This document shows, one piece after another, positions 1 to 53,395 of a stretch of DNA of 53,395 bases. Below the pieces are notes generated by a model. It saw only the letters and a program-made list of their open reading frames with translations, had not been told where the DNA came from and did no database searches. Position numbers and translations under genes: made by a program. Source of the stretch: Treponema sp. (GTDB lineage Bacteria > Spirochaetota > Spirochaetia > Treponematales > Treponemataceae); NCBI GenBank assembly GCA_017549025.1, contig JAFYWB010000070.1, positions 1 through 53,395 on the forward strand, read 5' to 3'. Each line of letters opens with the position of its first letter. The stretch's first letter is position 1.

Positions 1-2
1 CC

Positions 3-65
3 TTGCCCAAGAGGGGAGAAAACACTAAAATCAAGGCAGACTTTGTGAACTCTGGAAATGAGTAA
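3..65 (+). CDS. C-terminal tail of an upstream gene (partial, unidentified)
   Basis: An open frame runs in from the window edge and ends with TAA at 63-65, 11 nt before the guaA start. The last residues read ...ADFVNSGNE. The stop codon overlaps the guaA ribosome-binding site, as is usual inside an operon. The other two frames meet stops earlier. I do not recognise the protein. Because the downstream GuaA lacks its amidotransferase domain, a separate amidotransferase subunit is one possibility, but about 20 residues cannot show that. Confidence 0.3.
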   Translation: MPKRGENTKIKADFVNSGNE

Positions 66-76
66 GGAGAAAATAT

Positions 77-1060
77 ATGGATTTACCAAACAAGCGACCT
101 GACGACATGGCTCGAATCACAACTGAAGAGCTTGCCAATAAGTTTATTGAAGAGCAGCTGGCTTTTGTCCGCCAGCAGGTGGGTGACAAGAAGGTGCTGC
201 TGGCTTTGTCTGGTGGTGTGGATAGCTCTGTGGTGGCCGCCCTGTTGATTAAGGCCATTGGAAAGCAGCTGGTATGTGTCCACGTGAACCACGGACTCAT
301 GCGAAAGGGCGAAAGTGAAGAAGTTGTAGAGGTTTTCAAGAACCAGCTGGATGCAAACCTTGTTTACATCGATGCCACTGACCGTTTCTTAGACTTGCTG
401 AAGGATGTGGCTGAACCAGAGAAAAAACGAAAGATTATTGGTGGGGAATTCATCAAGGTGTTTGATGAAGAAGCCCGCAAGCTGGAGGGCATTTCCTTCT
501 TGGCTCAGGGAACCATCTATCCTGATATTTTGGAAAGCGACGGTGTAAAGGCTCACCATAATGTTGGTGGTCTTCCAGAGGATATGCAGTTTGAATTGGT
601 AGAACCTGTTCGTCTGTTGTACAAGGACGAGGTTCGTGTAGTAGGAAAGGCTTTGGGATTGCCTGTTTCCATGGTAGACCGCCAGCCCTTCCCTGGTCCT
701 GGACTTGGTGTACGTTGTCTTGGTGCCATTACTCGTGACCGCCTCCATGCCCTGCGGGAAGCAGACGCCATCCTTCGGGAGGAGTTTGACAATGCTGGCC
801 TTGCAGGAAAGGTATGGCAGTACTTTATCTCTGTTCCTGATTTCAAAAGCGTTGGTGTAAAGAACGACAAGCGCTACGAGGGCTGGCCTGCCATTATCCG
901 TGCCGTAAACACCACCGATGCCATGACTGCCACCATCGAGGAGATTCCTTATGCCGTGCTGCACAAGATTACTGCCCGCATTACCGCTGAGGTAGAAGGC
1001 ATTAACCGTGTAGTCTACGACCTGACTCCAAAACCAGTTGGAACCATTGAGTGGGAATAG
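77..1060 (+). CDS. guaA: GMP synthase, ATP-pyrophosphatase/dimerisation subunit (no glutaminase domain)
   Basis: Converts XMP to GMP using ATP and an amine donor, the last step of guanine nucleotide synthesis in the cytosol. The PP-loop SGGVDSS lies near residue 46. It is followed by the family signatures PFPGPGLGVRCLG, KPFxS-like core segments and the C-terminus DLTPKPVGTIEWE. At 327 residues it equals only the C-terminal two thirds of ordinary bacterial GuaA; the N-terminal class I glutamine amidotransferase domain is absent. An in-frame TGA at 59-61 shows that it is not simply cut by the window. AAGGAG at 64-69 fixes the ATG. It must use free ammonia or a separate glutaminase subunit, as in archaea. 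Its 3' end is the apparent attachment site of the AT-rich island that follows. Confidence 0.93.
   Translation: MDLPNKRPDDMARITTEELANKFIEEQLAFVRQQVGDKKVLLALSGGVDSSVVAALLIKAIGKQLVCVHVNHGLMRKGESEEVVEVFKNQLDANLVYIDATDRFLDLLKDVAEPEKKRKIIGGEFIKVFDEEARKLEGISFLAQGTIYPDILESDGVKAHHNVGGLPEDMQFELVEPVRLLYKDEVRVVGKALGLPVSMVDRQPFPGPGLGVRCLGAITRDRLHALREADAILREEFDNAGLAGKVWQYFISVPDFKSVGVKNDKRYEGWPAIIRAVNTTDAMTATIEEIPYAVLHKITARITAEVEGINRVVYDLTPKPVGTIEWE
1049..1059 (+). repeat. Left copy of guaA 3'-end direct repeat (putative attL core)
   Basis: GAGTGGGAATA, the last codons of guaA, recurs exactly at 5955-5965 on the other side of the AT-rich gene block. A second shared block, CCCGCTGAA, follows at 1066-1074 and 5969-5977, and each copy is followed by a terminator hairpin. 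Integration of genomic islands into the 3' end of guaA is well known in other bacteria. That the site was used here is inference. Confidence 0.55.
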
Positions 1061-1083
1061 TGAACCCCGCTGAAGTATGATAA

Positions 1084-1121
1084 GGACCCCACGGCAGGCG
1101 TTTCTTGCTGTGGGGTCTTTT
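1084..1121 (+). terminator. Rho-independent terminator after guaA
   Basis: The stem is GACCCCACGGCAG paired with CTTGCTGTGGGGTC, with G-U pairs tolerated and a short loop, followed by TTTT. It begins 24 nt after the guaA stop. A related but diverged hairpin stands at the equivalent place after the second guaA-like end (5993-6034). Confidence 0.8.
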
Positions 1122-1139
1122 GGTATGGAGATACGGTAA

Positions 1140-1208
1140 ATGAGACTTGATGGTTTTGGCTTGTTTTCCGTTCCTTTGAGTGTAAAGTTAACGAAATATA
1201 GAGAATAA
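1140..1208 (+). pseudogene. 5' remnant of a VOC-family gene
   Basis: The frame ATG...TAA encodes MRLDGFGLF and then 13 unrelated residues. The first 27 nt match 24 of 27 bases at the start of the intact VOC gene (6139-6165), including all nine residues MRLDGFGLF. Homology stops at about 1166, where AT-rich DNA begins. This marks the left junction of the island: the VOC gene that once followed guaA was cut or copied here. No function is expected. Confidence 0.6.
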
Positions 1209-1232
1209 ATGTGGAAAACAAAGGAGTTATGG

Positions 1233-3788
1233 ATGGATAATTTGATTTCTTTATCAGAACTTTTTGACAAAAAAATATTCAGAATTCCCGATTATCAGAG
1301 AGGTTACGCTTGGCAACAGCCACAGTTATCTGACTTTTGGGATGATCTTTGGAATTTATCTGAGGATCGTTATCATTACACAGGAATGCTATCTTTGAAG
1401 CAGCTGAAAAGTGATGCTTACAAGGATTGGACAGAAGAAAAGTGGTTGATTGATCAAAATGGGTATAAATCCTTCCATGTTGTTGATGGACAGCAGCGAT
1501 TGACCACATTTATCATTCTTGTAAACTCCATCGTAAAGTTTGCTGAAAAGAATCACATTGAATACTTAAACAATAACGAATTAGTAGAAATCAAGACACG
1601 TTATATCGTTGAATACCAAAGACCAAAGTGCATCCTCAAGGCGTATAAGTTTGGTTATGAAAAAGATAACCCAAGTTTTGAATATTTGAGATACAATATT
1701 CTTGGCGAAGAAGCATCTGGTAATCTTCAAGAAACGTTTTATACACTAAACTTACAAAATGCAAAACAATTCTTTGATAAAAAATTAGAAAAATTTTACG
1801 AGGAATACGGTGAGCAGGGCTTAGAAACTCTCTTTAGTAAGCTCGTTAATCGTTTGAAATTCAATATTCATTACATTCAGGATGACTTTGATGTATTTGT
1901 GGCATTTGAAACTATGAATAATCGTGGTAAGAAGCTTTCAAACCTGGAAATTCTGAAAAATCGTCTTATATATCTTACAGCAATATTCCCAAACTGTGCA
2001 TTATCAATGGAAGAAAAAAAGCAGCTTCGCTCGGATATCAATTCAGTATGGAGAGAGGTGTACTCTGAGCTTGGTCGGAATAAGAATCATCCTTTAAATG
2101 ATGATGAGTATTTGAAAAATCACTGGATTTTGTATTTCAAATATAGTCGTCAAAAAGGTGATGACTACATTAAATTCTTGCTTAATGAGTTTTTTACTGC
2201 GAGAACGGTGTATGGAGCAAAAACTGGTTTTGAGGAATCTTTACCGAACGAGGAACACCAACCGTATGATGTTGAATCCGATGAGAGCAACAATATAGGT
2301 GTTATTGATTCAGTAGACGGAAAACTCTATCCTAATGAGATCAAGGACTATGTAAAAAGTTTGAAACATGTCGCTCAATACTGGTATTATTCTTTCAACC
2401 CGAATGAAAGCCCGTACACAGCAGAAGAAAAGAAATGGCTTGATAAGCTGAATCGTGTGGGAATTAACTATTTCCGTCCTCTGGTTGTTGCAAGCTTTAT
2501 CAATAAAACTGTTACATCGGAGCAGCGCGTAAAACTTTTCATCAGCATAGAAAAGTTCATCTTTATGTGCTTCCGTATGGCAAGATATCAGTCTACGTAT
2601 TTGAGCCATATGTTTTATCGTTACGCACGTGAGTTGATGCGAGGTGAAATAACCGTTGATGCGATTATTGAATATACCGAGAGCAAATTTGATGCAAACA
2701 TTTCCGAAGCAACGGAAACATTTACATCAAAAATGGTAGGTTATTTCAAGAATGACAAAGGTTTTTACAATTGGTATGATCTCAAGTATTTCTTGTTTGA
2801 ATATGAAATGAGCTTGAGTGAGAAAACCAATATTGTACGTATGAACGATTGGTCGAACTTTACCAAGAATGAAAAGGATAAAATATCTATTGAACATATT
2901 TTCCCGCAGACGCCAAGTAAATGGTATTGGAGAAATCAATTCAGAGGATATACTGAACAGGAGTTCCACTATTTTGCCAATTCTTTAGGGAACCTCTTGC
3001 CGCTTTCTCAAAGCGTGAATTCCTCTTTGCAGAATGATGAATTCAGTAGCAAGAAAGGTGGTTCGGAAAAGCGTGAGAGAGGATATTCTAATGGTTCTCA
3101 CGCCGAGCAGGAAGTTGCAAAGTATATTGATTGGAATCCTTCAACAATTCTCGAACGCGGAATGAAACTTTTGCAATATATGGAAATGCGTTGGGGATTT
3201 TGTTTCAAAGATGATGTCATGAAGCTTTCTGTGCTTGGATTGTCTTTTATGTCAGATGAACGAGTTATACCAGAAGAGTTGCCGGAGGAAGATTTCAATT
3301 TTGATGCAGAAATTGTATCTGATGCAAATATAGATGAATTGCGTTTAGGATATTGGACTTATGCAATACCGATAATTGCCGTAGCACATGGTGGCAACGG
3401 TCCATATAGTGGTGTTGCTCCATCAAACAGAACATTTTGCGATGGGTTCTTTGGAATCGGTGGCATTCATCTGTTCTGTTCGATAAAATCTCGTTCGCAT
3501 TGCGCCGTCGCGGGATTGTGGATTGATAAAGGTGAGCCGGAGAGTAGCAAGAGGATGTTTGATCTGTTGTATCGACATAAAGATGAAATAGAATCCAGAA
3601 TGTCCGCTTCAATCATTTGGGATCGCAAGAATGAAAAACGTGCTTGCAGTATAGAGATTGTTCTTGAAAATATTGATTTTTCCAATTCCGAGAACTGGTC
3701 TACTATTGCAACTTTCCATGCAGAAAAAACGAAAGAATTGATGGATGTTATTGTTTGTCCATATAAGGATGAACTGATGAATTTGTGA
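1233..3788 (+). CDS. DUF262/DUF1524 (GmrSD-like) restriction-type protein with extra C-terminal domain
   Basis: An 851-residue cytosolic protein. The N-terminal DUF262 domain shows RIPDYQRGYAW (residues 17-27) and the hallmark DGQQR at 85-89. A HNH-like DUF1524 domain near residue 555 shows EHIFPQ, then a LGNLLPLSQSVN segment. Roughly the last 200 residues resemble the DUF4268 domain found in restriction-associated proteins. Fused DUF262-DUF1524 proteins include the type IV enzyme GmrSD and other phage-defence nucleases that cut modified DNA and are stimulated by NTPs. The ATG at 1233 is chosen for AAAGGAG six nt upstream; the in-frame TTG/ATG-like codons before it lack a site. The gene is AT-rich compared with guaA and starts just inside the left island junction. 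Its target is not predictable from sequence. Confidence 0.85.
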   Translation: MDNLISLSELFDKKIFRIPDYQRGYAWQQPQLSDFWDDLWNLSEDRYHYTGMLSLKQLKSDAYKDWTEEKWLIDQNGYKSFHVVDGQQRLTTFIILVNSIVKFAEKNHIEYLNNNELVEIKTRYIVEYQRPKCILKAYKFGYEKDNPSFEYLRYNILGEEASGNLQETFYTLNLQNAKQFFDKKLEKFYEEYGEQGLETLFSKLVNRLKFNIHYIQDDFDVFVAFETMNNRGKKLSNLEILKNRLIYLTAIFPNCALSMEEKKQLRSDINSVWREVYSELGRNKNHPLNDDEYLKNHWILYFKYSRQKGDDYIKFLLNEFFTARTVYGAKTGFEESLPNEEHQPYDVESDESNNIGVIDSVDGKLYPNEIKDYVKSLKHVAQYWYYSFNPNESPYTAEEKKWLDKLNRVGINYFRPLVVASFINKTVTSEQRVKLFISIEKFIFMCFRMARYQSTYLSHMFYRYARELMRGEITVDAIIEYTESKFDANISEATETFTSKMVGYFKNDKGFYNWYDLKYFLFEYEMSLSEKTNIVRMNDWSNFTKNEKDKISIEHIFPQTPSKWYWRNQFRGYTEQEFHYFANSLGNLLPLSQSVNSSLQNDEFSSKKGGSEKRERGYSNGSHAEQEVAKYIDWNPSTILERGMKLLQYMEMRWGFCFKDDVMKLSVLGLSFMSDERVIPEELPEEDFNFDAEIVSDANIDELRLGYWTYAIPIIAVAHGGNGPYSGVAPSNRTFCDGFFGIGGIHLFCSIKSRSHCAVAGLWIDKGEPESSKRMFDLLYRHKDEIESRMSASIIWDRKNEKRACSIEIVLENIDFSNSENWSTIATFHAEKTKELMDVIVCPYKDELMNL

Positions 3789-3853
3789 CTTGTTGATTGT
3801 TTTTTATTGCAAAATGCTAACCAATTTTTATTAAAATCACCTGAGGTGGTACA

Positions 3854-4315
3854 ATGGGTTTTTTAAAAGCCAAAGGCAAAAATAAACTATTTATAATTAC
3901 AACGACGATTGTGTTCAGTTTTGCAATTATCGTAGGAGCTATGATTCTTTATCTTAATGATTACTATCGGGCTGATGAGGAGGCATTTGCGGGAGTTATT
4001 ACAAACAAAAATAGTTCCCGGTCTGTTTCAAACAAGGGAAATGTTATCTTTGAGCCTCAAAATGCTACCTGTGGTTTTATATTCTACCCTGGTGGCAAGG
4101 TTGAACATCGTGCGTATGAGCCTCTACTTGCTGAGCTTGCAGAAGAAGGAGTGCTGTGTGTCCTCGTAAAAATGCCCTTCAATCTTGCTGTGTTTGATAT
4201 TAAGGCGGAAGCGGACAGCATGAAGGCGAGATTGCAGAGGAAAAAACAGGAAGTGCAGGAACGAGAAAATAGTAGACAGAGCCATCGACATAAAAATGCC
4301 AGAGGGGCAAGGTAG
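3854..4315 (+). pseudogene. Truncated membrane-anchored alpha/beta hydrolase
   Basis: A short ATG frame with a good ribosome-binding site (GAGGTGG) and one N-terminal membrane segment (about residues 12-33). The body matches the start of Abhydrolase_5-type exported hydrolases: GFIFYPGGKVEHRAYEPLL, then VKMPFNLAVFDI. Intact members continue to a GHSLGG nucleophile elbow. Here the family match ends around residue 117 and is replaced by a Lys/Arg/Gln-rich tail (KARLQRKKQEV...) ending after 153 residues. No continuation is visible downstream in any frame. I read this as a fused remnant without catalytic residues. Confidence 0.65.
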
Positions 4316-4324
4316 TATCAGAAA

Positions 4325-4350
4325 CGGAGTGGGAAACTGCTCCGATTTTG
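4325..4350 (+). terminator. Terminator-like hairpin after the hydrolase remnant
   Basis: CGGAG and CTCCG form a short stem with a 10-nt loop, followed by ATTTTG. It is a modest hairpin, just downstream of the truncated hydrolase frame and before the next promoter. Confidence 0.45.
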
Positions 4351-4395
4351 TATTATAAGGAGTGTAAATAATTGATGGAGAAATTGTATATATCT

Positions 4396-4404
4396 TGATA
4401 TAAT
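4396..4404 (+). promoter_or_regulatory. Extended -10 promoter for the GNAT-YoaP gene
   Basis: TGATATAAT is a perfect extended -10 element. No good -35 lies at the usual distance. The predicted start is about 4411, giving a leader of some 40 nt that contains the CGGAG site before the ATG at 4454. Confidence 0.5.
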
Positions 4405-4453
4405 TGATATGTTCGATGAGAGCGAAAATTTGAATTTTACGGAGATTTATATA

Positions 4454-5224
4454 ATGGAATACATTAAAGTTACAAACGAAAATATTGAAAAAGAGCACAT
4501 CTGCTGTGCGATTTCTAATGACAATGATATTCAAGTGTCTTCAAAAAAGGCGTGGTTGTCAGAGCGGTTTGAAGATGGTTTAGTTTTTCTGAAAAGTACA
4601 GAAAGAGGAAAATGTTTTATTGAATATATCCCTGCGGAAAACGCATGGAATCCGATTTTAGCAGAGGGTTATATGTATATCGATTGTTTGTGGGTAGCAG
4701 GTTCATTTAAAGGTCATGGTTATTCAACTGATTTATTAGATGCTTGTATTGAGGACAGCAAAGACAAAGGGAAAAAGGGATTATGTATATTGGCATCAGC
4801 AAAGAAAAAGCCATTTTTAGCAGACCCTAAATTTTTGAAGTACAAAGGATTTAGAGTTTGCGATGAAGCAGATAATGGTATTCAGTTATGGTATTATCCA
4901 TTTGATGAAAATGTGGAGCTGCCAAAGTTTAAGGAATGTGCAAAACAGCCTTGTATAGAAGAAAAAGGATATGTTTTATATTACACCAGTCAATGCCCGT
5001 TTAATGCAAAATATGTTCCTGTAATTGAAGATATTGCAAAAGAAAAATCTGTACAGTTTAAAGCAATTCATTTGCAGAGTAAAGAGGAAGCACAGAACGC
5101 TCCGACACCAATAACAACATATGCACTGTTTTTAGACGGTGACTATATAACAAATGAGCAGATGAATGACAAGAGGTTTTTGAAATTATTGGAGAAGCAA
5201 AGTTTTAATAATACGGAGCGATGA
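4454..5224 (+). CDS. GNAT acetyltransferase with C-terminal YoaP domain
   Basis: A 256-residue protein. The first about 150 residues form a GNAT fold with the acetyl-CoA loop in SFKGHGYS. The second half is a YoaP-like thioredoxin-type domain with YYTSQCPF near residue 178, seen in Bacillus and Clostridium YoaP. The substrate is unknown. The start at 4454 (MEYIKVTNEN) is preferred over the upstream frame opening because CGGAG lies in front of it and the family begins here. It lies in the AT-rich island, and its closest look-alikes are Firmicutes proteins, which fits transfer. Confidence 0.8.
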   Translation: MEYIKVTNENIEKEHICCAISNDNDIQVSSKKAWLSERFEDGLVFLKSTERGKCFIEYIPAENAWNPILAEGYMYIDCLWVAGSFKGHGYSTDLLDACIEDSKDKGKKGLCILASAKKKPFLADPKFLKYKGFRVCDEADNGIQLWYYPFDENVELPKFKECAKQPCIEEKGYVLYYTSQCPFNAKYVPVIEDIAKEKSVQFKAIHLQSKEEAQNAPTPITTYALFLDGDYITNEQMNDKRFLKLLEKQSFNNTER

Positions 5225-5250
5225 ATTTGCGTATAGCAACAGCGAGTTGC

Positions 5251-5279
5251 TTTGCAGTTTGATATGTCGAGTATATAAT
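5251..5279 (+). promoter_or_regulatory. Promoter for the XRE/zinc-ribbon regulator
   Basis: TTTGCA (5251-5256), a 17-bp spacer and a perfect TATAAT (5274-5279). The start would fall near 5286, about 15 nt before the ATG and next to the GGAGGTG ribosome-binding site. Confidence 0.6.
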
Positions 5280-5301
5280 AGTTGTGGAGGTGAAAGCAAT
5301 T

Positions 5302-5751
5302 ATGGAAACAAAGAGTATTATATTAGAGTTGAGAGATAAAGCAGGCTTATCACAGGATGAGCTTGCAGAAAAAGTATATGTTACTCGTCAAGCTGTATCA
5401 CGCTGGGAGAATGGAGAAACGACACCAAACACAGAAACCTTGAAGTTGTTATCAAAACTATTTGATGTTTCAATCAATACACTTTTAGGTTCTCCACGAC
5501 AGCTGATTTGTCAATGTTGTGGAATGCCTTTGGAGGATTCTACCATTAGTAAAGAAACAGATGGTATTTTTAATGAAGAATACTGCAAGTGGTGCTATGT
5601 CGATGGAAAGTTTACATGTAGTAGCATGGATGATTTGATTAACTTCTGTGCCGAACATATGTCAAATGAAAATTGGACTTCTGAGCAGGTACGAGTATAT
5701 ATGAAAGAAATGTTACCACAGCTAAACTATTGGAAACAATCAAACAAGTAA
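5302..5751 (+). CDS. XRE-family regulator with C-terminal zinc-ribbon domain
   Basis: 149 residues. The N-terminal helix-turn-helix (LSQDELAEKVYVTRQAVSRWENG) is of the Cro/CI type. The C-terminal half holds CQCCGMPL and EYCKWCY, the four-cysteine putative zinc-ribbon (Zn_ribbon_2) common in Firmicutes. It probably represses a nearby promoter, perhaps its own or the GNAT gene's. GGAGGTG at 5286-5292 supports the ATG at 5302 rather than the GTG at 5284. It is the last gene of the island. Confidence 0.85.
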   Translation: METKSIILELRDKAGLSQDELAEKVYVTRQAVSRWENGETTPNTETLKLLSKLFDVSINTLLGSPRQLICQCCGMPLEDSTISKETDGIFNEEYCKWCYVDGKFTCSSMDDLINFCAEHMSNENWTSEQVRVYMKEMLPQLNYWKQSNK

Positions 5752-5798
5752 GGTGCAAATTTCAGTTCTACGGTGCCTTTATTTTGCTGAAGTGCTGA

Positions 5799-5826
5799 TT
5801 GATTTAATTGTCGGTTGTGCTATAAT
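5799..5826 (+). promoter_or_regulatory. Strong orphan promoter near the right island edge
   Basis: TTGATT, a 16-bp spacer and TATAAT, with an additional TGC extension directly before the -10. It points right, but there is no gene between the expected start (about 5833) and the VOC remnant at 6069. It could drive a small RNA or be what remains of a lost integrase or excisionase gene. TGGCAACAC and TTTGGCAAC repeats follow at once. Confidence 0.55.
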
Positions 5827-5914
5827 ATCTTCATGGCAACACTTTGGCAACAGAAAATCAGTAAGCCAAAATAAAGTGTGCAAATAGAGTAAAATATCGG
5901 CAGATTTCAAATAA

Positions 5915-5938
5915 AACTTAAACAAAATAGTTTAAGTT
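5915..5938. repeat. Perfect 9-bp inverted repeat at the right island edge
   Basis: AACTTAAAC (5915-5923) and GTTTAAGTT (5930-5938) are separated by six A/T-rich bases. No U-tract follows, so it is not an ordinary terminator. It lies 16 bp before the duplicated guaA end and could be a recombinase arm site, an operator or an element end. Confidence 0.6.
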
Positions 5939-5954
5939 AGAGCAACGACTTGCC

Positions 5955-5965
5955 GAGTGGGAATA
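5955..5965 (+). repeat. Right copy of guaA 3'-end direct repeat (putative attR core)
   Basis: An exact 11-bp copy of the guaA end at 1049-1059, followed by TAA-like and CCCGCTGAA sequences in the same order. There is no coding frame of guaA before it. It marks where host-like sequence resumes after the island. Confidence 0.55.
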
Positions 5966-5992
5966 AGTCCCGCTGAAACAAGGGTATAGGAC

Positions 5993-6034
5993 GGGGAACC
6001 TGAGGCAGGAGCTTCCTGTGGTGGGTTCCCCTTT
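5993..6034 (+). terminator. Second guaA-type terminator hairpin
   Basis: GGGGAACC (5993-6000) pairs with GGTTCCCC (6024-6031), with an inner CAGGA/TCCTG stem and a trailing TTT. It sits after the duplicated guaA end exactly as the 1084-1121 terminator sits after the real guaA. Confidence 0.65.
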
Positions 6035-6068
6035 GTATTCAGCAGAGGAGGCTGGAAACAGGAGTTGT

Positions 6069-6149
6069 ATGGTACGAGTAGAACACATTGCGATGTATGC
6101 AAAGAATCTGGAAAGTGAATCTGGCGGAGGGAATGGAGATGAGGCTTGA
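6069..6149 (+). pseudogene. N-terminal fragment of another VOC-type gene
   Basis: The frame ATG...TGA reads MVRVEHIAMYAKNLES and then low-complexity residues. VxHIAxYxxxLE is the usual opening of glyoxalase/VOC proteins. GGAG stands six nt before the ATG. The frame is broken after 26 residues, and its stop overlaps the start of the intact VOC gene. It is most likely debris from rearrangement at this locus; a short leader peptide is a less likely alternative. Confidence 0.4.
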
Positions 6150-6552
6150 TGGCTTTGGCCTGTTTGTGGAGAATATGCCCGCAATGGTGCGTTTCTACCG
6201 GGAGGTCCTTGGCTTTGAAATCAAGGAGGATGAGAACACGTCCAATGTATACCTTGTCAAGGATGGAACCTTGTTCTTGCTGTACGGCAGAAATGATTTT
6301 GAAAAAATGACAGGCAGGAAGTACCAGTACACCAGAGGGGTGAACGGCCACTTTGAGGTTGCCTTGTCTGTCGATACCTTTGCAGATGTGGACAAGGAGT
6401 ACGCCAGAATCATTGCACAGGGAGGCAGGTCTGTCTTGGAGCCGACAACTGAACCTTGGGGACAGCGGACCTGTTATATTGCGGATCCAGAGGGAAATTT
6501 GGTGGAGATAGGCTCTTTCAACCGCCCCTTCGGACTGCGGAACCAACTGTAA
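6139..6552 (+). CDS. VOC (glyoxalase/bleomycin-resistance) superfamily protein
   Basis: 137 residues with the paired beta-alpha-beta-beta-beta layout of VOC proteins: MRLDGFGLFVENMPAMVRF at the start, LGFEI, GHFEVALSV in the middle, and DPEGNLVEIGSF at the C-terminus, where the last Glu is the usual metal ligand. The substrate cannot be told; many relatives are annotated only as glyoxalase-like. GGAGG at 6126-6130 with eight nt to the ATG at 6139 picks this start over 6133 and 6088. Its first nine codons are duplicated at 1140-1166 on the other side of the island. Confidence 0.8.
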   Translation: MRLDGFGLFVENMPAMVRFYREVLGFEIKEDENTSNVYLVKDGTLFLLYGRNDFEKMTGRKYQYTRGVNGHFEVALSVDTFADVDKEYARIIAQGGRSVLEPTTEPWGQRTCYIADPEGNLVEIGSFNRPFGLRNQL

Positions 6553-6593
6553 TGAAGTGTCGGGAAAGCACGTGTAGCCAAATCACCGCTCCC

Positions 6594-6995
6594 CTACACC
6601 ATCACCACCCAAGGTTCATTGTAATAGGTGAACTGTCGGTCGTGGGTCATGAATAGCATGGAGTCTGCCTTGGCCTGGGCTAGCATGATTTTATCAAAGG
6701 GATCTTTGTGGGGAGGGCTATCCTCCTGTCTAGTGAGATTTTCCAGAGCTAGCACGTGGCGTTCATCCACAGGGAGCTTTTTGAAACCAGCTTGCTCGCA
6801 ATAATGCAGGAACATGGCTCCAGAGATGGGGAGCTTGCCTTTGCTGTACTTGATGGCGATTTCCCACATGGATGCAACGCTGTAATAAATTTCATGGTTT
6901 GGATTGCAGATGATTTCCCGCACTTTGACTGGAAGTTTCTCTGAATCTACTAATACCCATAAAAGGATGTGGGTATCAACTAAATAGGATGTCAT
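6594..6995 (-). CDS. vapC: VapC-like PIN-domain toxin
   Basis: 133 residues with the PIN nuclease pattern: YLVDTHILLWV (first Asp), SMWEIAIKY (Glu), DPFDKIMLAQA (Asp) and THD near the C-terminus. PIN toxins cleave RNA, often tRNA, when freed from their antitoxin. GAGGGGG lies upstream and the ATG at 6995 gives the better spacing; the adjacent ATG at 6998 is possible. The start lies inside the antitoxin 3' end (20-nt overlap), so translation is probably coupled. The PIN subclass with DTHxLLW is usually paired with Phd/YefM-type antitoxins, as here. Confidence 0.88.
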   Translation of the reverse strand: MTSYLVDTHILLWVLVDSEKLPVKVREIICNPNHEIYYSVASMWEIAIKYSKGKLPISGAMFLHYCEQAGFKKLPVDERHVLALENLTRQEDSPPHKDPFDKIMLAQAKADSMLFMTHDRQFTYYNEPWVVMV

Positions 6996-7236
6996 CATCG
7001 TCCCCCTCGAACATGGCTGCAATCTCATCGTCCATTTCGTTGATGTCGTCTGGAACAGTAAACAGTCCCTTGGCAATGCCAATTCGTTTGGACACATCCA
7101 CCTGGGGAATCAATGTGATTCTCGCTATCTCCTTATTGTTCTTGCAGATAATGATTTCATCCTCCTCTCGATTCTCCAGCATTGCTAAAAGCTTTGAAAA
7201 ATTGGTTTTTGCTTCGAGAACATTCATCTTGCACAT
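6976..7236 (-). CDS. Phd/YefM-type antitoxin
   Basis: 86 residues: MNVLEAKTNFSKLLAMLE is the DNA-binding Phd/YefM start, followed by the IIICKNNKEIARI strand and a very acidic C-terminus (EMDDEIAAMFEGDDDD) that would bind the toxin. AGGAG lies six nt before the ATG at 7236; the ATG four codons in is the alternative. It is first in the operon and probably represses it. It is divergent from the CoA-disulfide reductase gene. Confidence 0.88.
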   Translation of the reverse strand: MCKMNVLEAKTNFSKLLAMLENREEDEIIICKNNKEIARITLIPQVDVSKRIGIAKGLFTVPDDINEMDDEIAAMFEGDDDDILFS

Positions 7237-7305
7237 TGTCGTCTCCTGAATTTACATACAGCGATTTTGGTACGTGAAAAACTATGATTTAATAAGTTAG
7301 TCAAC

Positions 7306-7334
7306 TTGACCAAGATTCTTAAGTTCAGTATAAT
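7306..7334 (+). promoter_or_regulatory. Sigma-70 promoter of the CoA-disulfide reductase gene with overlapping palindrome
   Basis: TTGACC, a 17-bp spacer and TATAAT, a near-consensus promoter. The palindrome GTCAACTTGAC (7300-7310) overlaps the -35, and a half-copy AGTCAAG follows the start, so an operator is plausible. The leader would be about 115 nt. It contains GTGA-N5-TCAC (7395-7407) and a second possible -10 (TATACT, 7430-7435). Confidence 0.7.
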
Positions 7335-7455
7335 TCATGGTGTGGAATAAGTCAAGTTCTTTTTGATGCTGTTGTCATGCTTGATAACTGAATGGTGACA
7401 GTATCACAGAAAGAAAAATAATTTTTCAGTATACTGGGCAACAAGGAGGATATAT

Positions 7456-9144
7456 ATGAAGATTGTAATTGTGGGAGGTGTGGCTGGTGGAGCAACTGCT
7501 GCTGCACGAATCCGTAGGCTTGATGAAAAGGCCGAAATCCTTGTGTTTGAACGAACGGGCTATATTTCCTATGCTAACTGTGGCTTGCCCTATTATATTG
7601 GAGATGTGATTCAAAAAAAGGCGGACTTGACCCTCCAGACTCCAGAAAGCTTTTGGAAGCGATTTCGTATCACGATGAAGGTGCAGCATGAGGTGCTGGC
7701 AATTCACCCTGAAAAAAAGAGCGTTTCTGTTCGGAACCTAGCGACTGGGGAAACCTTTGAGGAAGGCTACGACAAGCTTGTGCTTTCTCCCGGTGCAAAG
7801 GCGGTGGTACCTCAGCTTCCTGGAGTGAACAGCAAGAAGATTTTTACCCTGCGGACGGTGGAAGACACCTTTGCCATAAAGGATTTTGTTACAGAGCATA
7901 AGCCTCGATCCGCTGTCATGGTGGGCGGTGGCTTTATCGGTGTGGAGCTAGCAGAAAATCTGCGGCAGCTGGGACTAGAGGTAACCATTGTTCAGCGGCC
8001 AACTCAGCTATTGTCTCCTTTTGATGCTGATATGGCTTCCTTTATCCACAATCAAATGAGAAAAAATGGAATCAAACTGGCACTGGGAGCCACAGTAACA
8101 GGCTTTCAGGAAAATGCTGAAGGAATCTCCGTGCTGCTGAAGGATGGGAATACTGTCCACGGCGACCTAGTGGTGCTGGCTATTGGCGTAACGCCAGAAA
8201 CAAGCCTTGCCAAGGAAGCTGGCTTGGCCTTGGGACTCAAGGACAGTATTCTGGTGAATGATCGGATGGAAACTTCTATAAAAGACATTTATGCCGTAGG
8301 AGATGCCGTTCAGGTAAAGCATGCCGTAACAGGAGAGGACTCTCTCATTGCTCTAGCAGGACCTGCCAACAAGCAGGGACGCATTGTGGCAGACAATATT
8401 TGTGGTGGAGATAGCCGCTATCTTGGAAGTCAGGGAAGCTCTGTCATCAAGCTCTTTGACATGACAGCTGCCACCACTGGCATTAACGAAAAGCAGGCAC
8501 GTAAGGCTGGTCTTTCCGTAGACAGGGTAATTCTCTCTCCCATGAGTCATGCCGGCTACTATCCCGGTGGCAAGATCATGACCATGAAGGTGGTGTTTGA
8601 AAAAGAAAGCTATCGTCTGTTGGGAGCACAGATTGTAGGGTACGATGGCGTAGACAAGCGAATCGATGTGTTGGCCACTGCAATTCATGCTGGCATGAAG
8701 GCCACGGACTTGAAGGACCTTGACCTTGCCTATGCACCTCCTTATTCCTCTGCCAAAGACCCAGTGAACATGGCTGGCTTTATAATAGACAACATTTCCA
8801 AAGGTTCAAAGCAGTGGCATTTGTCCGATCTAGAAGGGCTTCTTCAGAACAAGGCTGTTACCCTGCTGGATACTCGCACCCCAAAGGAATTTAGCCAAGG
8901 TCATATCGAAGGCTTTACTAATATTCCTGTAGATGAGCTTCGGGAACGAATCAGTGAGATTCCAGTAGAAAAGCCTGTGTATGTGATTTGCCAAAGCGGT
9001 CTTCGTAGCTACATTGCCACCCGCATTTTGGAGGGCTATGGCTATGAAGCCTACAATTTTGCCGGTGGATACAGGTTTTACGAGGCGGTGGTACAGGACA
9101 AGGTTCTCAGTGAAGCAGCCTTTCCCTGTGGCATGGACAAGTAA
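7456..9144 (+). CDS. CoA-disulfide reductase/NADH oxidase-like flavoprotein with rhodanese domain
   Basis: 562 residues. The FAD-binding GGVAGGATAA motif is at the N-terminus, the redox Cys42 in ANCGLPYY, a central NAD(P)H fold (GGGFIGVELAEN), a dimerisation domain, then a C-terminal rhodanese domain with catalytic Cys512 in CQSGLRS. This CoADR-RHD architecture reduces CoA disulfides, persulfides or polysulfides with NAD(P)H and belongs to redox/sulfur defence in anaerobes. AAGGAGG fixes the ATG. The gene stands alone behind its own promoter. Confidence 0.9.
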   Translation: MKIVIVGGVAGGATAAARIRRLDEKAEILVFERTGYISYANCGLPYYIGDVIQKKADLTLQTPESFWKRFRITMKVQHEVLAIHPEKKSVSVRNLATGETFEEGYDKLVLSPGAKAVVPQLPGVNSKKIFTLRTVEDTFAIKDFVTEHKPRSAVMVGGGFIGVELAENLRQLGLEVTIVQRPTQLLSPFDADMASFIHNQMRKNGIKLALGATVTGFQENAEGISVLLKDGNTVHGDLVVLAIGVTPETSLAKEAGLALGLKDSILVNDRMETSIKDIYAVGDAVQVKHAVTGEDSLIALAGPANKQGRIVADNICGGDSRYLGSQGSSVIKLFDMTAATTGINEKQARKAGLSVDRVILSPMSHAGYYPGGKIMTMKVVFEKESYRLLGAQIVGYDGVDKRIDVLATAIHAGMKATDLKDLDLAYAPPYSSAKDPVNMAGFIIDNISKGSKQWHLSDLEGLLQNKAVTLLDTRTPKEFSQGHIEGFTNIPVDELRERISEIPVEKPVYVICQSGLRSYIATRILEGYGYEAYNFAGGYRFYEAVVQDKVLSEAAFPCGMDK

Positions 9145-9185
9145 GGGAAAACAGCGTCTTTTCTCTAGTTACTTCTTTTGAAATA

Positions 9186-9194
9186 TGGTAAACT
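9186..9194 (+). promoter_or_regulatory. Extended -10 placed for a leaderless transcript (symporter gene)
   Basis: TGGTAAACT ends seven nt before the ATG at 9202; AGTTAC lies 17 bp upstream of the -10. Transcription would begin at or next to the start codon, and no Shine-Dalgarno sequence is present. Confidence 0.5.
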
Positions 9195-9201
9195 GACGAT
9201 T

Positions 9202-10620
9202 ATGGACTTTATTAACTCAATACATGGCGTAATTTCTGCCATCAGTAACTTCTTGTATTCACCTTGGGTACCACTGTTTTTGGTGGTGGGTGGATTCTAC
9301 CTGACTTTCAGAACAGGCTTTGTTCAGTTTAAGCTGTTCGGTGAGTCAATTCGTGTGGTCAAGGAAAAGCCAAAGGATGAAAAAGGAATTTCCTCCTTCG
9401 GTGCCTTGATGATGTCTACTGCTAGCCGAGTAGGAACTGGTAACATTATCGGTGTATCCACCTCTATCTGTCTTGGTGGTGTGGGGGCTATCTTTTGGAT
9501 GTGGGCCATCGCCATTATCGGTGGTGCATCTGCCTTTGTGGAATCCACCTTGGCCCAGATTTACAAAAAGCGCAATCCCGACGGAACAAGCTTCGGTGGG
9601 CCCGCTTATTACATGGAGTCTGCCCTGAAGCAGCCTTGGCTCGGTATGGTTTTTGCTGTTATCATCATCCTAACCTATGCGGTTGGATACAATGCCTTGG
9701 CATCCTTTAACCTTCAGTCCACCTTCTCTGGATTCTCCTTCTACAATCCAGAAAGTACACCCCTTGTTATCGGTATCATTCTGACTGTGCTTTTTGCCTT
9801 CTCCATTATGGGTGGTGCCCGGAACTTGGTAAAGGTTTCCAGCCTGTTGGTTCCTCTGATGGGCGTAATTTACATCGCCGTGGCCTTGGTTATCATCGTC
9901 ATGAACATTGGTCGCTTCCCCGCTATGATTGCCAATGTATTTGCAGATGCATTCAACTTTAAGGCTATTTTCGGTGGATTCAGCGGTTCCTGCCTCATGT
10001 ACGGAATTAAGCGTGGTTTGTACTCCAACGAGGCTGGTATGGGTTCTGCTCCCAACGCCGCAGCCACTGCTGATGTTTCTCATCCGGTAAAGCAGGGCTT
10101 GGTACAGATGCTTTCTGTATTCATCGACACTCTGTTGATTTGTTCTGCCACGGCCTTTATGTGTCTCTTGTCCGATGTTACTCCTACTGCAGAAATTGCT
10201 GGTGCAGCTTATGTTCAGCAGTCTCTTCAGTCCACCTTGGGTAACTTTGGCCCCATCTTCATTGCAGTTAGCATGAGCCTCTTTGCCTTTACCACCCTCA
10301 TCGGAAACTATTCCTACTGCGAGGGCTGCTTGCGGTATCTGCTGCGGAAGGAACCAAGCAAGGCTGTACTGTTTGGCTTCCGCATTGTGGCAAGCCTCTT
10401 GGTATTGCTGGGAGCTGTAGTTCAGATGGGCTTTGTATGGGATACCGCCGATATGCTGCAGGGATTGATGGTTGTAATTCACATTCCTGTTATCGTGATT
10501 TTGGCTAGTACTGCCGTTAAGACCCTCAAGGATTACCTGGATCAGAAAAAGGCTGGTGTAGATCCTGTATTCAAGGCTTCCTCCATCGGCATTAAGGAAG
10601 AAACTGATTTCTGGAAGTAG
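9202..10620 (+). CDS. AGCS-family sodium/alanine symporter
   Basis: About 472 residues with eight or more hydrophobic segments. Family signatures include GALMMSTASRVGTGNIIGV, GGPAYYME and NEAGMGSAPNAAATA. It imports alanine or glycine with sodium across the inner membrane. The in-frame TTG at 9178 is disfavoured: family members begin with a short segment like MDFINSIHG, and the -10 element would lie inside the longer version. A strong terminator follows. Confidence 0.93.
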   Translation: MDFINSIHGVISAISNFLYSPWVPLFLVVGGFYLTFRTGFVQFKLFGESIRVVKEKPKDEKGISSFGALMMSTASRVGTGNIIGVSTSICLGGVGAIFWMWAIAIIGGASAFVESTLAQIYKKRNPDGTSFGGPAYYMESALKQPWLGMVFAVIIILTYAVGYNALASFNLQSTFSGFSFYNPESTPLVIGIILTVLFAFSIMGGARNLVKVSSLLVPLMGVIYIAVALVIIVMNIGRFPAMIANVFADAFNFKAIFGGFSGSCLMYGIKRGLYSNEAGMGSAPNAAATADVSHPVKQGLVQMLSVFIDTLLICSATAFMCLLSDVTPTAEIAGAAYVQQSLQSTLGNFGPIFIAVSMSLFAFTTLIGNYSYCEGCLRYLLRKEPSKAVLFGFRIVASLLVLLGAVVQMGFVWDTADMLQGLMVVIHIPVIVILASTAVKTLKDYLDQKKAGVDPVFKASSIGIKEETDFWK

Positions 10621-10642
10621 TTTGTTCTCTAAAAAGAGCAAA

Positions 10643-10683
10643 GCACCTTCTTGGTTTTTATAAACCAGGAAGGTGTTTTTTTT
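10643..10683 (+). terminator. Rho-independent terminator after the symporter gene
   Basis: CACCTTCTTGGTTT pairs with AAACCAGGAAGGTG (13 of 14) around a short loop, followed by eight T residues. Confidence 0.92.
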
Positions 10684-10717
10684 GATACATATATTTTTCC
10701 ACTTTCCCAAAAATCTA

Positions 10718-10726
10718 TGATATAAT
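10718..10726 (+). promoter_or_regulatory. Extended -10 promoter of the PARG-like gene
   Basis: TGATATAAT is a perfect extended -10. The start would be near 10733, with CAGGAGA in the short leader before the ATG at 10758. Confidence 0.6.
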
Positions 10727-10757
10727 GAGTTTGACTTCAACTTTTCAGGAGAAAAAG

Positions 10758-11618
10758 ATGGGAAAAGAGGAAAATATCATTATCTTTGAGGATACGGTGG
10801 AAAAATGTCGTGATATTCCCAAGCTGATGGACAGCATTGTGGCCAGTCGCAAAGGCCAGCAAATTGTTCTTGAGCAAGATGCTTTTCCCTGTGGCAAGGG
10901 ACATCCTCGGTTCCAAGAGCCAGCCCAGCTGGTGCTCAGTAGTCAGAAAAGCTTTGAGGCGGCCCAAAAATATCGTTGTAATCCTGAGTTTGCAAAAAGT
11001 AAAATCTGTGTCTTGAATTTTGCCTCTGCCATGACTCCTGGTGGTGGGGTAAAGCATGGCTCCAGTGCCCAGGAGGAAAGCCTGTGCCGTTGTTCCACCC
11101 TGTATTTTTGCCTTGACGAGGACATTTTATGGCAGCAATTTTATCTGCCCCATCGCAATGGCCTTTCATCCCTTCACAACGATGACCTTATCTACACACC
11201 TAATGTGACGGTGTTCAAGGATGATAGCCCTCAAAACAAGCTCCTTGATGAAAAGGACTGGTATCACGTTGATGTGATTTCCTGTGCCGCACCCAATCTC
11301 CACCGTTATTTTGGCCAGCTGCTGAAGGATTTGGGCGAAGCTGAAGAACCTGCCATCAGTGCCGAACATTTGTTCCAGATTCATACAAAACGACTGAGCC
11401 GTATTCTTGATGTGGCGGTGCAGCAGCAGGTGGATGTGATGATTCTAGGAGCCTTTGGTTGCGGGGCCTTTATGAACGACCCTGTGGTGGTGTCTAAGGC
11501 CATGGTGCAGGTGGCACGGGAATTCGCCTATTGCTTTAAGGTGATTGAGTTCCCTGTGTTTTGCAGACCGCGGGAAAGGGAAAATTACCTGGCCTTTCAA
11601 CAGGCACTGGAAGGATAA
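10758..11618 (+). CDS. TIGR02452-family PARG-like macrodomain protein
   Basis: 286 residues. The signature GGGVKHGSSAQEE (GGG at 95-97, QEE at 105-107, seven residues between) matches the GGG-X6-8-QEE catalytic loop of microbial poly(ADP-ribose) glycohydrolases, where the second Glu is catalytic. LGAFGCGAFMNDP near the C-terminus is the macrodomain-like ligand loop. It probably removes ADP-ribose from proteins or nucleic acid. AGGAG at 10747-10751 selects this ATG over the upstream frame opening. It is monocistronic, with no ADP-ribosyltransferase beside it. Confidence 0.85.
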   Translation: MGKEENIIIFEDTVEKCRDIPKLMDSIVASRKGQQIVLEQDAFPCGKGHPRFQEPAQLVLSSQKSFEAAQKYRCNPEFAKSKICVLNFASAMTPGGGVKHGSSAQEESLCRCSTLYFCLDEDILWQQFYLPHRNGLSSLHNDDLIYTPNVTVFKDDSPQNKLLDEKDWYHVDVISCAAPNLHRYFGQLLKDLGEAEEPAISAEHLFQIHTKRLSRILDVAVQQQVDVMILGAFGCGAFMNDPVVVSKAMVQVAREFAYCFKVIEFPVFCRPRERENYLAFQQALEG

Positions 11619-11620
11619 AC

Positions 11621-11649
11621 TTGACAGCCTCCTAACTCTTTCTTAAAAT
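11621..11649 (+). promoter_or_regulatory. Promoter of the DUF454 gene
   Basis: TTGACA, a 17-bp spacer and TAAAAT, starting three nt after the PARG-like stop codon. The leader is about 20 nt. Confidence 0.7.
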
Positions 11650-11675
11650 TGCCCCATGAAAATGAGGTGTAGGTA

Positions 11676-12092
11676 ATGAAGCAAATAATCATGGTGAGTT
11701 TTGGAGTGCTTTTTCTGGTGCTGGCATTCTTAGGCATATTTTTGCCAGTGCTACCCACCACACCTTTTGTATTGCTTTCAGCCTACCTTTTATCCTGTAA
11801 TCCCAAGGCCCTTTCTTTGGCATTGAAAATCCCCTTTTTCCGTGAGCATTACGAAAATTACAAGGACCGCAAAGGTATTGCTCGAAAAACCTTGATAAAA
11901 AGCTTGGTATACCTGTGGGTTACTATGATTATTTCTATGATTTTGGTAAAACGACTCTGGCTGGTGCTACTTTTGGCCTTTATCGCTATTTGCGTTTCCA
12001 TTCATCTAGTACACATGAGTCATGCCCGTACTGAAGATGACACTCAGGAGAAAAAAGAAGAAGGCCGAACCAGCTGTGCAAAAACAGACTGA
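11676..12092 (+). CDS. DUF454 (YbaN-like) inner-membrane protein
   Basis: 138 residues. The N-terminal membrane segment with FLGIFLPVLPTTPFVLLSAY is diagnostic of DUF454/YbaN, followed by PFFREHYENYKDRKGIARK and two further membrane segments, then a charged cytosolic tail. Function is unknown. It has its own promoter and is convergent with trpB across a terminator. Confidence 0.85.
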   Translation: MKQIIMVSFGVLFLVLAFLGIFLPVLPTTPFVLLSAYLLSCNPKALSLALKIPFFREHYENYKDRKGIARKTLIKSLVYLWVTMIISMILVKRLWLVLLLAFIAICVSIHLVHMSHARTEDDTQEKKEEGRTSCAKTD

Positions 12093-12141
12093 TTCGACCT
12101 TGTATCAACTGAATTCCTTTCTTAAGCTCTTTTCTTCAATC

Positions 12142-12178
12142 TAAAAGCAGGTTCCCAAAACTTCCCTTGAGAACCTGC
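12142..12178 (-). terminator. Terminator of trpB
   Basis: Read on the minus strand, GCAGGTTCTC pairs with GGGAACCTGC (9 of 10), followed by TTTT. It lies between the convergent DUF454 and trpB genes; the T-tract favours the minus strand. Confidence 0.8.
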
Positions 12179-12192
12179 CTCACTAAAAATCA

Positions 12193-13575
12193 TTAAAACT
12201 CATTTCCAGGAAAGCGGGGAATTGCGTCGGTTCCCTTGCGAATATCCTCGTCAGTAGGAAGGTAGTCTCCCATGGTGCCGTTGTTAAAGGCTTCGTAGGC
12301 CTTCATGTCAAAGTAGCCGGTACCAGTGAGGCCAAAGAGGATGGTTTTTTCTTCTCCAGTTTCCTTGCACTTGAGGGCCTCGTCAATGGCGGCCTTAATG
12401 GCGTGGCTGCTTTCTGGGGCAGGGAGGGTACCTTCGGTGCGGGCAAAAAGCTGGGCTGCCTGGAAGATTTCTGTCTGCTGGTAGGAGCGGGCTTCCATGT
12501 GGCCTTCGTGGTACAGCTGTGACAGGACGGAACTCATGCCGTGGTATCGTAGTCCGCCAGAATGGCTTGCAGCTGGCATAAAGCTGGAGCCCAGGGTGTA
12601 CATTTTTTGCATGGGGCAAACTCGACCAGTGTCGCAATAGTCGTAGGCATAAACTCCTCGGGTCAGGCTGGGACAAGAGGCTGGCTCCACCGCAATGAAT
12701 CGGTAGTCCCGTTCGCCCCGCAAGGTTTCTCCCATGAAGGGTGAAATCAGGCCGCCCAAGTTAGAGCCGCCCCCTGCACAGCCAATGATGATGTCAGGCA
12801 CAATGCCAAACTTGTCCATGGCCAGCATTGCCTCCAAGCCGATGATGGACTGGTGCAGCAACACCTGAGACAAAACGCTTCCCAAAACATAGCGGTAGCC
12901 TTCACGGCTGGTGGCAGTTTCCACAGCCTCGGAGATGGCACAGCCTAAGCTTCCCTGGGTGTCGGGGAATTCAGCAAGAATCTGACGGCCAACGGCAGTG
13001 GTGGTGGAGGGGGAGGGAATTACCTGGGCACCATAGGTACGGATAACCTCACGGCGGAAGGGCTTTTGCTCGTAGGAGCATTTTACCTGGTACACAATGC
13101 AGTCTAGGTCAAGGTAGGCACAGGCCATGGAAAGGGCAGTTCCCCACTGGCCAGCTCCTGTCTCGGTGGTAACACCCTTCAGTCCCTGCTTTTTGGCATA
13201 GTAGGCCTGGGCAATGGCTGAGTTTAACTTGTGGCTTCCAGAGGTGTTGTTTCCCTCAAACTTATAGTAAATTTTTGCTGGTGTACCAAGCTTTTTTTCC
13301 AAACAGTAGGCACGAGTCAAGGGTGCGGGACGATACATTCGATAGAACTGGAGGATTTCATCAGGAATAGGAATGTAGCGATCCTTTTCGTTCAGCTCCT
13401 GCTTCACTAGCTCATCACAAAATACCTTTCCCAACTCCTCTGCCGTCATAGGCTGGTGAGTTTTGGGATTGATGAGGGGAGACAGAGGTGTTTTCATATC
13501 TGCCCGCACATTGTACCATGCCTGGGGCATTTCATTTTCGTTCAAATATATCTTGTAGGGAATCTCGTGGTTCAT
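12193..13575 (-). CDS. trpB: TrpB2-type tryptophan synthase beta chain
   Basis: 460 residues, longer than classical TrpB and of the TrpB2 subclass with an N-terminal extension. The PLP lysine is K116 in NNTSGSHKLNSA. ETGAGQWG binds substrate and CAGGGSNLGG binds the PLP phosphate. The enzyme joins indole and serine to tryptophan, or salvages indole. No trpA is next to it, which suits TrpB2 acting alone on free indole. A good AAGGAG and a -35/-10 pair precede it. Confidence 0.93.
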   Translation of the reverse strand: MNHEIPYKIYLNENEMPQAWYNVRADMKTPLSPLINPKTHQPMTAEELGKVFCDELVKQELNEKDRYIPIPDEILQFYRMYRPAPLTRAYCLEKKLGTPAKIYYKFEGNNTSGSHKLNSAIAQAYYAKKQGLKGVTTETGAGQWGTALSMACAYLDLDCIVYQVKCSYEQKPFRREVIRTYGAQVIPSPSTTTAVGRQILAEFPDTQGSLGCAISEAVETATSREGYRYVLGSVLSQVLLHQSIIGLEAMLAMDKFGIVPDIIIGCAGGGSNLGGLISPFMGETLRGERDYRFIAVEPASCPSLTRGVYAYDYCDTGRVCPMQKMYTLGSSFMPAASHSGGLRYHGMSSVLSQLYHEGHMEARSYQQTEIFQAAQLFARTEGTLPAPESSHAIKAAIDEALKCKETGEEKTILFGLTGTGYFDMKAYEAFNNGTMGDYLPTDEDIRKGTDAIPRFPGNEF

Positions 13576-13604
13576 AGCAACTCCTTGTATCTATCTATAG
13601 TAAC

Positions 13605-13633
13605 AGTATAACTGTTTCTATAAAAAGAATCAA
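13605..13633 (-). promoter_or_regulatory. Promoter of trpB
   Basis: On the minus strand: TTGATT, a 17-bp spacer and TATACT, with a leader of about 24 nt carrying AAGGAG. The rest of the 303-bp gap between trpB and the DUF4153 gene (13576-13878) is AT-rich. It holds the opposite promoter at 13844-13872 and nothing else I can name. Confidence 0.7.
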
Positions 13634-13843
13634 GTGGATTTTACTGCTGTTTAGTTGATTAAACTCTGTACTACATCCATTAGAAAGTAAATTATCTGGA
13701 AAAGTAATTCTGCCAATGGCTTTTTTGAGGATGATTAGAGGAAACAAATTGAGTTTATATTACAGACGTTTTACAAAACGAAATGAAACCAATGAAACTG
13801 TAGAATCCTAACTTCTAGCTCATCTTTCTAAAGACTTTTCCCC

Positions 13844-13872
13844 TTGTTTCCCATTTCCTTTGATGATAAACT
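13844..13872 (+). promoter_or_regulatory. Promoter of the DUF4153 gene, leaderless geometry
   Basis: TTGTTT, a 17-bp spacer and TAAACT. The -10 ends six nt before the ATG at 13879, leaving no room for a ribosome-binding site. Confidence 0.55.
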
Positions 13873-13878
13873 AAGGTC

Positions 13879-15555
13879 ATGAATAAGTTTAAGCAATTAT
13901 TTCACTCAGTAGCCAAGATGGTACGAGTGTATCCTGTGCTATACAGTCTCATTTTTGTGGTTTCTCTTTTGGCAACATTGTGGATGCAGCAGGAACTGGA
14001 TGGGGGCACTAACAGGCTTCTCGTTTTAGACTTATTTTGTAGCTCTTTGTTGGCACTTCTTGCCTGTGTCATTACGATTTTGTGGCTGGAGAGACGGGAA
14101 AAAAACATTTGGTGGATAGAGGCACTGGTAAGTCTCCTAGGCTTTGGGCTTGGGCTTTTGATTCGGTTTTTGTGGTATGCCCCAAATACTGGGATTTTTG
14201 GTGCCTGTGCCTGTTTTATTGCCATTTTCCTCTTTTTTTATGTGGGTCGCAGGAATAACAATCTTCTTTCTGTATTGGTGAAGGATCTGGGCTTTTGCCT
14301 ACTTTCAGCTTGTGCGGTGATGGCTGGTCTTGGAATAGTGCTCTTTGCTGTAACGGAAATCATCGTTTCCCTTTCAGGGGAAGTCTTAGAGATTGTCGGG
14401 TCATGTATTTTTGGCTTTGGCTTCTTTTTTGTTCCCCTTTCCATGATGGTTACCTTGTTGTTCAAAAAAGAGGTGGTAGTTTCGAGTGGCCGTGGATTCA
14501 AGATTTTTATGCTGCGGGTGCTCTTTCCCCTGTATTTGGTGTTGCTGGCAGTTCTCTATGTGTACCTAGTAAAGATTTTAGTCCTGCAGGATATGCCTTC
14601 AGGATTAATAAACTGGTTCGTGTCCTATGCCTGTGCCGTGTTCATGTTCTTTTACTTTGTACTAGAGGAATTTCAGCAGGAAAAGTTCGTGGCTATTTTT
14701 CGCGGTCTTGGTGTTTTTTTGCTCCTTCCTCTGCTAGCTGTTCAGTGTCTTGCAGTGACAATCAGAGTGTCAGCCTATGGGCTCACTGCCCAGCGATGGT
14801 ATAGCCTCCTGTTTATGATCTTTTCCTTTGTTTTTGTGGTGGTTGCTCTTGTTAAGAAAGGCCGTTACCGCACTTTTTTGTTTCCTCTTTTGGCCCTCTT
14901 GCTGATGGTGGCAACTCTTACCCCCTTTGATGGCCAACAGATGGCATTCCGTAGTCAAAGTGGCAGAATCCACCAGCTTTTTAATCGCTACCAGGTGCAG
15001 ACAACGGAGGATTTTGAAACAGCTCTAAAGGACATGAGCAATGAAGAGCTAGAAATTCTAGAGGGAGCTTTTGACTATCTTTATTTTCATCGAGAATTAA
15101 CTGACCCACAGGTTTCGATGTTCTTTTCCTCTTATGAAGATTTTTTCAGGGAAGAGAAACTGGAACGGGGCATATCGGAACGTACCATCGTAAAGGAATT
15201 CCAGTACAATATCTATTCCGATTTTGACAAATCCCCTGAGCTGGATATTTCCCAGTACAAGACCATGCACTGGTACAACTATTCTGCAGCTCTTTTCATA
15301 GAAAAGTCTCTCCTGCTCCCCATAGGTAATGGAGAATATCTTGATATGACAGACTACTTTATGGAACGCCTCGTAGACACTTCATCTGAATTTGCTGGCC
15401 TTGACAATGATTACCTGCTGGTATACCAACAAGATGATCTTGCCATTGTCTTTACTCATGTGGCATTACGCTGGGACAAGTTTATTACCCAAGATGCATG
15501 GATTGAAGAAGGTTTTACCTGTGCCGAAATCCAATATCAGGTGCTACGTCTTTAG
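13879..15555 (+). CDS. DUF4153-type polytopic membrane protein
   Basis: 558 residues. The first about 350 form ten or so hydrophobic helices. LYVYLVKILVLQDMPSGLINW and IRVSAYGLTAQRW match the DUF4153 core. The last about 200 residues form a soluble, acidic domain with an Asp/Glu/Tyr-rich stretch (GNGEYLDMTDYF). Function is unknown; some DUF4153 genes lie beside signalling or envelope genes. It stands alone between its leaderless-type promoter and the hairpin at 15586. Confidence 0.7.
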   Translation: MNKFKQLFHSVAKMVRVYPVLYSLIFVVSLLATLWMQQELDGGTNRLLVLDLFCSSLLALLACVITILWLERREKNIWWIEALVSLLGFGLGLLIRFLWYAPNTGIFGACACFIAIFLFFYVGRRNNNLLSVLVKDLGFCLLSACAVMAGLGIVLFAVTEIIVSLSGEVLEIVGSCIFGFGFFFVPLSMMVTLLFKKEVVVSSGRGFKIFMLRVLFPLYLVLLAVLYVYLVKILVLQDMPSGLINWFVSYACAVFMFFYFVLEEFQQEKFVAIFRGLGVFLLLPLLAVQCLAVTIRVSAYGLTAQRWYSLLFMIFSFVFVVVALVKKGRYRTFLFPLLALLLMVATLTPFDGQQMAFRSQSGRIHQLFNRYQVQTTEDFETALKDMSNEELEILEGAFDYLYFHRELTDPQVSMFFSSYEDFFREEKLERGISERTIVKEFQYNIYSDFDKSPELDISQYKTMHWYNYSAALFIEKSLLLPIGNGEYLDMTDYFMERLVDTSSEFAGLDNDYLLVYQQDDLAIVFTHVALRWDKFITQDAWIEEGFTCAEIQYQVLRL

Positions 15556-15585
15556 GGGGAGGACAACCCTCTACTCGGAAGCGTT

Positions 15586-15670
15586 GGGGCAACAGGGAGG
15601 TCCCCTGAGCAGCCGAACTGTGAGCGTAGCGAAGTGCGAGGCTGATTAGGGTTTCCCTGTTGCCCCTTTT
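15586..15670 (+). terminator. Long compound hairpin, terminator or repeat element
   Basis: GGGGCAACAGGGA (15586-15598) and TCCCTGTTGCCCC (15654-15666) are perfect 13-bp arms followed by TTTT. The interior pairs further (CCCCT with AGGG, CAGCC with GGCTG). At 81 nt it is far longer than the other terminators here. The GAGCGTAGCGAAG interior looks like a repetitive palindromic element or structured RNA reused as a terminator. Confidence 0.7.
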
Positions 15671-15687
15671 CACTTTCAATTTACCTA

Positions 15688-15696
15688 TGCTATACT
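15688..15696 (+). promoter_or_regulatory. Extended -10 of the methyltransferase gene, leaderless geometry
   Basis: TGCTATACT ends seven nt before the GTG at 15704. There is no purine-rich site in the CCACCCC between them. The -35 is poor (TTTCAC). Confidence 0.55.
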
Positions 15697-15703
15697 CCAC
15701 CCC

Positions 15704-16690
15704 GTGAGTACTTCCCGAAACAAAACCATTACCCTCACTGATGAGGAGCGTCATTTCTATCAGGCTCAGCTACTGGAGCCCTCTGCAAATACAGACAAGA
15801 CACCTTTTTCCCTGAGCCAGTTGCAAGACAAGATTCTCCACGGTGACCTGTTACAGCTCATGGATTGTTTGCCTCCATCCTGTGTTGACTTATTGATTCT
15901 AGACCCTCCCTACAACATGGCCAAGGATTTTGCCGGCATGAAGTTCTCTGCCCTTAGCGACCAGGAATATCTTGATTACCTAGAAAGTTGGTTCCCCTCA
16001 GTTTTTCGTTGTCTCAAACCTACAGCCTCCATCTATTTATGTGGTGACTGGAAAAATTCCGCCTGTTTGTACTTTTTGCTGAAAAAATACGCCATTGTAC
16101 GAAACCGCATCGTGTGGCAGCGAGAAAAGGGCAGGGGAGCCAAGGCCAACTGGAAGAATGCTTGCGAGGATATTTGGTTTGCCACCTGTAGTCAGGACTT
16201 TTACTTTGATGTGGAATCAGTCAAGCAAAAGCGACGGGTGCTAGCTCCCTATCGTCAGGAAGGAAAACCAAAGGACTGGCAGGAAACTGAGGAAGGCCGC
16301 TTTCGTCTCACTCATCCAGGAAACTTTTGGGACGACATTTCTGTTCCCTACTGGTCCATGCCAGAGAACACGGAGCATCCCACCCAAAAGCCAGAAAAAC
16401 TCATTGCCAAATTGATTCTTGCCAGCTGCCCTCCAGAAGGACTGGTACTTGATCCCTTCTTGGGTTCCGGAACTAGTGCCGTGGTGGCAAAAAAGCTGGG
16501 GCGCCACTTCATTGGAGTGGAGCAAAACCTTGAATATTGCCTTCTGGCTCAAAAACGCCTTGCCATGGCAGAAACAAATCCCTCCATCCAAGGCTACACC
16601 GACGGCGTCTTCTGGGAACGAAACACTGCTTTATTACAGAAAAGTGTTTCGTCCCGGACCCCTGCTCCTTTGAATGAGGATTTATTTTAA
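15704..16690 (+). CDS. DNA methyltransferase, beta class (probable N6-adenine)
   Basis: 328 residues. Catalytic motif IV DPPYN (near residue 67) precedes the SAM-binding motif I DPFLGSGTS (near residue 250), the beta-class order. Further marks are WQREKGRGAKANWKN, TEHPTQKPEKL and FIGVEQN. DPPY favours N6-adenine methylation. The specificity cannot be read from sequence. The start is GTG, taken because the -10 ends seven nt before it and the protein opens with the usual ITLTDEER segment of this family. Its last nine bases overlap the 3' end of the convergent gene, which I read as the partner nuclease. Confidence 0.88.
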   Translation: MSTSRNKTITLTDEERHFYQAQLLEPSANTDKTPFSLSQLQDKILHGDLLQLMDCLPPSCVDLLILDPPYNMAKDFAGMKFSALSDQEYLDYLESWFPSVFRCLKPTASIYLCGDWKNSACLYFLLKKYAIVRNRIVWQREKGRGAKANWKNACEDIWFATCSQDFYFDVESVKQKRRVLAPYRQEGKPKDWQETEEGRFRLTHPGNFWDDISVPYWSMPENTEHPTQKPEKLIAKLILASCPPEGLVLDPFLGSGTSAVVAKKLGRHFIGVEQNLEYCLLAQKRLAMAETNPSIQGYTDGVFWERNTALLQKSVSSRTPAPLNEDLF

Positions 16691-17404
16691 TGGTGGTGAG
16701 CTCTCGTCATCAGCCTCTCGCTTTTTCAGCACTAGGCTCCGTCCCTGCTTTCCAACCTGTTCCACCAAGCCCATTTTTCGCAACACCCACAGCATTCGTG
16801 GAACATTCCTGCCCTTCAACAAACTGCTAGCCTCTTTTATGGTAAAGGTTTCTGGTAATTCCTTTGGTAAAAGCTCAAGATAATCCTTCTTGCAAGCAAA
16901 CTGGTGGGTAGCGTGGATTTCCTTCAAGCTCTTGTCCTCCTTATACCAGTCTCGTTTGAACCGCCTGCTTTTGTTGGCCAGTTGAACAGGAGCAGCTTCT
17001 TTTATCCGATGTTCCACCACTGAAACCTCCAGAACCTCCAAAATAAAATTCTTGTCAAGGAGATAGGGAAAGATAGCGGTAAGCTCGCAAAACATATCCA
17101 GCAAGCATTGCTTTTTTGGGCTTTTTCTACAGGACACCAGCGTGCCGTCTTTTTTCCTTGTCTCAATAGTTTTTCTCACCACCAAGGGATACACCACCTT
17201 CACCTTATAGTGGGGGAGTAGGAGGCCGAGCTTTCCGTGGAGCTTGGAAAGGCTTCCCGTCTGAATCTCGATGATGCTTCCGTCTTTTGCAACAATGTCG
17301 CAAATCTTTCCAGCCACTTCTTGTTCCACCATTCCTTGGCTAGCTTCTGCGTAGAGGTTTTTCAGGGTATGGTGAAGCTGGGATTCAGCGTAGGTGTTAA
17401 TCAT
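16682..17404 (-). CDS. Probable restriction endonuclease (PD-(D/E)XK-like with ExQ, plus winged helix)
   Basis: 240 residues. Residues 1-50 show INTYAESQLHHTLK, then GKICDIV and SIIEIQT, giving D36...E46-x-Q48. Active centres of the form D-x9-ExQ occur in BglII. KTIET and RKSPKK segments and a C-terminal winged helix (FTIKEASSLLKGRNVPRML...) follow. I recall a family of uncharacterised proteins (DUF8091-like) of this shape but cannot verify the name. The tail-to-tail overlap with a methyltransferase is the context for calling it the nuclease. The start at 17404 (MINTYAES) is preferred over 17470 by family shape. TATATA ends eight nt upstream and no ribosome-binding site is visible. Confidence 0.55.
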   Translation of the reverse strand: MINTYAESQLHHTLKNLYAEASQGMVEQEVAGKICDIVAKDGSIIEIQTGSLSKLHGKLGLLLPHYKVKVVYPLVVRKTIETRKKDGTLVSCRKSPKKQCLLDMFCELTAIFPYLLDKNFILEVLEVSVVEHRIKEAAPVQLANKSRRFKRDWYKEDKSLKEIHATHQFACKKDYLELLPKELPETFTIKEASSLLKGRNVPRMLWVLRKMGLVEQVGKQGRSLVLKKREADDESSPPLK

Positions 17405-17479
17405 GATGAAACTATATAAGTGTATAGATAAAAAGTAAAGGCCTTTTTTTAGTTTTGGCTGAAATCCCATAAAAGGTCA

Positions 17480-17507
17480 TTGACAGGTGATTTTTTTTGA
17501 TTAAAAT
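17480..17507 (+). promoter_or_regulatory. Promoter of the division cluster (PmraZ)
   Basis: TTGACA, a 16-bp spacer and TAAAAT. The start is near 17514, just before the GTGGG boxes. This would drive mraZ and the downstream division genes. Confidence 0.75.
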
Positions 17508-17515
17508 GAAAATAG

Positions 17516-17551
17516 GTGGGAAAAAAACGTAAATAGTGGGAAATTGTGGAT
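17516..17551 (+). promoter_or_regulatory. Phased MraZ-type operator boxes
   Basis: GTGGG at 17516 and 17536 and GTGGA at 17546 lie 20 and 10 bp apart, on one face of the helix. MraZ in Escherichia coli and mycoplasmas binds TGGG/GTGG direct repeats with 10-bp periodicity in front of its own gene. Here the boxes run from the transcription start to the mraZ start codon, so bound MraZ would block the promoter region and the leader. Confidence 0.65.
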
Positions 17552-17993
17552 GGATTTACTTACTGGTGAGTTCCGCAACACCTTGGACGAGAAGGGGCGG
17601 ATACCCTTCCCAGCCAGATTGCGGCGGGAGCTTACAGAAGATACACTCATCATCACTCAGGCGGTGGACCGTTGTTTGTGGTTATTTACTGCCGAGGAGT
17701 GGAAGAATTTCTCATCAAAGCTCATGGGAGCCGCATCTCCCTTCAGTGGGCGAGATCGATCTGTAGTTCGTCGGCTTATTGCACCAGCTCAAACGGTGGA
17801 GTTCGACAAGGGTGGGCGGATCGGTATTCCCCAAAGCTTGAGGGAGTATGCGAGCTTATCAAAGGAATGCATCTTTTTAGGAATCAACAAGTATATTGAG
17901 CTGTGGGATGCTGACATGTACAAGGCGTATCTGGAAGAAAGTGAAAGCTCCTTCCGGGAAGCAACAGAGGGCCTCAGCGCCATCTGTCTATAG
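17550..17993 (+). CDS. mraZ: Transcriptional regulator MraZ
   Basis: 147 residues with two AbrB-like SpoVT repeats: GEFRNTLDEKGRIPFPARLR and VEFDKGGRIGIPQSLREYA. MraZ is a ring-shaped DNA-binding protein that represses the division cluster it heads. The ATG at 17550 is preferred to the TTG two codons earlier because MDLLTGEF matches the family start. The ribosome-binding site is weak and overlaps the last MraZ box, hinting that binding or RNA level also tunes translation. RsmH follows after nine nt. Confidence 0.93.
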   Translation: MDLLTGEFRNTLDEKGRIPFPARLRRELTEDTLIITQAVDRCLWLFTAEEWKNFSSKLMGAASPFSGRDRSVVRRLIAPAQTVEFDKGGRIGIPQSLREYASLSKECIFLGINKYIELWDADMYKAYLEESESSFREATEGLSAICL

Positions 17994-18002
17994 GAGTAAG
18001 TC

Positions 18003-19019
18003 TTGGATAATTCATCTTGTCAGACCATTGTCCACACCCCAGTATTGTTGCAGGAGTGCCTTCACTATTTGTCTCCGGAGGGGGAGCCTTTTAGTGAGCA
18101 TCCCTTCCTGATTGATTCTACCCTTGGTGAGGGTGGTCATTCCAATGGTTTTTTGAAAACCTATCCCAAGCTACAGGTGCTGGGCTTAGATGCCGATGCC
18201 AACATTCAGGCAAAGGCTCGTCGGCGTCTGGAGTGTTATGGGGACCGAATGAATTTTCATCTCGGTTGGTTTAACGATTTTTATCGGGACTTTGATTTTT
18301 CTGCTGAAAATCCTCGTCCCAATCTCATCCTTTTTGACCTGGGGATTTCCGTGTTCCATTACGAGGAATCTGGCCGGGGCTTTTCTTTCAGAAAGGATGA
18401 GCCACTAGATATGAGGCTCAATTCAAATGCTGGGCCTTCTGCCGCCGATGTGGTAAACAGCTGGTCGGAGCAAAAGCTTGCAGATATAATCTATCTGTAC
18501 GGTGAGGAGCGCTACAGTCGTAGAATTGCAGCTGCCATTGTTGCAGCACGAAGCAGTTCTCGGATTGAGTCTTCAGCAGACTTGGCAGAGCTAATCTATA
18601 GCGTGGTGCCTGCAGCCTATCGTCATGGCCACCTGCACCCTGCCACCAGAACCTTCCAGGCCCTGCGCATTGTGGTAAACGGTGAATTGAACCGCTTACC
18701 CCAGGTGCTACCCGCAGCCTTCAATGTGCTGCAGGTTGGTGGAAAAATGGGAGTTATCACCTTCCATTCTCTGGAAGATAGAATTGTAAAAAATTATTTC
18801 CGTGATTTGGGTAAGATCTGTGTGTGTCCGCCTGAGCAACCAATATGTAAATGTGGTGGCTCGCCCCATGCCCAGGTGCTTACGAGAAAGCCGGTGCTAC
18901 CATCTCAGGAGGAGGTGGCGGCAAATGGCCCTTCTCGCAGTGCCAAGTTGCGGGTTATTCGAAAGTTAAAGGAACTCGACCAGGAGACGTCACGGATGAT
19001 TTCTCCTGCTGCAGAATAA
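18003..19019 (+). CDS. rsmH: 16S rRNA (cytosine1402-N4)-methyltransferase RsmH
   Basis: 338 residues. DSTLGEGGHS is the SAM-binding loop, DLGISVFHYEESGRGFSF and RTFQALRIVVNGEL are family blocks, and TFHSLEDRIVKNYF closes the fold. It methylates N4 of C1402 in the ribosomal P site. The start is TTG: AGGAG at 17992-17996 lies six nt before it and no ATG is available upstream of the conserved HTPVLLQE. It is second gene of the cluster, as is usual. Confidence 0.95.
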   Translation: MDNSSCQTIVHTPVLLQECLHYLSPEGEPFSEHPFLIDSTLGEGGHSNGFLKTYPKLQVLGLDADANIQAKARRRLECYGDRMNFHLGWFNDFYRDFDFSAENPRPNLILFDLGISVFHYEESGRGFSFRKDEPLDMRLNSNAGPSAADVVNSWSEQKLADIIYLYGEERYSRRIAAAIVAARSSSRIESSADLAELIYSVVPAAYRHGHLHPATRTFQALRIVVNGELNRLPQVLPAAFNVLQVGGKMGVITFHSLEDRIVKNYFRDLGKICVCPPEQPICKCGGSPHAQVLTRKPVLPSQEEVAANGPSRSAKLRVIRKLKELDQETSRMISPAAE

Positions 19020-19032
19020 AACGGAGTTTACG

Positions 19033-19326
19033 ATGAAAACGAGAAGTGCATTGGCAAAAGGAGTTGCCATTTGCCTGCTGGCTGCCAGCATTCCAGCTTT
19101 TCTAGCTGTGAGCGGGATCCAGTCTCAGAAATTTGCCCAGTTGAAGGGTGAGATTGCTGGATTGGAGCGTGAACAGGCTGAATTGGTGGAGGAGAACAAG
19201 AATCTGATTACTGGAATCAGTGTTCTTGCTGGTGCAGACAGAATCGAGGCCCTCGCCTCAGGTCAATTAGGAATGCGACCTGCTGAAAGTAGCGAAATCA
19301 TCCGTGTTGAAATGGGTGGTCGCTAG
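19033..19326 (+). CDS. ftsL: FtsL-like cell-division protein
   Basis: 97 residues: a short cytosolic N-terminus, one membrane helix (about residues 9-27), then a coiled coil (LKGEIAGLEREQAELVEENKNL) and a C-terminal RIEALASGQLGMRPAE segment like that in FtsL/DivIC proteins. FtsL joins FtsQ/DivIB at the septum. Sequence identity in this family is always low; position between rsmH and murF supports the call. CGGAG precedes the ATG. Confidence 0.8.
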   Translation: MKTRSALAKGVAICLLAASIPAFLAVSGIQSQKFAQLKGEIAGLEREQAELVEENKNLITGISVLAGADRIEALASGQLGMRPAESSEIIRVEMGGR

Positions 19327-19401
19327 CGCAAGGCTGGTGCTTTCCATCCGGTTTGGTAGTTGGGGGGAAACTGCCAAATGAAAGGGACTTTGTCCAAGCC
19401 G

Positions 19402-19432
19402 TTGCAATTTGTGGCGGCAAACCTGTTATATT
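19402..19432 (+). promoter_or_regulatory. Possible internal promoter before murF
   Basis: TTGCAA followed after 18-19 bp by TTATAT/TATATT. It lies in the 181-bp ftsL-murF gap, the longest in the cluster. A stem TTTGGTAGTT/AACTGCCAAA (about 19350-19380) precedes it. GTGGG boxes at 19436 and 19466, 30 bp apart, faintly echo the mraZ operator. Confidence 0.35.
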
Positions 19433-19507
19433 GTTGTGGGAGCGTTAATAACAGTGGAACGTGTAGTGGGTGTAGAATCATCCAAAGGGGATGGGCTTTG
19501 CAGTACA

Positions 19508-20947
19508 ATGCAGTCCATCCCTCAAACATCTTTATTGTCTCTTGTTGAACTCCTGGCCGCCACTGGTGGAACTCCTGTTTTGGGATGCCCAGAGAAGGAT
19601 TTTTTCTTTGACTCTGTGGCAACAGACAGTCGTAGCGCCGTGGCGGGAGGAATGTTCATTCCGTTGGTTGGTGAATTTCAGGACGGTCATAAATATATTC
19701 CTGCCGCTCTGCAACAGGGAGCTACTGTCGTTCTGGTAAACAAGGATTTTGCCGCCTCTTCATTAGCTCTTATTCAGGAATGGCACAAGGACTATCCAGC
19801 TGTAACCTTTGTGGCTGTGGAGCATACCATGTATGGCTTGCAGGCCGCTGCCGCCGCTTACGTGCAGAAATTTCCCCAGCTAATTCGTATTGGAATTACT
19901 GGTTCTAGCGGCAAAACTACTACGAAAGAAATCCTCGCTTCTCTCCTTTCCACCCGCTACAAGGTGGTGATGAACAAGGGTAACTTGAATTCGGAAACAG
20001 GGCTTCCTCTGTCTTGTTTTGAGATTCGAGCCCATCATCAGGTGGGAGTTTTTGAGCTTGGTATGAATAGACAGGGGGAAATGGCAGAAATTGCTGGTGT
20101 TCTTTCTCCTAAACTCGGTGTTATTACCAACATTGGAACTGCCCATATCGGGATTCTCGGCAGTAAAGATGGAATAGCACAGGAAAAAAAGCAAATTTTT
20201 TCAAATTTTTCACAGGATTCTGTGGCTTTCATTCCAGCACTGGATTCTTACAAGGATTTTCTGAAGGAAGGGCTTGCAGGAAAGGCTGTTGAATACGGTC
20301 CCGCCATGGTAACTAAAGTTCAGGCCTTGGGACTTGACGGTACTTCCTTTGAGTATCAGGATGTAACTATGACCTTGCCTCTTCCTGGTATGGCAAATTT
20401 CTACGATGCCTTGGCAGCTTTGGCTGTAGCCCAGGAGCTTGGTCTTACTCCAGAGGAAATGAAGCGGGGCTTGGCAAAGGTGCAGCCTCTTTTTGGTCGT
20501 AGTCAGGTTTTGCGGGGCGATGTTACCTTTATTCAGGATTGCTACAATGCAAACCCCGATTCCATGGAAGCTGCCTTGGACTTTTTCTGCGACTTGGAGC
20601 TTACTGCTGGACGTAAGATTTTAGTGATTGGTGACATGCTAGAGCTCGGAGCTGCCAGTGAGGAAGCCCACCGTAAAGCTGTAGCCCAGGCCCAAAGAAC
20701 AGGCTCCTCCTTGATGGTTTTTCTGGGAGATGCCATGAGTGCAGCCGCACATGCAGCAGATGTCTTTACAGCTGATACCATGATGGCAGTGGCTGGTAAG
20801 GGTGAGGATACCATGAGTCAGGCTATAGAAAGACTTTCCTCCTTTTTGCAGAAGGGTGATGTGGTGCTTTTGAAGGGTTCTCGTGGCATGGGCTTGGAGC
20901 GCATTACAGCTGCCCTGCAACCTGTCGTTTCGGGAGGTGATGCATGA
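19508..20947 (+). CDS. murF: UDP-N-acetylmuramoyl-tripeptide--D-alanyl-D-alanine ligase
   Basis: About 479 residues. The ATP loop GITGSSGKTTTKE, the NKGNLNSETGLPLS block, FELGMNRQGEM, TNIGTAHIG and CYNANPDSMEAAL are MurF signatures. It adds D-Ala-D-Ala to the peptidoglycan precursor in the cytosol. The ATG at 19508 is chosen because the longer frame contains the putative promoter. The ribosome-binding site is weak. murE, mraY, murD and murG are absent from this cluster, as in treponemes. Its TGA overlaps the ftsW ATG by four bases. Confidence 0.92.
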   Translation: MQSIPQTSLLSLVELLAATGGTPVLGCPEKDFFFDSVATDSRSAVAGGMFIPLVGEFQDGHKYIPAALQQGATVVLVNKDFAASSLALIQEWHKDYPAVTFVAVEHTMYGLQAAAAAYVQKFPQLIRIGITGSSGKTTTKEILASLLSTRYKVVMNKGNLNSETGLPLSCFEIRAHHQVGVFELGMNRQGEMAEIAGVLSPKLGVITNIGTAHIGILGSKDGIAQEKKQIFSNFSQDSVAFIPALDSYKDFLKEGLAGKAVEYGPAMVTKVQALGLDGTSFEYQDVTMTLPLPGMANFYDALAALAVAQELGLTPEEMKRGLAKVQPLFGRSQVLRGDVTFIQDCYNANPDSMEAALDFFCDLELTAGRKILVIGDMLELGAASEEAHRKAVAQAQRTGSSLMVFLGDAMSAAAHAADVFTADTMMAVAGKGEDTMSQAIERLSSFLQKGDVVLLKGSRGMGLERITAALQPVVSGGDA

Positions 20948-22098
20948 ACGTAAGAAAGATTTTTGCCGAACGTACTCTCATAAAAGGACGCTACATCGAT
21001 GTAAGCCTAGTAGTGTCCATAATCCTTTTGTGGGGATTGGGCTTGTTGCTGTTATATGTTTGTTCTGCTGAATATGGGAAAAAACAGTTTTCAGATGCTC
21101 ATTATTTTATCAATCGTCAGTTGATTGTGTCTGGAGTAGGAGTTCTGGTGATAATCATTACCACCTTCCTGCCCCAAAAATTTATCCGTAAATGGCTTCC
21201 AGTGATTGTGGTTGGTACCTTACTTATGTGTTTGCTTCCCTTTGTGTCAATTTTCTCTGATCCCCGTAATGGGGCAAATCGCTGGATCTCACTGCCATTT
21301 GGGGGAGAAACCTTCCAGCCCTCTGAGCTGGCAAAAATTGCGGTTTTATTGTTCATTGCCAACTGGTTTGATAAATTCGTAAAAAAGCCAGAAGATCGAT
21401 ACCGTAGTTTGTTTCCACCACTTATCGTCCTCTCTGTTTTTTCTGGTATAGTACTTAAGCAGAATGACTTTTCCACCGCTCTGTTGATTTTTTTTATTGG
21501 GCTTTTGGTAATATATGTAGCAGGAGGCCGTTTGCTGCCCCTTATACCATTCTTTTTTTTGATGATAGGTTATGCGATTCTCTTTGTGTTTACCTCGGAG
21601 TTTCGAGTAAATCGTATCATTGCCTTCATCAATCCAAACTATGATACCCATGGTGGCAATTATCAGGTTTTGAGAGCTCGCACTGCCATTAGCGATGGTG
21701 GTTTTTTGGGCAATGGATTTGGTGTGGGTTTGGATAAATTTAATCTGATACCAGAAAATCATACCGACTATATTTTTTCTGGTTGGGCTGAAGCGATGGG
21801 ATTCCTTGGTGTCTTGGGGTATTTTTTAGTTTTGGCTTTTTTTGCTTGGAGAGGTTATACTTTGATGATGGAAAGCAAGAACAAGTTTTCTTCCTTGCTG
21901 GCCTTTGGATTAACCACCAGCATCTTGATTCAATCCTTAGTGAATTCTGGTGTTGTATGTGGTGCCTTGCCAGTAACAGGAATAACCTTGCCCTTCATAT
22001 CCTATGGAGGCTCATCATTGTTGGTAACCTGTTGTATGTGTGGTCTTTTGTTGAACATATCTTATCATAATAGTATTGAAGAGATTGACGAAGTATAA
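20944..22098 (+). CDS. ftsW: FtsW/RodA/SpoVE-family peptidoglycan polymerase
   Basis: 384 residues with about ten membrane helices. PFGGETFQPSELAKIAVLLF, the loop with YQVLRARTAISDGGFLG, NHTDYIFSGWAEAMGF and the final GITLPFISYGGSS are SEDS-family signatures. Septal glycan polymerase. The ATG overlaps the murF stop (ATGA), indicating coupled translation. It is called FtsW rather than RodA from its place in the cluster. Confidence 0.93.
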   Translation: MNVRKIFAERTLIKGRYIDVSLVVSIILLWGLGLLLLYVCSAEYGKKQFSDAHYFINRQLIVSGVGVLVIIITTFLPQKFIRKWLPVIVVGTLLMCLLPFVSIFSDPRNGANRWISLPFGGETFQPSELAKIAVLLFIANWFDKFVKKPEDRYRSLFPPLIVLSVFSGIVLKQNDFSTALLIFFIGLLVIYVAGGRLLPLIPFFFLMIGYAILFVFTSEFRVNRIIAFINPNYDTHGGNYQVLRARTAISDGGFLGNGFGVGLDKFNLIPENHTDYIFSGWAEAMGFLGVLGYFLVLAFFAWRGYTLMMESKNKFSSLLAFGLTTSILIQSLVNSGVVCGALPVTGITLPFISYGGSSLLVTCCMCGLLLNISYHNSIEEIDEV

Positions 22099-22135
22099 GT
22101 AAGGGATTTTTTTTGATTGATAGCGTGAGGATTAT

Positions 22136-22960
22136 ATGAGTGACAGTATGACATATTCTGATATCAGAAACTTTATGGTGGACGAGCAACAAAAGGTGCC
22201 ACAAGCAGATAGAAAATTCAGGGCTCTAAAATTCATTGTGGGAGCCCTTTGCCTCATTCTATTGGTAGAGGTGGTGCTGTATACGGTAGTCATTCCATCT
22301 AAGGCTCCAGTAAAAATTTCCTTTACCGGCTTGCAGATGTATTCTCCAGAGGAAATGTGCCGTATTTTGAATGCCAACTCAAATCAAACCTGGAGTAGCT
22401 TTGATTCAGCTCAGGCTGCCGCTGTACTGGCTGACTGCCCGTGGATTGAGTCTGTTTCTGTGGAAAAGAAATTCCCCGACAGTGTTGCCATTTCTGTAAA
22501 GGAACGTGTTCCCGTGGCTGCCACCCTGCTGAATCTGAATGGTAAGACAGTTCCTGTACAAATCGATGAGTCTGGTGTATTGTTTACCGCAAAGGCTGGT
22601 GCTTCCATTAGCCATCTGCCTTTGATTTCTGGCTTGCCTGTGGAAAATTTTAAGGATGGCATGGGATTGCCCAGCATCTACAAGAATTTCATTGGTCAGC
22701 TGGCAAAAATCCAGCGTCTGCCACAAAAATATTTAGCAACCATTTCTGAAATCCATCTCAATACCAAGGAATATGGCGGATTTGATTTGATTTTGTATCC
22801 AGTTCACTCCCAGACACGGGTTCTTATGGATAGAACTTTTAGTGAGGATTCGTTACAATATATGGTTGTTGTCCTTGATGTGGTGAATTCCATTGGATCA
22901 AATATTTCTGAAATTGACCTACGCTATGGGTCAGTTTCCTTTCGTACTAGGGTCCAGTAG
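22136..22960 (+). CDS. ftsQ: FtsQ/DivIB cell-division protein with POTRA domain
   Basis: 274 residues: a cytosolic N-terminus, one membrane segment (about residues 31-52), the POTRA domain (VKISFTGLQMYSPEEM, CPWIESVSVEKKFPDSVAISVKERVPVA) and a beta domain ending near DLRYGSVSF. It scaffolds FtsL and the septal synthase in the periplasm. Position between ftsW and ftsA agrees. GAGG precedes the ATG. Confidence 0.88.
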   Translation: MSDSMTYSDIRNFMVDEQQKVPQADRKFRALKFIVGALCLILLVEVVLYTVVIPSKAPVKISFTGLQMYSPEEMCRILNANSNQTWSSFDSAQAAAVLADCPWIESVSVEKKFPDSVAISVKERVPVAATLLNLNGKTVPVQIDESGVLFTAKAGASISHLPLISGLPVENFKDGMGLPSIYKNFIGQLAKIQRLPQKYLATISEIHLNTKEYGGFDLILYPVHSQTRVLMDRTFSEDSLQYMVVVLDVVNSIGSNISEIDLRYGSVSFRTRVQ

Positions 22961-23012
22961 CAGGGAAAGATAGTTTCACCGTTTTTAGGAAAGGGCTCAG
23001 TGGGAGGTTGTT

Positions 23013-24275
23013 TTGAGTGATGTTATCGTCGGTCTTGATATTGGTTCAAACTATATTAGGACAGTAATTGGCGAATATACAGATACTGATACGTTTCAAA
23101 TTATAGGCTTGGGAAAGGTTCCTTCTCCAGGACTTCGCAACGGAACTATTGTAAATATAGAGTCCACCATGAATGCCATCAAGCAGTCCATAGAAGATGC
23201 GGAGATGGATTCTGGTTGCGAGGTTCATTCCTGTGTGCCAGCTATTGGTGGAATACAGATTAAAAGCTGGGATTCTAACGGCATGGTGCAGGTGGCTGGT
23301 AGCAAGGGAATCACTCCCCGGGAAATTACTGAGCAGGATATGGCCGATGCCATTGAGGTGGCTCGTTCTCTTCCTATTCCTCCAGATCGCCAGATTCTCC
23401 ATGTGGTGCCCCGCTATTACAGCGTTGATAAGCAGGAGCAGGTGAAGGATCCCAAGGACATGCTGGGAGTAAAGCTAGAGGTGGAAACCCACGTTATTAC
23501 TGCTTCCTGTACCTCCGTAAAAAACGTCCAAAACTGCATTGGTAGGGCTGGCTACAAGGCCGAAGGCATGATGCTGAAAACCTTGGCTGCCACTAAAGCT
23601 GTTATGACAAAGGATGAGCTGGAGCTGGGTTCTATTCTCATTGACATGGGAAGTGGTACCACCGACGTGCTGGTGCTTTTGGGGGGTGCACCCATATGCT
23701 CTCTGTCCATTCCCGTAGGAAGCTCCTTCATTACCAATGACATTGTATACGTTAAAGGCATTGCCTTTGACACTGCCGAAAGCACCAAGATAAAATACGG
23801 CTGCTGCTGGGAGCCCCTTCTAGATGAGGATGAGGAGGTGGTGATTCCTGGAATTGGTGGTCGTGGTCCAGAATCCATTTCTCGCAGGGAGTTGTGCCAG
23901 ATTATTCAGGCCCGTGTGGAAGAGATTTTTAACATGGTTCGAGTGGAAATTGTTCGTCAGACAAAGCTAACCCAGCTTTCAGGTAATGTGGTTTTGACTG
24001 GTGGTGGTGCTCAGCTTATGGGAATCGTGGAGTTGGCTCAAAAGGTATTCAAGACTACTGCTGTGCGCATTGGTACTCCCGGTAATTTCGGGGGAAAGAC
24101 TGAGGTGTACCGCACTCCAGAATATGCCACTGCTATCGGTTTGTTGATGGGAAGCAACGAGGTCCGCCGTCGTATTGATACAAAGCGAAACAAGCAATAT
24201 AATAGGTCGGAAGATACAAAATCAAAGGCAACTGGTTTTAGTGGACTCAAGAATTTTTTCAAAGAATTTTTCTAA
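23013..24275 (+). CDS. ftsA: Cell-division actin-like protein FtsA
   Basis: 420 residues. The phosphate loops VGLDIGSNYIRTVIGE and ILIDMGSGTTDVLVL and NVVLTGGGAQLMGI mark the actin fold. A basic linker and amphipathic C-terminus (GLKNFFKEFF) would tether FtsZ to the membrane. The start is TTG with GGGAGG at 23002-23007; the first residues SDVIVGLDIG match the family. FtsZ follows after a short gap. Confidence 0.95.
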   Translation: MSDVIVGLDIGSNYIRTVIGEYTDTDTFQIIGLGKVPSPGLRNGTIVNIESTMNAIKQSIEDAEMDSGCEVHSCVPAIGGIQIKSWDSNGMVQVAGSKGITPREITEQDMADAIEVARSLPIPPDRQILHVVPRYYSVDKQEQVKDPKDMLGVKLEVETHVITASCTSVKNVQNCIGRAGYKAEGMMLKTLAATKAVMTKDELELGSILIDMGSGTTDVLVLLGGAPICSLSIPVGSSFITNDIVYVKGIAFDTAESTKIKYGCCWEPLLDEDEEVVIPGIGGRGPESISRRELCQIIQARVEEIFNMVRVEIVRQTKLTQLSGNVVLTGGGAQLMGIVELAQKVFKTTAVRIGTPGNFGGKTEVYRTPEYATAIGLLMGSNEVRRRIDTKRNKQYNRSEDTKSKATGFSGLKNFFKEFF

Positions 24276-24311
24276 TTTACGAAGAAGCAATGTTTGGGTT
24301 GGGAGGAATAT

Positions 24312-25799
24312 ATGCTTGAAGGATTGTCAGTAGAAAGTGCAGAATCCATGATGAAACCTACTGTTATAAAGGTTGTTGGCTGCGGTGGTGGTGGATCCAA
24401 TGCTGTCAACAGAATGATAGAAAATGGTCTTGCAAATGTTGAATTTATTGTTATCAATACAGATCTTCAGGCATTAGGTCATTCACAGGCCCACAGAACC
24501 ATTGGTATTGGTTCTAAGATTACTGGTGGACTTGGTGCTGGTGGAAAGCCTTCTGTTGGAGAGGCTGCAGCCCATGAAAGTGAGGATCTGATTAAAGATG
24601 CCCTGCAGGGTGCTAACATGGTGTTTGTTACTGCTGGAATGGGTGGTGGTACCGGTACTGGTGCAGCTCCCATTGTAGCTAAGGTGGCAAAGCAGCTGGG
24701 AGCCCTTACGGTGGGTGTTGTAACAAAGCCCTTTGAGTTTGAAGGACGTGTTCGAATTAACAATGCGGAGGAAGGAATCAGAAAGCTCCACGAAGAGGTT
24801 GATTCCCTTATCGTTATTCCCAACGAAAATCTTTTGAAAACCATGGACAGACGAACTCCTGTAAAGCAGGCCTTCCTAAAAGCTGACGATGTATTGCGTC
24901 AGGGTGTTCAGGGAATTTCTGATGTAATTACTAAGCCCGGTCTTATTAATCTGGACTTTAACGATGTTCGTACCACCATGGAAGGCAAGGGTGATGCAAT
25001 TATGGGTATTGGTGTGGGTACTGGAGACAATCGTGCCACAGATTCTGCTTCCCAGGCCATCGACAATCCCTTGCTGGAGGATTCCCGCATAGACGGAGCA
25101 AAGAATATCCTTATCAACATTACCAGTGGAGAGGATTTCTCTCTGTTGGAGGTAGGTGAGGTTGCCAATATTGTTAAGGCTGCGGCAGACCCTGACGTAC
25201 ACGTTATTTATGGTCACGTTATTGATCCTGCCATGGAAGGTTCCGTATCTGTTACTGTTATTGCCACTGGTTTCAATGACCCAGAGGCTACAAACGAGGT
25301 GGTAGTGCCTGAGCATCCTGCCAAGGTGGAGTCCAGTAATTCAATTACCCTGGGACAGTTCCAGGCATTGCAGAAAAGTTCCATTTCAGACCAGCGCAGA
25401 GGTATGCCTCAAAGCGCCATAACCAGAAGTGAGGACAGCATGCCAAAGGTTGGTGGTGGGCAGCTGGGTTCCAGTGAGCCTCAGTATCAGCCTCCACGAC
25501 CTGCTGGTTCTGGAGCTCCTGCTTCAGGTGCGGCTGGTACAGGAATTCCAGCAGTGAATCGGCTTGCTGCAGGTGGTGCCATGACTAGCCAGCATTCATC
25601 AGGAAGTATTCCTGCAGGAAGTATTCCTGCAGGAGCCATGCCTACTGGTGGTATTCCTGCTGGGGCTGGAGCTGCTGTTCCACGACAGGGTGGCACCGTT
25701 GGTGGAGGCTTTAATTTGGATGGTACTGGTTCAGTTCCCTCTCCCAATGATTTGAAGACACCACCTTATCTGAGAAATAGAATTCAGCTGGGAGATTAA
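24312..25799 (+). CDS. ftsZ: Cell-division GTPase FtsZ
   Basis: 495 residues. The tubulin signature is [27 protein letters not shown], the T7 loop [11 protein letters not shown] and the GTPase core span about residues 15-330. A long disordered Gly/Pro/Ala linker (about 150 residues) contains a short tandem repeat, and the C-terminal peptide is [12 protein letters not shown], near the usual PxFLRxR that binds FtsA and other partners. GGGAGG before the ATG at 24312 decides the start; the TTG six codons earlier is rejected. Confidence 0.96.
25602..25661 (+). repeat. 15-bp tandem repeat in the FtsZ linker
   Basis: Four 15-bp units: GGAAGTATTCCTGCA twice exactly, then two diverged copies. They encode G-S-I-P-A type pentapeptides in the FtsZ disordered linker. 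Unit number can change by slippage without breaking the frame. Confidence 0.8.
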
Positions 25800-25804
25800 T
25801 TCCC

Positions 25805-26761
25805 TTGAAGGCAACCATTTCCGCCGATTCAAAGTCACAAAGCTCCTCTCCTGTTGGAGGGGAGTTACTTATTAGACGCTATTGTTCCCAGTTGCTGGCT
25901 GTGGATAGAAAATCTCGACTTACGGCGGAAACCTATCGGTTGGTGGTGGAGGAATTCCTGTGCTGGCTCCACAATAATTTTTCTTGCAAGGAGATGTCTT
26001 CCTGTCTTTCGGGATTGGTGGTTCAAGATATTTCCAACTATTTGATTTGGAGACGAACCCAGCATTTGGAGCAGCTGACTGTGGCCAAGGATGTTTCGGC
26101 TCTTCGTTCCTTTGGAAGCTTTTTGGTGGAAGAAGGCATTTGGCAGGAAAATCTTGTTCAGCTGGTAGAACGGCCTAAAATCCAACGAGCCCTGCCACGG
26201 GTATTGTCGGTGGAGCAGGTGGATGCACTTTTGGCCGCCATTGACACTAGTGAGCCCTTGGGAATACGTGACCGGGCTCTCTTTGAGCTGGTGTATTCCT
26301 GCGGACTTCGAATCAGCGAGGTGGCAGGACTTTTGATGCGAAATGTGCACCTGCAGGAGCGGATGCTCATTGTGCTGGGAAAGGGAAGCAAGGAGCGGGT
26401 GTTGCCCTTTGGAGATGCAGCCTATGAATGGCTTTCCCGATGGATTCAGGAAGGGCGTCCCGCTGTTTTAGGCAGCAAGCAGGTGGCAGAGGTCTTTGTA
26501 AATTATCGTGGACAACCCCTGTCTCGCAAGGGTATTTGGAAGCGGTTTCAGGAGCTGGAGATCTTGTCGGGAGTTACTGCTAAGGTGCACACCCTGCGTC
26601 ATTCCTTTGCTACCCACCTTTTGTCTGGAGGGGCTGACTTGCGTTCCGTGCAGGAGCTTTTGGGTCATTCCGACCTTTCTACCACCCAAATATATACACA
26701 TATCGAAAAGGATGAATTACATTTATATCATAAGGAATTTTTTCCCGGAGGTTCAGAATGA
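25805..26761 (+). CDS. XerC/XerD-family tyrosine recombinase (XerD-like)
   Basis: 318 residues with a SAM-like N-terminal domain and a full catalytic set: R169 (GLRISE), K193, H262 and R265 (HTLRHSFATH), H288 (LLGHSD) and the nucleophile Y297 (TTQIYTH). With the second Xer protein encoded at 30.6 kb it would resolve chromosome dimers at dif. Its place right after ftsZ corresponds to what I recall as xprB in Treponema pallidum. The start is taken as TTG with GGGAG ten nt upstream; a later start is possible. Its stop overlaps the next ATG by four bases. Confidence 0.9.
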   Translation: MKATISADSKSQSSSPVGGELLIRRYCSQLLAVDRKSRLTAETYRLVVEEFLCWLHNNFSCKEMSSCLSGLVVQDISNYLIWRRTQHLEQLTVAKDVSALRSFGSFLVEEGIWQENLVQLVERPKIQRALPRVLSVEQVDALLAAIDTSEPLGIRDRALFELVYSCGLRISEVAGLLMRNVHLQERMLIVLGKGSKERVLPFGDAAYEWLSRWIQEGRPAVLGSKQVAEVFVNYRGQPLSRKGIWKRFQELEILSGVTAKVHTLRHSFATHLLSGGADLRSVQELLGHSDLSTTQIYTHIEKDELHLYHKEFFPGGSE

Positions 26762-27492
26762 AAAAAAGATGTACTGTGGGTGTGGCAGCCCTGATTGGAA
26801 TTGCCCTGGTGCTTTCTAGCTGTAGTGGTACCAATGCCAAGACCATCAAGCGAATGCAGCAGCTTGAAGAAGGGGTTTCCAGTCCCACCACGGAGGCTGA
26901 ATTAAAGGCCGCCATTCAAAAATACCAGACCCGTGTGGAAGACATGGTTTTGGCCAACCAGCAAATCGGTATTTGGTACAAGATGCTGGGTTCTCGCTAT
27001 CTGGACAATCAGATGTACGGCGAAGCTTTGGAAGCCTTCAGAATGGCTACCACCTACTATCCTGCAAACCAGAATCTCTATTATTATGTGGCAGTTTGTG
27101 CAGGCTACATGGCAAACCAATCCTTGGATTATTCTGCCACAGGCTCCACTGCCCAGAAATTCAATTATCTGAAGCTCTCTGAATCAGCCTACCTTGAAGC
27201 CTTAAAAATCGACCCAAAGTACGCACGTGCCTTGTACGGCATTGGGGTTTTGTATATCTTTGAACTGGATGAGCCAGGAAAGGCAATTCCCTATCTTGAA
27301 ACCTTGGTGGAGGTAGAAAAGCGGAACGTGGACGGTATGTTCCTTTTGGCCAATGCCTACTACCAAACCTTTGAGTTTGAAAAGGCTATGGCGGTGTACG
27401 ACAAGATTATTTCCACCACCACCTCTGATGAGAAGAAGGCTCAGGCAGAGGCTAACAAACGTCAGGTTCTCGAAGCTGCCTATGCGGGATGA
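26758..27492 (+). CDS. TPR-repeat lipoprotein
   Basis: 244 residues. The signal peptide ends in the lipobox LSSC (Cys22), so the protein is lipidated and faces the periplasm or outer membrane. From about residue 75 on there are three to four tetratricopeptide-like helices (YGEALEAFRMATTYYPANQNL, AYLEALKIDPKYARALYGIG, AVYDKI). The equivalent position in Treponema pallidum also holds a small hypothetical gene. Function is unknown; TPRs suggest a scaffold for partners. It overlaps xerD upstream and dprA downstream. Confidence 0.8.
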   Translation: MKKRCTVGVAALIGIALVLSSCSGTNAKTIKRMQQLEEGVSSPTTEAELKAAIQKYQTRVEDMVLANQQIGIWYKMLGSRYLDNQMYGEALEAFRMATTYYPANQNLYYYVAVCAGYMANQSLDYSATGSTAQKFNYLKLSESAYLEALKIDPKYARALYGIGVLYIFELDEPGKAIPYLETLVEVEKRNVDGMFLLANAYYQTFEFEKAMAVYDKIISTTTSDEKKAQAEANKRQVLEAAYAG

Positions 27493-28459
27493 GCTTCTTC
27501 CTCTGGCCATTAGTGCCATGTATTTTTTGTCCTTCAGAGAAAAACTTATTCTTGAGGAAAAACTTGACACTGTTGGTGACCTTGCAGTACTTTCAATTGA
27601 TGATATTTCTTGCATTGTAGGAAGAAGAATCCGTTCCCGCTGGTGGAAGGGGCAAGAGTGCCAGAAGCAGGCTGAGCAAAGCAAAAAGTTGATGGAGCTG
27701 TATGGAATCCATGGAGTACTCCATCATCAGCTGGACTATCCTGCCATGGTGGCAGAGATTTTCGATCCTCCCTACATGTTGTTTTATCGTGGAAATATCC
27801 AAGCGGTGATGGAGCCCTGTATTTCCGTAGTGGGAACACGTAAGCCAACACCAGCCGTTGCCAAGGCTACCTTTGATTTTTCCCAGGAAGCGGCAACCGC
27901 TGGCTACACCTTGGTGTCTGGCCTTGCCTTTGGCATTGATGCCGCTGTACACAAGGGAGCCTTGGCGGGGAAGGGGAAAACGGTGGCAGTGTTGCCCTGT
28001 GGTGCCGACGGTGTGGTGCCCTTGAGCCACAAGCGACTGGCTGCCACCATGCTGGAACAGGAGGGATGCCTCCTTTCCGAGTATTTGCCGGGAGTGCCTG
28101 CAGAAAAGTTTCGTTTTCCCCAGCGGAACAGAATCATTGCAGCTCTGTCTCCTGTAACGGTGGTGGCAGCGGCTCCAGAAAAGTCTGGTGCCTTGATTAC
28201 GGCAGAATTTGCCTTGGAGCAGGGCAGGGACGTGTATCTTTTGGCAGCAGGATTGGCAGAAGCCAGCTGCAGTCAGGGAATGGAAGCCTATCGTCAGGAT
28301 GGAGCGCCAGTTATTAGCTCTGTAGCTGACTACGAGGCCGCCCTTGCAGCCCTTCCTGGGAGCAGTTTAGAAATTGCTCAAGCTGGCGGGAATTCTAGTG
28401 TTGGAAGAATTTCTGCCGAAACAAGATATTGTAGACAAGAGAAACAATTATTATTTTAG
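27482..28459 (+). CDS. dprA: DNA-processing protein DprA (Smf)
   Basis: 325 residues. The Rossmann-like DprA core shows SVVGTRKPTPA, LVSGLAFGIDAAVHKGAL, TVAVLPCGADGVVP and FPQRNRIIAALS. It binds single-stranded DNA and loads RecA, in transformation where competence exists and otherwise in recombination. The ATG at 27482 lies inside the preceding lipoprotein gene (11-bp overlap). No clear ribosome-binding site is seen, so translation is probably coupled. Confidence 0.92.
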   Translation: MRDELLPLAISAMYFLSFREKLILEEKLDTVGDLAVLSIDDISCIVGRRIRSRWWKGQECQKQAEQSKKLMELYGIHGVLHHQLDYPAMVAEIFDPPYMLFYRGNIQAVMEPCISVVGTRKPTPAVAKATFDFSQEAATAGYTLVSGLAFGIDAAVHKGALAGKGKTVAVLPCGADGVVPLSHKRLAATMLEQEGCLLSEYLPGVPAEKFRFPQRNRIIAALSPVTVVAAAPEKSGALITAEFALEQGRDVYLLAAGLAEASCSQGMEAYRQDGAPVISSVADYEAALAALPGSSLEIAQAGGNSSVGRISAETRYCRQEKQLLF

Positions 28460-28467
28460 AGGTTCAC

Positions 28468-30615
28468 ATGGCTGAAACTAAGGCGACTGCCAAGAAGAAG
28501 ACAAAGAAATCAACGCTGGTGATTGTAGAGTCTCCAGCAAAGGCAAAGACAATAGAAAAATATCTTGGCACCGGTTATACCGTTAAGGCATCCATGGGCC
28601 ATCTCATCGACCTTCCCAAGTCCCGCATGGCCATTGATGTGGACAATGGCTTTAACCCAGAATATATTACCGTTCGGGGGCGGGCAAAGCTGTTGCGGGA
28701 GCTCCAAAAGGATGCTAAGAAGGCTGATGAAGTGCTGCTGGCAAGCGATAATGACCGGGAAGGAGAATCCATCGCCTGGCATTTACGTCAAGCCTTTGAG
28801 GGAAAGACCAATGCTCCCATTAGGCGAATCGTGTTCAACGAAATTACTCCCCAAGCCATTACCGAGGCAGTTACCGCCCCCTCCGACATTGATGAGGCCA
28901 AGGTAAATGCTCAGAAGGCTCGCCGTATTCTAGACCGATTGGTGGGCTACAATCTTTCTCCCCTGCTGTGGAAAAAGGTCAAGAACGGCCTTTCTGCAGG
29001 ACGAGTTCAGTCTGTGGCTTTGCGACTGATTTGCGAACGGGAAAAGGAAGTGGAGGAATTCATCCCTGAGGAATACTGGAGCTTGGATGCAGACTTCATC
29101 AAAGGAAAGTCCAAGTTTACCGCCCAGTTGATGCAATATCAGGACAGAAAGCCTGAGCTGCCTAACGAAAAATCGGTACAAGCCATTATCAACGAGATTG
29201 GAAGCTCTGTGTGTACCGTGGTGGACATTAAGGCCACAGAAAAAACGGTTCGTCCCAAGCCACCATTTACCACCTCTAAGCTTCAGCAGGCAGCGGCTAA
29301 TCGTCTTGGCTTTACCTCCCGCAAAACCATGCAGATTGCCCAGCAGCTGTACGAAGGTGTGAACATCGGTTCTACCCGTGTGGGTCTTATTACCTACATG
29401 CGAACCGACTCTGTGCGTATTTCCCAGACCGCCATCGATGACGTGCGAAAGTGGCTGGCTGAGAATTTCCCCAATGAGCTTCCAGAAGCCCCCATCGAGT
29501 ACACTGTAGGAAAAAAGGCTCAGGATGCCCACGAAGGTATTCGTCCTACTTACACCTCTTACACACCAGATTCAGTGAAGGATTATCTTACCCGAGACCA
29601 GCTGCGACTGTACACCATCATTTGGGAGCGCTTTGTTTCCAGCCAGATGAACAATGCCAAAACCCGTACCACCAGCGTGGATATTCAGGCAGGTCATGCT
29701 TTGTTCCGTGTTTCTGCCAGCAAGGTGGTGGACAAGGGCTTTTACAAGGTTATTAAGCTGCTTTCCTCCAAGGAAGATTCCTCTGGTTCCCTGCCTTCAT
29801 TAAAGGTAGGAGAGGAGCTTACCGCCCAGAAGTTCTATCCTGAGCAGCACTTTACCCAGGGACCAGCCCGCTACACCGATGCCTCCATCGTTAAGACCTT
29901 GGAAGAAAAGGGCATTGGTCGTCCTTCTACCTACGCACCTATCATTTCCGTGCTACTGGACCGCTACTATGTTACCCGTAGCAATAAGCAGCTTGTTCCC
30001 ACTCCTCTGGGCCGAATGATTAACGACATTTTGGTGGAGTCCTTTCCAGAGGTGGTTAACGAGAATTTCACCGCTCGAGTGGAAACAGAATTGGACGAAA
30101 TCGAAGAGGACAAGATTCAGTGGTCAAAGATGCTGGGAGACTTTTTCTTCCCCTTCCGAGACAAGGTGGAAAACGTTATGGCCACCCACGAAAGTCTCAA
30201 GGGCTCCATGGACGAGGTCACTGACAAGATTTGCGACAAGTGCGGTCGTCACATGGTAAAAAAGCTCGGTCGATTCGGCTTTTTCTTGGCCTGTTCAGGC
30301 TTCCCAGAGTGCTACAGCACCCGCTCTATCCCCTTGGCTCGCTGCCCACGACCTGGTTGTACCGGTGAAATTGTGGCTCGAAAGACAAAGGGCCGTGGCA
30401 AGGAATTTTACGGTTGTACTAATTATCCTGACTGCGACTTTATCAGTCACTTCAAGCCCATCGACGTATATTGTCCCAAGTGTGGTCAGTTCATGGTGGA
30501 AAAATACGACAAGAAAAACGGCAGCTACAAGGCCTGCATTAATCCCGATTGCGATTATCTCCACCTGGGAGAAAATCCTACCTCCATCATTGACGAAGGT
30601 GATCTGGACTCATGA
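28468..30615 (+). CDS. topA: DNA topoisomerase I
   Basis: 715 residues, type IA. The Toprim domain (IVESPAKAKTIEKYLG, ASDNDREGESIAWHL) is followed by the active site Tyr310 in GLITYMRTDSVRIS, and three C-terminal four-cysteine zinc ribbons (CDKCGRHM, CPRPGCTG, CPKCGQFM). It relaxes negative supercoils. GAGG precedes the ATG nine nt after dprA. Its stop overlaps the xerC start by four bases. Confidence 0.96.
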   Translation: MAETKATAKKKTKKSTLVIVESPAKAKTIEKYLGTGYTVKASMGHLIDLPKSRMAIDVDNGFNPEYITVRGRAKLLRELQKDAKKADEVLLASDNDREGESIAWHLRQAFEGKTNAPIRRIVFNEITPQAITEAVTAPSDIDEAKVNAQKARRILDRLVGYNLSPLLWKKVKNGLSAGRVQSVALRLICEREKEVEEFIPEEYWSLDADFIKGKSKFTAQLMQYQDRKPELPNEKSVQAIINEIGSSVCTVVDIKATEKTVRPKPPFTTSKLQQAAANRLGFTSRKTMQIAQQLYEGVNIGSTRVGLITYMRTDSVRISQTAIDDVRKWLAENFPNELPEAPIEYTVGKKAQDAHEGIRPTYTSYTPDSVKDYLTRDQLRLYTIIWERFVSSQMNNAKTRTTSVDIQAGHALFRVSASKVVDKGFYKVIKLLSSKEDSSGSLPSLKVGEELTAQKFYPEQHFTQGPARYTDASIVKTLEEKGIGRPSTYAPIISVLLDRYYVTRSNKQLVPTPLGRMINDILVESFPEVVNENFTARVETELDEIEEDKIQWSKMLGDFFFPFRDKVENVMATHESLKGSMDEVTDKICDKCGRHMVKKLGRFGFFLACSGFPECYSTRSIPLARCPRPGCTGEIVARKTKGRGKEFYGCTNYPDCDFISHFKPIDVYCPKCGQFMVEKYDKKNGSYKACINPDCDYLHLGENPTSIIDEGDLDS

Positions 30616-31592
30616 GCTCTCGTCCTGCCTGCCTTTCTGAAGCAATAGAAGAATTTCTCTCCTATCAACAGGGGGTGCGTTGCCTTTCTGCAAACACCCT
30701 GGCAGGCTATGGCAATGACTTGGGAAAACTGGCAACCTTGCTAGATGGACAGCGTCCCTTGGATTCTGTCACCAAGGAAGATTTACGGTATTGCATGGGA
30801 GAATTAACCCTGCAGGGCTCCGCAGCCTCCAGTATAAATCGATTTGTGGCGGCAGTTCGCTCTCTTTTTGCCTATTGCCGTCGCTATGACTACATCCTGC
30901 AAGATCCTGCCTTGGAAATCCATACGGTAAAGCAGCCCAAACAGCTGCCTAAGTTCATGACCCCCTCTGAGGTGCAAGAGCTTTGTGCCGCCCCAGAAAA
31001 AACCTCCTTGCTGTGGGAGGCTCGTGACAAGGCTCTATTCCAGATGTTTTATTCCTCTGGCTGCCGTGTTGCAGAAATGGCGGGCCTTACCTTGGAAGAT
31101 TTTTCTCAGGATTTAAGCTCTGCCATGGTGCGGGGCAAGGGTGGAAAGGACCGCCGAGTATTCTTTACTCCCACCGCATCCACCGCATTGAAGGAATACC
31201 TTCCCCAGCGGCAGGAAAAGCTCCTTCGTTCTGGTAACCAGGCTACCAAAGCGCCAGTTCGGGCCTTGTTCTTGAACAATCAAGGTGGGGCTCTTACCAC
31301 TCGGGGAATTCGTTATATTCTTTCTCGTTATTCTGGGGTGGAAGGAACCAATAATCCTGTGTCGCCCCACGCTTTTCGCCATACCTTTGCCACCGCCTTG
31401 TTGTCAAATGGGGCAGATGTTCGTATGGTGCAGGAAATGCTGGGACATTCCAGTATTTCCACTACTCAACGGTATACACACATTACAACAGCTCAGCTGG
31501 TAAAAACATATAATCAAGCTCATCCCCACGGTGGCACTGAAGGACAGGTTCTTTCGGTGGCTCGTGAAGATGGGAAATCAGGAGATTGCTGA
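30612..31592 (+). CDS. xerC: Tyrosine recombinase XerC
   Basis: 326 residues with catalytic R152, K176, H253, R256, H279 and Y288 ([28 protein letters not shown]). It corresponds in position to codV/xerC between topA and hslV in Bacillus and to the codV gene in Treponema. It works with the XerD-like protein encoded at 25.8 kb. The start overlaps the topA stop (ATGA), and its TGA shares one base with the hslV ATG. Confidence 0.92.
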
Positions 31593-32149
31593 TGAAAAAA
31601 CCTCAGATTCGTAGCACCACCGTCATTGCAGTAAAAAAAGACGGCAAGGTGGCCATGGCTGGCGACGGTCAGGTAACCATGGGAAATACTGTTATGAAGG
31701 GCAATGCCCGCAAGGTTCGCCGCATGTATGACGGCAAGGTATTGACTGGTTTTGCAGGAGCCACTGCCGATGCCTTTAACCTGTTTGATAAATTTGAGTC
31801 AAAGATCAAGGAGTATGCTGGAGATTTGACTCGTGCAGCAGTGGAGCTGGCCAAACAATGGCGCACCGACAAGGCCCTCCGTCAGCTAGAAGCCCTGTTG
31901 TTGGTGGCAGACAAAGACAAGATTCTGCTGATTTCTGGAACTGGTGATGTTATCGAGCCAGAAAAGGATGTGCTAGCCATCGGTTCTGGTGGAAATTACG
32001 CCTATGCCGCAGCCTTGGCCTATCTTGAGTCCTCCGACTTGTCCGCCAAGGAAATTGCAGAAAAAAGCCTGAAAATCGCTGGTGACATCTGTATTTACAC
32101 AAACAATCACATTACGGTGGAAGAATTGTCCTCCACAAAGGAGCTGTAA
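31592..32149 (+). CDS. hslV: ATP-dependent protease subunit HslV (ClpQ)
   Basis: 185 residues, proteasome-like. The N-terminus is [14 protein letters not shown]; processing before the first Thr of STTV exposes the nucleophile. GDGQVTMG and the final NNHITVEEL fit HslV. AGGAG lies seven nt before the ATG at 31592, which is preferred over the TTG two codons earlier. It forms the peptidase of the HslUV complex with the next gene, which starts two nt after its stop. Confidence 0.96.
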
Positions 32150-32151
32150 TC

Positions 32152-33606
32152 ATGGAAATACTTGAAAAAAAAGAAGATGGCTCTGCCTTGACTCCAAAGG
32201 AAATCGTAGCCCGTCTCGACACCTATATCATTGGCCAGAAGCAGGCAAAGAAGGCTGTTGCCATTGCACTACGAAACCGCTATCGCCGCCTTCTTTTGTC
32301 TGAAGACATTCGTGATGAGGTGGCTCCCAAAAACATTCTGATGATTGGACCCACTGGTGTGGGAAAGACAGAAATTGCCCGCCGTCTTGCCAAGCTCTGC
32401 AAGGCTCCCTTCTTAAAGGTAGAGGCCACCAAGTACACAGAGGTTGGGTACGTGGGCCGTGACGTAGAATCCATGGTTCGTGACCTCATGGCTGTGGGCT
32501 ACAACATGGTCAAGGAAGAAATGCAGGAAACCCTCCGCCAGCAGGCAGAAACTAGGGTAGAGGAAGACCTTCTGGATTTGCTCTTGCCCGGAAGTCGCCC
32601 CGACAAGGCCAATGATGCTTCATCTAGTGGTACCTTGCCCTTTACCATCTTTGGAACACCAGCTCCAACTTCCAGCGACAACGGCTCCACTCCAAAAATC
32701 GAAAATCAGGATGCCCAGCAGCTTTCTTCCACCAGAGAAAAATTCCGTACCATGCTGCGGGAAGGCAAATTGGAGGAGCGTGAAGTTGATGTTACAGTAA
32801 AAAAGCAGAACAACATGCCCACCATGGAGATTTTTGCTGGCGGAAACATGGAGGATTTGGAAGCAGGCATGCGTCAGATTACCTCCCTGTTTAACGGAAA
32901 TCGCTCCAAGAAGAAGACCGTAACCATTCGTGAAGCTCGCATCATTTTGACAGAAGACCATCTGGACAGAATGATTGACCCCGACAAGGTTTCCGACGAA
33001 GCTCGCCAGCGGGTGGAGCAGTCCGGTATTATCTTCATCGACGAAATTGACAAGATTGCAGTGAAGGGTGAGCGTGGTGGTCAGGACGTTTCTCGTGAGG
33101 GTGTTCAGCGAGATATTCTTCCCATTGTAGAAGGCTCCAAGGTCAACACCAAGTACGGCGTGGTGGACACTACCCACATCCTGTTCATTGCAGCTGGTGC
33201 CTTTAGCCTGGCATCTCCCTCCGACTTGATTCCTGAGCTTCAGGGTCGCTTTCCTTTGCGAGTTGAGCTGGACTCCCTCCACACCGAGGATTTCCGCCGT
33301 ATTTTGCTGGAGCCAAAGAACGCCCTTACCAAGCAGTACGCCGCCCTTTTGGCCACAGAGAATGTGAACATCATTTTTGCCGACGATGCCATCGACCGTA
33401 TGAGCTTCTTGGCTGCAGACGTAAACTCCCGCTCGGAGAATATCGGTGCACGGCGGCTCCATACCATCATGGAAACCCTTTTGGAGGAGCTTTCCTTTGA
33501 GGCTGACGAACACGCTGGAGAAACAATTACCATTACCAGCGAGTATGTAGACAAAAGGTTACAGAATATCGTGGAAAATCAAGACCTGTCACGGTATATT
33601 TTGTAG
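32152..33606 (+). CDS. hslU: HslUV unfoldase subunit HslU (ClpY)
   Basis: 484 residues, AAA+. Walker A GPTGVGKTE (66-74), the I-domain insertion (about residues 130-270), Walker B IIFIDEIDK and the sensor region SPSDLIPELQGRFPLRVEL. It ends DLSRYIL, the usual tail that docks in HslV. It is coupled to hslV. In Bacillus codY follows here; in this window flgB follows, behind its own promoter. Confidence 0.96.
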   Translation: MEILEKKEDGSALTPKEIVARLDTYIIGQKQAKKAVAIALRNRYRRLLLSEDIRDEVAPKNILMIGPTGVGKTEIARRLAKLCKAPFLKVEATKYTEVGYVGRDVESMVRDLMAVGYNMVKEEMQETLRQQAETRVEEDLLDLLLPGSRPDKANDASSSGTLPFTIFGTPAPTSSDNGSTPKIENQDAQQLSSTREKFRTMLREGKLEEREVDVTVKKQNNMPTMEIFAGGNMEDLEAGMRQITSLFNGNRSKKKTVTIREARIILTEDHLDRMIDPDKVSDEARQRVEQSGIIFIDEIDKIAVKGERGGQDVSREGVQRDILPIVEGSKVNTKYGVVDTTHILFIAAGAFSLASPSDLIPELQGRFPLRVELDSLHTEDFRRILLEPKNALTKQYAALLATENVNIIFADDAIDRMSFLAADVNSRSENIGARRLHTIMETLLEELSFEADEHAGETITITSEYVDKRLQNIVENQDLSRYIL

Positions 33607-33626
33607 CTTTCTACTAAACATACGAC

Positions 33627-33655
33627 TTGAATTTGCCGATATGAAGTACTAGAAT
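33627..33655 (+). promoter_or_regulatory. Promoter of the flgB flagellar operon
   Basis: TTGAAT, a 17-bp spacer and TAGAAT, a sigma-70-type promoter; no sigma-28 (TAAA...GCCGATAA) element is seen. The start would be near 33662, inside the hairpin that follows. Confidence 0.7.
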
Positions 33656-33656
33656 A

Positions 33657-33677
33657 GTAAAACCTTTTTTGTTTTAC
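33657..33677 (+). promoter_or_regulatory. Hairpin at the flgB transcription start
   Basis: GTAAAAC and GTTTTAC flank CTTTTTT, centred just downstream of the -10. It may be an operator or a 5'-end stem that protects the mRNA. No T-run follows, so it is not an obvious hslU terminator. Confidence 0.45.
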
Positions 33678-33697
33678 CTAATTTGGAGGTTAATGGA

Positions 33698-34114
33698 ATG
33701 AGTTCATTTTCACGGTCTGTAGACTTGTTGCACAGAGCAATGGATGCCAGCACCCTGCGGTATCAGGTGTCTGCCAACAACTTGGCCAATGCCGAGGTTC
33801 CTAATTTCAAGCGGACATCAATCAGCTTTGAAAGCGAGCTTAAGCGTGCCATTGAGTCCGAGCGAAATTCCAAGGATGCCTTCCAAATGATTACTACTCA
33901 TGAGGGACACATTCAGTCTGAAGGCTTTCAGGATTATCATGATGTGGAGCCTCGCCGGGTAACTGACTACTACACCACCTCAAAGGCCAACGGCAATAAC
34001 GTGGATGCAGAGCAGGAAGCCATGGATATTTTGAAGACACAGCTGAATTACCAGCTTTTGACCCAGATGCAGGCCTTTGAATTTTCCCAAGTGAAAATCG
34101 CCATGCAGAAATAA
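33698..34114 (+). CDS. flgB: Flagellar basal-body rod protein FlgB
   Basis: 138 residues. The N-terminal rod motif is LRYQVSANNLANAEVPNFKR and the C-terminal helix is DILKTQLNYQLLTQM. It is part of the proximal rod in the periplasm; spirochaete flagella are periplasmic. GGAGG at 33685-33689 selects the ATG at 33698 over the TTG five codons before. First gene of the operon. Confidence 0.95.
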   Translation: MSSFSRSVDLLHRAMDASTLRYQVSANNLANAEVPNFKRTSISFESELKRAIESERNSKDAFQMITTHEGHIQSEGFQDYHDVEPRRVTDYYTTSKANGNNVDAEQEAMDILKTQLNYQLLTQMQAFEFSQVKIAMQK

Positions 34115-34133
34115 GGTTTGGAGGAATTAAAGA

Positions 34134-34589
34134 ATGGGACTTTTTACCAGTATAAATATTGCAGCTACAGGAATGAGTGTTGAGCGGCTTCGAACCGACG
34201 TAATCGCCAACAACATTGCCAACGCTTCCACCACTCGCACTCCAGAGGGAGGAAAATTCCAGCGTCAAACTGTAGTTCTCCAAACCTTGGGTCAGGAAAA
34301 CATCTTCCGCAATCCCTACGTTCCTTCTGATCTGGATGAAGGGCCAGGATTAGGTGTTAAGGTAAGTCGCATTGTGTCGGACACTTCTGAGGGGCGCATG
34401 GTCTATGACCCCAGCCACCCAGATGCCATTAAGTCTGGCCCCAATGCTGGTTATGTGGAGTATCCTAACGTAAACGTGGTAAACGAAATGGTAGACTTGA
34501 TTTCCGCATCCCGTGCCTACGAGGCCAATTCCTCTGTAATTCAGGGATCAAAGGAAATGTTCAATAGCGCCCTACAGATTGCAAAATAA
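34134..34589 (+). CDS. flgC: Flagellar basal-body rod protein FlgC
   Basis: 151 residues: ATGMSVERLRTDVIANNIANASTTRT at the start, YVEYPNVNVVNEMVDLISASRAYEAN near the end. Proximal rod. GGAGG precedes the ATG. The last six codons and stop are part of a tandem duplication that continues into the gap before fliE. Confidence 0.95.
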   Translation: MGLFTSINIAATGMSVERLRTDVIANNIANASTTRTPEGGKFQRQTVVLQTLGQENIFRNPYVPSDLDEGPGLGVKVSRIVSDTSEGRMVYDPSHPDAIKSGPNAGYVEYPNVNVVNEMVDLISASRAYEANSSVIQGSKEMFNSALQIAK

Positions 34590-34627
34590 GGGCGTCATGC
34601 ATGCCCTACAGATTGCAAAATAAGGGC
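34569..34627 (+). repeat. Tandem duplication over the flgC 3' end
   Basis: A 25-bp unit beginning GCCCTACAGATTG and ending AATAAGGGC occurs at 34569-34593 and again, without mismatch, at 34603-34627 (period 34). The first copy holds the last flgC codons and the stop; the second is noncoding. Each copy ends and begins with complementary GCCCT/AGGGC, so hairpins can form within and between copies. Confidence 0.9.
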
Positions 34628-34668
34628 ATGATAGCTGTTTATTGAAAATGTAGTTTTGGAGGTAGAGG

Positions 34669-35019
34669 ATGATAGGTAACTTGGAATTGACACGAACCCA
34701 CGCAGCTCATATTGGTTCTGCACCAGTTGTTTCTGCCCGTGGTATGGCTGGTGCAGGCCAGTTGTCTGGTTCCAGTCAGGGAGAAGGTCTGGGTAAGACT
34801 CGTTCCTTTGACAGTTATCTGGCGGAGGCTGTGGATTATGTAAACAACAAGCAGATGGCATCCGCCGCCAATGTGGAAAAATTGATAATAGATCCTGATT
34901 CAGTTGATATTCATGATGTGACAACAGCCATGGCAGAGGCAAACATGTCCTTGAGCCTTGCCCAAACGGTAATCAGTCGCATGGTCAGCAGCTGGAACGA
35001 AATTACCACAACACGGTAA
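34669..35019 (+). CDS. fliE: Flagellar hook-basal body protein FliE
   Basis: 116 residues. The C-terminal half, SFDSYLAEAVDYVNNKQ and DVTTAMAEANMSLSLAQTVISRMV, is the FliE signature; the N-terminus is Gly/Ser rich. It joins the MS ring to the rod. GGAGG precedes the ATG. Last of the rod genes before the 168-bp gap to fliF. Confidence 0.92.
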   Translation: MIGNLELTRTHAAHIGSAPVVSARGMAGAGQLSGSSQGEGLGKTRSFDSYLAEAVDYVNNKQMASAANVEKLIIDPDSVDIHDVTTAMAEANMSLSLAQTVISRMVSSWNEITTTR

Positions 35020-35050
35020 CGTCTTTACGGATTTATTGTAAATATTTGTT

Positions 35051-35118
35051 CTGCAAGGATTTGCAGTTTTGGAATTATGGTGGCGGTAAGAATATTGCCG
35101 CCATAAGTGGCATTTTTT
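35051..35118 (+). terminator. Two hairpins between fliE and fliF (attenuator candidates)
   Basis: CTGCAA/TTGCAG with loop GGAT is followed by TTTT (35051-35070). A second stem TGGCGGTA/TGCCGCCA (35081-35103) is followed after nine nt by TTTTTT. Neither is a textbook terminator, but together they could reduce read-through from the rod genes into fliF. Confidence 0.5.
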
Positions 35119-35152
35119 CTAACGATTAGAAATTGTTTCTGGTTCGTTCGTT

Positions 35153-35182
35153 GGAGGGGGGGAATACCTCTCCTATGGGAGG
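35153..35182 (+). promoter_or_regulatory. Possible RNA switch over the fliF ribosome-binding site
   Basis: The pyrimidine run CCTCTCC (35167-35173) can pair with the Shine-Dalgarno GGAG (35178-35181) or, better, with GGAGGGG (35153-35159, seven pairs). The second pairing frees the ribosome-binding site. The upstream strand includes a G7 run (35156-35162). Confidence 0.4.
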
Positions 35183-35187
35183 CATAA

Positions 35188-36894
35188 ATGAACGAAAAAT
35201 TGAAGAAGTTGATTGACTCAGCAAAGGGGCTATGGACAAAGTGGTCTATAGTCCAAAAGATTATACTCTTTGGAATCATTGCTGCCGTTGTGGTTGTCCT
35301 TGTTTTTGTGACAAGAATTTCCGCAGCTCCTACAACTGTTCCCTTGTTTGATGTTGCCATAACGGATACTGTTGCTCGTGACAACATCCTGTACCGTCTG
35401 TCAGAAGAAAATGTGGAGGCTCACGTAAGCTCCGATGGAAAGATTTCTGTGGCAGACCAAGCCACCGCTCGTCGTATGCGCAGTATCCTTGTGCGTGAGG
35501 ACTTGGTTCCTAATAACGTGGATCCTTGGGCCCTTTTTGACGTGGAGCGATGGACAACCACCGACTTTGAACGAAACGTAAACCTGCAGCGTTCCATCAC
35601 TCAGATGGTAACCCAGCACATAGAGGCATTGGATGATGTGGACGACGCCAACGTTACCCTCACCATGCCAGACAAGGCACTTTTTGCTGCGGACCAAAAT
35701 CCCACCACTGCCAGCGTTATCATTACTCCCAAGCCAGGGAGCGACATTACCAGCAACAAGAAAAAGATTTTGGGAATCCAAAAGCTTTTGATGCGGGCTG
35801 TAGAAGGGCTTACTGCTGAAAATATCGCTATTTCTGATAATTCTGGAATTATCATCAATGACTTTGAGGGAATGGAAGCCAGCGAGCGGGTAGACATTAT
35901 TGCCAAGGAACAAAAATGGGTTCGTGAGCAGGAAATGTATTATCGTGCTCAGGTGCTCCAGTCCCTGCAGGGAATCTTTGGTAAGGATCGTGTTCGTGAC
36001 CTTAACGTAAAAATCGATATGGATATGTCCAAGGATATTCAGTCTGGTGTTGAATACACTCCCATCGAAATCAAGGCTGACAATCCCGACACTCCCTACG
36101 ATGACTCTGAATATAGAGACTATTTGCCCATATCATCAGAAACCGTCACCAAGCGCTGGACAGGTACTGCCCTTACTCCCGAGGGACCTGCTGGAACAGA
36201 GGGGCACAATCCTCCCGTGTATTCAGATATGTCCAATCTCTACGGTACCTCTGAGGAAACTGGTGTAAAGCAGAACAACGTTATCAATACCATGGAGTAC
36301 CAGAAGGAGCGAAGCCCCACCATTGACAGAATCACTGTTTCTGTCAACATCGATGGTACTTGGAAGAAGATGTATGATGACAAGGGTAAGCTGATTATTT
36401 CACCAAATGGTGAGATTGAACGGGAATACATTCCTGTTGATGCAGCTGACATTGCTGCCGCCACATTGTTGGTACAGGATTCCATTGGCTTTAATCGTTC
36501 CCGTGGCGACTCCGTAACGGTTCAGAATATTCGCTACGACCGCACCGAACAGTTCCAGGAAGAAAGCATGGCATACATGCGGTCTCGTCAGCAAAAGACC
36601 ACTATCCTGATTTCTATTGCTGGTGTTGCTGCTATCTTGATTGCCTTTATGGTTATCAGGCTCATCAGTCGCTCCATTGAGCGCCGCCGCCGACTCAAGC
36701 AGGAAGAATTGCTGCGTCAAAGCCAGCTGGAGCGAGAAAAGACAATTTGGGAAGCAGAGCAGGCTGGAATGGAAGTTACCATGTCTGTTGAAGAGCGGCG
36801 CCGTGCAGAATTGCAAGAAAATGCCGTATCCATGGCAAAGGAGCATCCAGAGGATGTGGCCATGCTTATTAGAACTTGGTTGATGGAGGAATAG
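35188..36894 (+). CDS. fliF: Flagellar MS-ring protein FliF
   Basis: 568 residues. An N-terminal membrane helix (about residues 24-45), the periplasmic YscJ/FliF ring-building domains (NLQRSITQMVTQHIEALDDV, TMPDKALFA, ASVIITPKPG), a C-terminal membrane helix near residue 480 (TTILISIAGVAAILIAFMVI) and a cytosolic tail ending AMLIRTWLMEE, the FliG-binding element. GGAGG lies five nt before the ATG. FliG starts one nt after its stop. Confidence 0.95.
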   Translation: MNEKLKKLIDSAKGLWTKWSIVQKIILFGIIAAVVVVLVFVTRISAAPTTVPLFDVAITDTVARDNILYRLSEENVEAHVSSDGKISVADQATARRMRSILVREDLVPNNVDPWALFDVERWTTTDFERNVNLQRSITQMVTQHIEALDDVDDANVTLTMPDKALFAADQNPTTASVIITPKPGSDITSNKKKILGIQKLLMRAVEGLTAENIAISDNSGIIINDFEGMEASERVDIIAKEQKWVREQEMYYRAQVLQSLQGIFGKDRVRDLNVKIDMDMSKDIQSGVEYTPIEIKADNPDTPYDDSEYRDYLPISSETVTKRWTGTALTPEGPAGTEGHNPPVYSDMSNLYGTSEETGVKQNNVINTMEYQKERSPTIDRITVSVNIDGTWKKMYDDKGKLIISPNGEIEREYIPVDAADIAAATLLVQDSIGFNRSRGDSVTVQNIRYDRTEQFQEESMAYMRSRQQKTTILISIAGVAAILIAFMVIRLISRSIERRRRLKQEELLRQSQLEREKTIWEAEQAGMEVTMSVEERRRAELQENAVSMAKEHPEDVAMLIRTWLMEE

Positions 36895-36895
36895 G

Positions 36896-37954
36896 ATGTC
36901 AGATCAGAATGCAACAAAGTCAAAGTCCTCTGGTAGCAAAAAAGGCAAGGACTTTAAGAACTTAAACGGTCGGCAAAAGGCCGCCATATTCCTGGTATCC
37001 TTGGGATCCGAGGTTTCATCTGATATCTTCAAGCACCTGCGAGAAGATGAAATTGAAACCTTAACCTTTGAAATTGCCCGTCTGGAAAACATTGATTCTG
37101 AGCTGAAGGACAGCGTACTGGAGGAATTCCAGGAGCTGATGGCTGCCCAGAACTTTATCACCACCGGTGGTATTGATTACGCCCGTGAGTTGCTGGAAAA
37201 ATCCTTGGGTAGCCAAAAGGCCATCGACATTATCAACCGACTGACCAGCTCTCTGCAGGTTCGTCCCTTTGACTTTATCCGTCGTACCGACCCTGCTCAC
37301 CTGTTGAACTTTATCCAGCAGGAGTATCCTCAGACCATCGCCTTGATTTTGGCCTACTTGGAGCCTAACAAGGCTTCTGTCATTTTGCAGAACCTGCCTG
37401 AAGATATTCAGAGCGAGGTAGCTAAGCGTATTGCTACCATGGACCGTACCTCTCCTGACGTTCTCCGTGAGGTTGAGCGTGTTCTTGAAAAGAAGCTTTC
37501 TACTTTGTCCAGCGAAGACTACACTGCAGCTGGTGGTGTCGAAAGCATCGTAGAAATCTTGAACTTGGTAGACCGTTCCTCCGAAAAGTCCATCATCGAA
37601 TCTTTGGAAGAAGAAGATCCAGACTTGGCAGAAGAAATCAAAAAGCGAATGTTCGTGTTCGAAGATATTGTTATGCTGGACGACCGTGCCATCCAGAAGG
37701 TTATGCGCGAGGTGGATGCCCAGGAATTGGCAAAGGCCCTCAAGTCTGTGGATACGGAAGTACAGGACAAGATTTTCCGCAATATGTCCAAGCGTGCTGC
37801 CAGCATGTTGAAGGAAGACATGGAGTTTATGGGTCCAGTACGATTGAAGGACGTAGAAGAAGCCCAGCAGAAGATTGTATCTACAATCAGGCGGCTTGAG
37901 GATTCTGGTGAAATTGTTATTGCCCGCTCCGGCGAGGATGAATTGGTGGTATAA
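36896..37954 (+). CDS. fliG: Flagellar motor switch protein FliG
   Basis: 352 residues: N-terminal FliF-binding region (NGRQKAAIFLVSLG), the middle EHPQ-like motif as QQEYPQTIALILAYL, GGVESIVEILN, and a C-terminal torque domain with MFVFEDIVMLDDRAIQKVMREVD and GPVRLKDVEEAQQKIV. It couples ion flow through MotAB to rotation. Some treponemes carry two FliG paralogues; this is the operon-borne one. Confidence 0.95.
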   Translation: MSDQNATKSKSSGSKKGKDFKNLNGRQKAAIFLVSLGSEVSSDIFKHLREDEIETLTFEIARLENIDSELKDSVLEEFQELMAAQNFITTGGIDYARELLEKSLGSQKAIDIINRLTSSLQVRPFDFIRRTDPAHLLNFIQQEYPQTIALILAYLEPNKASVILQNLPEDIQSEVAKRIATMDRTSPDVLREVERVLEKKLSTLSSEDYTAAGGVESIVEILNLVDRSSEKSIIESLEEEDPDLAEEIKKRMFVFEDIVMLDDRAIQKVMREVDAQELAKALKSVDTEVQDKIFRNMSKRAASMLKEDMEFMGPVRLKDVEEAQQKIVSTIRRLEDSGEIVIARSGEDELVV

Positions 37955-37957
37955 TAT

Positions 37958-38893
37958 ATGGCTAAGACAGTTTTTCGGCCCTTTGAAATTAAAACCATTG
38001 ACGAAAAGGTTATGTTTAAGTTGCCCCACAACTTTGAGCCCGAAGTGGAGGAGGTTCCTGTAATTGAGGAGCCTGTCTATGAAGGTCCCACTGCTGATGA
38101 TTTGCGTCGTGAGGCAGAGGAATTCAAGGTGCAGTGGGAGGCTGAAAAGCAGCAGATGCTGGCTCAGGCTCAGGCTTCCGCAGAGGAAATTGTTGCAAAG
38201 GCAGAAAAATCAGCCTTTGAAGAAGTGAAGCGACAAACTGACCAAGCTCAGGTTATTAAAACCACCGCAGAAACTGATGCTGCAGAGATTTTACGTAAGG
38301 CTCAGGAAGAAGCTGCCACCATCATCGCTGATGCAGAGGCTCAAAAGCAAAAGATTCGTGATGAAGCCTATGCAACAGGCTTTAGCGAGGGGCAGGAAAA
38401 GGGCTTTGCTGAGGGCAACATGGAAGCTCAGCGCCTCATCGACAGACTCCACGTTATGCTTGACAGAATCATGGACAAGCGAGAGGAAATCCTTGAAGGA
38501 ACAGAGCAGCAGATTGTGGAGCTGGTGCTTTTGATGACTCGTAAGGTTGTTAAGATTATTTCCGAGAACCAGCGCAATGTTGTTATGTCCAACGTGTTGC
38601 AGGCCCTCCGCAAGGTAAAGGGACGTGGTGACGTTACTGTTCGTGTAAATCTTGCTGACGTTAAGCTTACTACAGAGCATACCAAGGAATTCATGGCAGC
38701 AGTGGAAAATATCCAGAACATTACCATTGCAGAGGATTCTTCCATAGACCGAGGTGGTTGTATTGTGGAGACAGACTTTGGTGCCATTGATGCTCGAATT
38801 TCCAGCCAGTTGGCAGAGCTGGAGCAAAAGATTCTGGAAATTTCTCCCATCAAGTCTGTGGCAAAGACCTCTGGACTTGAATCAAAATCCTGA
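37958..38893 (+). CDS. fliH: Flagellar export ATPase regulator FliH
   Basis: 311 residues. A long Ala/Glu/Gln-rich coiled coil (about residues 45-150) leads into the FliH/YscL C-terminal domain (QQIVELVLLMTRKVVKII, RGGCIVETDFGAIDARISSQL). It binds and restrains FliI. It starts three nt after fliG. Confidence 0.9.
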   Translation: MAKTVFRPFEIKTIDEKVMFKLPHNFEPEVEEVPVIEEPVYEGPTADDLRREAEEFKVQWEAEKQQMLAQAQASAEEIVAKAEKSAFEEVKRQTDQAQVIKTTAETDAAEILRKAQEEAATIIADAEAQKQKIRDEAYATGFSEGQEKGFAEGNMEAQRLIDRLHVMLDRIMDKREEILEGTEQQIVELVLLMTRKVVKIISENQRNVVMSNVLQALRKVKGRGDVTVRVNLADVKLTTEHTKEFMAAVENIQNITIAEDSSIDRGGCIVETDFGAIDARISSQLAELEQKILEISPIKSVAKTSGLESKS

Positions 38894-38908
38894 TAAAATG
38901 AGGCTTTA

Positions 38909-40276
38909 ATGGGCTCTTTTTTTGACAAATATATTGACAGCGTCCGTGAGACAGAAACCATTCTCTACACAGGAAAGGTTATGTCGGTACGGGGAATGCT
39001 GATTGAAAGTACTGGCCCTCGGTCCGTCATTGGGGAGATGTGTACCATCAAGCTAATGCGTGGCGGAGGGTCTGTTCTTGCTGAGGTTGTTGGTCTTGAT
39101 GATACTACCGTTCGCCTGATGGCCTATGGTGAGACAAAGGGTATTGAGGTAGGCTGCGAGGTGGTAGCTTCTGGTCACGTCTTGCAGGTAGCTGTTGGAC
39201 CTGAGCTTTTGGGTCGAGTTATCGATTCCACAGGAAAGCCCTACGACGGTAAAGGTGAGATTGCCACTAACATCCATTATCCAGCCTTAGCAAGTCCTCC
39301 TTCTCCCTTAGACAGAAAGCCTGTTTCAGAGCGAATTATTACTGGTGTCCGTGCTATTGACTCTATGTTGGCGGTGGCAAAGGGGCAGCGTTTGGGAATT
39401 TTCGCTGGTTCTGGTGTTGGTAAGTCTACCTTGCTGAGTATGATTGCCCGCAATACCAATGCGGACGTAAACGTTATCGCTCTAGTAGGTGAGCGTGGTC
39501 GTGAGGTTTTGGACTTTATCCATCGTGACTTGGGAGAGGAGGGACTGAAGCGTTCTGTTCTTGTAGTGTCTACTTCTGACCAAAGCTCCATTTCCCGATT
39601 ACGTGCGGCCTATACCGCCACCGCCGTAGCAGAATATTTCCGTGATCAAGGTAAGGACGTGATGCTCATGTTCGACTCTGTGACACGTTTTGCCCATGCC
39701 CAGCGTGAAATTGGACTTGCAGCGGGAGAACCACCAGCTCAGCGTGGATATCCGCCTAGCGTATTCGATATGCTGCCAAAATTGTTGGAACGAAGTGGTA
39801 CCAGCAAGAAGGGCTCCATCACAGGCTTTTACACCGTGCTGGTAGACGGTGACGACATGGATGAACCCATTACCGACAAGGTTCGTGGTACCTTGGACGG
39901 ACACATTGTTTTGAGCCGAAAGCTGGCTCACCGTGCCCATTTCCCCGCCATCGACATTCTTGCCAGTATTAGCCGTCTTGCCAAGCGTGTTTCTGGGCCA
40001 AAAACCCAAGAGGCCGTGTTGACCATGCGGCGAAAGATGGCCTTGTATGCTGAAAACGAGGATATGATTACTGCAGGAGCCTACCAATCAGGTTCCTCGC
40101 CCGCCATTGACGATGCCATTAAGAGTCACGATGCCATTGAAAATTTCTTGATGCAAGAGGAATTTTCACCATCAACTCTGGCAGAAACCATTTCCAAAAT
40201 GGCAGAAATTACTGGTGTTGCAATCCCCGCCGAAGAATACGGTGGAAATGAGGAATCAGTTCCAGAGGGTGTGTAA
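38909..40276 (+). CDS. fliI: Flagellum-specific export ATPase FliI
   Basis: 455 residues. Walker A is AGSGVGKST (166-174), with the F1-beta-like core LVGERGREV, MLMFDSVTRFAHAQREIGLAAGEPP and GSITGFYTVLVDGDDMDEPI. It powers type III export of flagellar subunits at the inner membrane. Confidence 0.96.
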   Translation: MGSFFDKYIDSVRETETILYTGKVMSVRGMLIESTGPRSVIGEMCTIKLMRGGGSVLAEVVGLDDTTVRLMAYGETKGIEVGCEVVASGHVLQVAVGPELLGRVIDSTGKPYDGKGEIATNIHYPALASPPSPLDRKPVSERIITGVRAIDSMLAVAKGQRLGIFAGSGVGKSTLLSMIARNTNADVNVIALVGERGREVLDFIHRDLGEEGLKRSVLVVSTSDQSSISRLRAAYTATAVAEYFRDQGKDVMLMFDSVTRFAHAQREIGLAAGEPPAQRGYPPSVFDMLPKLLERSGTSKKGSITGFYTVLVDGDDMDEPITDKVRGTLDGHIVLSRKLAHRAHFPAIDILASISRLAKRVSGPKTQEAVLTMRRKMALYAENEDMITAGAYQSGSSPAIDDAIKSHDAIENFLMQEEFSPSTLAETISKMAEITGVAIPAEEYGGNEESVPEGV

Positions 40277-40309
40277 GCATCATCTGGGCCATACAGTAGG
40301 TTGCCGTAA

Positions 40310-40747
40310 ATGAAGCGATTTTCCTTTTCTATGCAAAAGATTCTTGATATTCGAGAATTTGCCGAACGTCAAGCTCAGATTGAACTGGGACAGGCGGTGG
40401 CGGAGGTAAATCGTATCAACGAGGAGCTGGAAGCGGTGGCACAGGAAAAACAACGGATGATTCAGATGAATCTGAAGGCTGCCTCCTTGAACGAGTTTCT
40501 TGTTCACGAAAATTATATGAAGCGACTGGAGTTGACCAAGGAACGACTTTTACAGGAATTAGCCGCCGCCCAGCTGGTGGTGGATGAAAAACGTGAGATT
40601 TTTGCCGAAGCCATGAAGCAACGAAAGATTCTTTCCAATCTGAAGGAAAATCAATTTACCCAGTACAAGAAGGAAGCCTTGGTGGCAGAGGACAATGCGG
40701 TGGATGACTTGGTTACCTCCCGCCATGGATACAATCAAAACGAGTAA
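40310..40747 (+). CDS. fliJ: Flagellar export chaperone FliJ
   Basis: 145 residues, almost wholly coiled coil (FSMQKILDIREFAERQAQIELGQ, then heptads to the end), the typical FliJ size and shape. It binds FliI and the export gate. Sequence alone is weak, but the order fliH-fliI-fliJ makes the call firm. Last gene of the visible operon, ending at a bidirectional terminator. Confidence 0.88.
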   Translation: MKRFSFSMQKILDIREFAERQAQIELGQAVAEVNRINEELEAVAQEKQRMIQMNLKAASLNEFLVHENYMKRLELTKERLLQELAAAQLVVDEKREIFAEAMKQRKILSNLKENQFTQYKKEALVAEDNAVDDLVTSRHGYNQNE

Positions 40748-40757
40748 GCTGAAAAAA

Positions 40758-40810
40758 AAGGCTGTCCAAGGGGTTTACACTTCAATGAAGTGTGCCACAA
40801 GGACAGCCTT
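40758..40810. terminator. Bidirectional terminator between fliJ and the kinase-like gene
   Basis: AAGGCTGTCC and GGACAGCCTT are perfect 10-bp arms. Inside is a second palindrome, ACACTTCA-A-TGAAGTGT. A run of A precedes and T-rich sequence follows, so both strands have a U-tract. Confidence 0.9.
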
Positions 40811-40836
40811 AATTATTTTATTGGAGGCTCGTGCCG

Positions 40837-40909
40837 GAATTCGCTACCAGGTGGTAGCTAGTATTTAAATTCGCTACCAGGTGGTAGCTAGTATTTGAAT
40901 TCGCTACCA
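40837..40909. repeat. 30-bp tandem repeats over the kinase-like gene 3' end
   Basis: Units 40837-40866 and 40867-40896 differ at one base, and a third partial unit (40897-40909) lies inside the gene. On the minus strand each unit carries the last codons (GSEFKY) and the TAG, so the gene end is present two extra times downstream. Each unit also contains the GCTACCA/TGGTAGC palindrome. Confidence 0.92.
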
Positions 40910-42540
40910 CCGATAAATTCTCGGATGATGGATTTTCCTGGTACATTGTTAGCGGAAATGGGAGAGAAGTTGTTCAGGAAACGCAAAAGTCGTGATGCCT
41001 CTGCATATTCCTTTTGCAGGGGACTAACGCAACGAAGCAATGGCTCTGCAAATACCTTCAGAACTGGTAGCTCATAGTCCAAGGCAGTGTTCAGCATGGC
41101 GTCTGCATTGTCCTGGAAGGGGAAAATGTGGAGACGCTCTCCTCGTTGCACGCTATCCCACATGGCAATGGTGTCAGCGGCGGACTTGCCTCTAAACTGG
41201 GAATCCCGCACAATGCGACGAATCAAGCGATTGTCGCTGGTGGGAACACGGTTGTGGTCGTCCAGATTCAGCTGGGTTAGGGCTGAAAGATAAATCTTGA
41301 ACTTGTATTCTGCGGGAACCAGGGGAGTGAGCTTGTCGTTCAAGCCATGGATTCCTTCTAGAATCAAAATGTCTTGGGCATCAAGCTTCATGGTTTTGCC
41401 GCTGTAGAATCGCTTTCCTTCCACAAAGTTGTAGGTGGGAAGCTTAATTTCCTTGCCAGCAAACAAATCAATCAAGTCCTGGTTCAGCTGAGCCACATCC
41501 AGGGCTTCAAGACATTCGTAATCGTATTTTCCATCGGCATCCTTTGGAGTCAGCTCTCGGTTCACGTAGTAGGTGTCTAGCTCAATGACCTTTGGTCGGT
41601 ATCCCAGGGCCTTAAGCTGCAGGGACAGCTTTTTTGAGGTGGTGGTTTTTCCTGAGCTGGAGGGGCCGGCAATCAGCACGGTTTTTACGTTGCCACGTTG
41701 GTGGATTTGGTCTGCAATGTCTGCAATGCATTTTTGCTGGAAGGTTTCTACCGTGTCGATAAAATCTGCCACGGAACGACGGTGAATCAAATCATTTACA
41801 TCGGCGGCAGAGGTAATGCCCTGCTGCTTTCCCCACTTCTTGTAGCGAGAATAAACGGAAAAGAGCTGGGGACTGTCCTCAAAGGGGATGAGGGTGCTAG
41901 GATCGGCAGTAGCAGGGAATCTGAGCAAAAAGCCTTCACCATAGGGCATCAAGTCAAAGACAGGAGTTTTGCCTGTGGATGGAACTAAGGGACCAAAATA
42001 CAGGTCGCTATAGTCATCAATCCTGTTGATGGTGATTTTAGGTGGACAGATAAAGTTCAGCTGCTTGCGGGTTTCTATCTGTCCAATGCCTTCAAACAGC
42101 TCCAGTGCATCCTGGTAGGCAATGACATCAGTTTCAATGGGAATATCCTGCTGAATCAGCTCCTGCATCTTTTGGTGGAGCTGCTGAATGCTGTCGTTAT
42201 CTAGCTTCTTTCCTGTTTCTAGGGTGTAGTAGTAGCCATAGCCCAAGCTGTGGCCTACCAAAAGGCGTACTCCAGGAAAAAGCTTGTGGGCTGCTGCTGC
42301 CAAAATCAGGCACAGGGAGCGACGATAAATTGCTGAAGCTACCCGTGTACCTGGAAGAACAGGCTCCAAGTGGGCGTTAATGTCCAAGTGGGTGGAAAGA
42401 GAGCAGATTTCGTTGTTCACAACCACTGCCAGCATTTGTTCTGGCTCCCTGCAAATTCTTTGGGCCACATCACTTGCTTTGATTCCAGCGTTTGTGGTGA
42501 TGGAAGAACCATCGGGAAAGGTAAGTGTAATAGTCTTCAT
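40888..42540 (-). CDS. TGS-domain uridine-kinase-like nucleoside kinase
   Basis: 550 residues. An N-terminal TGS-like domain (ITLTFPDGSSITTNAGIKASDVAQRI), a ThrRS editing-like middle region (LGYGYYYTLE), then a P-loop kinase domain with AGPSSSGKTTTSKKLS, ELDTYYVNRE and LILEGIHGLND, as in uridine kinase. Such TGS-Udk fusions are widespread in clostridia and spirochaetes; the physiological substrate is not settled. The ATG at 42540 is chosen because a promoter -10 ends six nt upstream, inside any longer version. The gene end is tandemly duplicated. Confidence 0.85.
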   Translation of the reverse strand: MKTITLTFPDGSSITTNAGIKASDVAQRICREPEQMLAVVVNNEICSLSTHLDINAHLEPVLPGTRVASAIYRRSLCLILAAAAHKLFPGVRLLVGHSLGYGYYYTLETGKKLDNDSIQQLHQKMQELIQQDIPIETDVIAYQDALELFEGIGQIETRKQLNFICPPKITINRIDDYSDLYFGPLVPSTGKTPVFDLMPYGEGFLLRFPATADPSTLIPFEDSPQLFSVYSRYKKWGKQQGITSAADVNDLIHRRSVADFIDTVETFQQKCIADIADQIHQRGNVKTVLIAGPSSSGKTTTSKKLSLQLKALGYRPKVIELDTYYVNRELTPKDADGKYDYECLEALDVAQLNQDLIDLFAGKEIKLPTYNFVEGKRFYSGKTMKLDAQDILILEGIHGLNDKLTPLVPAEYKFKIYLSALTQLNLDDHNRVPTSDNRLIRRIVRDSQFRGKSAADTIAMWDSVQRGERLHIFPFQDNADAMLNTALDYELPVLKVFAEPLLRCVSPLQKEYAEASRLLRFLNNFSPISANNVPGKSIIREFIGGSEFKY

Positions 42541-42546
42541 AGATTC

Positions 42547-42575
42547 AGTATACACCCGAAAACTCAAAACCGCAA
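42547..42575 (-). promoter_or_regulatory. Promoter of the kinase-like gene, leaderless geometry
   Basis: Minus strand: TTGCGG, a 17-bp spacer and TATACT. Only GAATCT separates the -10 from the ATG at 42540, so the mRNA would start at the codon. Confidence 0.65.
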
Positions 42576-42649
42576 ATCAATTATTTGAATCAGGCTTTAA
42601 GCTGCTTTCTGAAAATGTAAATCCTCAGGAAAAGGACAGTTCCCTTGCC

Positions 42650-42678
42650 TTTACAACTGCATTTTATTTTATTATACT
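42650..42678 (+). promoter_or_regulatory. Promoter of the GT4 gene, leaderless geometry
   Basis: TTTACA, a 17-bp spacer and TATACT, ending eight nt before the ATG at 42687. No ribosome-binding site is present. Confidence 0.65.
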
Positions 42679-42686
42679 TGCAGTGT

Positions 42687-44030
42687 ATGAGAATAGCTAT
42701 GTTTTCAGACTGCTACTATCCACGGGTTAATGGGGTAGTGGTGTCGGTTCATTCCTTTGTGCAGGAATTGGTGAACCGTGGACATATTGTAAAAGTTATC
42801 ACGGTGGAATATCCCGACGACTACCAGTTCAATACGAAGGGGTATTCCGACGCAGGATTGGTTGACAGTCCTCATTTTTCACTGAATCGACTTTCCTCAA
42901 AGGAAATCATTTTTTCCAAGGAAGATCGTCTGGTGCGTCTCAAGCAATGGCATATTCTGAAGGGAATTCTTGATGAATTCCAGCCTGATATTCTTCATAT
43001 AAATAGTGAGTGGTTGGTGGGGTATTTTGGAGCAATGTATGCCCATCACCGACGAGTTCCCTGCATTTTTACCTTCCATACCCTGTGGGAGGATTATATT
43101 CAAAATTACGCTCCGATTTTGCGGGAAAAGATTTCAAAAAAAATTGGCCGAGACATTGTAAAATTCTATCTGAAAACTGCAAACCATATTCTCGCTCCTA
43201 CTCCCCAAACTGCCCAAACAGTTCGTAAATACGGCATCGATACACCGGTGGAGCTTTTGCCCACGGGGATTCCTGAGTCCATGTTCATGGTGGATGAAGA
43301 AGCGCTGGAACAAATGAAGGAAAGAGTGTTTACACGTTTTCCCCAGCTGAAGGACAGAAGAATCTTGCTTTTTGCTGGTCGTGTGGCAAAGGAAAAAAAT
43401 CTGCCCTTCCTGCTTCCCGTGTTACAGCGGGTAAATCAGCTACTGGAAAAAGATGCTGCTTCAGATTCATCTGCTAGTTCCACCAAACGAGCAGCTTTGC
43501 TAGTGGCTGGTGACGGCAACTTTATGCAGGATTTGAAGGACTTGGTGGAACAGCAGCAGCTAACTCAAGATGTATTTTATCTTGGCTACGTGGAGCGGAA
43601 GGACTTGGCCTCCTTGTATCATCTGGCAGATGTGTTCACCTTTCCCAGCAAGACTGAAACTCAGGGCCTCGTGACGGTGGAGGCTATGGCAGCAGGGCTT
43701 CCTGTGGTGGCTATTGGAGAGATGGGCACCATAGACGTAATGCAGGGGGACAATGGAGGCTTTATGGTGCCAGAAGATGTGGAGATTTTTTCCCAAAAGG
43801 TGTACCAGCTTTTAACCGACAACACCTTGTATCAAGAAAAAAGTCAGGAGGGAAGGGCCTGGAGCAAGCGCTGGGGAATGTCTGCCCTTACCGATAGATT
43901 GGAAGCTGCTTATGCCACCTGTATCGCCGACCACCATGCTGGAAAAAAAACAGGTGGCAGCGAGCTTGATAAGGCTCTTTCTGCCACCACTGTTCTTACC
44001 ATCATTGGTTTGGGCTATATCTTTGGCTAA
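42687..44030 (+). CDS. GT4-family glycosyltransferase
   Basis: 447 residues, GT-B fold. MRIAMFSDCYYPRVNGVVVSV is a typical GT4 opening, HINSEWLVG and FTFHTLWEDY are acceptor-side blocks, LLPTGIP and LLFAGRVAKEKN bind the sugar nucleotide, and E-x7-E is in TETQGLVTVEAMAAGLPVV. Closest in outline to diacylglycerol glucosyltransferases or PimB-like mannosyltransferases, so a role in glycolipid of the envelope is likely but not proven. It is divergent from the kinase-like gene and convergent with thiI, which it abuts with no gap. Confidence 0.85.
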   Translation: MRIAMFSDCYYPRVNGVVVSVHSFVQELVNRGHIVKVITVEYPDDYQFNTKGYSDAGLVDSPHFSLNRLSSKEIIFSKEDRLVRLKQWHILKGILDEFQPDILHINSEWLVGYFGAMYAHHRRVPCIFTFHTLWEDYIQNYAPILREKISKKIGRDIVKFYLKTANHILAPTPQTAQTVRKYGIDTPVELLPTGIPESMFMVDEEALEQMKERVFTRFPQLKDRRILLFAGRVAKEKNLPFLLPVLQRVNQLLEKDAASDSSASSTKRAALLVAGDGNFMQDLKDLVEQQQLTQDVFYLGYVERKDLASLYHLADVFTFPSKTETQGLVTVEAMAAGLPVVAIGEMGTIDVMQGDNGGFMVPEDVEIFSQKVYQLLTDNTLYQEKSQEGRAWSKRWGMSALTDRLEAAYATCIADHHAGKKTGGSELDKALSATTVLTIIGLGYIFG

Positions 44031-45233
44031 CTACTCTTTTTTTGAAAAATTCTCTGTAATGTATTCCTGTGCGGAAAATCGCTTGTGTTCCCGCTTGTCA
44101 AAGGCGGCCTGAATCAATTCCTCTGCATCCAGCTCTTGATACAATCGTTGGGCTTCTTCCACAGAGGCCCTCAGTACTGGGTGCTTTGGTGAGAAAAGCA
44201 CGCAGCAGTCTTCGTAGGGCAGGATTGAAGTTTCATAAGTACCAATGGCTTTTGCTGTCTCCACAATTTCCTCTTTATCCAGTCCCACCAAGGGCCGCAG
44301 CAGAGGATAGGGGCTGGCAGATGCAGTAACTGCCATATTTTGTACCGTCTGGCTTGCCACCTGGCCTAGGCTTTCGCCACTGATAAGACAATGAGCCTTG
44401 ATTCTGTCTGCCAGCAAGGTGGCGGCCCGCATCATACACATACGAAGCAGCAAGGTGCTGAAGTTTTCTGGGGCACGCTGTCTAATGCGCATTTGCACTT
44501 CTGTAAAGGGAATAATGTTGATGTGGGTGTCCACACCGTATTGAGCAATGATTTTTGCTAGGTCTTCCACCTTTTGCTGGGCCTCTGCAGAGGTGTAGGG
44601 GTAGGCATGGAAATACACGCAGTCCACCTTCATACCCCGCCGCATCATACGATAGCCTGCCACTGGTGAATCCAGGCCGCCAGAAAGCAGCAATAGTCCG
44701 TGGCCACCAGTTCCCACTGGCAATCCTCGGCATCCCTTGTTTCTGTCGCAATAGACAAAAACCTTTTCCCGTACCTCTACCCGAATGATGACATCGGGAT
44801 TCTGGAGTTGCACTTCTAGCAATCCTTCATCAAACACATCGGTGGCGGCCTCGCAGGAAATCTGGTAGGAGTTCATGGGGAAATTTTTGTCTGCTCGTCG
44901 GCTTTCGATTTTAAAGCTTTTTGCACCACCTTCCTTGGCCGCTACAGCTTCTTGGTAAACGGCTTTTCGGATTGCCATAATGTCTTTTTCGCAAACCGTA
45001 GTACGGGCCCAGCCAGTGATTCCAATCAAATGCTGCAGGGTAAATTCAATGGCGGCACAGGATTCCTCTGGCCCTTCGATATACAGGCGGCCTGCTCGAA
45101 GCCGTACGGTTGCTTTTACCGACTCAAGATAGAGCTTTACGTTGGCGGTAAGCCGATTTTCAAATTCCTTCAGGTTGGAGCCTTTCAGGGTTAGTTCTCC
45201 AAGCTTTGCTAGATAGGTGATGTTTTCTGCCAT
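44031..45233 (-). CDS. thiI: tRNA 4-thiouridine synthase ThiI
   Basis: 400 residues: NFLD/THUMP domain at the N-terminus (LGELTLKGSNLKEFENRL, the RRADKNFPMNS block), then the PP-loop LLSGGLDSPVAGYRMMRRG and SGESLGQVASQTVQNM. It thiolates U8 of tRNA and can feed thiamine synthesis. There is no C-terminal rhodanese domain, so sulfur must come from another carrier. Its stop abuts the end of the GT4 gene. The -10 ends six nt before the start codon. Confidence 0.94.
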   Translation of the reverse strand: MAENITYLAKLGELTLKGSNLKEFENRLTANVKLYLESVKATVRLRAGRLYIEGPEESCAAIEFTLQHLIGITGWARTTVCEKDIMAIRKAVYQEAVAAKEGGAKSFKIESRRADKNFPMNSYQISCEAATDVFDEGLLEVQLQNPDVIIRVEVREKVFVYCDRNKGCRGLPVGTGGHGLLLLSGGLDSPVAGYRMMRRGMKVDCVYFHAYPYTSAEAQQKVEDLAKIIAQYGVDTHINIIPFTEVQMRIRQRAPENFSTLLLRMCMMRAATLLADRIKAHCLISGESLGQVASQTVQNMAVTASASPYPLLRPLVGLDKEEIVETAKAIGTYETSILPYEDCCVLFSPKHPVLRASVEEAQRLYQELDAEELIQAAFDKREHKRFSAQEYITENFSKKE

Positions 45234-45239
45234 GAGAAG

Positions 45240-45268
45240 ATTTTACTTGATTTTTCTCTTTCTGTAAA
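45240..45268 (-). promoter_or_regulatory. Promoter of thiI, leaderless geometry
   Basis: Minus strand: TTTACA, a 17-bp spacer and TAAAAT, then CTTCTC and the ATG. It is back to back with a weaker candidate (TTGCAT-17-TAATGT, 45273-45301) for the acyl-CoA synthetase gene. Confidence 0.65.
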
Positions 45269-45322
45269 CATATTGCATTATGACAAAAAATGTGATAATG
45301 TAATTTTCCTACTGGAGGATTT

Positions 45323-47284
45323 ATGGCTAAAAGGAAAAGTGTAATAGACACAAGTGTCCGTAAAAATATTCCCTTGCTGCTGCGTTCACGCATGATTTCG
45401 TGTCCAGAAATCACCCTTCAGGCAGCTAAGGATGAGCAGGGTATTTTCCAGATGCACAGCTACAAGCAGGTGTACAAGAAGGTTGTGGAAATGGCTTGTG
45501 CCCTCAAAAGAATTGGTATTCAACGGGGAGACAAGATTGCCCTGATTTCAGATAACCGTCGGGAATGGTTGGTGGCAGACATGGCTCTGCTGTCCTTGGG
45601 AGCAGCTGATGTTCCCAGAGGCTGCGATTCCATGGGCGCCGAGATTCGATTTATTATTTCCTTTGTGGAATGCAAGATAGGTTTCTTTGAAACTGGCTGG
45701 CAGCTGGCAAAGGTGTTGGAAAAGCGGGAGGAAATTCCCACCCTCAAAACGGCGATTCTCTTTGAGGCTGCAACGGAAGAGGTGCTGCAAACTGCCAAAG
45801 CTGCTGGAATCACTGTTATTGATTATACTGAGCTAGAAAAGGTGGGAGAGGCTGCCAGTGAAGCAGAACGTGCCGTTGTGGAGCATGAAATGGACATGAC
45901 AGAAGGAGACGAGGTAGCCACCATTATCTTCACCTCTGGAACCACTGGTATTCCCAAGGGGGTTATGCTCACCCACGACAATTTCTTGGCCCAAGTGGAG
46001 GTGGCTCGCTCTGTTCTTACCACCACGGAGGACGGAGAATTGTGGTTCAGCGTTCTTCCTGTATGGCATAGCTTTGAGCGAGCCTTTCAGTACTTTGTTA
46101 TTGGCTTGAACAGTGGCTTGGTGTATTCCAAGATGGCGCCCAACATCATGCTGGCTGATATGGCTGCTGTTCGTCCTCACGGTATGATTGGTGTTCCCCG
46201 ATTGTGGGAATCCATGGCACAAAGCATTTGGAAAAATGCCAGAAAGGAAGGTGGCTTGAGCTTTCTTTTGTTCCGCTTTTTTGTGGCAGTAGGAAAGAAA
46301 TACTATTGGGCAAAGACCCACGTAAAGGGCCTCATCGTTCAGATTCATCGAAGAAGCCGCTTCTTGGATGCTTTGGTGGGAATTGTGCCCTACATTTTGC
46401 TTGCTCCCTTGTACGCCTTGGGAAATATTGTGGTGTACAAAAAGGTTCGTGATAAATTCGGTGGAAGAATCGGTTGTGTTCTGTCTGGTGGTGGAACCCT
46501 TCAGTACGACACGGACATGTTCTACCATGCCATTGGCTTTAATCTGCTGGAAGGCTACGGTATTACAGAAGCTGCTCCAATTCTATCCATCCGTTGGCCC
46601 TCCAAGGCTCGCTCTGGCTGTGTTGGCCAGGTATATCCCAGTGCCGAGATAAAGATTGTGGCAGAGGAGCACGGAAAAATTATCTCATCGGAGCCCCTTC
46701 CTCCTGGCAAGCGGGGCTTGGTGCTGGCCCGTGGTCGCCAAATCATGAAGGGCTACTACAAACGTCCCGACCTTACCGCTCAGGTTATCGATGAAGACGG
46801 ATGGCTCAATACCGGGGACTTGGGAATGCTCACCTACGACAACGAAATCAAGATTACAGGTCGTGCCAAGGATACCATCGTGCTTTTAGGTGGTGAAAAC
46901 ATTGAACCTCAGGTTTTGGAAGCAGCCTTACGGGGAAGTCCGTACATCGAAATGGCTGTTATCCTTGGTCAGGACAAGAAATATCTCGGTGCCCTGATTG
47001 TTCCCGTAAAGGATGCACTGTTGGCCTATGCCCAGGAGCATGGCATTGTCACCGATGACTACGAAAAGCTTCTGGAAAATCACCACATTATGAACCTCAT
47101 CCGCAACGAAATCGACTCAAAGATTTGCGATACGGCGGGATTCAGAATCTGTGAGCGAATCTATCGTTTTGCTCTTCTGAAAGAAAGCTTTACTGTTGGC
47201 AGGGAATTATCTGGTAAGCAGGAGATGATGCGGCACAAGATTGTGGAAATCTACAAGGATAAAATTGCCACCTTGTTTGAATAG
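45323..47284 (+). CDS. AMP-forming long-chain acyl-CoA synthetase
   Basis: 653 residues. The P-loop-like IIFTSGTTGIPKGVMLTH, the A5 block YGITEAAPILS, GWLNTGDLG and GRAKDTIVLLGGENIEP are ANL-family motifs. It activates fatty acids for membrane lipid use. A hydrophobic stretch near residue 350 (IVPYILLAPLYALGNIVVY), common in bacterial AMP-binding proteins of this subgroup, suggests membrane contact. GGAGG precedes the ATG. Confidence 0.92.
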   Translation: MAKRKSVIDTSVRKNIPLLLRSRMISCPEITLQAAKDEQGIFQMHSYKQVYKKVVEMACALKRIGIQRGDKIALISDNRREWLVADMALLSLGAADVPRGCDSMGAEIRFIISFVECKIGFFETGWQLAKVLEKREEIPTLKTAILFEAATEEVLQTAKAAGITVIDYTELEKVGEAASEAERAVVEHEMDMTEGDEVATIIFTSGTTGIPKGVMLTHDNFLAQVEVARSVLTTTEDGELWFSVLPVWHSFERAFQYFVIGLNSGLVYSKMAPNIMLADMAAVRPHGMIGVPRLWESMAQSIWKNARKEGGLSFLLFRFFVAVGKKYYWAKTHVKGLIVQIHRRSRFLDALVGIVPYILLAPLYALGNIVVYKKVRDKFGGRIGCVLSGGGTLQYDTDMFYHAIGFNLLEGYGITEAAPILSIRWPSKARSGCVGQVYPSAEIKIVAEEHGKIISSEPLPPGKRGLVLARGRQIMKGYYKRPDLTAQVIDEDGWLNTGDLGMLTYDNEIKITGRAKDTIVLLGGENIEPQVLEAALRGSPYIEMAVILGQDKKYLGALIVPVKDALLAYAQEHGIVTDDYEKLLENHHIMNLIRNEIDSKICDTAGFRICERIYRFALLKESFTVGRELSGKQEMMRHKIVEIYKDKIATLFE

Positions 47285-47328
47285 TGTTTCAGATAGAAAG
47301 AAATCTGTTGCTTGGTCAAAAGATAGCC

Positions 47329-47334
47329 GATACT
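47329..47334 (+). promoter_or_regulatory. Possible leaderless-type -10 for the exported protein gene
   Basis: GATACT ends six nt before the ATG at 47341. The upstream -35 is poor, so this is the weakest of the set. Confidence 0.3.
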
Positions 47335-47340
47335 GATTGT

Positions 47341-48522
47341 ATGAAGTTGTCTTTTGGCCGGGTTGTAGTATTTTTTCTCACCAGTTTTTTCTGTTCCTGT
47401 CTGTGGTGTCAGCCAGCGGAATTTTATGGACAGAACTACATGCAGGGTGGAGGAGAGCAGGAGCTTTTGCCAGTTTCTGCTGACGGAGCTTCAGCTTCCC
47501 TTCCTCCCTTGTTGGCTGGTTTATGGCAAAACAACCAACGGATTGTTTCCTTTGAAAATCTTGATTCTGCCAGCGTCATCTTAAAATTGTTCTACGGCTG
47601 GTATTACGACCGTGCTGCAGAGCCTGGAGCTAAAACTTTGGTGGACTCCACCATGAGCACCACCCAAATGGACTTTAATTACAGTGGTGAGTCTCAGCTA
47701 GATTTTACAGAACGAAATAGCGTCACCATTACAGAAGAAGTTCTTCAATATGATTCTCTTCCTCCCCGTCCCAAAAACGATGCCACCGCTCCCCAAGCCC
47801 AGCAGCTTGTGGTGGAATTTGAACCGCTGATTCCCGAAACAGAAACAAGTGGTGCTTGGAATATCTGGATTACCTACCCAGATGTTAAAGAACGTCACGC
47901 CATTCCTGTGGCAGTTTTTGACGGAAAGCTGTACGTAAACTTCTATCTTGGAACAAGCGACACCCTGTCCCGATTTTTCCAAGCAGCCTCCAACACCAAT
48001 GGAATCACCATAAGCACTCCTTTGCTAGATAAAGAGGTAACTTCTTATCTTGTAACAGGTTCACGCATGTACAAGATTCGCTATTGGCAAACAGATATGG
48101 AATATGACGGAGAAACCCAGGCCATACTTTCTGGCGAGGATGGACGTCATCAGGTACCTAAGCATCTGTTGATTGGTGGCACCGTCTATACCTGTGTTGC
48201 CGGAAGACGGGTGGATATTCGCAATGTGGAAGAAATTCCCCTTGATATTTCTGGCTTTACCATGAGCAGCGATAATCGAATTGTGGTGGAAAAATCTGCC
48301 TACCTTTCTTTAATGGATAACAAGGCTTCTGAGCTGTACCAGCTTATTGACGAGGCCAACAGTCGTAAGGCTCCACCACCACCGCCACCAATTCCCTTAG
48401 GTGACCTTGATTTTCACTATGCTGAAATTGAAGATTTACGAAAATATATGATTCCCCAGCCTGAATTTCCAGAATTTGAAGATTGGGATTACATCAAGAC
48501 TGCAACGAGCCAGAGCTTTTAG
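47341..48522 (+). CDS. Exported protein of unknown function
   Basis: 393 residues. A Sec-type N-terminus (KLSFGRVVVFFLTSFFCSC) is followed by WCQPAEF, where cleavage is likely; the cysteines do not form a clean lipobox. The mature part has many beta-prone stretches (MDFNYSGESQLDFTERN, IWITYPDVKERH, GTSDTLSRFFQAA) and a Pro run (PPPPPPIP) near residue 360. I do not recognise a family. The start at 47341 is chosen over the GTG at 47284 because of the signal peptide. The 3' end overlaps the convergent vanZ gene by 29 bp. Confidence 0.65.
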   Translation: MKLSFGRVVVFFLTSFFCSCLWCQPAEFYGQNYMQGGGEQELLPVSADGASASLPPLLAGLWQNNQRIVSFENLDSASVILKLFYGWYYDRAAEPGAKTLVDSTMSTTQMDFNYSGESQLDFTERNSVTITEEVLQYDSLPPRPKNDATAPQAQQLVVEFEPLIPETETSGAWNIWITYPDVKERHAIPVAVFDGKLYVNFYLGTSDTLSRFFQAASNTNGITISTPLLDKEVTSYLVTGSRMYKIRYWQTDMEYDGETQAILSGEDGRHQVPKHLLIGGTVYTCVAGRRVDIRNVEEIPLDISGFTMSSDNRIVVEKSAYLSLMDNKASELYQLIDEANSRKAPPPPPPIPLGDLDFHYAEIEDLRKYMIPQPEFPEFEDWDYIKTATSQSF

Positions 48523-48892
48523 TACCAATTTTTTTCAGAATCAAGGCTCCCACAAAACCCCCGATTCCTCCTAAAAATCCGCCTGCCACATCAGCAAGCC
48601 AATCCAAGGCTGAAGCGTACCGTCCTGGCACAAAGTACTGGTGGATTTCGTCCACTAAGCCATAGGCTGCTACAATGAGGGTAACGTACAGAATCTGTTT
48701 AAAGGGCTTTTGGAGCCAGTCCTCTTTTTTAAACCACCAGGTCCAGAAAAAGCCCAAGCCAGCAAAGCAAACTAAGTGGATAAGCTTGTCGGACACGGAG
48801 GGCAGGGTGACTGTTTCCAATGTACCAGAGGAAAGATACCAGCTGATTCCCATGGTAACAAGGGCTGGAAGCTTAAGAATTATCTTTTTCAT
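48494..48892 (-). CDS. VanZ-like membrane protein
   Basis: 132 residues with four membrane helices. SVSDKLIHLVCFAGLGF and DEIHQYFVPGRYASALDWLADVAGG are the VanZ signature. Members are linked to envelope glycan genes and glycopeptide tolerance; the reaction is unknown. It begins 20 nt inside the end of the WecA-like gene, so both share one transcript. Confidence 0.88.
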   Translation of the reverse strand: MKKIILKLPALVTMGISWYLSSGTLETVTLPSVSDKLIHLVCFAGLGFFWTWWFKKEDWLQKPFKQILYVTLIVAAYGLVDEIHQYFVPGRYASALDWLADVAGGFLGGIGGFVGALILKKIGTKSSGSLQS

Positions 48893-49946
48893 TGGTTGGT
48901 GAAATTTCTACTTTTTCCGAAAGAATGCTTCGTTGTTTCCGTAAAACGGCACGATGAGTATAGTGAATCACCACAAAAAAAGCAGTTACCACACAGAGGG
49001 CTCCTAGAAGGATAAAAAATCCCTTGATAGAGCCACACCACAATCCAATGATTGTAAAGGAACAAAGTCCAAACTGCAATAACAGAAGGATGGCTAACAG
49101 CCCCTTTGTGCTATATCCCATGTTCATCAGCTTGTGATGGAGATGGGCCTTGTCTGGTGAAAAGAATGAACGTCCTTCTCTCTTACGTCTCCAAATAGCT
49201 GCAATGGTGTCTAAAATTGGGATAGAAGCCAAAATGGAAGCCACCAAAATTCTGTTATAATCAAAAGATTTATTGAAGGGGAAAAGGGGAATGGCTGCAA
49301 CCATAAATCCTAGGAATTGGCTTCCACCATCACCCATGAAAATCTTTGCCTTAGGTTTGTTGTACAGCAAAAAACCTATAACCGCTACTGCTAGGATAAA
49401 GCAAATACCTGCAATATCCATACGATTGGCCACAAAATAGAGAAATCCTAAGGTAAGGAGTACCAATGTAGAAATGCTTCCACACAATGCATCAACACCA
49501 TCAATGAGATTGAAGGCATTGATGACACCGATTGTCCAGAAAAAGGTGATGGGATAGCTGAAGATTCCAAACTGCAGGGGCCCAAGCTGTGTAAAGCGAT
49601 TCCCAGAGAAAATCATGATGAAGGCAGCAACCATCTGGACGAAGAATTTTAATTTCGCTGGTAAATCAAAAAAGTCATCGATAATTCCAAAAAGGAAGAT
49701 AATAAGCCCTGCGATAATGATGGGAAGAAAATGTGTTAGGGAAAAATTTACTTCTTTGTGAAGATAGAGACAGGTTGCAATAACAAAGGCGGTAATAAAA
49801 CCAACTCCACCAAGACGGGGAATTGAACCGGTATGGACCTTTCGTTCATTTGTCTTGTCATACCATCCTTTTTTCTTGCAGAGAAATATTATTAAAGGAA
49901 TGAGTATTGCAGATAATAAAAATGATAAAATAATATATATAAACAA
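48873..49946 (-). CDS. WecA/TagO-like undecaprenyl-phosphate sugar-phosphate transferase
   Basis: 357 residues from TTG, about ten membrane helices. GIIDDFFDLP, NAFNLIDGVDALCG, IFMGDGGSQFLG and the HLHHKLMNMG loop are signatures of the MraY/WecA family, which loads the first sugar phosphate on the lipid carrier for a surface glycan. It is more like WecA/TagO than MraY by the HLHH loop. No ribosome-binding site other than a G10 run precedes the TTG. An ATG at 49965 sits at leaderless distance from a -10 but is out of frame with ten Gs; nine Gs would fuse it in frame (MGGGINLF). Confidence 0.88.
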   Translation of the reverse strand: MFIYIILSFLLSAILIPLIIFLCKKKGWYDKTNERKVHTGSIPRLGGVGFITAFVIATCLYLHKEVNFSLTHFLPIIIAGLIIFLFGIIDDFFDLPAKLKFFVQMVAAFIMIFSGNRFTQLGPLQFGIFSYPITFFWTIGVINAFNLIDGVDALCGSISTLVLLTLGFLYFVANRMDIAGICFILAVAVIGFLLYNKPKAKIFMGDGGSQFLGFMVAAIPLFPFNKSFDYNRILVASILASIPILDTIAAIWRRKREGRSFFSPDKAHLHHKLMNMGYSTKGLLAILLLLQFGLCSFTIIGLWCGSIKGFFILLGALCVVTAFFVVIHYTHRAVLRKQRSILSEKVEISPTNEKDNS

Positions 49947-49953
49947 ATTAATG

Positions 49954-49963
49954 CCCCCCCCCC
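49954..49963 (-). repeat. Homopolymeric G10 tract before the WecA-like gene
   Basis: Ten C on the plus strand, so ten G on the coding strand, between the ATG at 49965 and the TTG at 49946. Poly-G runs of this length change by slippage and drive phase variation of Treponema surface genes. It is by far the longest homopolymer of G/C in the window. Confidence 0.85.
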
Positions 49964-49970
49964 ATATATT

Positions 49971-49999
49971 AGTTTAGGGCGTTATAAAAAATCCTAACT
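49971..49999 (-). promoter_or_regulatory. Candidate promoter of the WecA-like gene
   Basis: Minus strand: AGTTAG, a 17-bp spacer and TAAACT, ending five nt before the ATG that begins the G-tract. It has the same AGTTA-17-TAAACT make-up as the symporter promoter at 9.19 kb. Confidence 0.45.
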
Positions 50000-50030
50000 G
50001 TAAAATAGGGCGAAATGATTCTATTTCAAT

Positions 50031-50057
50031 AATGTTTACGATCTCATAGTAAACATT
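50031..50057. promoter_or_regulatory. Perfect 9-bp inverted repeat upstream of the DtxR-type gene
   Basis: AATGTTTAC (50031-50039) and GTAAACATT (50049-50057) with a 9-nt centre. It lies between the divergent WecA-like and DtxR-type genes, about 45 bp upstream of the latter's -10, and could be an operator for that regulator. Confidence 0.55.
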
Positions 50058-50101
50058 TTCTCTCATATAGTATAACGTACATAGTATTTTTTTTCAACTT
50101 A

Positions 50102-50110
50102 TGGTATAAA
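50102..50110 (+). promoter_or_regulatory. Extended -10 of the DtxR-type gene, leaderless geometry
   Basis: TGGTATAAA ends six nt (TATAGT) before the ATG at 50117. The -35 is poor and there is no ribosome-binding site. Confidence 0.55.
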
Positions 50111-50116
50111 TATAGT

Positions 50117-50485
50117 ATGTATGAATCTGGTGAAAATTATTTAGAAGCAATCTTAATTCTGGAACAGGAGAATGTTATTGTCCGTTCCATAGATGTGGCT
50201 CATAAATTGTCTGTGTCTAAGCCCAGCGTCAGTAGGGCCATGGGACTTTTGCGTCAGGATGGATATATCGAAATGGCTGACAATGGCCCCATCTTTCTTA
50301 CTGAGAAGGGAAGGGAGCTGGCGGTGAAAATTTATCATCGCCATTGTATTCTGACTGAATTCTTAGAAAAAGTGTCAAAGGTTCCTCATCAACAGGCTGA
50401 AGAAAATGCCTGTCGCATAGAGCATATTCTTGACGAGGATGTATTCCAAGGAATTCAGAAATTCATGAAGGAAAATTTATCATAG
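50117..50485 (+). CDS. DtxR/MntR-family metal-dependent regulator
   Basis: 122 residues: winged helix (SIDVAHKLSVSKPSVSRAMGLLRQDGYI, LTEKGRELA) and a dimerisation domain, without the SH3-like third domain, so MntR-sized. Metal ligands by alignment: E10, H74 or H76, and C99-x-x-E102-H103. The Cys resembles DtxR/IdeR (Cys-x-x-Glu-His) rather than MntR (Glu-x-x-Glu-His), and the MntR Asp8 position is Asn7, so iron or zinc may be sensed rather than manganese. It is followed after 11 nt by argH. It probably binds the inverted repeat upstream. Confidence 0.85.
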   Translation: MYESGENYLEAILILEQENVIVRSIDVAHKLSVSKPSVSRAMGLLRQDGYIEMADNGPIFLTEKGRELAVKIYHRHCILTEFLEKVSKVPHQQAEENACRIEHILDEDVFQGIQKFMKENLS

Positions 50486-50496
50486 GGGTGAATATC

Positions 50497-51915
50497 ATGG
50501 AATCAACGGCAAAGGGAGCAATGGAGGGCGGAAATCACGCCGCATTGTGGCATGGAAGATTTCAGGAAGGGCCAGATGCTCAGGCTGTAGAATTTGAAAC
50601 TTCAATCTATGTGGACCAGAGAATGGCTCAGGACGACATAGCGGGAAGCAAGGCCCACGTGGCTATGCTGGGAGCTAGTGGAATCATTCCCCAAGCTGAG
50701 GCTGACCAAATTATTCAAGCACTGGAAGGAATCTCTCAGGATTTGGAAAGTGGTGCCTTGACTATAGATTATTCTGCTGAAGATATCCACTCTTTTATAG
50801 AAGGAGTGTTGACGGACAGAATTGGAGAGGCTGGCAAGAAGGTTCACACTGGTCGGAGCCGCAACGACCAAATTGCCTTGGACGAGCGGTTGTATTTGCG
50901 CCATGCAATTCCTACCTTGCAGGGAAAGATTCAGACCTTGGTGTCTGTTTTGGTAGATATTGCTGATGAACATAAGGAAAGCCTTCTCAGCGGATATACT
51001 CATCTTCAGCGGGCTCAGCCTGTTACCTTGGCTCACCACCTGTGTGCCTGGTGCTGGATGTTACAGCGTGATTGCCAGCGGTTAGAGGATGCCTTGTCCC
51101 GCATTCAGCTCAGTCCCTTGGGAGCCGGTGCCTTAGCTGGAAGCTCTCTTCCATTGAATCGGGAGCTGGTGGCTCAAAAGCTGGGATTTAGCGGTGTTAC
51201 TCCCAATTCTTTGGATACCGTGGCTGACCGTGATTATTGCATTGAGTTTACTGCAGCCTTTTCTCTGCTAATGTCCCATCTTTCTCGCTTTTGCGAGGAG
51301 GTGATTATCTGGTCAACAGAGGAGTTTAAGTTCATCGATCTGTCAGAAAGATGGTCTACCGGCTCCAGCATTATGCCACAAAAAAAGAATCCAGACTTTG
51401 CCGAGTTGATTCGTGGTCGTACTGGTCGTGTTTACGGAAACCTTATTGCCCTGCTTACCATGGTGAAGGGCTTGCCCTTGTCATATAATCGTGACATGCA
51501 GGAGGATAAGGAAAGCCTTTTTGATGCCTACGACACTGTAAGCTCCTGTCTTGAAGTTTTTACCAAGATGATTGGAACTGCTCGTTGGAATACACAGCGA
51601 ATGGCTGCTTCCTGTACTGGAGGACACGCCAATGCCACTGACGTTGCAGAATATCTTGTTCGCAAGGGAATGCCCTTCAGAACTGCTCATGGAGTTGCCG
51701 CAAAGGCCGTACGAATGTGTATTGATCGAGGCTGCAACATAGAGGATTTGCCCTTGGAAGATTTGCAGTCCTGCTCTCATCTTATTGAAGAAGATATTTA
51801 TTCTCTCATTACTCCACGAGCTTGTATGGAGGCACGAAAGGTTACTGGTGGTCCTGCCCCAGAGGCTGTGGCAGTGCAGATTCAGGCTTTGCGACAGTGG
51901 TGTAAAAAAGACTAG
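50497..51915 (+). CDS. argH: Argininosuccinate lyase
   Basis: 472 residues. HTGRSRNDQIA, TYLQRAQPVT-type YTHLQRAQPVTL and the signature GSSIMPQKKNPDF are ArgH motifs. It splits argininosuccinate to arginine and fumarate. AGGGGTG lies nine nt before the ATG at 50497, which is preferred over the GTG three codons earlier. No argG or other arg gene is in view. Co-transcription with a metalloregulator is unusual. Confidence 0.95.
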   Translation: MESTAKGAMEGGNHAALWHGRFQEGPDAQAVEFETSIYVDQRMAQDDIAGSKAHVAMLGASGIIPQAEADQIIQALEGISQDLESGALTIDYSAEDIHSFIEGVLTDRIGEAGKKVHTGRSRNDQIALDERLYLRHAIPTLQGKIQTLVSVLVDIADEHKESLLSGYTHLQRAQPVTLAHHLCAWCWMLQRDCQRLEDALSRIQLSPLGAGALAGSSLPLNRELVAQKLGFSGVTPNSLDTVADRDYCIEFTAAFSLLMSHLSRFCEEVIIWSTEEFKFIDLSERWSTGSSIMPQKKNPDFAELIRGRTGRVYGNLIALLTMVKGLPLSYNRDMQEDKESLFDAYDTVSSCLEVFTKMIGTARWNTQRMAASCTGGHANATDVAEYLVRKGMPFRTAHGVAAKAVRMCIDRGCNIEDLPLEDLQSCSHLIEEDIYSLITPRACMEARKVTGGPAPEAVAVQIQALRQWCKKD

Positions 51916-51920
51916 TTGAT

Positions 51921-51952
51921 TTTACTGCCAAATAGCATTATTTGGCAGTAAA
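51921..51952 (+). terminator. Strong hairpin after argH
   Basis: TTTACTGCCAAATA and TATTTGGCAGTAAA are perfect 14-bp arms around GCAT, six nt after the argH stop. The flanking T/A content at the stem base may serve as the U-tract; no separate T-run follows. Confidence 0.75.
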
Positions 51953-51966
51953 GATTAAAAAAGTTC

Positions 51967-51995
51967 TTGACGAATTGCTGTTTAGGAAGTAGAAT
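51967..51995 (+). promoter_or_regulatory. Promoter of cydA
   Basis: TTGACG, a 17-bp spacer and TAGAAT. The start is near 52002, giving a leader of about 61 nt that holds an 11-bp inverted repeat and AGGAGG. Confidence 0.75.
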
Positions 51996-52011
51996 TCAGT
52001 TTTACAATGTA

Positions 52012-52039
52012 TTTCTACAAAATCTCACTTTTGTAGAAA
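52012..52039. promoter_or_regulatory. Inverted repeat in the cydA leader
   Basis: TTTCTACAAAA and TTTTGTAGAAA are perfect 11-bp arms around TCTCAC, starting about ten nt after the predicted transcript start and ending ten nt before AGGAGG. It could be a roadblock operator for a redox regulator or a stem in the mRNA. Confidence 0.65.
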
Positions 52040-52062
52040 AAAATGGAATAGGAGGAACTATT

Positions 52063-53395
52063 GTGGACGCATTGAACTTAGCGCGAGCCCAGTTTGCAGT
52101 TACCACAATCTATCACTTTCTCTTCGTACCACTGACCATTGGTCTGTCATTCTTGGTGGCAGTTCTTGAGTCTGTGTATGTAAAGACTGGTGATGAGAAG
52201 TACAAGCAGATGGCAAAGTTCTGGGGAAAGTTATTCTTGATTAACTTCTCCATGGGTGTTGTAACTGGTATTGTTCAGGAATTCCAGTTTGGTATGAACT
52301 GGTCAGGATATTCCCGCTTTGTGGGTGATATCTTTGGTGCACCTTTGGCTATTGAAGCCTTGGTGGCATTCTTTATTGAATCCACCTTCTTGGGTGTATG
52401 GATTTTTGGTTGGGAAAAGCTTCCAAAGAAGGTTCACCTGCTGTCAATCTGGTTGGGCGCAATCGCCACATCCCTTTCAGCTTTCTGGATCTTGTTGGCA
52501 AACTCCTTCATGCAGAATCCTGTAGGATATGTTTTGAACGAGGCAGCTGGCCGTGCAGAAATGGAAAGCTTTACTGCATTGTTGACTAACCCCCACCTGT
52601 GGTGGCAGTTCCCCCACGTATTGTCAGCTGGTCTTACAACAGCCGGCTTCTTTATCGTAGGTGTTTCCGCTATCAACCTGTTGAAGAAGAACAACGATGC
52701 CTTCTTTACAAAGTCCTTTAAGTTCGGTGCTGTAGCCGCTTTGGTTGGTGCCGTTCTGGTGCTCTTTGTTGGTCACGGACAGATGATTTCCATCAAGGAC
52801 GAGCAGCCCATGAAGGCCGCTGCTGCTGAAGCATTGTGGGAAACAGCAGATCCTGCTCCCTTTACTATTGTTGCAGATATCAACCAGGAGGAGCGTAAAA
52901 ATGACAGAGCTCTTGAGTTGCCTGGTATGTTGAGCTTCTTGTACTACATGAAGCCTGCTGGAGAGGTTTTGGGTATCAATGACGTTCAGGCTCAGATGGA
53001 AGCTGAGTATGGACCTGGAAACTACATTCCACCTGTTGCAGTATTGTTCTGGAGCTTCCGTATCATGGTTGGTGCAGGTTGTCTCATGCTGTTGTTGGGT
53101 GCAATTTCCATCATCATCAGCCGCAAGAAGAAGCCTTTGGTAAGCTACAAGAAGCTGATGGTTGCTTTTGGTTGCTCCATCATTCTGCCCTTCTTAGCTA
53201 ACACCTTTGGATGGATTATGGCCGAAATGGGTCGTTATCCTTGGGTTGTTTATGGCCTGATGAAGATGGAAGATGGTGTTTCCACTGTAACTGGTTCTGG
53301 TTCAGTTCTTATTTCTTTGGTTGGTTTCATCGTAATTTACACAGCATTGGCTATTGCAGAGCTTGTATTGATGGTTCGCCATGGTATTAAGAACC
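52063..53395 (+). CDS. cydA: Cytochrome bd oxidase subunit I (3' end beyond the window)
   Basis: 444 codons to the window edge, still open. MDALNLARAQFAVTTIYHFLFVPLTIGLS opens with the haem b595 ligand His18. NFSMGVVTGIVQEFQFGMNWS, GHGQM, YYMKPAGEVLG and GRYPWVVYGLMKMEDGVS are CydA blocks. It is the quinol-oxidising subunit of an oxygen-scavenging terminal oxidase in the inner membrane, used by anaerobes to remove oxygen. The start is GTG with AGGAGG. cydB probably follows outside. Confidence 0.95.
   Translation, partial: MDALNLARAQFAVTTIYHFLFVPLTIGLSFLVAVLESVYVKTGDEKYKQMAKFWGKLFLINFSMGVVTGIVQEFQFGMNWSGYSRFVGDIFGAPLAIEALVAFFIESTFLGVWIFGWEKLPKKVHLLSIWLGAIATSLSAFWILLANSFMQNPVGYVLNEAAGRAEMESFTALLTNPHLWWQFPHVLSAGLTTAGFFIVGVSAINLLKKNNDAFFTKSFKFGAVAALVGAVLVLFVGHGQMISIKDEQPMKAAAAEALWETADPAPFTIVADINQEERKNDRALELPGMLSFLYYMKPAGEVLGINDVQAQMEAEYGPGNYIPPVAVLFWSFRIMVGAGCLMLLLGAISIIISRKKKPLVSYKKLMVAFGCSIILPFLANTFGWIMAEMGRYPWVVYGLMKMEDGVSTVTGSGSVLISLVGFIVIYTALAIAELVLMVRHGIKN

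Follow-up and report, generated by a model that had tools for sequence, protein, structure and literature searches.

The window, meaning the whole 53,395-nucleotide stretch of Treponema sp. DNA that was analysed, contains on its minus strand a putative polyprenyl-phosphate N-acetylhexosamine-1-phosphate transferase gene and a vanZ-family gene, with a metal-dependent repressor gene on the opposite strand (Table 1). The transferase matches PF00953 far above the family cut-off (E 4e-39, 134.6 bits against 27), and the TIGR02380 (ECA_wecA) profile aligns with residues 4-334 of the protein as started at the TTG (E 3e-52) with a score of 177.7 that falls below the curated cut-off of 326. On the basis of these two profiles the gene is a WecA/TagO-like putative transferase: the near-full-length TIGR02380 match is a likeness to that family, whereas the score under the cut-off and the lack of a Wza-type exporter (PF02563) in the genus are differences from it. 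A WecA/TagO-like gene with vanZ downstream had already been proposed in a sequence-only reading of the window, and PF00953, TIGR02380 and PF04892 bear this out. The vanZ gene also adjoins the transferase gene in the related genomes G001, G003, G006, G007 and G009, and the order of divergent DtxR-type repressor, tagO and vanZ is common to G001, G003, G006 and G007. Elsewhere in the genome there is one further weak transferase match (31% identity), presumably MraY. Wzz- and Wza-looking ORFs, judged by eye, lie upstream of tagO in some termite-gut relatives; the capsule-export locus that they suggested was rejected, as none of the 10 genomes of the genus has PF02563.

Table 1. Features of the wecA/tagO-like locus, with positions in the window.
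Feature	Position	Strand	Remarks
VanZ-family membrane protein	48494..48892	minus	PF04892 (E 6.6e-13), NF037970; overlaps the end of the transferase gene
WecA/TagO-like polyprenyl-phosphate N-acetylhexosamine-1-phosphate transferase (putative), 357 aa	48873..49946	minus	PF00953
TTG start codon (predicted)	49944..49946	minus	7 nt past the tract; aligned with ATG starts in G007, G001 and G008
ATG and tract reading frame	49951..49965	minus	MGGGH, TAA at 49950-49948 with 10 Gs; Shine-Dalgarno (SD) sequence absent upstream
G10 homopolymer	49954..49963	minus	SD position of the wecA/tagO-like gene
Candidate sigma-70 promoter TTGAAA-17-TATACT	50069..50097	minus	About 105 nt upstream of the tract, directed towards the transferase gene; 10/12 matches
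DtxR/MntR-type metal-dependent repressor gene	50117..50485	plus	Divergent; PF01325 and PF02742

The minus-strand sequence around the homopolymer is TAATATATGGGGGGGGGGCATTAATTTGTTTATA. As the sequence-only reading had noted, there are ten Gs (49963-49954), the first of which also completes an ATG at 49965-49963; elsewhere in the window G runs reach 7 and C runs 5. The tract is contig-internal and its position is conserved across independent assemblies, which rules out a sequencing artefact. When the tract length is varied in silico, the ATG frame with 10 Gs consists of five codons (MGGGH) and stops 1 nt ahead of the TTG, with 9 Gs it joins the transferase frame to give 363 aa (MGGGINLFIYI...), and with 12 Gs it is again in the transferase frame (364 aa); 11 Gs produce a 24-aa ATG frame and 8 Gs one of 23-24 aa. 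The frame arithmetic on which a phase switch had been proposed, with a stop at 10 Gs and read-through at 9 or 12, is therefore right. Upstream of the TTG at 49946, the transferase frame is closed by a TAA at a distance of 30 nt. The ATG frame thus depends on tract length; initiation at the TTG, for which the tract would serve as SD, does not have to. An ATG that adjoins a tract of this kind is not rare, because AT directly precedes 18 of 100 tracts collected from five genomes.

It had also been claimed that the TTG lacks a proper ribosome-binding site, and that the ATG is the real start with ten Gs as the OFF state. The first claim is wrong: the ten Gs pair with the anti-SD sequence at -10.7 to -13.6 kcal/mol, varying with the anti-SD length used, which is about as good as an AGGAGG reference (-12.3 kcal/mol with the longer anti-SD), and the spacing from tract to TTG is 7 nt. 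The 20 nt upstream of the ATG pair at +1.9 kcal/mol, i.e. without an SD; the TTG therefore has a good ribosome-binding site and the ATG none. The aligned place of the tract is occupied by the SD sequences GGGAG in G001 and G008 and GGGGAG in L072, all of which are tract-free at the start and have ATG or GTG where the window has TTG; the tract thus takes the ancestral SD position. The TIGR02380 alignment, which begins at residue 4 when the protein is started at the TTG, also favors that start. Among the 100 tracts, the SD-position class has 9 matches against 10% for random positions in what is a loose test, and with the class count unenriched the argument for the tract as SD uses individual clear cases only.

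The promoter evidence tells against the ATG as well. The hexamers of TTGAAA-17-TATACT are retained as a promoter-like pair in G006, G003 and G007, making four species with that of the window, and a conserved promoter at this distance, some 105 nt ahead of the tract, points to an mRNA with a leader. The -10 element (TAAACT) that had been placed just ahead of the ATG is present as sequence, but it is unconserved in the relatives and was not picked by the promoter scan, which found no -35/-10 hexamer pair around the window's tract. A leaderless mRNA started at the tract-joined ATG, which would be ON with 9 or 12 Gs and OFF with 10 or 11 and would make the sequenced population mostly OFF, is thus unlikely, although not negligibly so. 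The frames fit it exactly, and one relative (G003, discussed below) has the same layout of ATG and G10 in frame, with no ATG, GTG or TTG at the usual start. In addition, the codons from tract to start differ only synonymously between the window's genome (ATT AAT TTG) and G003 (ATC AAC CTG), over few sites. Against it stand the ATG without SD, the unconserved -10, the conserved promoter upstream, the frequency of AT before tracts, and the position of the TTG, with its strong SD, at the ancestral start.

Three related species (G006, G007 and G003) have a G10 at the same spot, and with one assembly sampled per species all three read exactly 10. In G006 (83% identical protein) the arrangement is TT-G10-TATTAAT-TTG, and an upstream ATG is in frame with 10 Gs. 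In G007 (72%) it is G10-TATTAA-ATG, with a TAA in frame directly before the post-tract ATG; a frame switch is therefore excluded for that copy, and the SD reading alone works. In G003 (72%) it is AT-G10-TATATCAAC-CTG, and because 10 Gs put the tract-joined ATG in frame and a CTG replaces the TTG, this copy has the most credible tract-dependent frame and would be the most promising case of a genuine frame switch. More distant copies differ in where the tract lies. The G001 gene (57%) starts without a tract and has a G12 upstream, in the 17-bp spacer of a TTGACA/TACAAT promoter (L151, G001:C1, near 1176543, in a complete genome; TTGACA-17-TACAAT has the optimal spacer length). Candidatus Treponema faecavium (55%) has GGAGGGGGGGGG-TAATTACATA-ATG, and G118 has a G10 at -62. 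The G009 contig ends exactly at the tract, and its upstream flank was not found when looked for via the DtxR gene. A G run of at least 7 within 200 nt upstream was found for 7 of 43 distinct orthologs, among which we infer, by position and lineage, at least four separate tract origins.

Tracts of this kind are not confined to the locus. The whole genome contains 19 G runs of at least 9, and the exact lengths 7, 8, 9, 10, 11 and 12 occur 14, 3, 3, 12, 3 and 1 times, a distribution that does not simply decay but peaks a second time at 10; the window's G10 is accordingly a slip-prone homopolymer above chance, as is expected of a contingency locus. G runs of at least 9 are present in all ten genomes of the genus and in most genomes family-wide. 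The 100 tracts from five genomes include 26 of length 9, 45 of 10, 15 of 11, 8 of 12 and 6 of 13-15, and 10 is the modal length across the genus. In many genomes of the family, G runs of at least 9 outnumber runs of exactly 7 (44 vs 4 in G022, 47 vs 2 in G093), which suggests, from run lengths, poly-G contingency loci family-wide. Several contigs terminate at a poly-G or no more than about 120 bases away from one (L038:24-33, L050:1, and C7 and C10 of the window's own genome), possibly owing to length mixtures or to sequencing difficulty.

Many of the tracts in the window's own genome are located at signal peptides or in promoter spacers. Those just after a start or signal peptide belong to outer-membrane-type genes, a lipoprotein-like glycoside hydrolase family 98 gene and a BNR-repeat gene, and others lie within an MBOAT acyltransferase gene and ahead of a solute-binding/GGDEF gene. 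For this last gene the poly-G (L032:3957-3968) is the apparent sole SD, as it is for two G006 genes with similar N-termini (L163:1589 and 4554). The family 98 gene has an in-frame G10 near its N-terminus (L043:942-951); host blood-group glycans are known targets of that family. Three outer-membrane-type paralogs, two of which are 51% and 32% identical to the third, have a poly-G right behind the signal peptide (L034 and L035:10353-10362, L043:10957-10967), two with 10 Gs in frame and one (L043:10957-10967) with 11 out of frame. Strict frame gating was found for 25 of the 100 tracts, compared to 12.6% of G4-6 runs at the same loci (p = 0.0012), and 10 of the 25 are ON and 15 OFF; the excess over G4-6 runs is a further point in favor of a start at the tract-joined ATG. 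Given the genome-wide peak at G10 and the paralogs in different states, the tracts form a system, and their lengths and placement are those of a contingency-locus pattern. Slippage-prone control by poly-G, i.e. phase variation in general, is likely in view of the genome-wide tract set, the frame states and the retention of the tract in relatives. What stands of the phase switch first proposed is a real, position-conserved tract within a genome-wide contingency-type set, but not a strict ON/OFF switch at the ATG in the window's species.

Similar tracts are known in Treponema pallidum, where they are found at tprF/I/E/J, tprL and tp0126 and most of those tested vary in length (PMC7864442). The likeness extends to related spirochaetes having G runs of roughly 8-11 that precede putative outer-membrane genes or lie within them, and to some tracts a few nt ahead of a start codon: poly-G lies at -7 in tp0381, where it varies widely, and in tp0986, where it varies little, and at -1 in tp0617 (PMC7864442). 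In tprL the poly-G covers part of the -10, the transcription start site is 4 nt downstream, and the reporter signal is higher with 8 Gs than with 10 (PMC7864442). A transcriptional switch of the tpr type, with the tract in or beside the promoter and its length altering transcription, has this precedent, as well as the G12 between TTGACA and TACAAT upstream of the orthologous G001 gene and the recurrence of tracts within TTGACA-TATAAT promoter spacers (7 of 100, vs 48 of 7524 control runs). It is nevertheless decidedly unlikely here. The tpr tracts affect transcription from beside the -10, whereas the window's tract occupies the SD of a glycan-initiation enzyme gene, at a distance of 7 nt to the start codon and of about 105 nt to the likely promoter; judged from that predicted promoter, it does not lie in or beside a promoter just upstream of the transcription start site. 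The same difference separates it from the porA-type poly-G of Neisseria meningitidis, a promoter-spacer tract (PMC7864442) that the G001 copy resembles. Slippage in an intragenic G tract switches the frame of pilus genes in the gut commensal Bifidobacterium breve (PMC9187656), and the signal-peptide tracts of the window's genome look to be of that type, as poly-G switches of surface features; the window's own tract coincides with the SD and start codon and does not lie deep in a long coding region. A 5'-UTR poly-G that alters translation has been reported in espR of Mycobacterium tuberculosis (PMC11898584). A literature search on phase variation in rumen Treponema, covering its sources in part, yielded work on a mycoplasma, judged from title and abstract, and no treponeme report, which is not proof of novelty.

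The reading we favor, at a probability of roughly 0.5, is that expression from the TTG is kept on by a ribosome-binding site made of hypermutable poly-G and that slippage tunes the start. A slippage-prone G10 would have grown out of the SD sequence of the wecA/tagO-vanZ operon; ribosomes would take the tract as SD and initiate at the TTG, so that the gene is probably on at most lengths. Replication slippage would then alter the tract length and with it the reading of the start region: at 9 or 12 Gs the upstream ATG would come into frame and add MGGGIN or MGGGGIN to the protein, at 10 Gs it would give the five-codon frame, which ends 1 nt short of the TTG, and 11 Gs would open a 24-codon competing frame. 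The outcome would be tuning, not strict ON/OFF, and a clean switch at this gene is not established, as the run also forms a strong ribosome-binding site. We infer slippage in the organism, use of the TTG, modulation of expression and an effect on the glycan from sequence.

The calculated SD energy is nearly flat from 8 to 13 Gs, so the tract as SD alone would be no switch; any length effect must then come via the ATG frame or some other effect, and tuning is to be expected over strict ON/OFF. The same result weighs against the favored reading, since under a pure SD role slippage hardly changes anything and a mutable tract length is left unexplained; G003, with CTG at the TTG position and the tract-joined ATG in frame, likewise favors a frame role there. 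The flat energy also fits an absence of regulation, in which the tract is a tolerated SD expansion, or RNA polymerase slippage masks its length, and expression is length-independent. The exact length of 10 in the window's and the three related copies is compatible with this, though 10 is the mode of the genus too. Such an account is very unlikely, given the genome-wide second peak at 10, the concentration of tracts at surface-type genes in mixed states, and their repeated appearance ahead of the wecA/tagO-like gene, at different positions and in four lineages or more. A more ambitious form of the favored reading, in which a single tract serves as SD and slippage site and makes the initiating step of a surface glycan phase-variable at the level of translation, in a graded or a dual (SD and frame) manner, with poly-G control of the gene having independent origins in several treponeme lineages and at different positions, is put forward tentatively and may well not hold.

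Phase variation in treponemes is known chiefly from the syphilis spirochaete. Tracts of about ten Gs are widespread in animal-gut treponemes, at genes for surface proteins, a putative acyltransferase, a glycosidase, GGDEF proteins and the enzyme that begins a lipid-linked glycan. Should the tract at this last gene vary, one slippage event could change the whole glycan and not one sugar, and the location of the tract at the SD poses the question of a homopolymer acting as ribosome-binding site and switch simultaneously.
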